Source: Aurantiochytrium sp. KH105 (lineage: Eukaryota > Sar > Bigyra > Thraustochytrida > Thraustochytriidae). From it: 64,000 nt of DNA. The notes under the pieces are model-generated. The model did no database searches. It was not told the DNA's origin and saw only the letters and a program-made list of their open reading frames with translations. The position numbers and the translations under genes are program-made. Shown one piece after another: positions 1-64,000 of the stretch (its first letter is position 1; every line of letters starts with the position of its first letter). The DNA is taken from the NCBI GenBank assembly GCA_003116975.1, contig BGKB01000262.1, positions 124,001-188,000 of the forward strand. The letters run 5' to 3'.

Positions 1-2310
1 GGTCAATATTGTAACAACGCTTGTATCGTGCCAGACAGCCTTGCGTAGGCGAATATTAGCTGACCGCGAACTTGGCAGCTTGAGCAAGGATGGCGCAACG
101 CGTCGTCGACGACGCATGCTCGCATGTTTTTCGCCTTGTGCTGCTCTATTTTGTGACCCGCTAGATGGGGGAAGCTTGGCACGTCCTGGTGCAGAGGTTA
201 GTTGCGTCTCCCAAAAACCTTGCAAAGGACTGATTCGATCTTCCATGAGACGAGCAAGATTTGCCGCAGGAGAGAGGCCCTTGTATATTGCGTCACCTGC
301 ACACAAAAGAAAGCGGATGAACTCTCTCGGATGCATTGCTACCGAGGGCTCGTCGGGCTGTTGCTCCCGCAAAAGACTCAGCATCACCTCAAATTCGAGA
401 CTCTCGGTGAAACCAAGATCTCTGCACATTGCCAAGAGGGCCAAAGCGCCCATTGATTGCATTGCTCGAGGCGCTCGACTTGTCGATGTCAATGTGCAGT
501 AATAATGAAACATGGTGCGAAGCAAATCGAAATTGCATTGTAGAATGGACCCTACGGCCTCGTCCTCTCGCTTCGAGGTTGCATATCCATCAACAACGGT
601 GAACTCGGCCAGGATACGCTCCTCCTTGTGATCAGGAACGTCAACCTTGCCCCCTCGGAGACGCTCGAGCAGCAATACCCACGCTACGGACTGAACGCGT
701 TTATGTATCGTGTTCCATAAACCAGACTTTTGCTCCCTCTCGCGCAGACACCAGCGAACTTTTCGCCGCGTCTCCTCGGTACGCTTGACGAGGCCATTCC
801 ACGTTGCCTCGTGTTGCAAGTCGATGACCGAGTTGCGACTCACATAGTCGTCGAGAGTCTCTTGTTCCAGCGCAGCGTCCTTGAGAATCTGACGCGATTC
901 GTGCCACACAGCTTGAGGTCGACTCAAGGTCGGAAACTTGCAAAAGAGAAAGGAAACAATGCAATAGAGAATGTCACTCGCGCCGCTGCGGACGGCCTCA
1001 CTTTGTATGGCGCTGAGCTCTGGCAAAGACCGAAGAGCAGAGATGAGCGCTCGCTCAGCGTCTTCTTTGTGCCGCACTTCGATCGCCTCGAAGTCAATTC
1101 CCGTGGGCCGAATTACTTTCATGAGTTTCCACAACACGACTCCATCCGCGAGATCGCTGGAAAAGTTCTCGATGCGCTCGTCTGGGACGTGGAAGCGCAA
1201 CCATCGCAAGAGGAGGTCGTCGAGAGCAATTTCAGACAGCGAATCGAGCTCTGTGGCATCGGTGACAAGAAGCTCGAGATCCACAAAGGTGTCTTCGTCC
1301 ATCTCGTCCAGATTCGCTTCAAACGCTCCAATCTCCTGGAAAATGATGGCGTTGCAGAGCTCAAACCACGCGGTCGCCACGCGCTTTGCATTGGAGTGTC
1401 GTAAGACTTGGGGTTCACCGTCTTCACGAATTTCTTCGATGCGGGCGCGCAGTTCTGCCATCTCGGAATGAAGATCATTAAGGCGGTCATTCCACTCGCT
1501 CACGTCATCTGCAGCGCGCTTGATTTCCGTATCGAGCTCGCGTTTCGATGTCTGCAGCCTTTCGTAGCGAGCATCAATCTCTCGTATTTCATGTAAAGCC
1601 CGAGCGCGTTTCGTCTCCGCAGCAACACGCTTCCAAGCTTGGAAAATTTGTTTGGCCTTGGACTTGCTGACTCGAGCGAAACAAGCGTTGAGCAGCTCGC
1701 GCTGCCGCTTTCGCGACTCTGTGACGCTTTTCCAGTTGCGAAACATTGATGTAAGGAGAGATTTCTGCCACTGCTTGGCTGTTTTCTCCATGAGCATTTG
1801 TTTCTTTAAAAGCTCCTTTTGCATGGAGGCCTCGAGAGAGTTCCACCGCTCGATCTCACTGCGAAGAAGATTGCGCTTGTGCAAGAGTCTCTCGGTGGCT
1901 AAAGCATAAAAGTTGTCCTGCGTCGCCTCCTTTGCGATTTTTTGAATGGCGTTGAATACATTTTCGTGAGACTTTTCATCGGGTAGACAGAGTCCGAGGA
2001 CTCGATGAGCGAGATCTTTTCGAAAAACAGCTCGGACTAGATCTTGCAGCATTGAACGTCCCAGTTCCCCGCCGAGCTGAAAGGTGGATTGAGTCAGGGC
2101 ACCGAGAACGGCGAACGCGCTTGCGGCCTGGAAACAGTTTCCGGGTCCGAGTTGATCTGGCGCTGAAGAAGTTGTAGCCTTTTTTAGGATCTCGCGCCAT
2201 AGTTCGAGCTCGTCGATGCCCTCGCTTTGGGGTGAGACCTGTGCGTTTTGTTTTTCTTCATGACACCGTGAAGATGCCGCTGGTTCTTCTGACGCTGCTG
2301 GTGCTTCTGA

Positions 2311-2343
<33 letters not shown>

Positions 2344-2485
2344 TGCCTTGGCCTGAGCGGTCAAATTGCGCAGCACCTCATCGCCTGCTGTCTCGTCGCA
2401 GGTGTCGTCGACGAGGACCTCGCAAAGGAAGCGCGGCAAAGAGCCAACTTCTGTAACTGCAGCAGCAGAAGAGCCGCCGTCTTGG

Positions 2486-2516
<31 letters not shown>

Positions 2517-2583
2517 TCTGCCTTGGTGAACGCAACGCAAGCCGTAAAGGCTTCTTGCCGGGAGGGCGGCCTGGACGAAGCAT
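1..2583 (-). CDS. Calponin-homology domain, coiled-coil protein (3' end missing)
   Basis: On the minus strand one frame stays open from 2775 to the left window edge with no stop. The most upstream in-frame ATG is at 2583, so 861 codons are visible and the C-terminus lies outside. After a basic start comes a Gln run (about residues 22-29), an Ala/Ser/Glu-rich segment with a repeated PAASE motif, then a Lys/Arg/Glu-rich coiled coil (about 200-370). A calponin-homology-like domain follows at about 452-545, seen in LLLRWLRFHVPDE, NFSSDLADGVVLWKLMKVI and the later DAERALISALRSL, as in the actin- or microtubule-binding CH fold. A helical region follows. CH plus coiled coil suggests a cytoskeletal or flagellar protein, but this is inference and no specific orthologue is named. 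The frame is supported by 2.5 kb without a stop. Confidence 0.75.
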
Positions 2584-3075
2584 GGGCTGTTCGCCCGATG
2601 ATGAGGCTCCTTTTCGCTCTGCCAGGGACTTACTTCGCCTCGTCTCTGCGTCCTCAAGCGCTGTATTGCCGAAACGGTGTGCACTAGGCAAAGGCAACTG
2701 TAATGGTTCTGAGGACTTGGCAAAGAAAAAGAACGGAAAAATGTTTTTTTTTGTTTTTTTGTTTTTTTTTGCCACTTATAGGCCTACCAGCCAAGGCAAC
2801 TTTGTCATTAAAGCGAGCGACCCGACCGCGCTTCATTCATCCAAGACGCCGGCGCCACAGCCGATCACCATCGCGACTTTTGCAATCTCTCTCTTTGCAA
2901 TCGCAACCACTGCAACAAAATAATAAAAAAAGTTCGTGGTAGGTTTGAAGTGTTTTGTTTCTGTTTTGTTGGTTTTTGTTGTCTACAAGTGCATGCAAAC
3001 TCCTTGTTGTCAATCTGTTTGCGTTTTGTTGCTCGTGAGCGCAAAACATTTGGACTGCTAGGGCTGCACACATAA
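2584..3075. other. Spacer between CH gene start and kinase gene end
   Basis: This holds the promoter of the minus-strand CH gene and the 3' end of the upstream kinase gene. It contains T-runs near 2744-2769 and an AT-richer stretch near 2900-3010, with no supported gene. Confidence 0.5.
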
Positions 3076-5634
3076 TTACAATTCGTCGAGGAGAGCGAGA
3101 GAATAGTCGCTCTTGACAATCTCTGCGAGACGCGCGCGAATCTCATCGTAGCGTTTGCGGAACTCAAAGATGCTGGCCGACTCACGGAGAAACTCCACCA
3201 TGTAGGTTCTTGCCCCGACGAGAAAGATCTGGACCGTGAAAATTTTGATGTCATCCCGAGACACATAAAGCTTGAAATCGTCAAAGTCCACCACGACGCG
3301 GTCGCGATGTTGCGTGTCAGAATGCACAATGTACGCAATGCGCTCGAGAACCTCTCGAGCTGGGACGCAAGTACTGAATCGAGTCGATCGCTTCACCACG
3401 TCCTTGAACTGCTGAATCTGCGACGCCCCCTCGGACGCCGGAGACCACGGTTCGTCGTGTCCTTGCATATCTTCATAGTGAGAGCGCACATCCTCGCTCG
3501 AGCGGCTGCGTGGTGGTGGCGAAAGCGACCGATGCAGACGGCGCTCAAAGATGGAGCCCGGGCTCTTGCACAGAGACTCGAGCGCGAGCGGTGGCGGCGC
3601 GTCCACAGCGGCGCGACTGCGAGGCGCAAGTGGAGGAGACTGGAAAAGAGGCAAGCCCCTCGCGCTGGGCGAGTTTGGCGTCGCTCTGCGCATCGCAAGG
3701 ACGCTAGATCGGGGTGTTGATGCCATCATTGACCCAAATCGGGGACTGTCTGCTGGCTGTGCGCTGCACGAATTCTGCTGCGAAGCCGTGTCGGAGCGCG
3801 TGGGACGGCAGTCATCGGGGCCACTTTCTTCTTGAGGAAGTGCGCGAGCCGCACATGCACGGGCAAGCAATTCTTCGTCATCCTCGCCAACAACGATTCG
3901 GCCCTCTTCCTCCACATCCTCCTCCTCTTCATCGTCGTCGTCGTCGTCATCATCATCGTCCTCATCGTGATAAAGCTCGTCCATCTCGTCAAAGAAGGAT
4001 TCTGCTTCTTCTTCCTCGGCACAAGAACGCTGAGGCGCCGAGACAGGCAAGACGGCGTCATCGACCCAAGGATGCATTTGAGCATCCCAGACGGTCATGC
4101 GCAGCTCTGGTTCAGGTTCGAGGAGACCGGCAAGGAGGTCCACGACGGCACCAGATAAGTGACGCGGGAAGAAGAGCGAAGGAAAATCAGCTACAGCGGC
4201 CGCTGAGATACCATCGATGCCATTACGCGACGATGCTGCCGAGGCGGCGCCCTGCGCCTTGTCCTGATCAAGTGCGGGGTGCATTTCCTTTTGCGCGCGT
4301 TTCCAAGCACGAAAATGCGCAAAGCGCGGGCACCGCAAAAGGTCCTTGCCAAATGGCAGATTCCCGTTGAGGAGGGCAAAAAGAATGACGCCGAGTGACC
4401 ATGAATCAGCCTTGGCGCCATCGTAGCCGTCGTCGGTGCGTTCGAGGACCTCGGGCGCCACGTAATGCGGCGAGCCCACCACGCTCATGAGACGACGCAT
4501 CAGATAAGGACGGCCAGGCATCCCGACATCTTGATCCCCCTGGAGTTGTTGACGGCCTTGCTTTGCACCGTCCATGTAGAGCGCCGACAGTCCAAAGTCG
4601 GCAATCTTGAGCACAGCGCCTTCGTCGTGATCCGCAAGCAGCAGATTTTCTGGCTTGAGGTCTCGATGTGCCAGACCACGCGAGTGGCAATAGGCCACAC
4701 CCGAGAGAACCTGTCGAAAATAGTGCAAAGCAGTTTGTTCATCGCAGCCCTCATCGACCCTAATTCGGTCAAAAAGCTCGCCTCCTGAGGCAAGCTCGAG
4801 AACGAGAAAAAGAGTAGACTTGCTCTCTTGCACGAGCTCGAGGACCTCGAAGAGCTGGAGAACATTTTCGTGTCCTCGAATCTTTTGCATGTTGCGAATC
4901 TCGTTGCACGTCTGCTGGCGCTGGCGTAAAAATTGCATGTACTTTTGCGGAACGCGGGGTACGTTGACGGCACAACCCAATGAAGGTACTTTGCGTTTTA
5001 CAATTGTGTTGATGGCCTCCAATTTGTCAACCTCGGTGCCGTAGAGCGACATGCACTGCTTGAGGGTCAGCTCGCGCAGTTGACCGGACCGTCGGTCGAT
5101 GGCAGCGGCAACAACTGACTTTGAGCCAGGGTGCACCATCCAACGAACATCGGCTTCAGAGAGCTCTGCGCATGTCAATTGCGCCGAGGAACTGGCTCCA
5201 AGACGGTCGCTATTGGCCTCCTTCATGGGGCTTGGCCCTTCACGAGCGCTTGCCCCGGTTGCGTCGGCCTGGTGCTGAGTGGCGCGGTGGTTCCCATGCT
5301 CAACGCCTGACAGACTAAGCTTGCGGGGCCGGTTCGCGCGTTTCTCGTTGATACCATCGTCGTCGTTCTTGTTTCCGTCAGTGCCGGACACGCTCGCTTC
5401 TTGGCCGTCGGTCATCGCAACAGCGACATAGCGCGCGAGAGCCACTGACCGCACAAGTTTAAGGTGACTTGAGTGCAAGATCTTCATGGCAAAATGATCC
5501 CTTGATACTGCGTGCACGCACTCGTAGACAACGCCGGAAGAGCCTCCACCGAGGTAATTTCCCAGTTCATAGGCATCCTTTTCGTCCACCTGAATGGTCT
5601 GTCCATCGTACTTGCTGATGCGTCGAGTTTCCAT
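3076..5634 (-). CDS. Ser/Thr protein kinase, CAMK-like (AMPK/CHK1-related) with C-terminal KA1-like domain
   Basis: 852 aa from the ATG at 5634. The frame is open further upstream, but only through a (GA)n microsatellite and without another ATG. A glycine loop GGGSSGVVYE (about 29-38) and the ATP lysine in FAMKIL (K51) are followed by a long insert (about 55-235). The alpha-C glutamate is in NEIRNMQKI (about 245). Catalytic HRDLKPEN is at 323-330, DFG at 346-348, and APE at about 393-395 after SVVGSPHYV. The kinase core is therefore complete and should be active. An acidic run sits near 557-577. The last ~100 residues contain FTVQIF, YMVEFLRE and FEFRKRYDEIRARL, the pattern of the KA1 domain that binds acidic lipid or autoinhibits AMPK-family kinases. 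Substrate and pathway cannot be read from sequence. Confidence 0.88.
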   Translation of the reverse strand: METRRISKYDGQTIQVDEKDAYELGNYLGGGSSGVVYECVHAVSRDHFAMKILHSSHLKLVRSVALARYVAVAMTDGQEASVSGTDGNKNDDDGINEKRANRPRKLSLSGVEHGNHRATQHQADATGASAREGPSPMKEANSDRLGASSSAQLTCAELSEADVRWMVHPGSKSVVAAAIDRRSGQLRELTLKQCMSLYGTEVDKLEAINTIVKRKVPSLGCAVNVPRVPQKYMQFLRQRQQTCNEIRNMQKIRGHENVLQLFEVLELVQESKSTLFLVLELASGGELFDRIRVDEGCDEQTALHYFRQVLSGVAYCHSRGLAHRDLKPENLLLADHDEGAVLKIADFGLSALYMDGAKQGRQQLQGDQDVGMPGRPYLMRRLMSVVGSPHYVAPEVLERTDDGYDGAKADSWSLGVILFALLNGNLPFGKDLLRCPRFAHFRAWKRAQKEMHPALDQDKAQGAASAASSRNGIDGISAAAVADFPSLFFPRHLSGAVVDLLAGLLEPEPELRMTVWDAQMHPWVDDAVLPVSAPQRSCAEEEEAESFFDEMDELYHDEDDDDDDDDDDEEEEDVEEEGRIVVGEDDEELLARACAARALPQEESGPDDCRPTRSDTASQQNSCSAQPADSPRFGSMMASTPRSSVLAMRRATPNSPSARGLPLFQSPPLAPRSRAAVDAPPPLALESLCKSPGSIFERRLHRSLSPPPRSRSSEDVRSHYEDMQGHDEPWSPASEGASQIQQFKDVVKRSTRFSTCVPAREVLERIAYIVHSDTQHRDRVVVDFDDFKLYVSRDDIKIFTVQIFLVGARTYMVEFLRESASIFEFRKRYDEIRARLAEIVKSDYSLALLDEL

Positions 5635-7146
5635 CGTGGCTGGCTGATCTTTCCCACCGTACGAACAAACACAGAGAGAGAGAGAGAGAGAGGGCGAGTG
5701 TGCGCTGTCCGTGCCTTTAGTCGGCAAGCGAGCGAGTGAGCTTGCTCGCCCGCGGGCGCGCGCAGGGGAGCGCACGTCGAAAGATCCTAAAGAGTGGCTC
5801 GCGCGAGCCTCCCCTTGTCTGTCTGTCTGGTTGTCTGTCCTCTTTCTCCGCCTATTGCCTGCTTTTGCTTCGGGGTGCGACGGGCCTGGTCTGCCCGCTC
5901 TCCGCGGGGTCCAGGCCGAACGGGGCGCGTCGCCAGGGCCGAGGCTGCCGCGAGGAGAAGAGGTAGAAGAAGGAGGCTGCGCTGCGTTACGCTACGCACG
6001 CAATGCACGCACGCACGCTCGCTCGTACGCTCTTGCGCGCGCGGAGTGCGAGCCTGGGGAAAGAGAGTGAAGAGGGGAAATAAGGTAGAATAGACGGCGC
6101 GCGCGGCGTCCGTCGTTCACCTTGCCGCCGACGCGGCAGCGCTGGCGCTCGCCCTAGCGAGGACGCTCGGCCGGGGCTCGCCTGCGCTCCTCCGCGCGCT
6201 CTCCGCCGCCGCGGCTCCCGGCGCCTCGCCCGCTCCAGCCCTCGCCGAGGGATCGCAGCGCAGCGCCGGCCGATATGGACGGATTTCGAAACGAAACACG
6301 CGATCTCGCTCCCTCCCGATCTCCCTGGGCCCGCTCCGCCCCGCTCGCTCCCGATCCGCTCCGCTGCGCTCCGCTCGCTCCGCTCCACTCCGCTCCACTC
6401 CGCTCCGCCGCGGACGGGGGCTCTCGGGCGCGCGCGGCGCGGCGGCTTCGCGACGAGGGCGGCCGGCCGGCCGGACGCTGATTCTTTCTTTTCGAGTCTG
6501 CCTCTCTCCTTCTTTCTTTCTCCTTCTCCCCTTTCCTTTCCTTTCCTTTCGGACAGACAGACCTCGCCGACGACGTAGTAGTCTCTCTCCACTGTAGGCC
6601 TGCCTCCGCGCCACTGCGGAATGCTGCCCGCAAATGCGGAATGCGCGCTTTGCGCACTTGTTCCGCTCCAGAGCTTCCTTTCGGGTTTTCCCGGAACGCG
6701 GAGTCAAAAATTTTTTGGCGCTTTTTTTTCTGGGGTGAGGCGGTTCTCCCGCTCGGAACGGGGAGAGAACGATTTGGAACGCGAAACGAACATGTGATGA
6801 TCATCATCATGATCGTGATGATGATCGTCAGCACCATCACGACTGCGATCATCATGGTGAAGGCGGTGATGACCCGATCCTCGCGATATTCATCACCGCG
6901 GCGCCATGATGGTGGTTCCAAGGAATGCTATGAGCATCTCGAAGTTGTGACGCGTCGTCGTTTCTTCGCGCGCACGCAGCAATACTGTGCATATGACGAC
7001 GACACCTCTGCGACAAAAGCTTCCTTTTTATTTGCATACTAGCTCAGGCCTATTTTTAGATAAAAAGAAATGCGCGCCAAAACCTCGGTTATTTTCAAAG
7101 TGCAAGACCATGTCTTTTCTTTGACTTTGTCTCGTTTCCATTTCAA
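5635..7146. other. 1.5 kb kinase upstream region and PP2C downstream region, repeat-rich
   Basis: No credible gene. It holds a (GA)n run at about 5672-5692 just upstream of the kinase ATG, a GC-rich block 5740-6470 with CGCTC-type repeats near 6330-6410, CTTT-rich pyrimidine DNA at 6483-6550, and an ATGATC-type simple repeat at 6795-6860. Open frames here have skewed Arg/Ser/Ala composition typical of GC-rich noncoding DNA. Confidence 0.5.
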
Positions 7147-8763
7147 TCAAGAACTTGTGGCGATAGCCACGAGAATGCCGACATTGTCTGCGGACTTGTC
7201 GCGTGCCCACGCTTCGAGGGCAGCAGCGGTGAGTTCCTGCGCTAGTCTCTCTGCCCCTCCAGAGGCCTTGGCCGCCACGAGCTTGCACACGTCGTCATCC
7301 TCAAGCACATCCCTGTTGAACGAGCAAACAAGCGAACGCCAAATCACGTCACGTCACGTCAAGAAACGTTAGTCAGTCTCTGAGATAAGAATCTCAACTC
7401 CTCAGAGTAAAATAAAGTTGAAAGTGGCGGGCGAAAAAACGTACCATAAGCCATCCGAGGCCGCCACATAGATAGATCCTGGTGCAATATCTGCATGAAA
7501 GCAAGATGGCTCCGGAGAACACCCAGCCTCCTTGGCAATCAGGTCCCCTAGCGAACGCGTCAACATAAGGCCTGGGCTCGGGTATGGAAACCCAAAGCTC
7601 TTTTGCTTGCTTTCGCTCAGCCATACTCTGAGCGGCGCATTGGGTGGTGGCTCCACGCGACCTGACCCGTCAGCTGCGACCGAACCTCCCCGAAGTGATG
7701 GCCGGACGACCCCGCCTCGAGACTCAATACGCGCCCGCTCAGCGGGGTCTTCGGGTCTATGGTCGAGACTTAGTCTTTGCGAAGACATTTTTTGCAATAG
7801 AGGTGTCACAAGGACACCGCGCGAATCGCCTACATTGGCAACATGAATTCTTGCGTCACGAATGAACGCGAGCGTGGCGGTGGTCCCACTCATTTTGGAT
7901 CGAAAGCCAATCTCGGCGCTCATCGAGAGAAACTGCTCGCATGACGCAAATAAGCCTGTGAGAAATGTCGTCCACGCAGCGTCATCCGAGGGTATTCCTT
8001 CCTTTTTGAGCAGCTGAGCAGCGCGATTCGACATCCATTCCATGACTTGTTCCGCAACAAGCTTTCCATACTGACCGTGGCCGTCAAGACAGCAGGCCCA
8101 GTGCAGATTATCTATTCCGGCAAAGTTTGGTTCGACGCGAACTACATCCTGGTTCTCCTTTTTTAAAGGCGGGTCACCAAACCCAATATGGTTGCAGCAA
8201 GCCATGTCAAAAGCAAGGCCAGACAACGCGGTCTCTTCCTTTGTCAGTGTGCCTTCCCCCTCTGCTGACACGTCTGACGAAGGAGACACAATGTCGGAAA
8301 TATGACCACTTGTTTCGGGGCCGACACGATCCATTGAGGTCGGGCTATTTTCAAAGTCAATCACACCACCCGCGCCTTCCTCTTTCGCAAGCTGCTCTTT
8401 TCTTGCTTGGTCTTCTTCATCGGCTTCTTCGTCCTGGTTGCTACTCTTTCTTCGCGCTCTAATGTTTCGGGAGCTCGAAGAAGCCATTATCATCACACTG
8501 TTTTCGTGATCCGTCGCTTTCTCTTTGCTCTTGCTTGACGTGGTGTCAGCCTCGAAAGAAAGATCAGGTTTCGATTCCTTTTCTTCCAACTTTTGTTCGG
8601 GCACACGTCCCTCTAGCTCTTGCATGGTTTGTACAGCCGGTGTGCTATGACTGCCTCCCTCGGTCTGCATGGCATTTTTGCGTTGCTCGCGTCCGTTTGC
8701 CTCAGTCGTCTCCTCTGGGACTGTCTGCGCCCTGCGAGGCGTCTTGCCTAACGAGCATCCCAT
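7147..8763 (-). CDS. PP2C-family Ser/Thr phosphatase, two exons, N-myristoylation signal
   Basis: A spliced gene: exon 1 is 8763-7445 and exon 2 is 7312-7147, 494 aa in total. The protein starts MGCSLGK, with Gly2 and Cys3 suited to N-myristoylation and palmitoylation, so membrane attachment is likely. A charged, low-complexity region (about 10-180) precedes the catalytic domain. PP2C motifs are CLDGHGQYGK (DGHG 227-230), MSGTTATLAF, ANVGDSRGVL, LDHRPEDPAERARI, LTRSLGD, and ASDGLWDVL across the splice junction. The second exon supplies the final metal-binding pattern KSADNVGILV. Metal-dependent dephosphorylation of phospho-Ser/Thr is expected. Reading through the donor would truncate the protein after a non-PP2C tail, which supports the intron. 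Confidence 0.92.
7313..7444 (-). other. Spliceosomal intron in the PP2C gene
   Basis: 132 bp, minus strand. The donor is GTACGT after exon sequence ending TTATG. The acceptor ends CAACAG before GGATGTGC. Joining the exons restores the PP2C signature ASDGLWDVLEDD in frame. It is the only intron in the window that I could confirm from protein homology. Confidence 0.88.
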
Positions 8764-9449
8764 GCCCGCCGGTCGTCAATTGCAGAGAGAAACTCAGGCC
8801 CCTTTCGAGATGCCAGTCTCGCTCGCAAAAGGTACGTCTCTGTCCTTTGCTTGTGCTCAAGCCCAGTCTGCGCTCTGCTGCTGATAAAATGGTCTGCGTG
8901 TAAAAATTGCGACTCGATGCTAGTGAGAGAGAAAAATTGCACGTGATATCAAATGGTCTAACGGGCTGCAAGAAGTGGCTCATATTATCATTGGAAGCCT
9001 GAGCCTGAGCTGGCCGCGCTGCATTTTAGCAGACTGCCTGCTGAGCGCGCCAGCCACCGATACAATCACTTACTACTCCTCAAACTCAAACTTATATGCA
9101 GACGACACGAGGAGGCAACTCGAGGACAATGACGACTGCTTCTTGGTCCTATTTGCGAACGGTTGTTATAGTAAAATTTCATGAAGGCGCACGGCGCGGA
9201 ATCAGAGTGTTTCTCTGCTATTTGGCGCAATGATTGGCGACAAGGAGCCCAAGGAACTAAAAATGAAAAGGAAGAATTCTCTCTGCAAAGAGTGGTACAT
9301 ACAATCTGACTGTGAATATATTTTTCGGTTTTCGCTCGAGATCACGCAGATGTGCTGTCACAACACGTTTTCGGCTCGATTTTAATGCAGCTTCGCAGCA
9401 GCGTTCTTGTGAACGCTTAGCTTTCACTTTCGAAGACAGGTTCGCGACA
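8764..9449. other. Spacer between PP2C start and the next minus-strand gene
   Basis: PP2C promoter plus the 3' flank of the neighbouring gene. No conserved frame or RNA gene seen. Confidence 0.45.
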
Positions 9450-10337
9450 TCAATTCGAATTCTGGCTCAAGGCCGCCTTCAGTCTGTCCAAGTGCTTTTG
9501 TTTCGTCTTGAATTTGGGGCCCAAATTCGCGATCAGACGTAGTAGATCTGCTGGGTCCTTTGATGACGTAAACGTTCTGTGGAGCTTGATATCAGGACCG
9601 TGTATCTTATAAAGTTCTTCCGCCGTCGTGGTGGTTGGCCTAGACGCAAACCTCACGTCACCCTGAAGGATCCATTTCTGGTTGCGAATCGCAAATGCGA
9701 CGGTAAGATTGATGTGCTCCATCTTTTCATGCTGCGCAATATCGCGCGCAACCTCGAGAGGATCCTCAGTTGGTTGCTTTCGCTTCTTGCTCGCTTTCGT
9801 TTGGGGAGAATCGAAGCCTCTGCGAGACGATGCTGTGGTTGAAGTACAATGACGCTGCCGAGGAGGCTGTACTTGTGACAGGTCACCTGCAAATGCTCCC
9901 TTGGGATCTCGCCGAGAGCATCTTTTCGAGGAAGGACGATCATCGTTCGAGAGATCTTCAGCTTTGGTGTCAATGCCTGCGAGCGGGTCGTTGGTGCGCT
10001 TGGCGGCCTGCTGCCTTAACCGTGTTTCGGGCTGCATTTCAGGCTGAGATGCTGCAGTCTTCTCGCCGACTCCCTGATCTTTCTGCAATTCCTCGCCAGT
10101 TCGGGCCAGCTCGTTCTCTGCTGCGGGTCTTGTGTCCCCTCGTTGATGACGTTGTTCGAGCCAAGCCTTCTTGCGTGCTGGCCACGTTGCGTGGTAGTCA
10201 ACGTACTGGAGAAAATTTGGCCAGTGATCATTGCCCAGCGTATCAATGATGAGCTCGACCGCAGCCTTTGCGGCATCAAAGGTATGGTCGGCGTTGCGGC
10301 TGTTCGCAGCGAGCTTGCCTGGGTGCCGTTCGCGCAT
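9450..10337 (-). CDS. Unrecognised basic protein (possibly lacking a 5' exon)
   Basis: 295 aa from the ATG at 10337. No family recognised. The N-terminal part has a helical stretch with AKAAVELIIDTLGNDHW and PNFLQYVDY, faintly like the end of an RGS domain. The middle (about 80-190) is hydrophilic with Lys/Arg-rich patches such as KASKKRKQ, a possible nuclear signal. The C-terminal 90 residues (LTVAFAIRNQKWILQGDVRF, then HRTFTSSKDPADLLRLIANL) look folded. In the same frame the coding-like sequence continues upstream for about 32 codons to a TAG at 10437-10439, beyond which another ATG-initiated stretch lies in frame. The true start may therefore be in an upstream exon, or the gene may carry a stop mutation. 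Confidence 0.6.
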   Translation of the reverse strand: MRERHPGKLAANSRNADHTFDAAKAAVELIIDTLGNDHWPNFLQYVDYHATWPARKKAWLEQRHQRGDTRPAAENELARTGEELQKDQGVGEKTAASQPEMQPETRLRQQAAKRTNDPLAGIDTKAEDLSNDDRPSSKRCSRRDPKGAFAGDLSQVQPPRQRHCTSTTASSRRGFDSPQTKASKKRKQPTEDPLEVARDIAQHEKMEHINLTVAFAIRNQKWILQGDVRFASRPTTTTAEELYKIHGPDIKLHRTFTSSKDPADLLRLIANLGPKFKTKQKHLDRLKAALSQNSN

Positions 10338-10819
10338 GCAGAACTTGCGAAAGAGACTCTGCTTTCCGCGGCTCAGATCAAACAGCTCGCATATCCTTTT
10401 CTCTCCTATGTGCTCTATGAGAACCTCGAGCCCCCCCTAAACGATGCTCTCCTCGGGCAGGACCTTGAGCGTCTTCTCAGAGTCTTTTTCCTGGATGGAA
10501 CATTTCATCCTTGGCGCAAACATTTCGTGACCGTGCGCTCTGCTGCTGGCTGGCTGCGCCAACGCAAGCACAAGCGCAGGCGCGGACTATGTGTGAGCGA
10601 GACGCTGCGCCGTCTTGAGGTCGCAGCCTCGACTTGGAGTATAGCGGTCTGCAGGCCCCGCCAAGCAAGCTCGACCCGGCGTTATTCGACAACCTGCACG
10701 ACGATGCCGATGACACCCACCCCGAGCAAGCCGCAACGGTGACAGGCGACAGGAGGGAGGCCTTGGCGTTGGCGTTGGCGCGAGAGCGGGGCGGGTCTGG
10801 GCCCAACCAAGCCAGCGCG

Positions 10820-11157
10820 AGAGCGAGAGCGAGAGCGAGCAGACGACCTCAGCAGAAACAAGAGCGCTTGTGAATTTGAGAGCGCCCCGCCATCGACCAG
10901 CCGTGACAACAATGCGGAAAAAAATGAGAGCGCCGCGAGAGCGAGAGCGAACAGACGACCTCAGCAGAAACAAGAGCGCTTGTGAATTTGAGAGCGCCCC
11001 GCCATCGAGCCGTGACAACAAGGCCAAGCCAGCCGAGAGCGAGAGCGAGAGCGAGAGCGAGAGCGAGGGCGAGAGCGAGGGCGAACAGACGACCTCAGCA
11101 GAAACAAGAGCGATTGTGAATTTGAGAGCGCCCCGCCATCGAGCCGTGACAACAAGG
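10820..11157. repeat. Three-copy tandem repeat (~75-110 bp) with GAGAGC linkers
   Basis: A core of about 75 bp, containing CAGACGACCTCAGCAGAAAC and later GTGAATTTGAGAGCGCCCC, recurs near 10837-10913, 10949-11022 and 11084-11157. The cores are nearly identical. Linkers are GAGAGC-type hexamer runs of different length. Copies fall in different reading frames on both strands, so this is noncoding DNA upstream of the coiled-coil gene at 11340. Confidence 0.8.
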
Positions 11158-11339
11158 CGGAAAAAACGAGAGCGCAGCGTTCTCGCGGCTGAGAAGGCAC
11201 TTCGCGGGCGCGAGCGGCGACAGAGGCCGCGCAGGCAGCGAAGCAAACCCGCAACGCCCGAGGAGAAGAAGAAGAAGAGGAGAAAGGAAACGAGAAGCGA
11301 GACCAGCAACGAAGAGCAAGCAAGACCCGAAGCAGCAGC

Positions 11340-12526
11340 ATGGCGCCCACGGGCAAGCGCTCTGCCAGGACCGCCTTGGCGGAGGACCCGACAGGAGGAC
11401 GTTCTCGTGGCAGCGCGAGAAATGAGGACGATGAAGTGGCTTCGGCCAGCACCGTCGGAGAAGTCTTTGATCTCACCGGAGAGGTCATGAAGGCCATGCC
11501 AAAAGCAACGAACAGTGATCGAGAAAGAGTCGAGCGGGCGTACAAGAAGACCAAGCTGCCGCAGAACTTTAGGAACCAGGACGAAATTCAGGACAAGATG
11601 GAGGCGGTAGCCGATGAACAACAAAGGTTGCTGCGGGAGATGCGCGAAAACACCTTGCGGATCAGGAAGGAGACCTTGCGTGAATTTGCCAAGCTTCAGG
11701 GAGAACGGTCCACTCTCACAGCACAGCTCAAGTCAGCGAACGAATCTCTTGCGAGTTACCAATCTCGGGTTGAGAGCCTCGAAAACAAACTCACGAGAAG
11801 CAAAAAGAATCTTCAGTCCAAGATGGATCAAATGTCGATCAACGACGAGACAGGCAACCTGGGTTCCTCACGCGAGATGGAAGAGCTCAAATCCAAGATC
11901 GACCAGCTCGAAAAGGAGCTCATGACTGAGAAGAGTCTCGTCGCCGACAAGGTCGAGGAAATTGCTCGCTGCAATAATGAGATTGCCAATCTCAACGCTG
12001 CGATTGCCGACAAGTCCACTGACTTCGAGGATCTTTACGAAGTGCACGCGGCAAAGCAGCGCGACATGGAAAATTTTCTACTCGAGTCGCACGCGGCATG
12101 GCAGATCAGAGAGTCCCAGTACAATCGCTTTGCGACGAACGCTGTGAAGGCTCTCATCGACGATACCACCGACATTTTCCTTGAGCGTCACGAGAAGGAA
12201 CAGCTGAAGAAGGATGCTAGAGTCGGCTTAAACAAGCCTGGGCCTATGGGAAAGCTTTTGAGCGATATCATCGCGCGCAATGGTCTCGCGCCTGGCAGCG
12301 CTGGCTATGCAAGCGTCTTCGAGTATCAAAACAACAACCAAGGTGCCACCTGTAAGTGGATCGCTGATCGCATCAGCCGTGGTCTCGGACCAGATCAGAA
12401 AGACTTGTCCAAGCAAGTCTCTGTTGTTCTGAAGCTCATGAGCAACAAGTCTCCCCTTCTCATCAAGGACCATGCAACGGGCTCACTTCCCATGCCTTCT
12501 CCTCCTTCTTCTCCTCCTCCTCCTTC

Positions 12527-12558
<32 letters not shown>

Positions 12559-12566
12559 CTGCGTAA
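11340..12566 (+). CDS. Coiled-coil protein of unknown function
   Basis: 408 aa from the ATG at 11340. A basic, disordered N-terminus leads to a long coiled coil (about 80-260) rich in Glu, Lys and Gln with heptad-like spacing. A compact C-terminal helical region (about 265-375) contains NAVKALIDDTTDIFLE and SKQVSVVLKLMSNK, and the end is a Pro/Ser run encoded by TCT/TCC repeats. No enzyme motif and no recognised family. The shape suggests a structural or cytoskeletal protein. No other ATG lies between the upstream repeat and this start in the frame. Confidence 0.75.
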
Positions 12567-13012
12567 GACCATCGTCTTTGAGCAAGAATAGACCCAGCAC
12601 TTTGCAGGGTATACCTAACACTCTTACTGTTTTTTCTTTTTCTCTCTCTCATCATCATCTTGTCCTCCCGATCGATTGTACCTGTTCTTGTCACTCCTTA
12701 TAAAGCTCGCTTGACGTGAGGCATCACGTTTCCCCCAACATCCAACAGATTCATCGCCCTCGTCACCCATCGTCTTTACCGTGGAGACGATGATTTGGAG
12801 AGCGAGCGATGAAGATGGACAATCGCAGTGTAGTGACTTTCAGTCATCACGATGACTGTCGATGTCACGGGTCGCTGTCCTCGAAAACATCGGTCCGTGA
12901 AATCAGTACGTCTACTACCTGTTAATCGTGTCTACTAGGCAGAAGAGCAAAATGAAACTGCAGGAATTTTGCTGCGAAGTAAAAGAGTAAAAAAGGAAAA
13001 AGATCAAAGGAG
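12567..13012. other. Convergent intergenic region
   Basis: 3' flanks of the coiled-coil gene (+) and the BTB gene (-). AT-richer than the coding DNA, with no gene seen. Confidence 0.45.
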
Positions 13013-14242
13013 TCATCGCCAGAAACCACGATCTTTAGACCGCTGCGAAGCGGGTCTTTGGCTACTTGCGGACGATCGGGGTGAGAGCGACGGTGGCGAG
13101 GTGGGCGAAGAGGGTCGGCGCCAGGTCGAAGCTAGCGTTGGCTCGCGCAAGAAATCCTCGGGTCTCGTCGTGGCGCTTGACCCTCGTTTGCGCCATGGAT
13201 TGGCTTCGTCCACATCAGGAGGATTAGCACGAAAGTCGCGGCCCTTGTACCGGCTTGAGGTCCACCAATCATCATTCTTATTTCTTTCGTCGTCGACGGC
13301 GTCGCCATTTTTGGACGCAGAGCTGCCTTTACCGCCAACATCCAACTCGTCATCCACGTACCGCTCCCCCGAGAGGTATGGGTCTTCGCCAAGATTGAGA
13401 TGTTGCAGAGAACTCTCCATTTGACGCTCAATTTTGTGAAGTCGGGAGAGCGGCACCGCTGCTGCCCTCTCGACTAGCTGGAATGGATCAAGAAATTCGC
13501 GAATGGCGCAGCGGAGCGTCTCGAGACGGTAGAAATCCGCCTCCTTGTACAATCGCGCGATGAGCTGGTCTCCAGCGGCGTCTGGGGCTTGCGGTAGCGC
13601 GCCGTCGCGAAGAAAGGCGAGAATATGGCGAAAGAGAACCCAGTCTCTGTCGATGATAAAGCAGCCTCGATCGTCCGGTTGAATGGGACTGTCTGACCCG
13701 ACCAAGGCGGCGAGGAGCGAGCCGGGATCCCGCTTGAGCACCTGCTCTGTCGTCTCAAAGAGTTGGCCTCCCACGCTGATGCGGACGCGTCGGAGCTCGC
13801 TTGTCGGAAGCAGCGTGCTTTGGAACCAGGGTGACCTTCGCGCACTCGCGAATCTGCGCTTGTCCTCGTCGAGGTCTGCTCGATCAACATTTAGTTTTTT
13901 CCACTCGTCTTCAAGAACTAGCTTGCGTCGCGCTAGTTTACGAAATTCTCGCCGCGTCTGCTTGATTTTTTCCTCGAGGTCTTGGCGCTCGAGCAGAAGT
14001 CGCTGGCTCACGCGTTCGAGGTCGACGCGGGGCTCCCTTTTCCCCTCCTCGCTCTGGCTAGCTTTCGCGCCGCCGAAACCTCCACTCCGCTGGTACAGGA
14101 CCTCAAGGGCATCATCAAGATTATCTTCGTGTTTCTCTGCGGCCCTGGCGTCCCACCCGAGACCTCTGCCGCCGCCGCTGCCGCCTAGGCCCTGGGCGCG
14201 CCGCGCCTCGCGCACGTCTTGCGCGTAGTTTCCTCGCAGCAT
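13013..14242 (-). CDS. KCTD-like BTB/POZ (T1) domain protein
   Basis: 409 aa from the ATG at 14242. A Gly-rich start is followed by a basic coiled coil (about 72-132), then a BTB/T1 domain of the potassium-channel-tetramerisation type at about 153-250. Marks are VRISVGGQLFETTEQVL, RDPGSLLAAL, CFIIDRDWVLFRHILAFLRDG and LYKEADFYRLETLRCAI. The C-terminus is low-complexity. KCTD-type proteins often form oligomers and many serve as CUL3 adaptors. Whether this one does is inference. It is divergently arranged with the homogentisate dioxygenase gene. Confidence 0.88.
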   Translation of the reverse strand: MLRGNYAQDVREARRAQGLGGSGGGRGLGWDARAAEKHEDNLDDALEVLYQRSGGFGGAKASQSEEGKREPRVDLERVSQRLLLERQDLEEKIKQTRREFRKLARRKLVLEDEWKKLNVDRADLDEDKRRFASARRSPWFQSTLLPTSELRRVRISVGGQLFETTEQVLKRDPGSLLAALVGSDSPIQPDDRGCFIIDRDWVLFRHILAFLRDGALPQAPDAAGDQLIARLYKEADFYRLETLRCAIREFLDPFQLVERAAAVPLSRLHKIERQMESSLQHLNLGEDPYLSGERYVDDELDVGGKGSSASKNGDAVDDERNKNDDWWTSSRYKGRDFRANPPDVDEANPWRKRGSSATTRPEDFLREPTLASTWRRPSSPTSPPSLSPRSSASSQRPASQRSKDRGFWR

Positions 14243-15027
14243 CTTTGCACCCTCTTTTCCCTTTTAGTTTTTTACGCGCGCGCGACGCCGGGATGCGACG
14301 GCGCCTTCCCGCTCGCAGGTCCCTCGCCCCTGGACCTCGACCTCGACCTTCTCTTCGTCAATCGCGCTCCCGCCGACGTCGATCAACCCGTGAATCGATG
14401 AATCAATCTCGCAATGGAGAGCTCCCGCCCCGCCTCGAGCTCGGACTCCCTGAGCGCGCGCGCCGCTCGCGCCGCCTTCTCAAAACGGTTGCGGCGCGCA
14501 ACCCTTTTTCCGCGCCCGAGGCGAGCGCAACCCCTTTTGGTCTCCTGCCGGCAGAGCGCAACCCTTTTTCCGCGGGAGGGAGGGACGGGTTCAGGATATT
14601 TTTGTGGCATGGCGGCACCTTCGTCCCAGTTCGAGGCGGCGGCCGGAAGGAAAACTCCCAGGCCGCGGCGAGGCGCGGCGAGGCGAGGCGAGGCAAGACG
14701 CGGCGAGGCAAGACGCGGCGAGGCGAGGCGAGGCCGGCAGACCTGCAACGAGCCGAGAGGAAAGTACGCTCGCGAGCTCCGCGGAGTCAGCCCGCCGGTC
14801 ACTCGGGTATACACGCCGCAGCTGCAGCCAAGACCGAGTCGCGCCGCAGCCGCGCGCGCGTAGCGCCTGCGAGAAAGTCCGCGCGCTCGCGCTCGCGCTC
14901 TCGCCCGCTCTCTCTCAGGCTTGAAGGCGACAGCGGCACAAAAGAGAGCACGAACGAAAGAACAAGAGCTTTGCGAATACCCGCGAGGAGAGCTCCGCGC
15001 AGCGTTCACGAAACACCGCGAGGAGGA
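14243..15027. promoter_or_regulatory. Divergent promoter region between the BTB gene and HGD
   Basis: 785 bp. It contains three copies of a GCGCAACCC element followed by T/C (14496-14514, 14525-14540, 14556-14574; the first and third agree over 19 bases) and a GGCGA-type minisatellite at about 14664-14735. Frames through this region are open only because of GC richness, and the HGD reading frame has no ATG close to the family start other than at 15028. Confidence 0.6.
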
Positions 15028-16479
15028 ATGACCGAGACAATGGAGAAAATGGACGCAAGCGACCTCAAGTACCAAAGCGGCTTTGGCAATACCTTCGAGT
15101 CAGAAGCGCTCGAGGGCGCGCTGCCGGCAGGACAGAACAACCCGCAAGAATGCCCCTTTGGCCTCTACGCCGAGCAGCTGAGCGGCACGGCCTTCACGAG
15201 ACCGCGGAGCGAAAATTCGCGCTCGTGGCTCTACCGTGCTCACCCAAGCGTGCAGCACTCGGAGATGGTTCCCAGCGCGCTTGGTGGTCTTGGCATGAGC
15301 AAGACGGAAACGAAGCGTGCGTACGAGGTTGATCCGAACCAGATGCGCTGGCAACCGCGGCCCGTGCCCAAGACCTCGGAAAAGGCAATCACCTTTCTCG
15401 AAGGCATCGAGGTGGTCGGCAAGTCCGGCGACCCGACGCAAAAGCATGGTCTCGCCATCTACAACTATGTGGCCAATGCCAGCATGGTCCGCCAAAGCAT
15501 GACCAACGCAGATGGCGACCTGCTCATCGTGCCGCAAATGGGCGCAATGCGCGTGCAGACCGAATTCGGCATTATGCGCGTGGAGCCGAATGAGATTTGC
15601 GTAGTCCAGCGGGGCATGCGTTTCCGCGTCGCCTTTGAGGGCGAGGAGAACCGCGGCTACATGCTCGAGATCTTTTCAGGCCACTTTCGACTCCCAGACC
15701 TAGGCCCCATCGGCGCCAACGGGCTTGCAAACCCGTGGGACTTCCAGACCCCGGTGGCGCATTACGATGCGGAGGACGACAGCAATGGCAGTGAGGAGTG
15801 GACTGGGTACACCAAGTTTGGAGGTCGCATGTTCGAAATGTCGCAGCGCTTTTCACCGTTTAACGTTGTGGCATATCGCGGCAACTACGTTCCCTACAAG
15901 TACGATTTGCGCAAGTTCAACTGCATGAACTCGGTCACATATGATCATCCCGACCCGAGCATCTACACGGTGCTCACCTGCCCCTCGAGCGAGCCCGGGA
16001 CTGCCGTTGCGGACTTTGTCATCTTCCCTCCGCGGTGGATGGCCATGGAGCATACCTTTCGTCCGCCCTGGTTCCACCGGAACACCATGACCGAGTACAT
16101 GGGGATGATCTGGGGCGAGTACGACGCAAAGAAGGGAGGTTTTGTTCCTGGTGGCTCCTCGCTGCATTCCTGCATGTCTCCGCATGGCCCGGACGCCGCT
16201 ACCTTTGAGCGCTTTTCGGATCCCGCCAAGGTCGATACGACGTCCCCTGCCTTTTTCGACGGAGGGCTTGCCTTCATGTTTGAGACCACCTTCATGCTCG
16301 AGCTTTCCGACGCGGCGCGCACGTCTCCGCATCGCGAGTTCACCTATCAGCAATGCTGGGCCGACATGCCTGCCTCTTTTGACCCCAAGGCCAAGCCTCC
16401 TGCATCTCGCGCTGACAACTTGCTCGCGTGGCGTGCCTCCCGCGCCTCTAATGGTGCCAAGCGTCAGAAGCGGGCCTGA
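15028..16479 (+). CDS. HGD: Homogentisate 1,2-dioxygenase
   Basis: 483 aa from the ATG at 15028. The open frame extends upstream, but family similarity begins at KYQSGFGNTFESEAL. The enzyme opens the ring of homogentisate to maleylacetoacetate in Tyr/Phe breakdown, using Fe(II) and O2. The whole family pattern is present: NNPQ.CPFGLYAEQLSGTAFT, GLAIYNYVAN, then DHPDPSI (His307, the catalytic base position) and FRPPWFHRNTMTEYMG, giving iron ligands His350 and Glu356. HSCMSPHGPD supplies His386. The C-terminal ~25 residues (RASRASNGAKRQKRA) are basic and beyond the conserved core, and the DNA encoding them begins a tandem array that continues downstream. It is very probably active. Confidence 0.96.
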   Translation: MTETMEKMDASDLKYQSGFGNTFESEALEGALPAGQNNPQECPFGLYAEQLSGTAFTRPRSENSRSWLYRAHPSVQHSEMVPSALGGLGMSKTETKRAYEVDPNQMRWQPRPVPKTSEKAITFLEGIEVVGKSGDPTQKHGLAIYNYVANASMVRQSMTNADGDLLIVPQMGAMRVQTEFGIMRVEPNEICVVQRGMRFRVAFEGEENRGYMLEIFSGHFRLPDLGPIGANGLANPWDFQTPVAHYDAEDDSNGSEEWTGYTKFGGRMFEMSQRFSPFNVVAYRGNYVPYKYDLRKFNCMNSVTYDHPDPSIYTVLTCPSSEPGTAVADFVIFPPRWMAMEHTFRPPWFHRNTMTEYMGMIWGEYDAKKGGFVPGGSSLHSCMSPHGPDAATFERFSDPAKVDTTSPAFFDGGLAFMFETTFMLELSDAARTSPHREFTYQQCWADMPASFDPKAKPPASRADNLLAWRASRASNGAKRQKRA

Positions 16480-17240
16480 TTGCGACCGGTCGTCCAAGCG
16501 TAATTATCTACGGCGCGTGCAAGAGATTGATCTTCGCCTGGCCAGACAAAGAAAGAAAAGAGCCTCGAATCAATAATTTATAGGCACTTGCAGTCAAGCT
16601 AACTGCAAGTGCAAAGGCAAAAGCAAAAGAAAGTTACACACACATCCCAGAAGAATAATGCTTTCATTTCAACTTGTTGCTCCCATGGTGTGCCTCCCGC
16701 GTCTCCAAAGTTGCCGAGCCTAACGTAGAATCAGGCTTGAATCGATTCGGTCATCCAAGCCTGACTTCTCATGGCCCGCACGAGAGAATGATTGTTGTCA
16801 GGCCAGAAAAATGAATCAAGAAGCACGAGTTGCAAGCTAAGGCCAAGTGCAAAGGCTGAAAGAAAGTTATTTGAGAAGAATGCTGCTTTCTCCAATTTGC
16901 CTTGCTCGCGCGGCATGCCTCCCGAGTCTCCAATCATGCCAAACGTCACGAACGGGCTGATTAGAATCGGTCATCCAAGCCCGACTGCCCATGGCCCACA
17001 CGAGATTGATTTTTGCCTGACCAGAAAAAAGAATCAAGAAAACACGCTGCAAGCTTAGTAAAAAGGCAAGACCAAGTGCAAAGGAGAAAGTTATACACAC
17101 ATTGCAGAAGAAGAAGAATGTTGCATTCTTTGCTCCGAAGGGCTATCAACTTGCTCGCGTGACCCCCCCCCACCCCCCCCCAAAAAAAAATCGTTAGTGA
17201 GGAGCTCAACTATCAACCAAGCGTGACTGCCCGAGCGCCC
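16431..17240. repeat. Diverged tandem array starting in the last codons of HGD
   Basis: Units of about 225-257 bp begin with TGCCTCCCG at 16434, 16691 and 16916. They share blocks in order: GTCATCCAAGC-like, CATGGCCC.CACGAGA-like, GGCCAGAAAAA-like, AAGTGCAAAGG, AGAAAGTTA, AGAAGAATG and TTGCTCGCG. A fourth unit is only a remnant near 17205-17240 (CAACCAAGCGTGACTGCCC). The first unit includes the HGD stop codon. Later units have lost the frame. Confidence 0.8.
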
Positions 17241-18543
17241 GGGCAGTGTCGACTGCGAGTCTGCCCGCAGCAAGACGAAGAGCGAGATTGATCGAGCGCA
17301 CGAAGCATCGTAGCGATCGATGCACACCCCCCTCAATGAGGAAGTTTCGCGATCCTATGTGGTGTCCTCCGCGCTGGGCCTGCGAGCCCTCCCCACCAGC
17401 CAGGGCCGCCCTCGGCCACGCGCCGCTGCTCGCGGTCAGTCGCCACTGCCACTGCTCGCGGTCACACCCGCCGCCACCTGCCGCAAGTCCGTCGGCCTCC
17501 CTCGTCCGTGGCCTCGCCGGCTGCGGCGACGGCCGTGCCGCCGCTTGTGCACGTGTGTGTGCACGTGCGCGAACTCGCCCATGACGGTGGCCGCTGGCCT
17601 CGAAGGGCTCGGGACCTCTGTTGCTGGGCCAGGCGAGGCGAGCCGTCCACCTCGCGCTCGCGACGCATCCCAAGTCTCCCGCCTCCCGCCTCCTCGCCTC
17701 GCGTTGCCTCGCGTTGCCTCGCGTCGCCTCGACTCGCGTTGCCTCGCCTCGGCGCAGCCGCGCGGCCGAGAATGGGTGCACGCGCCGCCTCTGCTCCCAG
17801 CATTTCTCGCCGTCGCGCTCGCGCCGCCCGCTTCTGCCGCCGCCGCCGCTGCTCTCGTCACCTGGAGACGGGCGCGGGGCCGCGTGCGGGCGGCTGCCGC
17901 TGCCGCGCGAGCGTGGACGCGGGCGAGCTTCAGCAGCGGCAGCAGCTCCGCCATTCCATGCTGTAGAGCTCGCTCTAGCTGGCCAGGATGTGCGGAGACC
18001 CGCGCACCTGCCCCTGGCTGGCGCGAGCGGCGCGCAAGTGGGTTATGCGCGCGCCGAAGTCGGCTATGGGCCGCGGCGCAACAGCCGCAAACCGCTGGCG
18101 AGCAGTCCGGCCTGCCTGCTAGTCGCCAGCTAGCTCGCTGACTAGCAGTAGGTAAGCGCGAAGGCAGGCGCCAAATCGCGCACGCAGAAACTGAGCGCGT
18201 GCACCGTCGCGCGTCGCGGCAGACAGACAGACAGCCTGCAGACAGACCGCAGACAGACCGCAGACGCATCGCAGACGGATTGCAGACGGCCACCGCGCGC
18301 AGCCGCACGCCGCGCCGGACTCGCTGCGCTCGGCCGCGGCAGGCAGGCAGGCAGGCAGGCAGCAGGCAGGAGGCGCGCAGCGGCCCGCCGCCGCGCGGCG
18401 CGTCCCTGAAGGCCGACAGTACACGGGCGGAGCAGCGCGACGCGGAGCGAGCGCGGGTACGTACGCGCGGAGCCGCACGCTCGGACGCGCGGAGGAAGTC
18501 GGAGACGGCGCGCAGGAGCGAGGCGGCGCCCGCGCGGGCAACC
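17241..18543. other. GC-rich upstream region of the PH-domain gene
   Basis: Holds a CTCGCGTTGC-type minisatellite at about 17693-17755, a CAGACAGAC-type repeat at 18219-18290, (GGCA)n at 18337-18365, and a 20-base element at 18027-18046 that is repeated in the RasGEF upstream region. Long frames here are Arg/Ala/Ser-skewed and I judge them noncoding. A C/A homopolymer block lies just before this region at 17162-17190. Confidence 0.5.
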
Positions 18544-19434
18544 ATGGCGGCCATGACCAAGGCCGACAAGCTGCTTGGGCTCGACGAGAACGGACTCGAG
18601 CACCATATCCTGGTACAAAAGGAAGGCCCGCTTCAGCGCATGGACATGTCGATGCGCATGCCGTTCTACAAACGCGTGCATGCAGTGGTCAAGGAGTCCT
18701 TTCTGCTCTTTTACAAGAGCAAGAACGAGAGCGCCGGGCCCTGGGACTCTAAACCCACGTGTGTGATCCCTCTCAACGGCGCGACCGTAAGTCTGGACGT
18801 CCGAGACCGGCGCCTGATCTCCGTCTCCAACATCGACTCGAACGCAAACTTTCGCGTCAAGGCGGAGAACCCGGGCGAGGCCATGGATTGGCTCGTCGCG
18901 TTTCAGCAGGCCAAGCGTGCCACGCTCGAAAATGCCATGCTCGGCGCAGCGCTCATCGAAAAGATGCAAGCTGAAGGCAGCCAGCTTGAGGCCGAAAAGG
19001 AGCAGGCTTTTCAGGAAATGCAGGAGCGCGCAGCGCGACTCGACCGCGAGCAGCAGCAGCGCGAGGAGGCCCGTTTGCGCGACCAACAGCGCGCCGATGC
19101 GTTTCAGGCCAAGCTCAGCGCCGAGCGCTCGCGAGTCTCCATCCTCGAGGGCACACGAACGGACCTCACCGGTCGCGTTTCCAAGGAGGAGGCGGAACGC
19201 CGCAAGGCCGTTGCGAAGCGCATGTCTGTGGAACGCAAGCTCGCGCAGGCAGAGCAAGCCCTCGAAAAACTCGAGGCGGCAATGATTATTCGCAACGGAG
19301 CAGCGCCCCAGGCAAGCTTTCAGCGCGAGGACAACGAGGTGCGCGCAAGCGTTTCGGCGCTGCGTCGCTTCTTTGAGGCGCGCGCAAAGGAGCAGGCCGT
19401 TCGGGCCAAAGCCCTGTACGAGCGCATGGTCTAA
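18544..19434 (+). CDS. Pleckstrin-homology domain, coiled-coil protein
   Basis: 296 aa from the ATG at 18544, which has an ACCATGG context. Residues about 24-125 form a PH-like domain: VQKEGPLQRM, FYKRVHAVVKESFLLFYKSK, CVIPLNGATV and ending AENPGEAMDWLVAFQQA with the expected Trp near the C-terminal helix. The rest (about 128-265) is a Glu/Arg/Gln-rich coiled coil. PH domains bind phosphoinositides or proteins, so a membrane- or cytoskeleton-associated adaptor is likely. No catalytic domain and no orthologue named. Confidence 0.83.
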   Translation: MAAMTKADKLLGLDENGLEHHILVQKEGPLQRMDMSMRMPFYKRVHAVVKESFLLFYKSKNESAGPWDSKPTCVIPLNGATVSLDVRDRRLISVSNIDSNANFRVKAENPGEAMDWLVAFQQAKRATLENAMLGAALIEKMQAEGSQLEAEKEQAFQEMQERAARLDREQQQREEARLRDQQRADAFQAKLSAERSRVSILEGTRTDLTGRVSKEEAERRKAVAKRMSVERKLAQAEQALEKLEAAMIIRNGAAPQASFQREDNEVRASVSALRRFFEARAKEQAVRAKALYERMV

Positions 19435-20353
19435 TCTTGGGAGACCATGCCGTCGCCTCTGTGTTCTTTTTTCTCATATATTCTCTCTCTCTCTCTCTTG
19501 CGTGCGCTCCTTTTTCACAAGGTGCTTTCAATGGGCATCAGCGTCTCCAGCCAGTCGACCCGCTTACCATGTGCACTTGCAATTTGTGCTTTTTGTGCTT
19601 TATTCTCTCTTCGCGATCCCGGGAATGTCGAGCTCTGCTCCCTTCCTCGACGCATGTGCTGCGCTTCCTTCATTGCTTATCAACCAACGTCTTTGTTCTC
19701 TGTAGCGTTTTCTTTGTCGCTACAACCCAAATTAAGCACCGGCTGTCTGTTACGACGGTATCACAAATAAATCTGTGTCATCTTCTCTCTCTCTCTCATT
19801 TCATAATTGCTTGAGGAGGCGCGTCTTGCGTTCTTTCGAGCGGAAAGCAGGCCATAAACTAACATTCGAGGAAAATCCTTCATTCGACTCGATTTCTCCA
19901 ACAAAACCGTGCATAACATGCTTGCGGATATTTGGTTGCTAATTTTGAGAAAAAGACAAACTCCGAAAACTTGTAGCCATAACCTCTCTGTTCAGGTCTC
20001 GAAATAGAGATTAATTTGCTCTCGAGACACGCCTTTCGATTTCGGTCAAGACAAGAAGATTGCGTGATTGTTTTCTCTCTCCGGGCTCTCAGACAGCTGT
20101 TCGTCTGCCAGCTGCTGCTCGCTGCAACCAAGCCGAGTCGAACATTCAATTGATAGACTGATTGTGCACATTCGTGCTTTTTGGTTGAGGCCTATTCTAC
20201 TAGGCTCGTTCACTGGCACTGAGGGGCCTAATAAGCCTAACCTAACACTCTCGTGCATGCAGTGCGTGCGTGTTCGAAAGGCTAACGACCAATCCAATTC
20301 CATTGCGTTGCTCCGTGCGCCAAGCGATCGGAGGACACAAGGCCCGCAAGGTC
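19435..20353. other. Intergenic region between the PH gene and thymidine kinase
   Basis: AT-richer than its surroundings, with short CT microsatellites at about 19479-19498 and 19783-19798. It contains the 3' flank of the PH gene and the promoter of the TK gene. No gene supported. Confidence 0.45.
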
Positions 20354-21109
20354 ATGACGGGGATGATCGGGCGCGTGGGCGCAAGCCTCGCCCGGAACGT
20401 ACGGCAGGGCGCACGCCTGCAGCAGCTGCAGGCGGCGCCACGTCTGCGCGTGATCATGGGGCCCATGTTTTCTGGCAAAACCTCCCGTCTACTGCAGCTC
20501 CTCGAGGACCTCGAACCCCAATTTGGACGCTGTCTCGTAGCAAAGTGGAGTGAGGACCTGCGCGCCGGATCACTCTCTGCCGTGTCCACGCACACAGGCA
20601 AGCGTAGAACCTCCGATGTGCACGCGTTCGCCTCATTGGACGACCTTGAGCTTCCTGGCCATCAAAACGTTTTGGTCGCTGTCGACGAGGGCCAATTCTT
20701 TGGCGATGATCTCCTTCGCCTCCACGACCGCATTGTGCGTGCGGAGCAACACCATGCTCTTATTGTAGCTGGACTAGACCTTGATTTTCGCAAGAACCCC
20801 TTCGGACGTATGCTCGACCTTGCAGATCGCGCAGACCCTGCCAACGTTGAAATCCTCGCAGCACAATGTCACATTTGCGGCGCCGCGGCACCCTTTACAT
20901 CCCGAATCGTTCATAGCGCAAACCAAGTCCTCGTCGGAGGTGCAGAGTCCTATCAGCCTACTTGTGCCGAGCATTATTGCTGCCCGGAGGCAGAGAAAGC
21001 CCAGGAGGCACCAAAGTCACCTGATTCGAGTCGCAAAACATTTCGTTCCTCCTCTTCCTGCTCCTCTGAAGATCGCAAGCACCGACGAAGCATGATTCAC
21101 TTCAACTGA
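20354..21109 (+). CDS. Thymidine kinase, type II (TK1-like)
   Basis: 251 aa from the ATG at 20354. It phosphorylates thymidine to dTMP with ATP in the pyrimidine salvage pathway. Seen: P-loop MGPMFSGKT (35-43), DEGQFF (111-116, with the expected catalytic Glu), GLDLDFRKNPFG (the flexible nucleoside lid), and zinc-site cysteines C172 and C175 in CHIC paired with the later CAEHYC. The ~30-residue N-terminal extension is rich in Arg and low in acids (MTGMIGRVGASLARNVRQ), suggesting mitochondrial import. A serine-rich C-terminal tail replaces the regulatory tail of animal TK1, and I see no KEN box. Confidence 0.93.
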   Translation: MTGMIGRVGASLARNVRQGARLQQLQAAPRLRVIMGPMFSGKTSRLLQLLEDLEPQFGRCLVAKWSEDLRAGSLSAVSTHTGKRRTSDVHAFASLDDLELPGHQNVLVAVDEGQFFGDDLLRLHDRIVRAEQHHALIVAGLDLDFRKNPFGRMLDLADRADPANVEILAAQCHICGAAAPFTSRIVHSANQVLVGGAESYQPTCAEHYCCPEAEKAQEAPKSPDSSRKTFRSSSSCSSEDRKHRRSMIHFN

Positions 21110-21342
21110 GATGTGCAAGAGCCTCCTGCACTTGTCAAATCTGTATAACATTGGAAAAAAGAAGAAAAGGGTAAAGCACAAATTTGCTTTACTGACTGAC
21201 TCGCTTGCGAGATAAAGCTAACAAGGCAACGGTTTGCACCGCGGCAGGAATCAGGTCGCCCGTTCTGTTCCCAGTTCCCATAGGTCAGGGGAAAAAATCA
21301 CAACAAGGAAATGAAGAGAAAAAAAAGAAAGTAAAATCAAAT

Positions 21343-24300
21343 TCACATAAAACCCGAGTGCTCGAGCGTCTCGACAAGGTCCTCGTGGAGACGCTGTTTC
21401 AGATGAGCGGATATTTTTTCCAAACGCTCCTTCGAGCGCGCTCGGCGCATGCCTCGGCACACCACATTGATGATCGAGTCGTCAAAGTTGAGGCGCACGC
21501 AAGTAGAGTTGGCAAGAATGGAGGCTGAAGAGCCCCCAAAACTGCCTCCGCGTGACTTGGGCACAACAACGGGCAAACGAGGTCCGGACCCTTCTCGGGA
21601 CCCAACGCTCTCCACTTCCGAAGGCAACCAGGCTCGCCGGAGCGGGCTCCCAAAGACAGAAGTCCCGCTTGCCAGCATCACGCTCGAACCTTCGTCCGAC
21701 ACGATGTCGGTCGACGAGTCTGTCGAACCCGCAGTCACGGCTCGACTTACCTTGGCATCCACGCCGTCGACGGTAGCCATCATGAAGACACCGTCAAGCT
21801 CAAAGCCGGGATGTTGGCCTCGCAAAAAGTCGTCAATGGTATTTTGGAGCGACACGCAGCGCGAAAAGTTAATCATGCGCTTCCGCTCCGGCGAGACATA
21901 GGGAATATTGTGCTCCAGCGGGTACAAGAGCCGCGTCGTTAGCCCAAGAAAGGGAATGTGACTCTTGTTCGCTGCCTTGCTCAAGTCTGCGCGATACACA
22001 AGGTAATCACCCTTGCTTCGCACCGCACGCTTGAGGTTTTCAAGGTGACCCTTCTCCCTGCTGCTCAAAAAGTCCCATAACCATTGCAACATGGGCTGCG
22101 ACAATCCAGCAACGAGGCCGAAAAACGCGTGAAAGTTGTTGAGCTTTCGGCATTCCGTCGCCACGTCGACAAAAAACAGCAAACGGTTCACACGCTCAAC
22201 AACCACAATGTGTCGGTTCAGAATGTAGGTGAGCGCCCACCACGCATATGTGTCAAAGAGGTCAATCATGCGCTGCACGGCAATCGACTTGTCTCGCGCC
22301 TCCTTTGTCACGAGGTCTCGCGCCTCCACTAGCCGGTATGCGTCGTCGTAGAGCTGCCACGTCAAGTAGTGTGCCAACGCACTCGGCGTGTAGCCCTCGA
22401 GCTCGGCGTCGCCGCCGTGACCACGATGCGCGGCCGGCGAACTCATGCTCACGCCACCTTCTTCGGAGGACACAGAGTCCGCAGCCCGCTTCTTCTTCCA
22501 ACCGTGACTGAGACTGCGCGCGCGCGCACCCACCTTGTTGAACGAGGACGGTGATCGCCCTCCGCTGCTAGTTCCGCCAAAGTCAAGCGTGAACGATTTC
22601 TTGTGCGCTTTGCGTTGCACAGTGGAAGAAAGTGTCGAGGTGATTGAAGACGACGATGACGAGTGGGCTGGCGCCGAGATAGTCGGCGTGAGCGCCGAGA
22701 GAGCCCCCGTTCCCGTCCCTGTTCCGGTCCCTGAACTTGGACCGGAGCGTGGGGTTCCAGTCGAACGCGGCGTCAACAGAGGTGACGAACGACGGACACG
22801 CGGGGACTCTTCGGGCGATCCAGACCCCGCACCATTTGAAATTTTCTGTGCACGCAAGTACTGTTCTGTGCGAGGATGCATGTGGGCATCTGTATTCACG
22901 CGGAGCCCCGCAAAGCCAATCGCCGCGCTGCTTGCCCGCGGAGGCGGGACCGCGTCCTCGTCTCCTTGAGCTGCTGCAGTTGCTGCTGCTACTGGTACTC
23001 CTGATCCCATGCGACTCTGGGCATTCATCGCATGGTCCTGGTCCTGGTCCTCGTCCCCGGCAGGACCATTGCTTCCATTGCTGCCGGCGGTATGGCAGCT
23101 TCGTAGAATTACATGTCGCGGCAACGCGGAGGCGCCGCTGCGCGCCGTTTCGGAAGCTGCTTTGCGTAGGTGTCCAGAAACGCCCGGCGGATCTGCAGTG
23201 GTCATTCCAGCATCGTGCGCCTCTCCCGCGAGGTTGCCGCTGCTATTTCCACTTGTGCTTCTGCTCAAATTACTCGTGCTTGTCATGAGGCCGACGTCGT
23301 CGCTTTCGTGCAAGCCTGGACGCGGCAGCATGGACAGATGTTGCTCTGATTGACGTCTCTGACCATCTTCAAGGGCGGAATCGTCCTCGTGATGCTGGTG
23401 TTGGCCCTCCCACTCGTCCATGGCCGCCATGAGCTCGGTGGCAAGCTGGGCTTCCGTCTCGGTGAGTACGTTGTTACCTCCTTCCTGCCGCATCCACGAG
23501 CACAAGAATGCATGCGCGTTGCGTTGCAATGTCTCGGTGTCCGCGTCGAGGCCGAGCTCCTTGAATATGCGACGCAGGGACTCGGACTCCTTCCGGGGAG
23601 AAGGAGGAGGAGGAGGAGAAGGAGGTGGTTCTTCAGAAGGTCCGTCAGAGGAAGTCGCCGCCGTCGCCGCCATCGCCGCTGCAGGAGCATCAGCATTAGC
23701 ATTAGCATTAGCATTAGCAGCAGCAGCATCGGTAGTGAAAGACAGGTGATCTTTGTCTTCGTTCGACGATGCAACCGATGCCACCGTCATCGAGCCCTCT
23801 GTCGACAGCGACGGCGCCACGTCTCGCTCATGATGCGAGACGACTGCCATTATGCCATCGTCGGAAGGGTACATTACGTAGAGAGATCTGCCCGAGAAAG
23901 ACTCCTTGCAGGGGTCGTTCCCAGCAATAAACTTTCGCAATAAGTCGAGCACTTCGGAGGGCGTCGAAAATTGCCAATAAGTGGTAAGAAAGGCGTCCCA
24001 ATACCCGTATCCGCGGGAACCGACAACGAATTTGATGAGAAACGCCAGGCTGCCGTACAGAATCTGCATCCCGGGTTCGCCTTCCTTGCGGTCGGCGCGC
24101 ATGTTTCTCCAGGTCTGAGAGAGGCCAACGAGCGAGCTCCGATTTGAGGGGGGGATCGGGTCGACGAGGAGCTCAAAGTCGTCGTCGCCGGGGAGGGTTT
24201 GCGCAAAAACAGCGGTGGGCCCCGCGGTGGCGTAAAAGTCTTCACCGTGTGTACAAGTCTTACATTCCGCTGCGCCGCCCGAGCTGTTGATGGCAGCCTT

Positions 24301-24912
24301 ATTGTTGTGGCTGTCGTTGTGCAGTCGGCGGTCGCCATGGCTCTGCCCGGACACCGACGACGACGAAGCCGAGGAAGGAGGTACGGACGTGGGATGCAGA
24401 GAGGCTTTTGATATCGAGGCCGCTCCGGGCCCGGCATTGGGAAGAAACGACGAAGAGCCAGGAGATGTCTCGGGTGCTCCAGCGCCGGCGGCTTCGCGCG
24501 AGCGGCTGGCGGCCATCCGGCCGACCCCCAGATGGAGTGCCGAGGTTGATGCCGCCCGCTTGAAGGGCACTCCGGTGTGTATGCTTTCTGCATGGTGCGC
24601 GGAAGAGTCTGCGTGTCCCTTGCGCGCGGGCAGGTCTTCGCTCCCCGAGTCTGACATCCTTCGCCTCGCCTGGAAGGGCGACAGGTGTGTCTTTTCGCCC
24701 TCGCCGGCAGCTGCGGCCGAGGCGGCGCCGCCGCCGCCGCCATGGTCTGCGCTCGAGTTGTTGCGGGCCAGCCCGAACGTGAGCGCGCGTTTGATCATAT
24801 CTCTCTTCCTCCTCCTCATGGGCGTCGCCCCCGGCCCGCCCCCCGCGTGCGCGTGCGCGTGGGCGTGTGCCGTCTCGCCCGCCTCGCCGGCGCCCATGGT
24901 CTCCTGCTCCAT
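21343..24912 (-). CDS. Ras guanine-nucleotide exchange factor (RasGEF_N + RasGEF)
   Basis: 1189 aa from the ATG at 24912 (MEQETMGAGEAG). The frame is open further upstream through GC-rich DNA but without ATG. A disordered, Ser/Gly/Ala-rich N-terminus carries a basic patch (PMRRRKRDMIKR). A RasGEF_N module lies at about 245-340 (VGSRGYGYWDAFLTTYWQF, EVLDLLRKF). A long disordered linker has Pro, Glu and Gly-Thr repeats. The catalytic Cdc25-like domain is at about 835-1050: LAHYLTWQLYDDAY, FVDVATECRKLNNFHAFFGL, LPYVSPERKR-like motif NIPYVSPERKRMINF. It should load GTP on a Ras-family GTPase. No other catalytic domain is seen. Confidence 0.92.
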   Translation of the reverse strand: MEQETMGAGEAGETAHAHAHAHAGGGPGATPMRRRKRDMIKRALTFGLARNNSSADHGGGGGAASAAAAGEGEKTHLSPFQARRRMSDSGSEDLPARKGHADSSAHHAESIHTGVPFKRAASTSALHLGVGRMAASRSREAAGAGAPETSPGSSSFLPNAGPGAASISKASLHPTSVPPSSASSSSVSGQSHGDRRLHNDSHNNKAAINSSGGAAECKTCTHGEDFYATAGPTAVFAQTLPGDDDFELLVDPIPPSNRSSLVGLSQTWRNMRADRKEGEPGMQILYGSLAFLIKFVVGSRGYGYWDAFLTTYWQFSTPSEVLDLLRKFIAGNDPCKESFSGRSLYVMYPSDDGIMAVVSHHERDVAPSLSTEGSMTVASVASSNEDKDHLSFTTDAAAANANANANADAPAAAMAATAATSSDGPSEEPPPSPPPPPSPRKESESLRRIFKELGLDADTETLQRNAHAFLCSWMRQEGGNNVLTETEAQLATELMAAMDEWEGQHQHHEDDSALEDGQRRQSEQHLSMLPRPGLHESDDVGLMTSTSNLSRSTSGNSSGNLAGEAHDAGMTTADPPGVSGHLRKAASETARSGASALPRHVILRSCHTAGSNGSNGPAGDEDQDQDHAMNAQSRMGSGVPVAAATAAAQGDEDAVPPPRASSAAIGFAGLRVNTDAHMHPRTEQYLRAQKISNGAGSGSPEESPRVRRSSPLLTPRSTGTPRSGPSSGTGTGTGTGALSALTPTISAPAHSSSSSSITSTLSSTVQRKAHKKSFTLDFGGTSSGGRSPSSFNKVGARARSLSHGWKKKRAADSVSSEEGGVSMSSPAAHRGHGGDAELEGYTPSALAHYLTWQLYDDAYRLVEARDLVTKEARDKSIAVQRMIDLFDTYAWWALTYILNRHIVVVERVNRLLFFVDVATECRKLNNFHAFFGLVAGLSQPMLQWLWDFLSSREKGHLENLKRAVRSKGDYLVYRADLSKAANKSHIPFLGLTTRLLYPLEHNIPYVSPERKRMINFSRCVSLQNTIDDFLRGQHPGFELDGVFMMATVDGVDAKVSRAVTAGSTDSSTDIVSDEGSSVMLASGTSVFGSPLRRAWLPSEVESVGSREGSGPRLPVVVPKSRGGSFGGSSASILANSTCVRLNFDDSIINVVCRGMRRARSKERLEKISAHLKQRLHEDLVETLEHSGFM

Positions 24913-25733
24913 CCACCTCAAAACCGCCGCGCCCGCCTCGGCCGCCCGCGGCGGTCCGGGAGCGGCGCGCGGGGAGGGGGGGGGGAGGGGAGGGAGAGAC
25001 GGAGGGCGCGCGCGGAGAGCCCGGCGCTGCCGCCCAGGCCGCGGCCGCGGACCGGCGGCGCCGGCACCCTGCCTGCGAGCCTCGCCGCCGCTCTGTCTCG
25101 GCTCTGCTGCGTCCGTCTCCAAGCAGGCAGGCAGGCAGGCCGGCCGGCCGGCAGCGCAGCCCGTATACCTCCCACTTGCGCCGCGCCTTGCCGCCCTTTC
25201 CGCGCCGCGATAACCCACTTGCGCGCCGCCGCCCAAAGTGCGCGAGGGTCGGCGCGATCTCCGCACGATACTATAGTAGTACCCCCTACGCCGCCGGCCT
25301 GCGTGCGCTCCAAGACGCGCGCCCTCCCGCTCCTCCTCCCTCCCTCCCCCGCCCGCTCGCGACGCCGCGGCGCGCCTCGCCTGCCTCGCCCGCCGCGAGG
25401 AGCTCCTCGCGGCCGCCGCGTGCGGCGCTCGCCCGCGGCCGCGGCGCGGCGGGCGGCGGCGATGGGATGGATGGGATGGGCGGCGCGGGATCGGATGGGA
25501 TGCGATGGGATCCCAGGTCCGCGGTTCTGCCACGAACCGGGCGCAGAGAAGAGCGCGCGGCCGCGGCCGAGGGGAGGCCGCGAGCGCGCGCGGGAGGGAG
25601 GGAGGGAGGGAGGAGGGCGGGCGGGCGGGCGGAGGCGTGTATCGGATGCCTCCGGCGCTGCGGAAGAGGCTGGAGATCGGCCCGCCCTGCCCGGCTTGGC
25701 CTGCCTGAGATGATGATGCCCGCCCGCCTGAGG

Positions 25734-25766
<33 letters not shown>

Positions 25767-27012
25767 GGAGAATGGGCGAGGTCTGCGTACGCAGCGTGCG
25801 CGCGCGCAGCTGCGTCTGCGTCTGTGCGCGGAGGATGCGAGGCCGAGCCTGCGTGGTTGGCGGGTCGGCAGGAGAGCCCGAGGGTGAACTCGTCCGTTCG
25901 ACTCGGTCCAGCGAGGCCAGAATTGGAATGGGCGAGGCCGGGTCTTCGCGCGAGACCCGACCCGGGGCCGCTCGACCTCGCGCGGCGCTTCGCTGCGACG
26001 CGCGCAGGGTGCCGGGTGTTGTGCGCCGCGCGCCGCGCGCCGACGCCACGCAGCAGGCTGTGTCTCAAGCTGTTCTGTGCTGACTGCTCGAAGAGGATCT
26101 GAATCCACGAAGAAAGAAAGCCTTGCCTTGCCTTGCCTTGCCTCACCGTACCGTGCCTTGCCTGCCCGAACCCGTCGCGACGGCTCTGTACGAAGTAGCC
26201 CGCGAAGGCGGACGGCGGTTCCGCGTTGCACGCTCGCGCTCGCGCCTTTCGGCCACACCGAGAGTGCCGCTCCTGCTGGTCCGCACCAAAGCTCGCCCGC
26301 CACCTTTGGGCTTCCTTTGGGCTTTGCATGCATGCCGTGCATCTAGACATCCAATCCTTGTGTTGCATCCTTGCGACGTGCTTGCTTGCTTTGCTTTGCT
26401 TGCACGAGACCTGCCAGACCTATAGGCGACTCGGAGCCGAGCCGAGCCTGACACGCACATGCATGCAGCCGGCATACAGCCCTACCACTGCGGCCACCGC
26501 CACGCTCGCAACCGCCCCACTTGCGGTCCTCGACAGTGGCTGTTCGTCCCGGTGGTCTTGGACCTGACTGACAGTGACTGTGAGATGTATACAGACGGCA
26601 TCTACTTGCCTGCCCTGCTGCTCGCAGCACGACTGACACAGAAGACCAGGACTGAGCGTGACGAAGGCTCAGAATGAAGCCGAAGCGAGCACGCAAACGC
26701 CTGCGCGCGCAATGTCCCGAATCAGGGCCAAAGGAAAGTGCGGCGTTTCAGGGCGGACAAGGCCTCTGTGGTCTGTTTCTCGATCTGTCTGTCTCACGAT
26801 CCCGTTCGAAGAAACTTTTTGCAGAAGTCTCTCTTTGGACGCCAGCGGGCCCGTGTCGTCTGAATCGAATCCAGACATCCCTTAGCCCAAGGCCCATTCT
26901 TCTCTCGATTTCCCGAGCTTTGCCGCCGTGACTTGACTTGACTTGACTTGACTTGACCTTTTCAAAGGGTCTGACAATCGACGAAATCTTGAGTTGGTGT
27001 ACAGGTTTATAT
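24913..27012. other. 2.1 kb GC-rich and repeat-rich RasGEF upstream region
   Basis: Contains a 20-base element at 25210-25229 (minus) shared with the PH-gene promoter, a related CGCAAGTGGG at 25171-25180 (minus), (GCAG)n near 25122-25141, (GGGA)n near 25590-25612, (CCTG)n 25735-25765, (CCTTG)n 26126-26151 and (ACTTG)n 26928-26957. No credible coding gene. The last ~400 bp are the 3' flank of the Erv46 gene. Confidence 0.5.
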
Positions 27013-28380
27013 CTATCGCAGAGAAGAAGAAGACGAAGAAGAAGACGAAGAAGAAATCGCTCGACCCGAGCGCGTGTGCAGCGCTCGATCCACAAGTCCC
27101 ATCAAAGTATACGTTCCGCCAATGAGAGCGCTCAGACGCGTGAAAAAGTGCGCCCACGATTTACGCTTCGCGCTGTACTGAAGTCGCAACGGAGGCGTGT
27201 CATAGAAAAAGTGCAATGAAGGCATCATGGTTTGTGTGGCAGGGCGAACGTGCTCCGAGACCGCGTACTGATGAGTCTGCAGGGTCCCGTTACTCTTTCG
27301 CCCATCAAGGGAAATGTCCGTGGCTACAATCTTCAAATAGTAATGCACAAGGGACCCACGCTCCACGGTCCTCTCCGAGCCTTGCAGCGCCGGCGCAGCA
27401 GCCTTGGCGGAGCTGACCACTTTTGAAAGAGCTCGCTGCGCCTCTTCGGGCGCAGTGTCGCCAAACCACAAGGCATGGATTTTATGGGACATGTCAATAG
27501 ATGTGTGCCCTTCTCGACCGCCGCCGCCACCAGCACGGCCCCAAAACGCCTGGAAGAGGTCCTGCTGCATGATGTGCGCAGAAGGACCAAAGTGGAAGCT
27601 GCCTTTGGCCTTGGGCACTCGAAGGCTTCCTACGACTTCGCACCCTGCGTGCTGTATTGTGGGCGGCTTGGGCGGCCCTCGCACGCGCTTGTTACACTGC
27701 CAAAACCGATGTTCGCCATCTTTCCGCCAAGCCCAACCCCGCGCCAGAAAGGCGTCCCGCACCTGAGCGCACGTCTCGCAGCACTGCTTGTTTTCTCGAC
27801 GCTTGCCGTTGTCCTTTGCATTTTCCATCATCCTGCTTGATGCCAGCGGCATTGGCGTGTAACAGCTTCCACAGCTGCTGCCGGAGGAAACAGGCGCTTT
27901 TGGAGCAGCAGCCTCCCGATTTTTGGTTTTGCTCTTGTCTTTGTTTTTGCCGGCTGCTTGCAAATGCGAGTACTCCGACATTGACAGCACCGTAGCATCT
28001 TCATTGTGTCCATACTGCACTGGGTCTGCAAAAACGAGGCCCTCCTCGTTAAGCGGAAGCTCAAAGACGTCGTGCTCGGACCCGTGGTGCGCTCCGCCGC
28101 TGGCGTCCACAGTTTCTACCGCGAGATGCTCGCAGGCCATTTTAGGAAATGTAATGTCAAAGTGAATGCTCAGCACCTCGTCCAGCGCGCGGTCGATGAC
28201 CACCTCCTCTTCGGCCTCAACGCCCCAGAAAAAGCCCCCGGCCTCGACGAGCAAAAGCACCACCATGACCGCCACGCCCACGAGCGAGACCAGGCCACCC
28301 GCATGCGTGCGCACTCTGAACTCCTCGGCAGCCTTGGGGAAGGCATCGAGCCCCCGGAGTCGCTCCAGCATGCCGCTCAT
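27013..28380 (-). CDS. ER-Golgi cargo receptor, Erv46/ERGIC3 family
   Basis: 455 aa from the ATG at 28380 (MSGMLERLRGLDAFPKAAEE). The start LDAFPKAAEEFRVRTHAGG is the family's N-terminal cytosolic box. Membrane segment 1 is at about 30-53. The lumenal part has FDITFPKMACEHL, a Cys cluster GSCGSCY, and CCETCAQVRDAFLARGWAW, the ERGIC3/Erv46 cysteine motif. A second membrane segment near the C-terminus (FTRLSALIGGTYTLMGLVDRAL) and a Ser-rich tail follow. Erv46 with Erv41 cycles between ER and Golgi in COPII and COPI vesicles and retrieves or sorts cargo. The protein is longer than human ERGIC3 because of low-complexity insertions in the lumenal loop. Confidence 0.92.
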   Translation of the reverse strand: MSGMLERLRGLDAFPKAAEEFRVRTHAGGLVSLVGVAVMVVLLLVEAGGFFWGVEAEEEVVIDRALDEVLSIHFDITFPKMACEHLAVETVDASGGAHHGSEHDVFELPLNEEGLVFADPVQYGHNEDATVLSMSEYSHLQAAGKNKDKSKTKNREAAAPKAPVSSGSSCGSCYTPMPLASSRMMENAKDNGKRRENKQCCETCAQVRDAFLARGWAWRKDGEHRFWQCNKRVRGPPKPPTIQHAGCEVVGSLRVPKAKGSFHFGPSAHIMQQDLFQAFWGRAGGGGGREGHTSIDMSHKIHALWFGDTAPEEAQRALSKVVSSAKAAAPALQGSERTVERGSLVHYYLKIVATDISLDGRKSNGTLQTHQYAVSEHVRPATQTMMPSLHFFYDTPPLRLQYSAKRKSWAHFFTRLSALIGGTYTLMGLVDRALHTRSGRAISSSSSSSSSSSLR

Positions 28381-28631
28381 GCTCCTCGCGACCCTCGCTC
28401 GCTCACTCGCCCGCTCGCTCGCCACGGTTGGGACTCTGTATACCCGAAGCACGCAAAAAAACGAGGTTGAAAGAAGGCAGCGAGGAAGGCAGGCAGCTTT
28501 GTTTGCCTCGTTGCGCGCAGAGCAAAGCAGATTGAACCCCAAGCGAGCCCGAGACAAAAGATATTCACGCGAGCGAGCGCGCGCGCGACCGCAGACACGC
28601 AGGCGCAGGCGCTGGCGCTGGCGCAGGCGCG
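28381..28631. promoter_or_regulatory. Divergent promoter, Erv46/VPS25
   Basis: 251 bp between two divergent start codons, so both genes must share or overlap control sequences here. It contains a GCGAGCG-type stretch at about 28388-28425. Confidence 0.55.
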
Positions 28632-29201
28632 ATGGAGAAGGCCCCGACGGAGGCGGAGTTTCACGCCAAATTCAAAGCCTTTTACACGCTCCAGGACAAC
28701 GAAGCGACGCGCCTGAAGCAGGTTCGACTCTGGCGCCGTCTCGTGCTCGAGGACTTTGCTCGGCAGCAGCAACAGCAGCAGCGCTCGCAGGGAGCGGACG
28801 CGGCGGGGCCTTCCGTACTCAGTCTCGACAGTTTTCCTCTCTTTACCAATGCCAAGCTAGATCGTGCGCTCGATGCCGCGGGTCGCAAGGCCGTCGCCGA
28901 CGACCTCGTTGCAAGCGGTCATGGTCAATGGCACGACGCCGGAAAGACCTTGTACGTCTTTGTCAAGACTCCGTCCGAGTGGGCGTCTATTATTTACGAC
29001 TTTGTACAGCAGAATGGGCTCGGTGGGACCATTTATACCGTCTACGAGCTGCATAGCGGCGACCTCACGCGCAACACCCCAATTCAGGGTATCGAACCCG
29101 CGCTCTGCATCCAGGCGCTCGAAATTCTCGAAAATCAGAGCAAGGCTGAAGTGTATCCAAGTGACGAGAGTCTCGACGAGACCGGCGTCAAGTTCATTTG
29201 A
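28632..29201 (+). CDS. VPS25: ESCRT-II subunit VPS25
   Basis: 189 aa from the ATG at 28632. Small winged-helix protein that bridges ESCRT-II to ESCRT-III (VPS20) in multivesicular-body sorting of ubiquitinated membrane proteins. Family marks: FYTLQDNEATRLKQVRLWRRLVL, SFPLFTNAKLDRALD, QWHDAGKTLYVFVKTPSEWA, IIYDFVQQNGLGGTIYTVYEL and the C-terminal ALEILENQSKAEV. Length is near the family norm. A Gln run (QQQQQQ) sits in the loop between the two halves of the first winged helix, which should not disturb the fold. Confidence 0.93.
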   Translation: MEKAPTEAEFHAKFKAFYTLQDNEATRLKQVRLWRRLVLEDFARQQQQQQRSQGADAAGPSVLSLDSFPLFTNAKLDRALDAAGRKAVADDLVASGHGQWHDAGKTLYVFVKTPSEWASIIYDFVQQNGLGGTIYTVYELHSGDLTRNTPIQGIEPALCIQALEILENQSKAEVYPSDESLDETGVKFI

Positions 29202-29694
29202 TTTCATTCGATCTGAAACAATGCTTGATAGCTTATGATCTGCTTCAAGTGACAATCGCCCTTCTTTCTCTTCGAAGTCGATTCCAAAGCCAAGACGGAG
29301 AGAGAGAGAGAGAGAGAGAGCCAAGGGTCTTTGCAGCAGGATTTGGTTTTGTCTCGCTTCAAGGTACCAGAGAGGCATATGTCAAAGCGAAAGTCCTTCC
29401 TTGTGGCAAGTTTCCACCTTGTCTTTTTTCCTCGTTTGACCCTGTTCCCCGTTTCCCTTCTAGCTATCTCTGACGCTGAGTCCACGAACATTCAAGTTAT
29501 TGGTGTTTCTACGCGCGCAATTACAAGGTCGTAAGGCGCCCGAAAACATAGCTTTTTCCATAGATCACGAACCATTATCAACATTTTTCGATCACCCACA
29601 TCAATCTTTCGGAGAAACAGAAAAACAATCCATACCAGGATTGCATCTGAAGCGACACGTCTCTCACCTCGCCCCGATCGAAGAGATCTTCACA
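29202..29694. other. Convergent intergenic region, VPS25/HRD1
   Basis: A (GA)n run is at about 29300-29321. No gene supported. 3' flanks of both genes. Confidence 0.45.
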
Positions 29695-32043
29695 TCACTC
29701 GTCCTTTGACTCACCACCGCCAGCGCTATTCTGTGAGCGAGCCATCGCAGCTGCAGCAAGACGAAGACGTAATTCTTGCTGAGGAGTCGACAGGCGCTCG
29801 CCAGATGCACTGCCTGTTTCGTCCGCGGTTTGTGTGCCGTCTGGTGTGAGCCCAGGATCCTCACGAGGAAGAGCGTCTTGTTCAATGCCGCGTTCGGTGT
29901 CCCGCGATGGTGCTGGTGGCGGCGTCAAGGGCTGCCTCGGTGCCTCTGGAGATGCGAGATCTTCATCTCGAAACCCTGGCGCAGGAACTGGCAAGCCTTC
30001 TTCTTCGGGTGGCGGAGCTTCCTTGGCATCTTCGTTCTCAGCGGCAGTCTCGTCATGGTCACCCGATACATGTCCTAATGAATATGGCACACCTTCATCT
30101 GCTTCTGCTTCTGCTCCTTCCTCTTCATTATCATTCTTCTGTTGTTGCTGATGCTGGTGTTGCTGCCGCGCGTGAAACTCGCGAGCACGCATTGCGGCAA
30201 GCGCCGCCCTTCGCGTAGCATGAGCTGCGTTGGCCTGTGCTTGGTAAACTTGAAGCTGAAGCTGGAGAATCTCGATCTGACTCTGCAAATATTGCGCCAC
30301 ACTAGGAAGTTCACCTCCAGCAACCGGAGCGCCGGTGACCGTCCCCGTGGGCCCGAGACCCATGGGAAACCCAAACGGTGGCGGAGAACGCAGTCTCGAT
30401 TGTGAAGCACCACTCCAAGCTGCACTTGGCAGACCTGGCATGCCTGATCTGCTACTTGAAGCAGAAGCGCTCTGGGTACCATGACCTTGGCGTGCGTAAC
30501 TTACAAAGTCTCTGTTGCGACCGGCTTGCTCGCTCCTCGGACGAGTTGGTGACGCTTGCGCTGCATGCGAAGCACTTTCCCTACCAGACGCGCGCGGTTG
30601 CACTCGTGGGGAAGAAGAGGACCTCGTCTCCTCGCGCTGCTGCTCTTGCTGCTGCTGGCTTCTTCGGTCTTGCTCCTGTGGCGGCTGCTCTTGCTCTTGT
30701 GGCTCTTGATCGTGCGGCTGTTGCTCCTGTCCGAGCCTTTGCCATCGCAAGCCATTCATGAAGGCATTATCATTCATGAAATGCCGCGGAGCACGCAATC
30801 CACCCTGCGCGTTGCCTTCTTCTGCTGGTGCTTGCCCCACAGGCGCGGCCTGGGGGGGCTGGGCCCGGTCGTTGTTGGCTTCATCCTCGGGCCTTTGGTT
30901 GCGATCGCGGCCTACGTCGGCATTGCCGCCTCCCACGCCCCCGCCTCTGACCTCGGCGCCGCCGTTGCCCAAGTTGTTGACAGCTGCGGCAGGCCGATTG
31001 TTGTTCCTTTGGGCTTGGTTCCAAGGAATGTCCGTGCGACAGGTCGGGCACTTGAGCTGCCGCTCGAGCCAGTTGCGAAGACAGTAAAAGTGGAAAATGT
31101 GTCCGCATGACCCGAGCTTTTTGGGTGCGCCAATACCAGTGGCAGCGACCATCTCCTCTCGACAAATAATGCAAACCCGATCGGTCGCCTCGAGGTCCTC
31201 CTCCGTCGCACTCTGGAAGCTATCGTGAAGATTGGCCGTAATTTGGCGAAACCGCCAAAAGTGGGAGAGCCTGTCATGGACGTTCTTGGCCGCAATGTAC
31301 AGCTGGCGCATGAGGTGCAGTGGGACGCCATAGTAGGTGAAAATGATGGCAAAAAAGACCATATTGACGATGAGCTGCGCCATGTCGATAAAGAGCTTCA
31401 GATACAGCTCATAGAGAGACTTGTTGTACCATTGACCCTGGATGAAGTGCATGTCGATGGCCGCAAGACAATACTTGATAAAGACTTCCATGACTTTGAT
31501 GGCCAGCAGAATGTACTCAAATCCAAAAAACACCTGCACCGAAGGCCCCTGTGTTTGCACAACATACAATGACGCCCCTGCGCAACATACGTCCACAAAG
31601 AGGAGAACGGCCATCAAACTCACGGTCCGCGCGTGTGCAAGTCGCGAGGTCTCCTGCGCTTGCTCGAGGTGCTCCACGCGCGCCTCGCATAACCAGTGAA
31701 ACACTTTGGCAAAGAGAAGCGCTGTGAACATGATCACCACATTGAGACTCATCTCTTCGCGAAAGGTGGATAGTGCCAGACAGGTTTCTGTGAAAGCGTA
31801 GCGCAGATTTTCCCAAATGATCTCGCGCTCCACCTCACGCAGACGACCCAAGAAAATCTTGTTGGTGAGCTGTCCAAGCGCAATTGTGAACACGAACGCC
31901 ATATTTCCCAGCACCATGATGGCCGGCTTCGATGTGACCAGGTAGATCACCGCCGGATAGAACTGCACTCTCGTCATGTACGCGTACGAGACAACGCCTG
32001 CAGTCACCAGCGTTGACGCGATGGCATATTCCGTGAATCTCAT
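29695..32043 (-). CDS. HRD1: HRD1/synoviolin-type ER-membrane E3 ubiquitin ligase
   Basis: 782 aa from the ATG at 32043 (MRFTEYAIAS). The N-terminal ~250 residues hold about six hydrophobic membrane segments, including the HRD1 signature SKPAIMVLGNMAFVFTIALG and GRLREVEREIIWENLRYAFTE. A RING-H2 domain (291-335) reads CIIC, CGHIFHFYC and CPTC, so the zinc ligands are complete. HRD1 retrotranslocates and ubiquitinates misfolded ER proteins (ERAD) with SEL1/DER1. The C-terminal ~440 residues are disordered, with Gln, Ala, Glu and His-rich runs (QQHQHQQQQ), much larger than in animals. It diverges from the SH2-TPR gene. Confidence 0.94.
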   Translation of the reverse strand: MRFTEYAIASTLVTAGVVSYAYMTRVQFYPAVIYLVTSKPAIMVLGNMAFVFTIALGQLTNKIFLGRLREVEREIIWENLRYAFTETCLALSTFREEMSLNVVIMFTALLFAKVFHWLCEARVEHLEQAQETSRLAHARTVSLMAVLLFVDVCCAGASLYVVQTQGPSVQVFFGFEYILLAIKVMEVFIKYCLAAIDMHFIQGQWYNKSLYELYLKLFIDMAQLIVNMVFFAIIFTYYGVPLHLMRQLYIAAKNVHDRLSHFWRFRQITANLHDSFQSATEEDLEATDRVCIICREEMVAATGIGAPKKLGSCGHIFHFYCLRNWLERQLKCPTCRTDIPWNQAQRNNNRPAAAVNNLGNGGAEVRGGGVGGGNADVGRDRNQRPEDEANNDRAQPPQAAPVGQAPAEEGNAQGGLRAPRHFMNDNAFMNGLRWQRLGQEQQPHDQEPQEQEQPPQEQDRRSQQQQEQQREETRSSSSPRVQPRASGRESASHAAQASPTRPRSEQAGRNRDFVSYARQGHGTQSASASSSRSGMPGLPSAAWSGASQSRLRSPPPFGFPMGLGPTGTVTGAPVAGGELPSVAQYLQSQIEILQLQLQVYQAQANAAHATRRAALAAMRAREFHARQQHQHQQQQKNDNEEEGAEAEADEGVPYSLGHVSGDHDETAAENEDAKEAPPPEEEGLPVPAPGFRDEDLASPEAPRQPLTPPPAPSRDTERGIEQDALPREDPGLTPDGTQTADETGSASGERLSTPQQELRLRLAAAAMARSQNSAGGGESKDE

Positions 32044-32705
32044 CTTCTTTCCCGGCCGGTCGGGACCCCACCTGTCGCCGAGCCTTGCCTTCTCCGCGAG
32101 CACGCCACGCGAAAGTCTTCGTCTCCGTTGCCGGCCTCGACGGCGCGCTCACCTCGATTTTCGATTTCAAAATCGGCCAATGATGCGATGCGATCCGCTC
32201 CCGCCGCCTCTCCGCCCGCTCGCCCGCTCGCCCGGCCGGCCTCGCTGCCGCGCCGCGCGCCGCGCCGCCGCGCCCCGCCCGCCGCGCGCGGGCTCGCCGC
32301 CTCCTGGCCGCGCCGCGCCGCGCCGCGCTCGTTGCGACTCTGCCGCGTCGGGCCTGCCGCGGCGGGCCCTAACCGCTTTCCGCGCCGACGCAAGTCGGAC
32401 TTTCGCCCGCGCACAGTGGGCCGGGCGCGGCGGCAAGTGCACCAAACGAGCACGCGACGCGGCCGCCCTCGCCTCGCTCGGCAAAGATAGATCCATCTTG
32501 TCTATCTGTCACGAGCGGTCGATCGATCGATCGATGATCGATCGATCGATCGCGCGCTCGACCCGGGCGGCGCGAGAGACCCGGATAAGCCCTGGCCGCC
32601 CGCGCCCGCGCGCCGCCGCGAGACAGACCCGGAGAGGCCCCCCCGCGCGCGCACGGAGGAGCGCGCGAAGGAGGGAGCCGTCGCGCCCGGAGAGAGGAGG
32701 TCGTC
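32044..32705. promoter_or_regulatory. Divergent promoter region, HRD1/SH2-TPR
   Basis: 662 bp between two divergent starts. It contains an (ATCG)n tract at about 32518-32555, which can form self-pairing hairpins, and GCGCCG-rich DNA near 32260-32330. No gene supported. Confidence 0.5.
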
Positions 32706-32846
32706 ATGGAGGACGAGGCGAGCGCCGAGGCTGTGCAGCAGCAGCAGCAGCAGCAGCAGCAGCGGCAGCGGCAGCGCGACGCTGGCGAGGAGGGCGCCGA
32801 GGGGGAGACGGGCGGCATCTACGAAGACGCTACGACGGGGGAAATC

Positions 32847-32891
<45 letters not shown>

Positions 32892-35366
32892 AACAACGAT
32901 AGTGTCAATACCAGCAGCACCGGTATGGCCACGAATGACACAGACACGAAGACAAACACGAGCGGCGATATTTTGCATGGCACCAGCAACGACAGCAGCA
33001 ACGGCAGTGACAAAGTAGTAGATGGGGAGGGTAGTTCATTTGCGCAAGAGATCGTGGACGAAGTCGTGGCGAGTGTTGTCGCTCAGGACACGGTCAAGTC
33101 GCAGGAATCTGGGAGTAGCCAGGACGCAGAGGAGGAGTCGCTGTCCATATGTGTCGATGATGAAGACCTCAAAGCTGTCGCGAGCGAGGATGCAGAAACG
33201 CCTGCGACCATTGTCCCAACCCCCACCGATAGTGAATTCAATTCCGAAGATCAAGGTGCGCAAGAAAAGAACAATTCACAGTCTGGCAATACTCTCCTGT
33301 CTACATCTCAACCCCCAGAGCCAATCAAAACACAAGCGAAAGTTGTCCCGTCCGATGCCTCTCACGATGAAGAAAGCACCCTCGAAGATATGGGATCCAC
33401 AGAGGACGAAGAGGAAACCTTGTTCCTTTTCGACGCAAACCGAGAAGCGCACCGTCTATTCGCCATGGCTCCGCAGCATGCTGCTGCCGAAAGTAGCTCT
33501 CTGGGCGAAGATGCAAGTGTGCGAATGGGCGAGTTGATCGAAATTGTGCAGCGGCTAGAGCAAGATAGTGGTGACGTAGTGTCCGATCCTGTGCGCATTG
33601 TTCGTGTTTTGGAGATCTTGACAGACTGCCGTAGGACGAACGACACGTATGTTTGGCCCAACCTTGAGCAGCCTGTTCTTTTCAAAGACGTTCGGGACTT
33701 TGTAGCAATTTTTGGCCCCGCTCACGTCGCCTTTAAACGGGCACATGGCTCGCTTTTCGATAAGTTTGGCTTTGTTCGGCCCGAGTTCTGGGGCAATGCG
33801 AGTAGAGCCAGTGTAACGAAAGCCTTGACAGGGGAATCGCCCGGAAGTTATATCATTAGGACGATGCGTTCGCGCGCAGTGGCAAAGCTCGTTGTATCGT
33901 ACGTCGCGCGCGGCGGGAAGACGCGTCACTGCGGTCTAATGAATGCCGGGATCGCCGGACTCCATGTGCACGCGAGCCGAGCTGCTACAAGCCCCAATCA
34001 CGGCGCAGATGGCAAACGGGCCGGATTGTCACCAGCTCGAGGCACGGAATCTAGCCATTTGTTCGCCGACCTCGATGCTTTTCTATGCGCGACGAACGCG
34101 CACCTGTACAAACCTAAACCTGGGCCATTGGCCACACGCTGGAATCGAGTCATCTGTAAAGACCTGCAGCTTCCAAAGACTGCGCTCGCAGCACTCGAGG
34201 AGGGGTGGACTGATACTGATCTCATGCACGCGTACTTTGTCAAGAGTGCTGAAAGCAGTACAGCTGGCGGGAAAGACCAAGACGAGTGTGCGAGGGAGTG
34301 TGCGCATCGGGCACCTCGGACTTCGAACGTTGCGATCAGCTGCTCTTTATGTGGGCTTTCCTCGCACGCAAGTACGCATTCCTCGGAAGCGGCCTCTGCA
34401 GTGCGGGACCACGAGTCCTCATCAGACGGGTCGTCGCAGGGATTGACGAATCCGGACGAGCTTGACTTTCTATTACGCAAAGGCGCAGACCGCTTTCAGA
34501 AAGGCGCGCGCGATGAAGCCGAGGATATTTTCCGCGACGTTTGGGAAAGGGCAGAGAGGAACGTTGCGTACCAAATTGACTACGGGGCCGAGGCCAAGAC
34601 CTCGCAGCCAACCACAAACCTTGTGTACAAGGGCTTACTGAAGCACGATGCACGCGCAGCGTGGTGCAAGTGTATCGCCTGCTCAAGCCTACGAGCCCAA
34701 GCGCGCGCATTGGGCAATATTGGTCACATTTACTCGGACAGGAAAAAGGTGCCGGAAGCTGTCGAACTCTACGAGCAAAGTCTTCCAATTCTCAGGGAGA
34801 TGGGCATGTGGAAGCAAGAGCCTATTGTACTTTCCAGCCTGACTCAATGTGCTTATCTCGCCAACGATGCGGCGCTGGGAGGACATTACGGCGTCGAGTA
34901 CATGGGCACGGTGACGCAGTCGAATGACCGTGCGAATCTCATGCGTCGGCTCGGGGACCTTGGCGCCATCGAGGCAGCGGGCCGCCTCCCCAAAGACGAG
35001 GTGCTTGGCATCCTTCGCGCTGGAGATCTCGCGCTGCAGCGAAGCACGTATCCAGAACGCGCAGCTGTCATGTACTTACGATCTGTCCACCTTGCTCGGT
35101 GCTTGCCAAGCGATCTCGTTGAGGTCAACGCGCTCATACGTGCGGGATGTAGCTTGTACATGATGAATCGTCTTCGCGCAGCAATCATGTATCTGGAACG
35201 AGCGGTGCTCCTTTTGCGTTCAAACAATGCGTCGCCTGAAAACCGCCACGTAAGTCGCCAACGCGTCGAACTTCACAACCTTGCTCTTTCTTTTGTCAAT
35301 CAAGCCACGAACAAAGCTGGCTTCGCTTCTCCCGCCACGCAATCTGCAGCAAATCTTTTCATGTGA
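32706..35366 (+). CDS. SH2-like and TPR domain protein
   Basis: 886 aa from the ATG at 32706. Residues 1-250 are low-complexity: poly-Gln (11-19), poly-Ser (49-59), acidic stretches. Residues about 360-468 fit an SH2 domain. EFWGNASRASVTKAL matches the W-G-x-x-SR start, GSYIIR has Arg385 in the place of the FLVR arginine that binds phosphotyrosine, and later LVVSYV and RHCGL give strand and His cues. After a ~35-residue insert the end is FADLDAFLCATNAHL. Residues about 580-840 are TPR-like helices, best in ARALGNIGHIYSDRKKVPEA and VELYEQSLPILRE. SH2 binds phosphotyrosine and TPR binds protein partners, so a signalling adaptor is the simplest idea. The SH2 call needs a profile search. Confidence 0.8.
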
Positions 35367-35501
35367 GGAACCTGCCGTACCCAGGGCATTGCTATGTTTA
35401 AGTTAAAAATGATATAGAGAAAGCGTATCTCTGCGTACCAAGGCGTCACCACAAATCAATCCTTCCCTCGGCCAGAACAAATAAAACCAAAAAATGTACA
35501 G
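35367..35501. other. Short convergent spacer, SH2-TPR/SAM genes
   Basis: 135 bp, A/T-richer, 3' flanks only. It contains an AATAAA-like sequence near 35479. Confidence 0.4.
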
Positions 35502-38264
35502 TTAGTCAAAGTCGAGCACGGAGCTTGACATTTGTTTCGCAATGCGCGACATCTCCATCTCAAGCTGCTCTTGCTTCATGTATGCGCTTCGGGCCTCGCA
35601 CTCGAGGTCTTCGTCTTGCGCTTCCTGGTGATGCTGCTGCTGGTGGTGCTGGTGGTGCTGACGAGAGTAGTGTCGCTGCGCTTGGGACGATTCTTGATGC
35701 TGAAAGTAAGGCGGGTGATGCTGGTGATGGTGATGAAGACTATGCGTCGATGAAGAATAATGGTAGAGTCCATTTGAGGCCATATTGACTGGCAAGGCGA
35801 GTGGGGCCGGCGTATGCATTTCAGTCGGACAGGACATTCCAAATTGCACTGGTACATACGAGGGCCTATGCACAGGAGCTGCCACCGCCACTGGGACGCT
35901 TTCAGGAACTGATGCATGCTGGCGTGCTTTTGGAGCACAATCAGCACTTTGATGATGAACCGATGCACGCCGTTCGAGCCCTTGGAAATTAACAAATTGA
36001 GAATGTTCAGCATCCACCTTGAACTCGGTTGAATCCTTCCGACGCTGAAGATGCAGCTGCTCTCGGTGCGTTTGAAATGACACGAGTGCCTGTTCGAACC
36101 GTTTTCTTGGCCCAAGTGGCAAGCATAATCGATCCAGGTCGCGGAGATTGAGCATAGAGAGGGTCTCTAAATCAAGCTTTTCAGCGCGAAAATTTCCATA
36201 GTATTCTTCGAGTCCCAAACTCTGTAAGAAACGCCAAAGCCCGTTCTTACTGACAGTCTTTCCCACAGTTTTCTCAATTGAAACTCGTTTTTGCTGTTGC
36301 TGGAGCCGCTGCGGAGTCTGGTTCTGTTGCTGCTCCGACTGCTGCAGAGCAACAAAAGGTCGGTCTCGGTATTGAGGCAATCGCGCGGTCGGTCCTGGTT
36401 GTCGAGCGTGTGGGAGTGCTTGATTATTACAGCAGCTTTCCCGCGCACCATTTTCATGCTGGAGCTGCACGGCCTTCGAGAAAGAACGTTCAGAGAAGGA
36501 AAGACTCTCCGCCGAGGGTCTCTCGTGTTCTTGAACCTCGCCGGATTTGCCTCTCTCCGTTATTTTGGCTTCATCGACAAAGTTGGCACCCCGATGTCTT
36601 GTTGCACTCACTTCCGTAGGGATAGCAATTCGCTTGCCAGAACAATCCCCGCCTTGTATCTCAATATGTCTGCCGTGATTCATTGCCGTGTTTTGGCCGC
36701 CCTCGGTAGACTTCTTGCGATTGCACTCTGTCAAACAAGAGGGAGTCTTTGTGGAAGACGACGAAATTTCCTCGTTCGAAAGTCTTGGGTGATCTCCTAC
36801 TTTTCTCCATGACGTTTCTGGCGCAGGCTGCGCCACCATTCTTCTCGCCCGTTCCAACGCTTTCGCTCCTACCTTGCCCTCTTTAAGGCGGGAGCTCCCG
36901 CGGACCGATTTTACTTTTGCGACGGCTGTTGATTCGGGACCGGTTTCGACGCTATTTGCTTGAATATTCTTGCGCGCCGTGTTCGCAAGTCCGCCAGTGG
37001 ATTTCTTGCTTGCCTTGTCCCTGCGCCGAGACGTTTTCTGTTGCCACTCATTGCGGGGGTCTTGTGAGAGTGTGGCATACTCCCATTCTCCGATCACGTG
37101 TCCTTGAGACATTCCGTAGATATCTTCCTGGCTCGAAATACTCGCAGGCTCATGTTCCAAGAAGTCTGCAGAGTCTTGAGGCAAATTCTCATCCGAAGGA
37201 TGGATGATCTCACGTATGGAATTCTGATTCGAGTCGAATGCAGACTCTTTTGAGCCGAGCAGGGGCTCACTTTGTCTACCTTCGAGCTCTGAGCAGGGGT
37301 CGGCCTCCAAGCCCTGCAAAGGAGGGTGTTCTTCTGCTGCCGAGAGATCATGTTTGCCGTCGTTGTCAGTACTTGCCATGGGAGGCGTCGCCTCAGTCTC
37401 ACAACACTGCATATCGCTTGAAGAAAGCTTCTTGCTCAGAAGGTTGCCATTTTCGGCATCGTGTTGCTTTTCTACTAGTTGAGCCTTTGCTGGGACGTCT
37501 TTGCCAGAATTGTCGAAGCAGGCATTGTCGAGTGTTACACTCGAGCCAGTATTTGCCGGAAACCTCTGCTGCTCCTCAGAAGTCCTGCGTTCGATGCTTG
37601 TGTAATTATCGCCACGTAGAACGAGAGCTATCGTCTCGTTCTCAGGTATTTCTGAAGAACTAGATAGTTCAGCAGACGACGACAAACCTTTGCTTTGCGC
37701 CTTCTTCATGCATGAGCTAAGCTCGCCTGACTTTGAGGCCTCAATGCTTTCCTGAAGACGACCTATTACAAGAGACTTATTCTCTTCCGCAGACTCGATC
37801 TCTGCTACGGAGTGACGATTTGCAGGACCTGGAGCCGTGTCATATCGAGTTTGCCTCAAAAACCTACTTTGCGAAGCAGACTTTTCCTTTGACCGGATTG
37901 AAACTTTCCCTTGGGAGCCTGTCCGCTTTCGTTCATTTCGATGTCGGTTCGTCCTGGCTCGTTGAGTAGAAACACGTTGATTTTGGTCCCATTTGACAAG
38001 AGCGTGCAGTCGGTGTTCTACAAATCTAGGCACGCACCAATAGACGATAAATAAAGAAGTAATAGCAAGTGCTAGCAAGGCAGACGTAATGCCGCCGTCG
38101 GCAAGCACAGTAATAAGTCTCACCATGGCCTCATGGCAAGCGGTCAGCGCATGCGGGACATTTCTAGCTAGTGTCCACGCCACCCCATCCGGTCTTACGA
38201 GGAAAGCCGCGAGGAGAAGAAGAACTTGTCCAATATGGCTGCGCACAAGGTCGCGTGTGTCCAT
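35502..38264 (-). CDS. Membrane-anchored SAM-domain protein
   Basis: 920 aa from the ATG at 38264. Two N-terminal hydrophobic segments, about 10-30 (QVLLLLAAFLV) and 57-82 (GGITSALLALAITSLFIVYW), predict membrane insertion. A basic, Ser-rich, largely disordered region follows. A SAM domain at about 670-735 reads LWRFLQSLGLEEYYGNF, KLDLETLSMLNLRDLDRLCL and RKRFEQALVSF. The C-terminus is very rich in His, Gln and Pro (HHHHQHH-type runs) and ends with coiled-coil-like MEMSRIAKQM. SAM domains self-associate or bind RNA or proteins. A membrane-tethered scaffold is plausible but unproven. No orthologue recognised. Confidence 0.8.
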   Translation of the reverse strand: MDTRDLVRSHIGQVLLLLAAFLVRPDGVAWTLARNVPHALTACHEAMVRLITVLADGGITSALLALAITSLFIVYWCVPRFVEHRLHALVKWDQNQRVSTQRARTNRHRNERKRTGSQGKVSIRSKEKSASQSRFLRQTRYDTAPGPANRHSVAEIESAEENKSLVIGRLQESIEASKSGELSSCMKKAQSKGLSSSAELSSSSEIPENETIALVLRGDNYTSIERRTSEEQQRFPANTGSSVTLDNACFDNSGKDVPAKAQLVEKQHDAENGNLLSKKLSSSDMQCCETEATPPMASTDNDGKHDLSAAEEHPPLQGLEADPCSELEGRQSEPLLGSKESAFDSNQNSIREIIHPSDENLPQDSADFLEHEPASISSQEDIYGMSQGHVIGEWEYATLSQDPRNEWQQKTSRRRDKASKKSTGGLANTARKNIQANSVETGPESTAVAKVKSVRGSSRLKEGKVGAKALERARRMVAQPAPETSWRKVGDHPRLSNEEISSSSTKTPSCLTECNRKKSTEGGQNTAMNHGRHIEIQGGDCSGKRIAIPTEVSATRHRGANFVDEAKITERGKSGEVQEHERPSAESLSFSERSFSKAVQLQHENGARESCCNNQALPHARQPGPTARLPQYRDRPFVALQQSEQQQNQTPQRLQQQQKRVSIEKTVGKTVSKNGLWRFLQSLGLEEYYGNFRAEKLDLETLSMLNLRDLDRLCLPLGPRKRFEQALVSFQTHREQLHLQRRKDSTEFKVDAEHSQFVNFQGLERRASVHHQSADCAPKARQHASVPESVPVAVAAPVHRPSYVPVQFGMSCPTEMHTPAPLALPVNMASNGLYHYSSSTHSLHHHHQHHPPYFQHQESSQAQRHYSRQHHQHHQQQHHQEAQDEDLECEARSAYMKQEQLEMEMSRIAKQMSSSVLDFD

Positions 38265-39716
38265 CCTTTTATTCCTGTGTTCACCGCGACAATCAATACG
38301 CCCGCCACCTCAGGTTGGTCTCAATGTCAGCGGACTCTTTGGGATCCCGCTCGCTCGTCCTGGCTCCGCTACGTCGCGCTCGTGCTGCAATAATGTAGGC
38401 TCCGCACAAGCAGAGCGAAATCTGCACTGCACTGCAGCCCACGCGCGCGCGCACAAGAGCACGCCAGCGCTTTGCGCTATGCACGGCAAGTCGCCGCGCG
38501 AGGCCTTTTCGGGGCCGTTTCTGATTTGTACCACCTTTTTTGCGACAATGGCAAAACTGTGACGGGACCAGGCCACCGTCTACATGGCGCGCGCTCTCAC
38601 TTTACTTGTTACATGATGCCACCATTCTGTCCTGCTTCTGTTTCCCTTGAGTCCTGGTCGCAGGGCGTAATGGTGCACCGGTGCGATTTGCCAACGGTTG
38701 CTTTCTCTTGCTGTGCCTATATAGCCGTTAGGAAGCACCGAGGCCGCCGCTTCGGGCGCGGCGGCTACCGCCTAGCGCCAGACAGCAGCAGCAGCAGCAT
38801 CTTCAGACCAGCCTCCTGCTGAAGAGCGACCAGGCAAATTATTGGCGTCTTTTGAAACAATCTCGCGCTCAGCTGCAGGCCGCCGCGACCTACAAATTTG
38901 CGAACGCCATCTTTCACAGTGACTGTGAGAAGAGCGAGCGAGACTTTTTTTATCGGTTATACACGCGTCAAAGGTAATAAGCGGTTAATTAAAATTCACT
39001 AAAATAAGCGGCTCGCGAGACATCAGATAGGCCCTACCTTGCAGAACGCTTCTCGTTTATTTCTCAAAAGATCTGGGTTCGAACGGGCATGACCGCAGCT
39101 TCAGAATAAGATCTGGACATTGTTACGACTTTCAACAGCCAGATGTGAAATTGAAAAGTAGAGCTATGGCAGAGCTTGCGGCTGGTCGTACCGAACCTGA
39201 GCTTGATGACAACTTGCAGCCTCTGTTGACGCGGCCCCGCGCAGGCGTTTCGCTGCGCAGGTTGGCGTCGCGGCAATTTTCCTCGAGCGCCCCCACTCCT
39301 TCGCAGGCTGTGCCGCTCACACAACGACGTCGCTTCCCCTTCCCAACCCCCCCATACCTTTCCCATGCACCCGGCATTCGCACGCCGCCCGCTTGGCGCC
39401 GCGGCCGCGACGATTGTGCCGGCAATCGCGGAGCCCGTCCTCCGCATCCCGCGCAAAGGCATCCCGAAGAGAAAAGCAAGCTCGGGCAGGCGCGAAATGG
39501 GTTGCGCAGAAATGGGTTGCGCAGCCTCTGGGTGGCGAGCGAGCATGGCGAGCGAGTGAATGGGTGGGTCTCGCTCGCACGAGCGCACAGAACCCGAGCT
39601 GGCCGCGGAGCGGAGCCCTCGCCCGCGGCGACGCGCAGCGCGGCGGAGGAGCGGAGCGGGGAGGAGCAGCGCAGGCGGCAGGCGTCGGCTGGCCTCGGCT
39701 GGTCTCGCTGCGAAGG
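38265..39716. promoter_or_regulatory. Divergent upstream region, SAM gene/NOM1
   Basis: 1.45 kb. It contains a perfect tandem 15-mer GAAATGGGTTGCGCA at 39494-39508 and 39509-39523, about 200 bp before the NOM1 ATG, and an AT-rich stretch near 38940-39060 with repeated AATAAGCGG (38978, 39004). A frame at 39166-39756 could encode a short leader-like sequence but is only weakly protein-like. Confidence 0.55.
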
Positions 39717-42485
39717 ATGGCGGGCCCCGGGAGCGGCGACCGGCACCGGAGCATGACGCGCGCGAGCAAGTCGCACCTGCGCAAGACGCTCTCGCGCAAG
39801 ACGGAGCGCAAGAAGCAGCGCGAGGACAAGAAGCAGCGCAAGCAGGAAAGCGCCGTGCGCCTCGCGCACCGCAAACGCGAGTTTGTGCAGCAGCAAAGGC
39901 GGCAGGAGGAGCAGGAGCAGGAGCAGAGGCGCCGCCAACGCGAAGACGCGCGGGAGGCGCGTAAAGGCAGGAAGCGCGCACGGGGCAGCGACGAAGGCGA
40001 CAAGCGAAGCGACGCGAAACGGAGCTCGAAGCGGCGCCAGGCTGAAAAGTCCGCGCCTGTTCGACCTCCCAACCCCGAGGACGAAGAGATCGAGTACCTG
40101 GAACGTAAACTCGGGCTCCGCGCTTCGACCGATAAACGCGAGAAGAACTGGGCTCGTGTGGTGCGCGAGTTGACAATCGATGGCTTTGACGAAGAGCTTC
40201 TTGGTTTTGTCGGCGACCTTGACAAGGGCAAATCGATCACGGATTTGGAGCACGAGGCCGGCCGCAAGTTTACTCCGAAGATGGCCGCTGAGCTTGCCCA
40301 GCGTGACACCCTCAGTGACGACGACGACGAAGTCCACGAGGAAGTTGAGAGCGAGTCGATCCAACGTCCCCCTTCAGCTTCGCAAGGTATACTTGACGAC
40401 ATGGATGCCGCGTTTGGTGACGCAGCATCTGAAGAAGACGAGGACGAGGACGAGGATGAAGACGAGGACGAGGATGAGGACGAGGATGAAGACGATGTCG
40501 AAGACGATTCCGACATCGAGGATGAGGACGACGAGGGTGACGACAATGATATTGATTATGACGACATCCCCTCGGAAGATGATGATGGCGCCTCCGTTTC
40601 TGGTGGCGATGAGGATGAGGATGAAGAAGATGACGAGGATGCGCTCGCAGACGCCAAAGTATCCTCCGAGAACGTGACATATCTTCCAAAGAGCGATCTG
40701 TATGGGTCAAGTGCTGGCGCCGAGGCTGACTCGAGCAATCAAGATGGCTCGGGCGAAGGAGGGAGGCGGCGGAGCAAATTTTTTGAAAAGTTTGGAGGGG
40801 AAAAGCTTCGCTTGCGACGGTTTCTGAACGGTCTTGTGAACAGGCTCACCGAAGACAATATGCAGCCTCTTGCGACGCAAATTGCAGCTCTTTACCACGA
40901 GCATCCGCGGAGCATGGTCAACGAGACTCTTTGCGACGTTATCTTGGGCGGTCTTGCCAGCAACGAGATTCTCGTCATGACCACGCTGGCCACCAACTAC
41001 GCAGGCCTCGTGGCAACACTTTGCTATTTACAGGGAGCTCACGTTGGCGCAGCTATACTGGAAAGCCTCGTTCTCAGATTCGACAACGTCATTGCTGAAA
41101 AGAGCTCAAGCAATGCAATCGGTGGTGAGAATGGAGACGAAGAAGATGATGATGATGAGGAGGAGGAGGAGGAGGGAGCTACTGTTGCGAGCAAAAAGGG
41201 CGCGAATCTCGCAGTCTTTGTGAGCCATTTGGTGTCGTTTGGCGTCACGGGCCCCGGACTCGTCTTTGATCTACTCGACAGGCTCACAGAAACTCCGTTA
41301 GATGCCGCGCAAGTCGAAACGTTTATCACAGTGATCAACGAGTGTGGACATCGTCTTCGGAAAGCAGACCCAGCCCGTCTTGTGCGCGTAATTGAACACC
41401 TCCAGTCCCATGACGAGAGGCCAGACGCCGCGCGGGGCGTCGCGGCCCACTCGCGCAAAGAGTACCTTTTGGAAGAGATTTACGCTCTCAAAAATAACAA
41501 GAAGCGCAACGAAGCCGTCGATGAGCGAATCAAGCGCACCCTGCGCTTTGTCAAACAGGTGCGCACATCGACAGACTCGCGCTTCGTGGCGCTCCAACTG
41601 CCGTGGGACGACCTTTTGCATGCCGAAGAGCGTGGCCGATGGTGGATCGTTGGCGGCGTGTGGAAAGACCAGGAAGATCAGCTTCGAAGAAATAAGGCCG
41701 TCGCTGGCGGCGCAGGGGGCGGTGCTCTTGCGTCAGGAGGCGGTGCAGGGGGCCAGGGCCCTATCCCAAGAGCCTTGGCTCGCGCCCCTCCTTTTCTGGT
41801 TGATTTGGCCAAACGACAGCGGATGAACACGGATATCCGTCGCGCCATCTTTTGCGAGATCATGTCGGCAGAAGATGCTTTTGACGGACTCCAGCGCCTC
41901 GCGGCCTTGAACTTGAGAGACCGTCAGGAGCGCGAGATCGCTCATGTCGTGATGCGCTGCTGCAGCGCTTCGAAAAAATTCAATACGTACTTTGGCGAGC
42001 TGGCGGTGCGCTTGTGCCAGCAAAAGCCGCAATTCAAGTTCACCTTTCAGATTGCCTTTTGGGATACTTTCAAGGAGATTGAGTCAATGAAAACAAGGCA
42101 ACTGACTAATCTGGCCAAACTTCTGGCGCATTTGATGCTGCAGCATGCGCTCTCCCTCTCATCTCTGAAAACCGTAGAGTTCGCCTCTTTAGGCGATCAG
42201 GGCGTCCTCTTTTTCAACGTCTTCTTTGCAAGCCTTCTGTGCCACGGCGGTGACGACCGTGATGCAGCACGCCGCGTCGCCCAGACGGTGAACCGCCTTG
42301 GAGGAAGCAAGGACTTCCAAATGGTCAGCGATGGGATGTTGCTGTTTTTTCACCGTCACCTTTCGATCCCGGATGGACCCGACTCGCTCTTGGCAAAGCG
42401 CCTCAAGATGATGAAGCGAGTCATTGACGCCCTCGTTCTCAAGCGCTCGATGCACGAGGACCCGGGCGAGGACATGCTGCTCTAA
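39717..42485 (+). CDS. NOM1: NOM1/SGD1-type nucleolar MIF4G-MA3 protein
   Basis: 922 aa from the ATG at 39717. The basic start (SKSHLRKTLSRKTERKKQRE) gives nucleolar localisation, and an acidic Asp/Glu run covers about 239-308. A MIF4G-type helical repeat domain is at about 362-560 (GLVNRLTEDNMQPLATQIAALY, CDVILGGLASNEILVMTTLA). An MA3 domain is at about 703-838 (NTDIRRAIFCEIMSAEDAFDGLQRL, KFTFQIAFWDTFKEIESM). In yeast SGD1 and human NOM1 act in small-subunit (18S) ribosome biogenesis with eIF4A-like helicases. The neighbour, DDX51, is also a ribosome-assembly gene. Confidence 0.93.
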   Translation: MAGPGSGDRHRSMTRASKSHLRKTLSRKTERKKQREDKKQRKQESAVRLAHRKREFVQQQRRQEEQEQEQRRRQREDAREARKGRKRARGSDEGDKRSDAKRSSKRRQAEKSAPVRPPNPEDEEIEYLERKLGLRASTDKREKNWARVVRELTIDGFDEELLGFVGDLDKGKSITDLEHEAGRKFTPKMAAELAQRDTLSDDDDEVHEEVESESIQRPPSASQGILDDMDAAFGDAASEEDEDEDEDEDEDEDEDEDEDDVEDDSDIEDEDDEGDDNDIDYDDIPSEDDDGASVSGGDEDEDEEDDEDALADAKVSSENVTYLPKSDLYGSSAGAEADSSNQDGSGEGGRRRSKFFEKFGGEKLRLRRFLNGLVNRLTEDNMQPLATQIAALYHEHPRSMVNETLCDVILGGLASNEILVMTTLATNYAGLVATLCYLQGAHVGAAILESLVLRFDNVIAEKSSSNAIGGENGDEEDDDDEEEEEEGATVASKKGANLAVFVSHLVSFGVTGPGLVFDLLDRLTETPLDAAQVETFITVINECGHRLRKADPARLVRVIEHLQSHDERPDAARGVAAHSRKEYLLEEIYALKNNKKRNEAVDERIKRTLRFVKQVRTSTDSRFVALQLPWDDLLHAEERGRWWIVGGVWKDQEDQLRRNKAVAGGAGGGALASGGGAGGQGPIPRALARAPPFLVDLAKRQRMNTDIRRAIFCEIMSAEDAFDGLQRLAALNLRDRQEREIAHVVMRCCSASKKFNTYFGELAVRLCQQKPQFKFTFQIAFWDTFKEIESMKTRQLTNLAKLLAHLMLQHALSLSSLKTVEFASLGDQGVLFFNVFFASLLCHGGDDRDAARRVAQTVNRLGGSKDFQMVSDGMLLFFHRHLSIPDGPDSLLAKRLKMMKRVIDALVLKRSMHEDPGEDMLL

Positions 42486-42680
42486 ATCACTTGGACAAAA
42501 AGGAAGGCATTGGACAAGGTATTTGGAAGAAAACCATTTGAAAAAGCAGCGAAAACGCTAACAATCAAAACTAGAATTTTTGTTTGGGGTGAAATTGTAC
42601 ACACGTGACGAACAAGTCCAGACGAGACCGAACCATACGAGCTGATGGTATCATCATCGTTATCGCCGCCGTTGAGCGCA
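42486..42680. other. Convergent spacer NOM1/DDX51
   Basis: 195 bp, AT-richer than the coding DNA. 3' flanks of two ribosome-biogenesis genes. Confidence 0.45.
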
Positions 42681-44426
42681 TCAGCGACCGCGACGCTTGG
42701 CACGAGCCTCTTCCTTAACCTGCGTCTTCATCTGTTCAAGGGAAGACTGAATCTCTTCCAAACTCTCCTGGATCAAAGCTTCATCAAAGTAGATCTCCGT
42801 TGGCGTCTGGTGATGAATCTGTGCGCGCATGCGTTTGTAAGAACGGACTTCTTTGGGCTGGAGTACTGTAAAGCTGCTGCCAACTCTGCCGGCACGAGCC
42901 ACACGTCCCACGCGGTGTACGTAGGCCTTGGTGTGGCCTGGAATATCGTAATTGACCACGTTGCGGAGATTGTCGAGATCAATGCCGCGAGCCATCACAT
43001 CCGACACGATCACAGTTGAGATCTTACCATTATTCAGTCGCGAAAGAATGTTGGAGCGCTTCTTTTGTGATTGCGAGGAAGAAATCTCAGCAACCGATTC
43101 GCCCAATAGCAACTTCAGAAAGACTGCGAGACGATGCGTGGCTTCCACGGACGCAGCAAAAACCAGACTAGGTGCACCCTCGAAGGATTTGATGAGCTGT
43201 ACCAGCGCAAGAGGCTTTTGTTGAGATTTGCACACGAGAATGTGATCCTTGAGGGATTCGGGCAAAGCAAAGCCTTGAATCGGGTCCTCGTCTTCGCCAG
43301 ACTGGGCACGGGCCGTATCAAGGGCACCATTGCCCCCCCCTTCTTGTTGAGACTCTTTATCAAGAGTTTGATCTTCGAGAGCAGCTGCATCTGGACCAGG
43401 CGCCGCCTCGCCGGTATTGCGTGACACGTGCAAGGTGACATAAATGGGCCGGCGTAGATTGAGAGCAGCAAGTTGTGCCGGGTCACGCGTCAGCGTGGCA
43501 GAACACAATACTCTGCGCAAGACGGGCTCGTCAAAACGATGCGAAGCGACATTGTTCCCGAACTGTGAACGCGCTGAAGAGGCATGAAGCTTTAAGCGGC
43601 CGCCGTCCCAGACGGCATGGCCAGTCTTGTCGCTAAAAGTTGCCTCGTAAATCTTCTCGAGCCAACCCTGGTATCTTTGAGACAGCAGACGATCGGCCTC
43701 GTCCATGACGAAAAAGTTAAGGTGCTCCAGAGTGAAGCCAGTAGTCAACTTGAGGTGATCCACGAGTCGTCCGGGCGTGCAGACAAGGATGTCACAGGCG
43801 CAGACTGCCGTCTCGGCCTGCTCAAACGAGGTCTGACCGATACTGCATGCCACGACGAGTTTCGTGTCTGTGCATAGAGCATCAAGAACGCTGCGACACT
43901 GCAGCGCGAGCTCGCGCGTGGGCAAGAGGATGAGAGCGCGCACCCGCTGCACGACACGATTTGCGAGGCTCGCAACAATCGGCACCGCAAAGATGAGCGT
44001 TTTGCCACTACCAGTCGGAGCAGAAATGCACAGATCGCCCGAAGATGCAAGAAATTTGGAGATGGCGCGCACCTGGATCGCAAAGAAGCGCTCAATTTTG
44101 AGCAAGGAGCGCAGATTCTCGCCCAGCTGCGCGTCAATGCCCCATTGCTCGCACTGCTCCTCTACGGTAGCATCTACATGGGTGGCGTTGGAAACGCCTC
44201 GAGACTGTACTTTGCGCCTTTTGTGCGCAGGTCTCTTGAGCTCGCTCACGCCCTCCGGGACCAGCAGCTGGGCCTTGAGCAGATCTGCGTTGGCTTCGGC
44301 TTTGGCGAGAGCCGCTTCGCGCAACTTTCGCGCCTCCTCGCGCTTTTGTTGCGCGGCCTCGGCGGCTTCTGCGGCGTCTTCGGGCTCGGCGCGCGCGCGC
44401 CGCCGTCGCTGACTGCGCGAAACCAT
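42681..44426 (-). CDS. DDX51: DEAD-box RNA helicase, DDX51/Dbp6 family
   Basis: 581 aa from the ATG at 44426 (MVSRSQRRRR). The frame continues upstream without an ATG. Helicase motifs: I APTGSGKT (136-143), Ia LPTRELALQ, Ib TPGRLVDHL, II MDEADRLL (DEAD 242-245), III CSATLT, V DVMARGIDL and VI HRVGRVARAGR. The Q motif region is atypical (WGIDAQLGENLRSLLKIERFFAIQ), as in Dbp6/DDX51. The family works in large-subunit (60S) assembly. N-terminus is Arg/Glu-rich coiled coil. All residues needed for ATP hydrolysis are present. Confidence 0.93.
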   Translation of the reverse strand: MVSRSQRRRRARAEPEDAAEAAEAAQQKREEARKLREAALAKAEANADLLKAQLLVPEGVSELKRPAHKRRKVQSRGVSNATHVDATVEEQCEQWGIDAQLGENLRSLLKIERFFAIQVRAISKFLASSGDLCISAPTGSGKTLIFAVPIVASLANRVVQRVRALILLPTRELALQCRSVLDALCTDTKLVVACSIGQTSFEQAETAVCACDILVCTPGRLVDHLKLTTGFTLEHLNFFVMDEADRLLSQRYQGWLEKIYEATFSDKTGHAVWDGGRLKLHASSARSQFGNNVASHRFDEPVLRRVLCSATLTRDPAQLAALNLRRPIYVTLHVSRNTGEAAPGPDAAALEDQTLDKESQQEGGGNGALDTARAQSGEDEDPIQGFALPESLKDHILVCKSQQKPLALVQLIKSFEGAPSLVFAASVEATHRLAVFLKLLLGESVAEISSSQSQKKRSNILSRLNNGKISTVIVSDVMARGIDLDNLRNVVNYDIPGHTKAYVHRVGRVARAGRVGSSFTVLQPKEVRSYKRMRAQIHHQTPTEIYFDEALIQESLEEIQSSLEQMKTQVKEEARAKRRGR

Positions 44427-44896
44427 CTCGCGCGCGCGCACCGCACAGCCTTGTCTCCAGGTCCGGCCGCGCCCGGGTCTGGTCTCTGGCGGCGGCAAAA
44501 TCACTCCATCAGCGAATTGGGGTTGCGCAAATCGATGGGTGGACCTCGCCTCGCTGGCAGAGATTTTGCTTATCTCGACCTGACTCTCTCTTCTTTCGTT
44601 TTCGTCAAGTTGTGTTGGGGTGAACGTTGTCACGGTGGCAGCGGGTCTCGTGAGGCTACATTCTGCCGCTCATTAATATTTTGCAAAAGGAGGAAAAGAT
44701 GCTTATTCTGATGCATTATAGACTGATGCTGCTGCTGGCGATGCTGCTTGACTTACGACTAATTGTAACGTATAAGCGAAGAAGAAGAAAAAGAAGAAGA
44801 AGAAGATGATGATGATGATGACGATAACGATGACGATAACGATGACGAATGACGACGGCTACGATTAGGACAACACTGCAAGAAAAAGGGAAAAGT

Positions 44897-47800
44897 CTAC
44901 TGCCGCATGAGCAACTTGACGTGAGCGCCAGCCTTGACCCCCGCTTGACGCATGGAGAGACTGTCCGCGAGTCGCTTGCCTTTGTAGAGAAGTATAATAC
45001 TCTCGACTGGAAGCGCTTCGCTAAAGGCAAGACGCGTCTTGAGCTTGCCGACAGTCTCTGCATCACTTGGGAGCGCAATGGTCTTCGTGCGGGACACGGA
45101 TGCAATAAAGTCCACAAAAACAGAGAATCCCGACGAGGCATTGTCGGGAGATGTGGAGACGCGCGGAGCCTCGCGTTCATTGCCGGAAGTTTTGCCCTCT
45201 TCTACCTCCTTTTTCTCCCTCTCCTCCCTTTCATCCCCTTGGGCGCGCTCAGCCGCGGCATTCTCAGAAGTCAATGTGAGACGTTGTTCGAGCTCACCTA
45301 CGAAACGCAGAAATTCTGTCCATTCAAGAGCACCCTTGCCTTGCTGGTCGTACGCAACAAAAGTCCCGGTCTTAGTGTCGCGCTGTCCGCCAGTAAAGGC
45401 CTCGTCGACAGCGCCAAGAAGTCGGGCCTGCCATTCCTTGCTGTCTGAGGCGTCAAAGCGACCATTGCCAAACTGGCGGAAAAAGTCTCCAAGAGCGGCG
45501 ATCATGCGGCCCTTGGCAATCACTCGCTTGTGCTGGCTGAGAGGCACGCCGACGTTCCCTACGCCTGCGGCACCCAGTGCTTGCAACTCTTTTTCTGCGT
45601 GCCGATCAAAAATCCCGCGAAGCTTTTTGCGCCGCTCCTTCTCTGCGGCCCGTCGCTCCCGCTCCTCGAGGCTCAGGTCTTGCGTATCGTCTTTCTTTGC
45701 TCTGCGTTTGCGGCGCTCCTCGACACTGCGCACTTCCTGCGCAATCTCTTCGTTGTAATGATTGGCCATGGCTTGCGTCTGCTGCAGCGTACGACGCAGC
45801 GCCTGGACCTCGCGATTTTTGACACGAAGAGCGGCCCACAGCTCCTCAGTCTCATCGTTGTTTGCGGCACCGCAACGCTGGCTTCGAGGCGAGACATGCT
45901 GCGGACTGGCAGTTGACGGCCTCGCAGGGCCTCTCCCGCGAGACTTTCGCTGCCGCGAAGGGATGGCGGATTGCGGGCGGTCCGAAGTCGCGCTCTTTGC
46001 GCCTCCAAAGACACTTCGTTGCTGCTCGAGACGGTCATATTCGAGGACGACAGTGGCCTTCTTCTGCGCCACGCCCAGATTCCGCTGCAGCTGCGAAATT
46101 TCCTTGTCGAGCTCTTGGTTGCGCTCGTGCAAATTTTTCAGCACGTCCGCCTTCGCGACACCTCCAGTGCGAGACGAGCCTTGTGCGCGCGGCGGTTTCG
46201 AGTGCGCGCTTCGTGCAGAGGATTTTGTACTCGATGGGGACTTGATAAGTCTGCGCGCTGCATTCGTGGTGGCCCGACTGTGCTGCGCGGCGCAGAATCG
46301 AATGACGGCACGCGCGACCTCAAAATTCCGAGCCGCGAACTTGTCTGGCTGCTCGCGTAGACTGCCAACGCGAGCGACGTGCTCCAGAGAGTCAACAAAG
46401 GCCTCAAAGCAGACGAGCTCGGGCTTGTCTTCGCGCTGAAAGTTAACAATGACTCGAGCCGTGAGTCGCGCGACCTCGGAGGGCGTCAGCAAGTTTCCTA
46501 CAACCTGGATGCAGGTCTGAAAGCCCTTCTTGGAGATCTCACCGTTGCGGTCGGCAATGGCCTCTTTGGTCGCAAACCTACGCAGACATCGCGCAAGTGC
46601 CTGCTGCGTCAACGACCGACCACGTCCCACGGCAGCCTTTACGCCTTGAGCACCCTCGTCAACCGCGCCCGTGCTCTCGGCGCGCTGGGCCGCACGTTGA
46701 GCGCTGACGCCAAGAGCGACTTCCTTGGCCTGCTGGAGTTTTTCTTGCAGCTCATACGCAGACTCGCGCATCGCCTGCGCCACCGTGACGCCCAAGGCGG
46801 TGTCGACGCGATTTTCAAGGTCGTAGCTCTTGAGGCCGTCGATGAGTTTCCGCAAAAGGATGCCATAATTCTCCTCATCGTGTGTTCGGAATTTGCCCTT
46901 TTGCGCAACCTCGGCGAGGCGCTCCTCGAGAGGATTTCCCTCGAGGCGCAATGAAGACAGCGCGCGCAAGCGGTAAAAAGAGCGCGGCAGCTGACGGATT
47001 AAGTTTCCGGCCAGATCAAGATGCGTGAGTCGCGAGCCCTGCTCCCCAATCGAGGCAGGAAGATCCCGCAGACGGTTGTTGTGAAGCTTCCATTTCTCGA
47101 GCATTGGCGGCACGCCAGTCGGCAGGGCCTCAATATCATTTTGGTGCAGCCAGCATTCCGTGAGCGATGAGAGGCTGGCAAAGTTGGCCGGAAGGCGCGT
47201 CAGTCTGTTGCATTGCAGCTTCAGCGACTTGAGCGACTCCAAGTCGCCGATGCGATCCGGAAGCGCGGCCAGACGATTATTATTGACACGCAGCTCGCGG
47301 AGAGCGGCAAGCGAGCACAAAGAGTCTGGAAGCTCAGCGAGCGCGTTATGTTGCAGCGTGAGCGTCTCCAACGATTTCGCGCGTCCTACTCCACTCGGCA
47401 AGCGAAGCAAGTTGTTGCCTTCGAGGTGAAGGGTTTTCAGCGACCCCAAGCCCGAGCCAAACGACTCCGGCAACGCGGCAATTCGATTGTCGCCGAGATC
47501 GAGATCCACCAAGGCCCCAAGGCAATCACCGAGCGGGCGCGGTGCTGTGCTGAGCTGGTTGTTGCGGAGGTTGAGAGTGATAAGTTTCGAAGCCATGCTG
47601 ATCCAGTCCGCTTCGTCCTCGGGGAGAGCGCGAATGCGGTTGGAGGAAAGCTCCAAGATGCTGAGCTCGAGGCCTGCCAATGCGCCGCTGGCCACAGTTG
47701 CAATTTGGTTGTGATCGAGCACCAGCTCTCGCAGCGTCGAGAGAGCACTTAGAGCCTTGGGGATCTGCTGCAGGCAATTGTGAGAGAGTCGCAAGGTGCA

Positions 47801-50800
47801 AAGATTTGTGAAGCAGCTGTCCTGAGCGCGAAGGTCGATTGCATCGAGCTTGGTAATGTTATTGTGACACATGCTCATGTATCGGAGCGACCTCAGATCG
47901 AGGAGTGCACGTGGTACTGCGCTCAGTGCGTTACCATCGAGCAGCAGGTGCGTCATTTGTCGTAGTGCCGGGCTGGCAAAGATACTTTGTGGAAGGCTCG
48001 AGAGTCCATGCGAGGGCAGCGCCAAAACTCGGGTGGCGATACTGCGTACGACGGCAAGTTGGGCGTCAAGCGTGGCGTTCGCTTGCACGTAGTATTTCTT
48101 CAAGGTCTGCAGCGCCCAGTGCACGCGACGCTTCGTTTCTGACTCCCACTTAGCCTTATCACTACGTTCAAAGTGACGCGGCTTGACCCATGTTCGCTCG
48201 CCCGTAAGTCGGCACGACCAATAGGGGCGTCCGGTCTCATCTTGGTATCGGACCCAGTGTTTCTCGCGTTCGGGGACCAAGGCCCGGCGCACAGCCTTGG
48301 TCCAGCGGCGCTGGCGCTTGCCAATATCTCCAGTCGTCTGGTTTTCATTGGCGACGCGAGCCCTCGCGGTGCGTGCAGCTCTGGCCGCACGAATGCCATA
48401 AAAGAAGGCGTCGATGCTGATAGAGCCTGCATTCTCCGTGTCATAGTGCATCAAGAGTGTCTTGGTCTCTTCGCGTGTGAGGATGATCCCATATCGGGTG
48501 AGCGCTGCTCGGAAATCTCGGCGCGAAAGTTTGCGATCATCGCCAAAACTTGGCGCCTCTTGGAACTCGCGCTCAAGATTGTCGAGGGTGCGGTCAGTTC
48601 CGCATACGCGTAAGAAGGCGCCGCGAACCCTGCGCAGGACCTCGTACAGGTCTCGTTCGTAGTCTTCAAAGTTACGCGCCGATAGCCTCGAGCGCAGCTT
48701 GTTCATTTTGCGGTCTTCAGCGTCCTGAAGAATGCGATCGATGGCCCACTTGTCGCGAAGCATGAGGTCGCGACGGGCACGTTTCTCTGCAAACTGCATC
48801 CACTCCTCTCGTCTGATATCATTGGCATCGCAGACGATACGCTCGAATATTTCATCATCGCCGATACCAGCACTGAGCTCAGCATGAAAGGTGAGCCAGT
48901 CAGCACGCGTCATGGACGAGAGCAGCGTGCCGTGAGCGTCTCCACGAGGTGGCTGCATTGCAGTCTCGAGGCTTGCAAGTGCTTGTAAAAGAGCATTGCG
49001 CGTTTTGGGCTCAAGCGGTCCAGCAGTGTTTGAGCCCTCCGCGACGAGGTTGTTGGTGTTGTCGAGTAGGCTACGATACCTCGCGACGACCTCAGCTGCA
49101 GGTGCCAGACAGTGTCGCTCAGCAAGAGCACGCTGTGCTCGACGACTCCAGAGGTGTTCCGGAGGCGAAAGCCAAGGTGCGTGCTTTGCGTAGAGCTTTT
49201 GAAAGAGATCTTTGTTGACACGCTCGTTGTCCTTGTACCTCTGATGAACAGTTTGCGCTTTGCTTTCCTCGAGCTTGGAGGGTGCAAACTGTGTATAAAA
49301 TTCAATGAGATTTGCCAGCCTATCCGACTTTGGTACAGCCATGGGCTCAAAGTATAGCTTTTCGAATGCCCAGTTGGCAGCGAGATGCCTTCGGTCCGAA
49401 AGCGCCCCACGCGCGAGTCCTGCGACGCGAGTGATGGGAATGAGGCCATCACCCGCGCTGTCGAGGACAGCCAAGAAGAAGTCTCGCTCATGTTTCGTGA
49501 GCGAGGACGCGTGGGTAGCAAAATAGGCTTCGAGATCTTCCCGAGAGACACGGCCATCTGCGCCAAAACTCGGAAGCTCACGCAGATCAGCCTCGAAGTC
49601 AAGCAGGCTGCGCGTCGCGTCGCGCTCCGTGATTTGCGCGCGAAGTGTCACGCAGACCTTCCATAATTTGTGGATGAAAACGTCGAAGGCAAAACCCATT
49701 TCCTGCTGAATCGAGCCCATCTTCGGGAGAGCGCAGAGGCGTGCCGTCTCGAGTCCTGGGGTCAGACGCAGCCGATTCGGTCCTGCGTTGGCATCCTTGG
49801 AAGCATCGTCGGAGCCGAACTGCGTACGAAGAAGCTCGTATCTTTTGGTTGCCCTTTGCCTCGCAATACGCTGGAGTTTGGCAATGTCCCGTTTCCTGAA
49901 GGCCTCCCGATCGTGAGCAAGGCCCGCCTCCAGATCGAGAAGCTCCTTTTTCTCGAGGTCTGCAATGATGTGGCGCGATTTGAAACCGCGCCATGTCGCC
50001 TGCAGCCGGGTCGCGGCGTGAGCTACGAGCCGTGTGCCTTGATCTTTATCTTCGTTGGCTTCCTTATCTTCGAGTCCCTCCTTGCGGACGGCTTCGAGAA
50101 TAGTATCTTCGGCAGTTTCGATGCTTTCGAAGGCTGCTTCAGCCACGAGTGCGCGACGTATTGCGAGCGCAAGACTACGGATGCGCGCTGCCGCTTCTTC
50201 GCGCTCGTGGGCGTCTGCGCTTGCCCACCTTTGCTCCCACTCGTACACTTTTACCTGCGAGTGTGCCGTGTCCCCTCCCGACATCAAAGACGACGTCTGA
50301 TGTTGCTCTTGCTGCTGTTGCCGCTGCTGTTGCTGATGAGATTGGATGACAGCGTCAAGCCAGGCTTCTGGATTTTCGAAGGCTTTGTCAGCTAGAGAGA
50401 GCTTGAGAGCGAGCGCTGTGGACGCTGCGTTCGCCTCGGGAGCACTTTCACCAGAAAGCAGCCAGCAGTTGCGGAGGCGCTTGACAATCGCCACACAGTC
50501 AATACCGGCAATGATGTAGTTTTTGCTCGCGTCTTGTTGAGAACTTTTGACGGACGCAGAGGCGGCCTTGGTCTGGCCATCTTCCCATAGAGCCGTGGAT
50601 TTGCCAAAGGCATCACGCGTAGGGGCTGAAACGCGTTGCCAACTACGTCTGTCGGCAGCAGCGGCGCGGCTGCGCAGTGGGGCCGTCACGAAGACGCTTG
50701 CGCTCGCTTCCGAAGGAGGAGGCGGAACCCATCCGCGACCGTCGCCTGCGCCGGTGCCGTTTTCGTGGCGGTACACGTTGTCATCCTCCTCGAAGTCCCC

Positions 50801-50842
50801 GACAATGAGGCTTGTGTCTTCATCTTCGTCTCTGGCAATCAT
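44897..50842 (-). CDS. Giant IQ, EF-hand, WW-like, LRR, ubiquitin-like protein
   Basis: 1981 aa from the ATG at 50842 (MIARDEDEDT). Order: Gln-rich segment near 200; IQ-like motif AATRLQATWRGFKSRH (about 284); EF-hand-like pairs, some degenerate, near 424 (SFGADGRVSREDL), 467 (DSAGDGLIPI), 766 and 800 (DTENAGSISIDAF); WW-like DETGRPYWSCRLTGERTWVKP at about 861; about 15 leucine-rich repeats at about 940-1315; another EF-hand-like stretch; coiled coils; and a C-terminal ubiquitin-like domain at about 1917-1981 (LYKGKRLADSLSM). Calmodulin binding, Ca2+ sensing and scaffold work are likely. Similar mixes occur in flagellar proteins, which would suit a group with flagellate zoospores. That role is inference. 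Confidence 0.85.
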   Translation of the reverse strand: MIARDEDEDTSLIVGDFEEDDNVYRHENGTGAGDGRGWVPPPPSEASASVFVTAPLRSRAAAADRRSWQRVSAPTRDAFGKSTALWEDGQTKAASASVKSSQQDASKNYIIAGIDCVAIVKRLRNCWLLSGESAPEANAASTALALKLSLADKAFENPEAWLDAVIQSHQQQQRQQQQEQHQTSSLMSGGDTAHSQVKVYEWEQRWASADAHEREEAAARIRSLALAIRRALVAEAAFESIETAEDTILEAVRKEGLEDKEANEDKDQGTRLVAHAATRLQATWRGFKSRHIIADLEKKELLDLEAGLAHDREAFRKRDIAKLQRIARQRATKRYELLRTQFGSDDASKDANAGPNRLRLTPGLETARLCALPKMGSIQQEMGFAFDVFIHKLWKVCVTLRAQITERDATRSLLDFEADLRELPSFGADGRVSREDLEAYFATHASSLTKHERDFFLAVLDSAGDGLIPITRVAGLARGALSDRRHLAANWAFEKLYFEPMAVPKSDRLANLIEFYTQFAPSKLEESKAQTVHQRYKDNERVNKDLFQKLYAKHAPWLSPPEHLWSRRAQRALAERHCLAPAAEVVARYRSLLDNTNNLVAEGSNTAGPLEPKTRNALLQALASLETAMQPPRGDAHGTLLSSMTRADWLTFHAELSAGIGDDEIFERIVCDANDIRREEWMQFAEKRARRDLMLRDKWAIDRILQDAEDRKMNKLRSRLSARNFEDYERDLYEVLRRVRGAFLRVCGTDRTLDNLEREFQEAPSFGDDRKLSRRDFRAALTRYGIILTREETKTLLMHYDTENAGSISIDAFFYGIRAARAARTARARVANENQTTGDIGKRQRRWTKAVRRALVPEREKHWVRYQDETGRPYWSCRLTGERTWVKPRHFERSDKAKWESETKRRVHWALQTLKKYYVQANATLDAQLAVVRSIATRVLALPSHGLSSLPQSIFASPALRQMTHLLLDGNALSAVPRALLDLRSLRYMSMCHNNITKLDAIDLRAQDSCFTNLCTLRLSHNCLQQIPKALSALSTLRELVLDHNQIATVASGALAGLELSILELSSNRIRALPEDEADWISMASKLITLNLRNNQLSTAPRPLGDCLGALVDLDLGDNRIAALPESFGSGLGSLKTLHLEGNNLLRLPSGVGRAKSLETLTLQHNALAELPDSLCSLAALRELRVNNNRLAALPDRIGDLESLKSLKLQCNRLTRLPANFASLSSLTECWLHQNDIEALPTGVPPMLEKWKLHNNRLRDLPASIGEQGSRLTHLDLAGNLIRQLPRSFYRLRALSSLRLEGNPLEERLAEVAQKGKFRTHDEENYGILLRKLIDGLKSYDLENRVDTALGVTVAQAMRESAYELQEKLQQAKEVALGVSAQRAAQRAESTGAVDEGAQGVKAAVGRGRSLTQQALARCLRRFATKEAIADRNGEISKKGFQTCIQVVGNLLTPSEVARLTARVIVNFQREDKPELVCFEAFVDSLEHVARVGSLREQPDKFAARNFEVARAVIRFCAAQHSRATTNAARRLIKSPSSTKSSARSAHSKPPRAQGSSRTGGVAKADVLKNLHERNQELDKEISQLQRNLGVAQKKATVVLEYDRLEQQRSVFGGAKSATSDRPQSAIPSRQRKSRGRGPARPSTASPQHVSPRSQRCGAANNDETEELWAALRVKNREVQALRRTLQQTQAMANHYNEEIAQEVRSVEERRKRRAKKDDTQDLSLEERERRAAEKERRKKLRGIFDRHAEKELQALGAAGVGNVGVPLSQHKRVIAKGRMIAALGDFFRQFGNGRFDASDSKEWQARLLGAVDEAFTGGQRDTKTGTFVAYDQQGKGALEWTEFLRFVGELEQRLTLTSENAAAERAQGDEREEREKKEVEEGKTSGNEREAPRVSTSPDNASSGFSVFVDFIASVSRTKTIALPSDAETVGKLKTRLAFSEALPVESIILLYKGKRLADSLSMRQAGVKAGAHVKLLMRQ

Positions 50843-52469
50843 GGAGCCGCCGCGGGGGCGTACGTCGATATCGCTTGCAAGCTGCCTCGCTCGCGTGCAA
50901 TACGATTGCGCCAAACTTCAGTTTGTAGCGCGCTTGATCGTACAAAAAACGAGCGCCGTCGCTGCAGTGGACCGCACTGCGTCAGCACCGAGTTCCTACC
51001 TGCCTGTTTTCCTAACGAGAGCTTGAAGACACCTTCGCGCCGAGCTCTTGGCGCCTCGCGTGGCTTCTATTATTTTTTTGGTCTTTCACAACGTTCGTTC
51101 GTTCGCTTGCTCGCTCGCTCGCTCGCTCACGATGTCGCTTATATACTCTATGGCTCGCTATGTCGCTCACCGCCAACCAGCAAAGCTAGCCAACTAGTTG
51201 CATGCGGCCGTCCTTATTCTCTGCGTCCCGCGTACGCTCTGCGCACGCTGTGATCCTCGCCCCACCCCCCCGTTTTAACAAGCAAGGCTGGCTTGCACGC
51301 GCTGTGCGTGCGGCAGCGGGAGCGGCCACTTGCTGCCGATGAGCGTCCTAGCCGTTGACGCGCACACCGGGGTCCCCAGTCGCCGCGCTCTCATCTCGCA
51401 CACCCACGTCCCCGCAACGCGCACCCCTGTCCCCGCGGCGAGTGCCTCAGCTCGAGGGACTCATCGCAGGCATGTTCGCGCAAGCACGATTGCGACGCGG
51501 CTGTGGGGTTCCCCTCCGTTCCTCGCCGTGCATAGGCTGGCGGCAAGAGAGGACAATCGCGTGTCTACGTTAGTGTCGACGCGGCAAGGGCAGACAGACG
51601 GCAGCCGGTCGGCGCGGCGCAGGCCCTTTTTTCTTTCGTTCACTTTCCTTCTTCGATCTCTGCGCCTCGGACCCCGCCCCGGCCCCTTCCCGAGACCGAG
51701 GCCGAGCGTGCGGTGCGGGCCGCGAGAGCTGCGCCTCCAGGCCTGCGCGAGTTTCGCGCGGCACGCTCACGCTCCCCGCGCCGGGTCCTCGATTCCTCTT
51801 TCTCTCTTTCCTCGAGTCCCTTCGAGGTCGCTCCGCTCCGCTTGGCTCCGCTTGGCTCCGCTCGTCTCCGCTTTGCTTCTCTTTCTCCGATTTCAGGTCG
51901 ACTTGCGCCAAGTCAAAGTCGCCTTCCGCCGAAGCCGATTTCCGCTTTTCTCCGTCCCTCTCGTGGCTGACTGCGCGCGGGCGCCGCTCGATTCGATTCG
52001 AATCGTCGCGCATTGCAATTTCAAAACCCAAAACCTCGCAAACCTCGAGCGGAGCGCGCCTCGGTCGGTCGGTCTCAGCCGAGCGAACGCAGCGTCGACC
52101 CCGCCGCGCCAGCGCGAGCCCGAGCCCGAGGTCGAGGCCGCGGCGTTGTGCGCTCGGGAGAGTAGCGCGGAGCTGGCCTGCCTGCAAGCGAGCGGGTGCC
52201 TCCCTCGTCCCTTCAAGTTGCGAGGCGAGCAAGGCAGAGACGGCCGGCGCATCGCGCATCGATCGTTTGCATCACGTCCAGACGTCCGAGCCAACCAACC
52301 GAACGTAGAGGCCGCGGACAGACTACGGCGTGCGGCGTAGGCAGTATCGCTCCGCGAGGAACGGCGAGCGGGTGGCTTGACGTGGGTTCGAGCCGAATTC
52401 AAGGCGAGAGAGTTTGTACAATCGCGAGGGCCTGGTCCAGCCAGATAGTCCCATTCCAGGCGTTAGGAG
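50843..52469. promoter_or_regulatory. Divergent upstream region, LRR giant/bZIP
   Basis: 1.6 kb. A (GCTC)n-type run is at about 51095-51128. The region is Arg/Ser/Pro-skewed in all frames, so the long open frame at 51330-52340 is not accepted as a gene. The bZIP 5' leader lies at the right end. Confidence 0.5.
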
Positions 52470-52480
52470 ATGCTCTTTGC

Positions 52481-52520
<40 letters not shown>

Positions 52521-53426
52521 ATACAAACGCAAGCACAGACTCTCAGGATGGAGCGGAATGCCGAGGATGGCGCTATTGTAGATAACAATTTCTTGCGCCA
52601 GTTTCTGTTGGCGCGATTCTCCAGTTCCCAGCAACAGCAGCAGCAGCAAAGACGCGCTGTCGAGGATGAGGCACGTGTTCTCGCCGAGCCGCTTCTTCGC
52701 GCCGCAGAGCAGCAACATCTTATCCAGCAGCAACAGCAACAGCAACAACGGCAGCGGCAGCAACAACAGGAAACTCAGCAAGTGAAATCGACCGTCATGC
52801 AGCAACGCGAGCAGCAAGTGGTCCCTTCGCCCGTAAAGAGTGTAACGAAAAACCCCGCACAGTGGTCATGCAATGAAGATGTCAAGCTAAAGCGTCGCCG
52901 CGAGCAAATCGCCGCAGCCTCTCGCAAATCCCGTGCCAAGCGCAAGCGGGAAATGCAGGACCTTCAAGACGCCAATCAGCAGCTCCGAGACAAGGTTGCA
53001 CGTCTTGAGGCCAAGCTTGCGCTCAAAACGAACGGCGATGATCTAGATGGCGCAAATCCCAATGCCAAGTCCGAGGACACTTCCCCGGAGCTCGATGGGA
53101 CGCTCTCGCCCCTCTCACGCAAACCTTCTGATCGCACCGATGATAACGGCTCCGAATGTTCGGGAAGGAGGCGATCACGCGCAGAGTCTGACGGGACTTC
53201 GTCTACTCTTGATGTCACCGAGAGCAGCGGCCTCGGCTCTGACCGGCTCCCCTCCCTCATCGAGGAAAATCCCGACCTCAAGCCGGTTGTTGACATGCTA
53301 CAGGAGCGTGTACAATGGCTTTTTGACAAGACCATCGAGGACGCCAAATCTGTACATGCGCAGCGTCTCGATGCAGAAACTATGGCGCTTGTGAACAAAT
53401 TGACTATGAAAATTTGCCTTCCGTAG
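52470..53426 (+). CDS. Gln-rich bZIP transcription factor with altered basic region
   Basis: 318 aa from the ATG at 52470. Poly-Gln tracts (about 5-17, 54-60, 86-105) could serve in activation. The basic region is at 141-162 (KRRREQIAAASRKSRAKRKR), followed by a zipper with leucines at 165, 172 and 179 spaced by seven. Spacing from Arg155 to the first zipper Leu is the canonical nine residues, so the register is fixed. The position of the usually invariant Asn is Ile147. A Ser/Glu-rich middle and a C-terminal helix (LKPVVDMLQERVQWLF, LDAETMALVNKL) follow. DNA binding is likely but may be of changed specificity. Target genes cannot be inferred. Confidence 0.88.
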
Positions 53427-53622
53427 ACAGGCCTTTACTTATCCTTTATAAACTTCGATTATTTCCCCTTTCTTCTCCACTTGACTCTCTTTTTTCTTTC
53501 CGAATGCGTATCTCTAGCTTTCGTGACGTGGTCGTCCTCTCTCCGACTTGAATGCCAGGCCAATCAAAAGTTATCGTTGTTTATTCATACAGTCTAAAAG
53601 TACTCACCCACTCACCAAAGCT
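53427..53622. other. Convergent spacer bZIP/SNRNP40
   Basis: 196 bp, AT-richer, 3' flanks only. Confidence 0.4.
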
Positions 53623-54765
53623 TCAAATGTCGCGTCGGTCAAGCTCTCCGAGGAAAATGCACTTGTCCACGGAGCAGGAGGCAACAATTGGCTGCGAAGG
53701 ATGAAAACGTGAGTCCAAGATAGGCCCCCGGTGGCCCGGAAGCGCAAACTCAACCTCGCCAGAGTCAAGACTCCATACATGCACCACAGACCCGCTCGAT
53801 CCAGCCGTTGCCCGGTCCTGCGAGCGCGAGACATCGCATCGCAAGAGGAGCATGCTCTTGTTTGGCAAGGGCGGCGTTCCTGTATGTGCTACCAGCGATT
53901 GCTTTTGACGAGAAGCGCCCTCGGCACGATTGCCTGCAAAAGGCCGCGCATCCCACGTCCGAACGGCGCCACTCGAGTCGTTTGTAACCAAGACGTCATC
54001 GCCCTCGCTACACGAAACGCCCGTGACCACCCCAGCAGGAGCATCCTCTGGCGCCTCCATCTCGAACAACACACTGCGCTTGCGCACGTCCCACGTACGC
54101 ACGATGCCGTCCACCGAACCTGTATGCACAAGAGGAATGGCCGTCGCTGCGGAGGAGAAGGCGCAACTTGTCACTTCAAATGGGTGCTTGAGGCGCGCAA
54201 ACGCGCGAAGTCCCTCGCGCGGGTCCCAAAGACGAAGCATCGAGTCGTCGCCTCCGCTGGCCACCGTTCCGAGAGCCGAGACCGCGGCGCAATTCACAAA
54301 GGCGCGGTGATCTCGTCGCGCTGCCACTTCCTCGCCCAGGCGGCAGTCCCAGACCCGTACGGATTTGTCTGCAGAGCAAGTCACGATCCTCTCACCGTCT
54401 TCGGTCCATGCGCCCTCTTGCACCGCGTTGGTGTGGCCTTCCAGCACGCCATAATTTGCACAGTCCTCGCCAAAGACGCGCCACAGCATGACGGTCTTGT
54501 CAGCCGACACGGACGCAAGGTTCTGGCCGTCTGGCGAGAAACGCACGCCATTGACCGCGCCCTTATGGCCCTCCAGCCGCACGATGGGCGCAAACAGATC
54601 AGAGGTGCGCGGGACCTCCACGAGCGCGCCGCCGCGGCCGGGCGCCGCGCGTTTGGCGCTGCGCTCGCCCGGCGTCGTCGTCAGCGCCGTGGACCGCGAC
54701 ATGTTCCCATCTCCGCCGGGGCCGCTCGACACCACCAGCTCTGTGTCGCGCGACCGCTTCGGCAT
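53623..54765 (-). CDS. SNRNP40: U5 snRNP 40 kDa WD40 protein
   Basis: 380 aa from the ATG at 54765 (MPKRSRDTEL). Seven WD40 repeats form a propeller. The first two read LEGHKGAVNGVRFSPDGQNLAS.SADKTVMLW and LEGHTNAVQEGAWTEDGERIVTCSADKSVRVWD, matching the SNRNP40/Spf38 order and spacing. Later repeats include RTWDVRKRSVLFEM and a final GHRGPILDSRFHP with VDKCIFLGEL. It binds PRP8 in the U5 and tri-snRNP spliceosome particles, which agrees with spliceosomal introns being present. Start upstream would need non-ATG codons. Confidence 0.92.
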   Translation of the reverse strand: MPKRSRDTELVVSSGPGGDGNMSRSTALTTTPGERSAKRAAPGRGGALVEVPRTSDLFAPIVRLEGHKGAVNGVRFSPDGQNLASVSADKTVMLWRVFGEDCANYGVLEGHTNAVQEGAWTEDGERIVTCSADKSVRVWDCRLGEEVAARRDHRAFVNCAAVSALGTVASGGDDSMLRLWDPREGLRAFARLKHPFEVTSCAFSSAATAIPLVHTGSVDGIVRTWDVRKRSVLFEMEAPEDAPAGVVTGVSCSEGDDVLVTNDSSGAVRTWDARPFAGNRAEGASRQKQSLVAHTGTPPLPNKSMLLLRCDVSRSQDRATAGSSGSVVHVWSLDSGEVEFALPGHRGPILDSRFHPSQPIVASCSVDKCIFLGELDRRDI

Positions 54766-55388
54766 CCTCGCTCCCTCCTCTGCGCCCTCCCGCTCCCGCC
54801 CCTGCTCTCGCGCGCGCGCTCCGTCTGCCCGGGCGAGCTTGGTGTTCTGGCGACTTGCTGCCAACCGCAGCGCAGCTCCTAGGATCACTACGAACGATGA
54901 CTAGGCCTACTACAACGAGGTGGGCCTGCCAGATGTGCTCCACGTCGACTCGGGAGCAGATGCAGAGCACGGGTATCTGGTGAATCAAAGGCGACCTCGG
55001 GCTTTCCGCAGCCCGCAAGGTCGCACGCGAATGACGACGCTCGGCCTGTACGAGTTCCTGGCTGGGATTTGCTTCGAGTAATTTTCATCTCGCGAGTTGC
55101 TCTCGAGGATCTTCAAGGCTTATCGTGGCAGGATGCTCTTGATGATGTGCGTGCCACGGCTGCCGATTCCACCGCGTTGTCGTTGGAGGTGGTGCCGTCC
55201 GTCTTGCTGCGCTCTCTCCGAGGACTCTCTCCCTCTCGTCAAAATTTACGAGGCCTACTACTTTGTGTGCGACTTTGTATGCCATTTATGCGTCGCATTT
55301 ATGATGCGATGGTTAGACGAGCCTCATCGTCAGGCCACGGCAGACTCGGGTCGCGCAGCTGAGCGAGAGCGACGACCGTCGAGCAGGC
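54766..55388. promoter_or_regulatory. Divergent promoter region, SNRNP40/strawberry notch
   Basis: 623 bp between two divergent starts. No repeat or gene recognised. Confidence 0.4.
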
Positions 55389-58300
55389 ATGAGCACGGAC
55401 CCCGAGGGAGAGCATGGCGCGGCGTGGGACGCCTACGTGTGCCGCAGCGGCGTGCGCGCCGGGCGGCCGCACCCTGGACACATCGTGGAACCGGCGAGTT
55501 TGGCGGCGGTGACGCTGCCGCCGCTGACGTACCCGGTCCTTGACGCGCTCGGAGAGCAGGTGGAAAGAGGCGATCTGAGCCAGCTCCAGCTCGAAGGCGT
55601 TGCCTATGCCTGCCAGAAACACCAGCACATTATGCCTGACAGAACGCGGTCGGGATTCTTCATCGGCGATGCCACGGGGACAGGCAAAGGGCGCCAGATC
55701 GCTGGCATCGTCGTGGACAACATGAGCCGCGGCAGACGGCGACACTTGTGGTGTTCCACGAGCGTAGACCTCATCAAAGACGCAATGCGGGATTTTCAGG
55801 ACCTTCATGTCAATGTCACCGTGCACAATGGCGTGCGCATGCTCGACAAGTCCAATAAGGGACTTGGCGCCAGCAAGGCCTCGCGCAAGGGGGTGCTCTT
55901 CACAACGTACGCCTCTCTAGTCTCCTCGACTGCTTCGCGCGATCGTTTTGATCAAATTGCTTCTTGGCTTGGCGACGATGAGGAATTTGAGGGCTGTCTC
56001 ATCTTCGATGAGTGCCACAAGGCCAAGAACTTTGCCGAAAAAGAGGGGAAGGGCTCCCGTGTCGCCAAGGCCGTCGTGCGCCTCCAGCGCCGTTTTCCCC
56101 GCGCGCGCTGTGTCTATGTTTCGGCCACAGGAGTTTCTGATATCAGCAACATGGCGTACATGGACCGACTGGGACTCTGGGGCAAGGGCGCTGCTTTTGA
56201 AAGTTTCGACGACTTTCGCACGTCCATGGGCAGGCGCAACATGGGCGCCCTCGAGATGCTAGCGATTGAGCTCAAGTCCACGGGCTACCACGTCAGTCGC
56301 GGGCTGTCTTTTGCAGACACAACTTTCGACCTGGTGCAAGCAAGACTCACTGCAGAGCAGCTCCGCATCTACTTTGGCGCGACAGCACTCTGGAACGACC
56401 TCCAGATCGCGTTAGAGCAGGCGATTGAGCTCGCTGGGGCATCTGGTAAATTATGGTCGCCCTTTTGGTCAGCTCATCAACGCTTCTTTAAGCAGTTGTG
56501 CGTCGCATTTAAGGTTCCTGACGTTGTCCGGCTTGCTCGGGGCGCCCTTGCCGACGGACACTGTGTCGTCATTGGCCTTCAGTCCACGGGCGAGGCTGCG
56601 GTCGACTTTTGGTCTACGGGATGCACGCCAGCGCAACGAGACAAAATTTCTGCCTGCGCAGTGGGCAATCTTGCCATTCTGAACTTTTTGCAGTCGCACT
56701 TCCCGACAGTCCATGCAGATGTCGCTGCCATGCAAGCAAAGACCCAGCAGGGCTCAAGCCAAAACGCGCTGACGAGCGCAAACAAAACACTTATGAATCT
56801 TCATGCCGAGACACACGCCAAGCTTGAGGCGATGAAATCGAGTTTTATTGCGCGCGCCACCGCGCTGGAACTTCCAGCGTCCGCCATTGACGATTTGATT
56901 CACCAACTAGGAGGGCATCGCTCCGTTGCAGAAATGACAGGCCGTCGCAACTGCATCTTGGCTGACGAATCTGCATCATCTGAGACGCCCCTGTCAGCGC
57001 ATGCAACCAGGTGCACCGTTGTCCAGCGACAAGACATTGTCGCGCGCTCCAAGCTCGCCGGACCGTTAACAGACGGCACAGCCAAGGGGAAGTTGGCAAC
57101 AACTGCTGCTGTGCCGCCATCAGCGGCAGGCAGTACCGCGTCTAGCAATGCAATAGAGATGGAATCGTTGAACATTGGCGAGAAGGAAGCCTTTATGGCA
57201 GGAAGCAAACTCGTCGCCATTATTAGCGACGCGGCGAGCACAGGCATCTCCCTGCATGCAGATCAGCGCGTGGCCAATAAGCGTCGTCGAATACATATCA
57301 CGTGCGAGCTTGCTTGGGCTGCCGACACGGCCGTGCAGCAGTTGGGCCGCTCGCACAGGTCATCGCAGGTATGCGCACCCATGTTCAAGCTCGTAACGAG
57401 CGGGATCGGCGGCGAAAACCGCTTCATTTCGGCTGTTGCCTCGCGCCTGCGTAGTCTTGGGGCGCTCACTCACGGAGATCGCCGGGCGTCCACCGCTGGT
57501 GTAGCTCTCGACGATTTCGATTTTGATTCGATCCATGGCAGGAAGGCTCTTCAAGAACTTTGCGTTCATACTTCGCGCAGTGCCGTTGTCCCCGGCGTTG
57601 CTTGGTCTCAGGTGCTGCAGCGTGTTCGTGATCTCTGGTCGAGAGCCGAAAACGCTGGAGCGACCTTTGGAACGACCGTAAACGCACTAGATACAACGAA
57701 AGATGTTCAGGAAGAGGTCGCGGTTGTTGCTGGCCAGTCTCCCAAACACTGGCCAAAGAGTGAAGCGTCCTTTGTACTGTGCGCAGCAAAGTGTCTGCGC
57801 CTCATCTTCACCAATGTGCGTGCCACCCAGGTATTTTCCTCCACAGCACTGAACCTAAACGTCAGCGAAGCGGATCGCAAGTCCGTGAAAAAATTCCTCA
57901 ACAAGCTCCTCGGCCTCCCGATTCATCTGCAGGCTTTCCTCTTTGAGTACTTTACCGCTACGCTCGACAGCATTGTAGAGCAAGCCAAGCTTGACGGTAC
58001 CTTTGACGAGGGCGTGAGCGATGTACACGCGAACTCTGTTTCCGCTGCGCAAGCTCCCGAGGTCGTATACACAGATCCAGCAACAGGAGGTGAGCTCAAG
58101 CTACACGTTCTTCGTCTTGACCGTGGTGTTTCTTTCGAATCAGCCATGGGCTGGCTGAAACGGGGTATAGAGATTGCTCGCGCCAAGGTGAAAGCACGAA
58201 AAGGTCGTGCGGCGCCCCAAGAGTTCGAAAAGTCGACCTTGTCCTCTGTATCCGAGGATTCGTCGTCCGCTGATGCAAGAGTATCCGAGTCTGCGGGGCC

Positions 58301-59360
58301 AAAGGACAATTCCTCATTTGTCGAAGAAGCCTCGGTCTTGGGCGCAGGTGGTTTTTATGTCTCGCGAAATCACTCTGTTGCAGGACAGGACTTTATGTAT
58401 GCGCTCGCGATTAAGCTTGACGCAAGATCAGAGAAATACTCAATTTTCCGTCCAAACACGGGCCGCGCTGCTTTGGAGAAAACGAAGCGCGAGCTGGACC
58501 GCACGTATAAACCAATCGGGCTCGAGCAAGCCAGGTCCATTTGGGAGAATGTCTTTGCCATGACCAAGGATGGCTGTATACATGGCCCAGACTGCCCGGA
58601 AGGCCGAAATTGTTCTTTTGGCGTGCGCGTTCAGCACGTGGGGCTTCTCACCGGCGCCGTGGTTCCGCTATGGACCCAGCTTGCTGAAGTCCTCGCGGAT
58701 CCCACGCTGGGCATTCCACGATTTGATCAACGCATGCGCGTGGTGCGTGCTCAACTCGACTCTGGCGAGCGCGCAATTGGCATCAAGTGGCACATCAATG
58801 CGCTGTCGGCTCTTCGCCACAAGTTGGCCCAGCTCAACGCGAAATTGCACAGCGTTCGTCTCGTCATTCCGAACGGGGCGCGGCAATATGGCTTCGCACT
58901 GTTTCCGGACTTGCGCATTAAAGTGCTGAGTGACGAGGCCAGAGTTGCAGGCTTGAGGCCTGATCAGATGTTGGTACAGGTGGGTGACGCTCGACTAGGG
59001 CCTGGCGCCACACGTGACCAAGCGATGGCGCTCATTCGGGAAAAATTTAATCGTGTCACGCGCGTCCTCGATCTCGTAGTGCGTGACGTTGACTCGACAC
59101 CCCTGGCAAACAAAGGCCAAACAGGAGGGGCGCCTGCAAGTGTGTTTGAGGAACCAACGCAAATTGTCCCAGCCAGCTGCAAAGCACTCGCACGTAAGCC
59201 AATGACTCTTTTGGGATTTTTTGCGAAGCAAAAGAAAAAGCGCAATGACGACGATGACTCCACATCTGCAAGCACTCAGGTAATCGACCTGCAACGAGCA
59301 TCCAAACGTTCAAGGCCAAGCGCTGCGCCCTCGAGTCCCATTGTCATTGAGCTCGACTAG
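55389..59360 (+). CDS. SBNO: Strawberry-notch family DExH helicase-like protein
   Basis: 1323 aa from the ATG at 55389. The N-terminal helicase lobe has DATGTGKGRQIAG (motif I, about 94-106) and FDECHKAKNF (DECH 207-210), each as in SBNO. The C-terminal lobe has ISDAASTGISLHAD, then QLGRSHRSSQVCAP (about 651), and RSLGALTHGDRRA. An SBNO-type tail region (IHGPDCPEGRNCSFGVRVQH, MRVVRAQLDSGERAIGIKW) follows. After it come a PDZ-like module (about 1155-1240), a PIP-box-like PMTLLGFF (about 1270) and SUMO-interaction-like VIDL and IVIEL near the C-terminus. SBNO proteins affect transcription and signalling. The C-terminal additions are not in the animal proteins as I know them. Confidence 0.93.
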   Translation: MSTDPEGEHGAAWDAYVCRSGVRAGRPHPGHIVEPASLAAVTLPPLTYPVLDALGEQVERGDLSQLQLEGVAYACQKHQHIMPDRTRSGFFIGDATGTGKGRQIAGIVVDNMSRGRRRHLWCSTSVDLIKDAMRDFQDLHVNVTVHNGVRMLDKSNKGLGASKASRKGVLFTTYASLVSSTASRDRFDQIASWLGDDEEFEGCLIFDECHKAKNFAEKEGKGSRVAKAVVRLQRRFPRARCVYVSATGVSDISNMAYMDRLGLWGKGAAFESFDDFRTSMGRRNMGALEMLAIELKSTGYHVSRGLSFADTTFDLVQARLTAEQLRIYFGATALWNDLQIALEQAIELAGASGKLWSPFWSAHQRFFKQLCVAFKVPDVVRLARGALADGHCVVIGLQSTGEAAVDFWSTGCTPAQRDKISACAVGNLAILNFLQSHFPTVHADVAAMQAKTQQGSSQNALTSANKTLMNLHAETHAKLEAMKSSFIARATALELPASAIDDLIHQLGGHRSVAEMTGRRNCILADESASSETPLSAHATRCTVVQRQDIVARSKLAGPLTDGTAKGKLATTAAVPPSAAGSTASSNAIEMESLNIGEKEAFMAGSKLVAIISDAASTGISLHADQRVANKRRRIHITCELAWAADTAVQQLGRSHRSSQVCAPMFKLVTSGIGGENRFISAVASRLRSLGALTHGDRRASTAGVALDDFDFDSIHGRKALQELCVHTSRSAVVPGVAWSQVLQRVRDLWSRAENAGATFGTTVNALDTTKDVQEEVAVVAGQSPKHWPKSEASFVLCAAKCLRLIFTNVRATQVFSSTALNLNVSEADRKSVKKFLNKLLGLPIHLQAFLFEYFTATLDSIVEQAKLDGTFDEGVSDVHANSVSAAQAPEVVYTDPATGGELKLHVLRLDRGVSFESAMGWLKRGIEIARAKVKARKGRAAPQEFEKSTLSSVSEDSSSADARVSESAGPKDNSSFVEEASVLGAGGFYVSRNHSVAGQDFMYALAIKLDARSEKYSIFRPNTGRAALEKTKRELDRTYKPIGLEQARSIWENVFAMTKDGCIHGPDCPEGRNCSFGVRVQHVGLLTGAVVPLWTQLAEVLADPTLGIPRFDQRMRVVRAQLDSGERAIGIKWHINALSALRHKLAQLNAKLHSVRLVIPNGARQYGFALFPDLRIKVLSDEARVAGLRPDQMLVQVGDARLGPGATRDQAMALIREKFNRVTRVLDLVVRDVDSTPLANKGQTGGAPASVFEEPTQIVPASCKALARKPMTLLGFFAKQKKKRNDDDDSTSASTQVIDLQRASKRSRPSAAPSSPIVIELD

Positions 59361-59525
59361 ACTTCATTCACTGTGTCGCAAACTGACCATGAGCGTGTGA
59401 TTAAGGGAGCGAGGGAGCAAGGTTACTTCTTCTTTCCTCTTCATAACCTTCCAAGAAGGAATTTACATAGTTGTGTGGTGAAGTGAATTGAAGTGTAGTG
59501 AAGTGAAGTGAAGCTAATTATATTT
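59361..59525. other. Convergent spacer with (GAAGT)-type microsatellite
   Basis: 165 bp containing GAAGT repeats at about 59478-59513. Confidence 0.45.
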
Positions 59526-61070
59526 TCAGGTATTCTGCGGCGCAACCTTGTTGCGACTTGGCTCAATAAAAGCTAACTCCTGAGCGCATCGAGGCAGTGA
59601 CGCGGTCCCAGGGTTTAACATTTGCGCAGGTTTCGATACTGACTGCAGCTTAGCTTTGGCCACACAATCCTCCCAGGTTCCCCGGACAATATCATACTCA
59701 CAGGCTCGCAAAAAGAGGACGTGGAGACCAAGCCAAATTGACTCCACAGCTGCAAACGACGTCGTGTTGTTTTGGTGACCACCCCGGCCTATATTCCCGC
59801 AAGAGTCGCCCGCGTGAGCGTTTTGCGATGCTACGATTGAAACGAAGGCTACCGCAAGTACTCCGAGGACCAAAAGCCCGTATGTCAAGATATAGCGTGA
59901 CAAGAGGAGGTGTCTCTTGACCATAATATTGAGGGTAGTGAGTAGAAACGTCATCAGCGCTCCGAGGAGAAGCGTTAGTCGCACTGCAAAGGCGCAGTAA
60001 TACGACCATGCTAAAAAAATTAAGGTTCCTGCGACACATCCTGGTAGCACGACCTGTACACGTACCAGCTGCGCGCGCATTTGAAACACAATGAGGACGA
60101 GCGCGTCCGTACTAAAGAGTCCCGAAAAGTCAACCCCTTGCACAGCTGTCGGCTTGGGTCCCATTTGCCAAGACTGGGCGAGCTCTGGGGTGAGTAAAAA
60201 AGATGGTGGAGATACAAGACTGGCGGCAACACGAGGCAAAAGTGGCCTTAACTTGTTGCGAGTCACCACGGCAGCATTGGCGACGAATCGCACATGAGGG
60301 AACAATGGGTTGCGCACCAGTTCCAATCGTAGGCAGCGTCGGTTCAGAGGTGTTGCACCTGTCGCGAGGCCATCTTGTTCGAGGCAAAGTCCGTCAAAAT
60401 ATATTGTCAAGTGGATACATGCGAGCGACGGATAGAATGCTAATGACTTGATACCTGTCGTGCATGCATCTTTCGCGTTTCGAAAGACTTCATCACCGTC
60501 GCCGCATGGCCACTGTTCGCGCGATTCCGCTGACGTATGAGGCACGTCAAATTCATAAGCATGTTCGCGTTTGAGCACGGTTTCTGCACCAAAGCAACGC
60601 TGTATTCGCCCAATGTCGCTTAGCTCCATGTCGTCCTTCTTCTCGAGCGCATGTATCTGCCAGAGTAATTCGACTTCGCCATCGAGGACGGCAAGCTTGC
60701 CTTGCAGACTTTTCACGATGCCCGATACGCGAACAAAGCACTCGCGCTTCGGCATGGCGTCGGCATCTTCGACCATCATGCGTACGACAGCTGCCCTTTC
60801 TTTCCCGTTTGTCGTCCCAACTTGCATACATACATGCACACATGCATGCCTGCATGCATGCATGCGTGCGTGCGTCATCCCATCATCAATCATCCCAGGA
60901 GAGCCGTTGAGGCTTGAATTTGGGCCGGGTCCGCTCGGCGGGCCTGAATACCAGTGACCTTGTGGAGGGAGGCCTGGGCTCTGTCGCGGATGAACAAATT
61001 GCCAGGTATTGCGACCCGGACGATGCGCTGCGTTTCTTCCCCGGTACCTCAGCATAGACACAGAGGACAT
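59526..61070 (-). CDS. Multipass membrane protein, possible pentameric ligand-gated channel relative
   Basis: 514 aa from the ATG at 61070. A second in-frame ATG at 60779 would give 417 aa and skip a CATG microsatellite-coded segment (THARMHACRHACVHVC). A Pro/Gly-rich start is followed by an ectodomain-like region rich in aromatic and branched residues (about 100-310), then about four membrane segments at 330-440. The pair QLVRVQVVLPGCVAGTLIFL and FAVRLTLLLGALMTFLLTTL resembles the end of segment 1 and pore helix 2 of Cys-loop channels. This is a weak resemblance, and the classical Cys loop is not obvious. Otherwise unrecognised. It diverges from the DUF202 gene with only 115 bp between starts. 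Confidence 0.65.
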   Translation of the reverse strand: MSSVSMLRYRGRNAAHRPGRNTWQFVHPRQSPGLPPQGHWYSGPPSGPGPNSSLNGSPGMIDDGMTHARMHACRHACVHVCMQVGTTNGKERAAVVRMMVEDADAMPKRECFVRVSGIVKSLQGKLAVLDGEVELLWQIHALEKKDDMELSDIGRIQRCFGAETVLKREHAYEFDVPHTSAESREQWPCGDGDEVFRNAKDACTTGIKSLAFYPSLACIHLTIYFDGLCLEQDGLATGATPLNRRCLRLELVRNPLFPHVRFVANAAVVTRNKLRPLLPRVAASLVSPPSFLLTPELAQSWQMGPKPTAVQGVDFSGLFSTDALVLIVFQMRAQLVRVQVVLPGCVAGTLIFLAWSYYCAFAVRLTLLLGALMTFLLTTLNIMVKRHLLLSRYILTYGLLVLGVLAVAFVSIVASQNAHAGDSCGNIGRGGHQNNTTSFAAVESIWLGLHVLFLRACEYDIVRGTWEDCVAKAKLQSVSKPAQMLNPGTASLPRCAQELAFIEPSRNKVAPQNT

Positions 61071-61185
61071 GCAAGTGTTCGCTCACAACAAGATTATCTT
61101 TTTCTCACATCAAGAAAATGAACGAAAGCCCGAATGGAGAACGAAAGTCTAAAAAAGATCAGCTTTCCACCCAAAGCAAGAAAAG
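61071..61185. promoter_or_regulatory. Very short divergent promoter
   Basis: 115 bp between two divergent ATGs, so transcription factor sites must be shared or overlap. Confidence 0.45.
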
Positions 61186-61806
61186 ATGTTCGCGCGTAGC
61201 TCAAGAACGGGGTTTCGGCTCTGGGCGACGGCGCGCAAGCAAGATGCGCGTCGGGGCGCGCGCAGACTTTGGAGCGAGCCCCCGGCGGAAAACACGGGTT
61301 CGACAGCGCGAGATCATCTCGCGAATGAGCGGACCTTCCTCGCGTGGGCGCGAACAGGCCTGGGGTTCGTGGGCTCTGGGCTCGCGTTCTTTTACGCGAG
61401 CACGGAAAACCCTCAACGCGTAAAGCAGATTCGCTCCAGTAACATTTTACCGGCGACTGCGCTGCTCGTGGGAAATGGGCTCTTATTCTTGGCGTTTGCG
61501 ACGGCGCGGTACTTTGCAGCTATGCGACACCTGCGCGACGGCAAATTTCCAATCAACTCGCGAGGAGTGTGGATGATGATATTGTCCACCGGCATTTCCT
61601 CGCTTGGTAGTCTCTATCTGATTGTGCACGATCGCCTCGAGCGAGGCGACGAAGCGATTATTCACGAGCTTGGACTCGATGCACCACAGCAGTTCGCCAA
61701 GCATTTAGCTGACCATTTGCACGGGCGTCGAGCTGCTCCGCAAGGACCCTCAGACGTGGTCACGCCATCAAATTGTCGAGACGACCAAAACGCACCATCA
61801 GAATGA
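61186..61806 (+). CDS. DUF202 (YidH-like) membrane protein, mitochondrial-type leader
   Basis: 206 aa from the ATG at 61186. The core DHLANERTFLAWARTGLGF is the DUF202 signature, followed by three hydrophobic segments. The N-terminal ~30 residues are Arg-rich with no acids (MFARSSRTGFRLWATARKQD), typical of a mitochondrial leader. Fungal and bacterial relatives are small integral membrane proteins of unclear function; vacuolar or mitochondrial locations are known for some. The tail after the third segment is soluble. No catalytic motif. Confidence 0.88.
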   Translation: MFARSSRTGFRLWATARKQDARRGARRLWSEPPAENTGSTARDHLANERTFLAWARTGLGFVGSGLAFFYASTENPQRVKQIRSSNILPATALLVGNGLLFLAFATARYFAAMRHLRDGKFPINSRGVWMMILSTGISSLGSLYLIVHDRLERGDEAIIHELGLDAPQQFAKHLADHLHGRRAAPQGPSDVVTPSNCRDDQNAPSE

Positions 61807-62159
61807 ACGAAATAAACTTTCAAGGAAAAGAACTGTCATCATCAAGGTCTCGGTTGGCCGTGGAAGGAGAAAAGAGGGATTAAGCAGTACTACGACAGAG
61901 ACAGAAAGGAAGACGGGGGACACAGAGGTTTGCCATGAAGACTGGTATTTGCATTTGGTCCTGATCTTCTTTGGAAAAAGCAACTCCGCGTCGCGTTGCA
62001 AGCGCGATACTTCGATATTATAAAATGAACGATAACAAACAAAGGTTGACATTGTTGAAGAGAAAAAGAGGTCATGGAAAAGGAGGAAGGACACAGAAGT
62101 ACGAGCTCGAATGACGTCCAGAGCTCGTCAAAAACATGGGCAGGGAGGGCGCTTTCCAA
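61807..62159. other. Convergent intergenic region
   Basis: About 353 bp, AT-richer, 3' flanks of the DUF202 and tetraspanin-like genes. No gene or repeat recognised. Confidence 0.4.
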
Positions 62160-63119
62160 CTAAAGCTCGTCGAACTTCAAGTTGACTCGGGTGTTCCGGA
62201 GTGCCTTGCTGGAGTCGGAGGATCGAAAGCACGGGCAGCACGAATACTTTCCCATTGACGGAAGGAGGCCATCGTCTTCGGGGTAAAGCGCCTCGGGCTT
62301 GAGTCCGCCGTGGACTTGCTTGATGGAGTAAAGAAGCATCGCTGCGCAGGCAAGAGCCCCTGTGCTCGAGAGAACACAAATGCCCACGCTAACTCCGCCC
62401 GCGAATGCGGGTCGTCTCACGGCAGTAACAGCGCGGTCGAAGCAGATGAAACGATCACGCTGGAATGGGAGCTCGGACTCTGCAGCCTCCTCGACCGTTG
62501 CGTTGAAAGTCGGCCATTCTGCCTTGAATGCGATGACCTGCTCAATGCCGGAACCAACGCATGCGTCACCTGAAAAAATATCTTCAAGTTCGAAATCAGG
62601 CAGACCTGCGTAGCCGCCCTCGTCAGAGTTGTATGCGGATCGGACTTCGAGGCCACAGCAGGTGCTCCCGTCGATTTTCTCGTCCTGAAATTCGATCCAA
62701 GTCTCTGGATTCGTCAGCGCAAATAGGGTGATTCGACCTGCTTGGGCATCGGTCAATTTGCGCGTCCCGCCACTCAAGGTTCCATTTCCCATGAGGAGGA
62801 CAAAGATGAAGGCCGCCATCGTAAAAACGAGCGTCGCAATTTGCACGCCGAAGAAGGCGAGGATCCACTCGCGTTCCTTGCGCAGCGCGCTGAGGAACCC
62901 CAGAATGGATACGAGAATCTGCAGAATGACTGGCGCAAGCACGAGGTAGACCGCCCCTTCCGGCGCAGACTCGCGCGAGAGCGAAAGTTGGGGGTCGGAG
63001 CTGGTCAAGAAAACAATGCTGTACGCGACGGCCCCGACGCACGTCAGGCCGGACACGATCGTGCCCACCATCTGGTACACGCGCATCTTGTCGCCCTTGC
63101 TCATGTTGTCGAGCACCAT
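62160..63119 (-). CDS. Tetraspanin-like membrane protein
   Basis: 319 aa from the ATG at 63119 (MVLDNMSKGDKMRVYQ). The frame continues upstream without convincing similarity, through simple repeats. Four hydrophobic segments: about 18-40, 60-82, 88-115, and one near 250-275. The loop between the third and fourth holds STCCGLEV, the CCG motif of tetraspanins, plus two further cysteines (GDACVG, FICFDR). Short cytosolic tails have Cys pairs (KYSCCPCF) suited to palmitoylation. Tetraspanins organise membrane microdomains. Called tetraspanin-like since the first segment is not typical. Confidence 0.75.
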   Translation of the reverse strand: MVLDNMSKGDKMRVYQMVGTIVSGLTCVGAVAYSIVFLTSSDPQLSLSRESAPEGAVYLVLAPVILQILVSILGFLSALRKEREWILAFFGVQIATLVFTMAAFIFVLLMGNGTLSGGTRKLTDAQAGRITLFALTNPETWIEFQDEKIDGSTCCGLEVRSAYNSDEGGYAGLPDFELEDIFSGDACVGSGIEQVIAFKAEWPTFNATVEEAAESELPFQRDRFICFDRAVTAVRRPAFAGGVSVGICVLSSTGALACAAMLLYSIKQVHGGLKPEALYPEDDGLLPSMGKYSCCPCFRSSDSSKALRNTRVNLKFDEL

Positions 63120-64000
63120 CTTGCCGGCGCGACCGCTGTACTTTCGCGCGTCCACGCGCCCACTTTTACCCAGCGCGTGCAAGCAAGCAAGCAAGCAAAA
63201 GCAAGCAAGCAAAAGCAGGCGCCCAGCCCAAGTCCAGGCCAAGCCCAGCCCAGCCCCTGCGAAACCCGCCCCGCCTCGCCCTCGCTCACGCGACCGGAGC
63301 TCCGCGGGCCCTCGCTGCCGCGGGTCTCGTGCGCGGCCGCCCGCTCGCTCGCTCGAGGGACTTCGTAGTTGGATGCGGGTTTGGTTGTTTGTTTGTTGGT
63401 TGAATTGTTTGTTTGTTTGTTGGTTGGTTGGTTGGTTTATTTGTTTGTTGGTTTGTTGCTGTTTGTTTGTTTGTTCGTTTGTTTGTTTGTTTGACTGCCT
63501 GTCTCGTCTCGTCTCCAAAGTTGACGCTGCGATGCCCCGCGGTCCGGTGCCGCGCCTCCCCCGAAAGAGGGAAAGTGGACACCGCCGCGTGCGACGCTTC
63601 GCGGACCGCGGGCCACCGCGCGGCACGTGCCTCTCTGCTAGTAGGCATGGAGAAGAGGCTAGCTGGCTCGCCGGTGTCCGTTGAGAGCGTTAGGGGCTTT
63701 TGCTCTCTCTCCCTGGCGACGGGCGAACGAAGACGTGGCAGAGCGCGAGCAGCGGGAACGGCCGAAGTCAGTGAGGGAGCGAGGAGCTCCGCTTGAGTTC
63801 GCTTGGCGTCCATTCGCCCGACGTCGATTCGCTGTCTTGGGGATAGGTTTGCAGCAAAGCAGGCGGCTGGTTCGCAGGAGAATCCAGTTTGGGTCCTGGA
63901 CAGAACTTGTTTGCGAGGAGTCTCGGGGAGAGAGAAAAGGAGACAACGTGGAGATCGTTGTTGCTGTTTCCGGACGAACGTCGTTGCTGGTTTTGATCTT
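63120..64000. other. Right-edge upstream region with simple repeats
   Basis: Contains (AAGC)n at about 63178-63214 and a (TTGT)-type tract at about 63377-63492. No gene supported. The last 400 bp are an ordinary GC-moderate sequence with no recognised frame. Confidence 0.45.

Follow-up and report, generated by a model that had tools for sequence, protein, structure and literature searches.

A single open frame on the + strand of the thraustochytrid Aurantiochytrium sp. KH105 (32706-35366) encodes, by the list of open reading frames and its translation, an 886-amino-acid protein with a genuine SH2 domain set in a conserved domain combination, from which we infer its function. SH2 domains are modules with which animal cells read phosphorylated tyrosine, and the gene is of interest mainly because thraustochytrids may prove to have a phosphotyrosine system. 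The layout of the protein is, in order, an acidic, low-complexity N-terminus, a helical linker, the SH2 domain, a cysteine cluster, and TPR repeats. The proposal that an SH2 domain is joined to TPRs, made earlier from the letters alone, is supported by the analysis, and to judge from the sequences compared the SH2-Cys4-TPR combination is common to other thraustochytrids and not peculiar to the KH105 genome. No prior description of this architecture was found, at title and abstract level, in the literature searched on SH2 domains in thraustochytrids, stramenopiles, and oomycetes, a 21-species SH2 survey lying outside that scope. The features are as follows, in coordinates of the window, that is, the whole stretch of 64,000 nucleotides analyzed; counts out of five refer to an alignment of the window copy (P0001) with the relatives P0003, P0004, P0011, and P0012.

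32706-35366, + strand: whole open reading frame (frame and translation; haplotype copy L010; homologues P0002, P0003, P0004, P0011, P0012)
33678-33785, + strand: helical linker before the SH2 domain, residues 325-360 (FGP invariant in 5/5, columns F13, G14, P15; model helices 10-20 and 23-34)
33786-34115, + strand: SH2 domain, residues ~361-470 (profile of relatives, predicted fold)
33802-34035, + strand: stretch absent from the Hondaea gene model FCC1311_038692, judged coding (234 nt, in frame, no stop, GT and AG ends)
33858-33860, + strand: Arg385 codon AGG, FLVR-type phosphate-binding Arg (invariant in 5/5, column R62)
33924-33938, + strand: RHCGL, residues 407-411, beta-D strand with conserved His (RH.GL in 5/5; aligns with p85 KHCVI)
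34287-34352, + strand: four-cysteine cluster Cx1-3C...CxxC (C528, C532, C546, C549; all four present in 5/5)
34443-35360, + strand: TPR region, residues ~580-885 (Pfam TPR_10, 4e-8, and TPR_1, 4.8e-7; fold matches)
34662-34682, + strand: WCKCIAC motif, residues 653-659, inside the TPR region (WCKCxxC invariant in 5/5)

Relatives, haplotypes, and the regions around the SH2 domain

Two protein searches yielded five true relatives, namely P0002, which is Hondaea fermentalgiana FCC1311_038692, and P0003, P0004, P0011, and P0012, which share 49, 40, 37, and 39% identity, respectively, with the window protein. P0012 is Mucochytrium quahogii A0A7S2WCW6, matched over 93% of the query with an identical SH2-Cys4-TPR order; its source names it 'SH2 domain-containing protein', its own SH2 score lies under the Pfam cut-off, and no paper about it was found in the literature searched on SH2 domains in thraustochytrids and stramenopiles. 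Taxonomy look-up places Hondaea and Mucochytrium in the Thraustochytrida, Labyrinthulomycetes, Stramenopiles, in keeping with the stramenopile origin that the preliminary description had suspected. Six of nine and three of eight search matches were set aside as many-TPR proteins with 6-29% query coverage, P0005 among them despite an E-value of 3.6e-23. When the SH2 region of P0004 was the sole query of a protein search, P0004 itself came back and nothing new; this search is uninformative on wider spread because it also missed relatives already known. The record of P0004, a 4.8-kb contig, is assigned to the dinoflagellate Durusdinium trenchii, yet the family is otherwise thraustochytrid; a thraustochytrid contaminant is suspected, or possibly a transfer, and a literature search at title and abstract level found no evidence bearing on the matter.

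The assembly holding the gene (76 Mb in 367 contigs) has a further copy, L010. In alignments with P0002, L010 has the same residue at 715 of 729 positions and the window copy does so at 694 of 731. Given that L010 is 95% identical in protein sequence and that the Pfam-detected SH2 genes of the same genome likewise come in pairs, the assembly appears to comprise two haplotypes from a close thraustochytrid relative of Hondaea. Changes between the haplotypes show purifying selection on the gene: 6 of 20 are non-synonymous across residues 317-479 (P=2.8e-5 against neutral expectation) and 2 of 21 across the TPRs at residues 577-886 (P=1.7e-10; dN/dS 0.03), where the P values take changes as independent and ignore transition bias.

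The TPRs were expected to follow the SH2 domain, and they do. In the window copy Pfam reports TPR_10 at 33.4 bits (cut-off 27.5) and TPR_1 at 29.8 bits (27.8), with a weak RPN6_N match below cut-off, and the region matches designed TPRs, LGN, and KLC by fold; LGN/Pins and kinesin light chain are among the closest known proteins of this kind. His647, ahead of WCKCxxC, is also invariant in 5/5. The four-cysteine cluster is possibly a zinc site, a guess from its pattern because the model there mostly has pLDDT <50. The linker and the SH2 domain may be one module, since an RYGP linker similar to the FGP linker here is found in L001, a double-SH2 protein encoded in the same genome.

The SH2 domain and its phosphate pocket

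An SH2 domain had been proposed at residues 360-468, and the named motifs are found where they were placed: FWGNASR at residues 361-367 (33786-33806), GSYIIR with Arg385 at residues 380-385 (33843-33860), and FADLDAFL at residues 453-460 (34062-34085). The helical linker from about residue 325 also belongs to the model. FADLDAFL had been described as an end motif after a 35-residue insert; the motif holds, and the insert is to be placed ahead of the last SH2 helix, between the strands at model residues 103-107 and 135-137. The model shows it as disordered, and the window copy exceeds the other four relatives in the alignment by some 16-23 residues here.

Seven family sequences were scanned with Pfam SH2 (PF00017), for which the curated cut-off is 21 bits. 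Two exceed it (P0004, 6.8e-8 and 32.9 bits; P0011, 2.3e-5 and 24.9 bits) and three fall below (P0003, 20.7 bits; P0012, 17.4 bits; the other haplotype, L010, 16.1 bits), while nothing is reported for the Hondaea model, from which the SH2 core is missing, or for the window copy, where Pfam gives no SH2 even at E<=10. Because its relatives score, the silence on the window copy is judged a sensitivity miss. The matches listed for a PDB search with the window sequence alone were nine TPR proteins, with no SH2 protein among them; in two PDB profile searches the matches listed (60) were SH2 or TPR proteins in the one and SH2 proteins in the other, and the E-value of the p85 match among them adds two SH2 domains with single i-Evalues of 0.14 and 5.6. 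A 588-residue model (pLDDT 66.8, pTM 0.47; the first 298 residues outside it) gave 50 listed Foldseek matches dominated by TPR proteins, and the SH2 part was therefore folded on its own. Its five models (pLDDT 75.3-82.9, from an alignment just 5 sequences deep) predict an SH2 fold, with a central sheet flanked by two helices, for which the best Foldseek E-value is 2e-4 and all 50 VIA matches listed are SH2 chains. Profile and fold searches, the checks suggested in the preliminary description, thus both reach SH2 domains, the former in the relatives, and the predicted fold has an Arg at the phosphate-pocket position.

That residue is Arg385, for which the phosphotyrosine-binding position proposed at the outset is borne out, as the profile alignment pairs it with the FLVR Arg in the p85 SH2. 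Of the further residues that support such a pocket (alpha-A2 Arg, beta-B7 Ser, beta-D4 His, and beta-D6 Lys), Arg367 and His408 are present, with Met387 at beta-B7 and Gly410 at beta-D6. The alpha-A2 Arg, which aligns with that of p85, is in register in 4/5 and one residue later in P0011, and a beta-C Ser (column S75) is found in 5/5. Two residues after the Arg, Met387 is common to both haplotypes, with Ser in P0003, P0004, and P0012 and Asn in P0011. A Lys is often found at beta-D6. More canonical-looking motifs occur in P0004 (GTFLVRFSK) and P0012 (GDYIIRFSN).

Compared with PF00017 proteins (nearest solved: p85, CRK, SOCS, and VAV), the fold, the FLVR-type Arg, the alpha-A2 Arg, and the beta-D His are alike, whereas the window protein adds the Cys4 cluster and TPRs, has Met two residues after the Arg, and carries a longer insert before the last helix. 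The SH2 domains of SOCS1/2/3 show 12-17% identity among the matches listed; in SOCS proteins a SOCS box follows the SH2 domain, whereas here TPRs lie downstream and Pfam reports no SOCS box. Dictyostelium STATa (1uur), a weak PDB profile match (E 0.016), is likewise a protist protein with its SH2 domain behind a helical linker, and Pfam at E<=10 finds no STAT coiled-coil or DNA-binding domain in the window protein. The tandem SH2 of Spt6 (SH2_2) belongs to the same family and is encoded here by a separate gene, while the window protein has a single SH2 domain and no Spt6 domains reported by Pfam.

Competing readings of the domain and its ligand

Whether the gene specifies an SH2 domain at all may be doubted on two grounds. 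A chance or convergent likeness, with no homology to SH2 domains, would fit the missing Pfam report for the window copy, the best Foldseek E-value of no more than 2e-4, and the weak single-domain PDB profile matches, but is very hard to credit given two orthologues over the curated cut-off, PDB profile searches that list SH2 or TPR proteins in one case and SH2 proteins in the other, and VIA matches that are SH2 chains throughout; this reading is already largely refuted, and the resemblance is more than chance. The other ground is the Hondaea model. A gene predictor could mistake the stretch absent from it for an intron, as it is 234 nt long, in frame, open, and bounded by GT and AG. Were the SH2 core indeed an intron, the mature protein would have no SH2 domain, as P0002 has none; were it spliced out in some transcripts, these would give an isoform that lacks the domain. 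Either would explain the splice-like ends and a length divisible by three. This is improbable, however: the frame is open, the stretch is present and conserved as protein in P0003, P0004, P0011, and P0012 (the last also from an MMETSP source), non-synonymous haplotype changes are too few (5 of 13, P=0.008 against neutral, across residues 366-449, which extend slightly beyond the stretch), and P0002 lacks a further stretch that holds two of the four cluster cysteines. Conservation as protein and the scarcity of such changes together argue that the stretch is coding. If it were ever spliced, an SH2-less isoform would result, and a minor one of this kind beside the full protein is possible. The case also shows that a gene model can drop a signaling domain.

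With the domain accepted, the gene product is probably a phosphotyrosine-dependent adaptor, whose ligand, zinc binding, and partners we infer from sequence and models. Its helix-SH2 module would dock on one partner at a phosphorylated site, which is most likely a phosphotyrosine, its TPR superhelix would bind a second partner, the possibly zinc-bound cysteine cluster would join the two, and the output would be complex assembly that depends on phosphorylation. Computed support comes from the SH2 sequence and fold, Arg385, the alpha-A2 Arg alignment, the TPRs, conservation among thraustochytrids, and purifying selection, and phosphotyrosine as the ligand is favored also by the beta-D His and the beta-C Ser in 5/5; the lack of a Pfam SH2 report in the window copy, weak single-domain p85 E-values, a best Foldseek E-value of only 2e-4, Met387, Gly410, the long disordered insert, and the alpha-A2 offset in P0011 count against it. 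The SH2 domain of Spt6 can bind phosphothreonine, as reported in work on that protein (PMC7530234), and a genuine SH2 fold that has shifted away from phosphotyrosine, to bind pSer/pThr or an unphosphorylated surface or to serve mainly structurally within a TPR scaffold, is a possible though rather unlikely alternative. It would account for the replacement of the pocket Ser by Met387, common to both haplotypes, the absence of the beta-D6 Lys, the long insert, two haplotypes with no Pfam SH2 report or the weakest of the family, and a constraint greater on the TPRs (dN/dS 0.03) than on the SH2 part (0.13). It is less easily reconciled with an Arg385 and beta-D His kept in 5/5, an alpha-A2 Arg in register in all but one sequence, and the canonical-looking motifs of P0004 and P0012.

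Phosphotyrosine setting in the same genome

A search of the genome with PF00017 gave 10 domain hits, grouped as four gene pairs that encode a double-SH2 protein, Spt6 (L005; Pfam SH2_2, 2e-53), a CHAT-domain SH2 protein (L050), and an AAA_16-ATPase SH2 protein (L049). The window gene was missed by this search, so that with it the SH2 genes number at least five, and further ones may have been missed too. The CHAT protein (L050:1986-4982 on C20; copy on C121, L008) is a 999-aa frame with CHAT at 5.9e-14 and a C-terminal SH2 over cut-off; with an NB-ARC match below cut-off, it has a death/immunity-type architecture that ends in an SH2 domain, which by eye resembles that of STAT (YWNQGVIFGLVSKE...GTFLIRISES). 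The ATPase (L049:1889-4228 on C178; copy on C74), a 780-aa frame, has AAA_16 and SH2 over cut-off, NACHT and STAND matches below, and an N-terminus that, by eye only, is like the CHAT part of L050. The double-SH2 protein (L051:1851-4154 on C193; copy on C43) carries a pair of SH2 domains (68.6 bits), each of which contains a GTFLIRFS motif, together with a Cbl_N3 match and the RYGP linker.

Potential erasers and writers are also present. Classical PTP gave 12 matches, two strong loci with two copies each among them, and PK_Tyr_Ser-Thr gave at least 146 (142 of 703 candidates scored). Kinase catalytic loops were examined at 28 of the 30 loci retrieved from the PK_Tyr_Ser-Thr matches (22 plus L011-L014, L017, and L018) and in one kinase found by pattern. 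The degenerate DNA pattern for HRD-[I/L/M/F]-x-A-x-N occurs three times: two of the sites are the copies of a single kinase, and the third, in a frame with stops, is taken as a chance match. The kinase (L056:1-4203 on C15; copy on C247), with the catalytic loop HRDIAARN, is a candidate stramenopile tyrosine kinase. Pfam places SAM and kinase domains over cut-off and Drf_GBD below, and tyrosine kinases make up 58 of the 60 PDB matches listed, in a database rich in them, while the third and fourth places go to CTR1, a TKL kinase. The protein could thus be tyrosine-kinase-like, and a phosphotyrosine writer is plausible, not established.

It has been argued in the Acanthamoeba genome paper (PMC4053784) that a complete phosphotyrosine writer-eraser-reader set was an early acquisition of the unikont lineage. 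Thraustochytrids do not belong to that lineage, and a conserved SH2-TPR reader makes the existence of such signaling directly testable there; they are cultivable and partly open to genetic work. We tentatively suggest, as a conjecture somewhat short of even likelihood, that thraustochytrids possess their own full phosphotyrosine circuit, with the SAM-kinase (HRDIAARN) as writer, classical PTPs as erasers, and readers of unusual architecture, including SH2-Cys4-TPR, double SH2, and CHAT- or ATPase-SH2 proteins, in which the SH2-Cys4-TPR protein would act as a TPR scaffold gated by phosphotyrosine and inherited throughout the group.

The neighbors of the gene in the window include an ordinary synoviolin-like ubiquitin ligase (29695-32103, - strand; TPR_SYVN1_N 4e-89, RING), a SAM-domain protein of 920 aa (35502-38264, - strand), a MIF4G-MA3 protein (39393-42485, + strand), and an ordinary Strawberry-notch helicase homologue (55389-59360, + strand; AAA_34, Helicase_C_4, SBNO).
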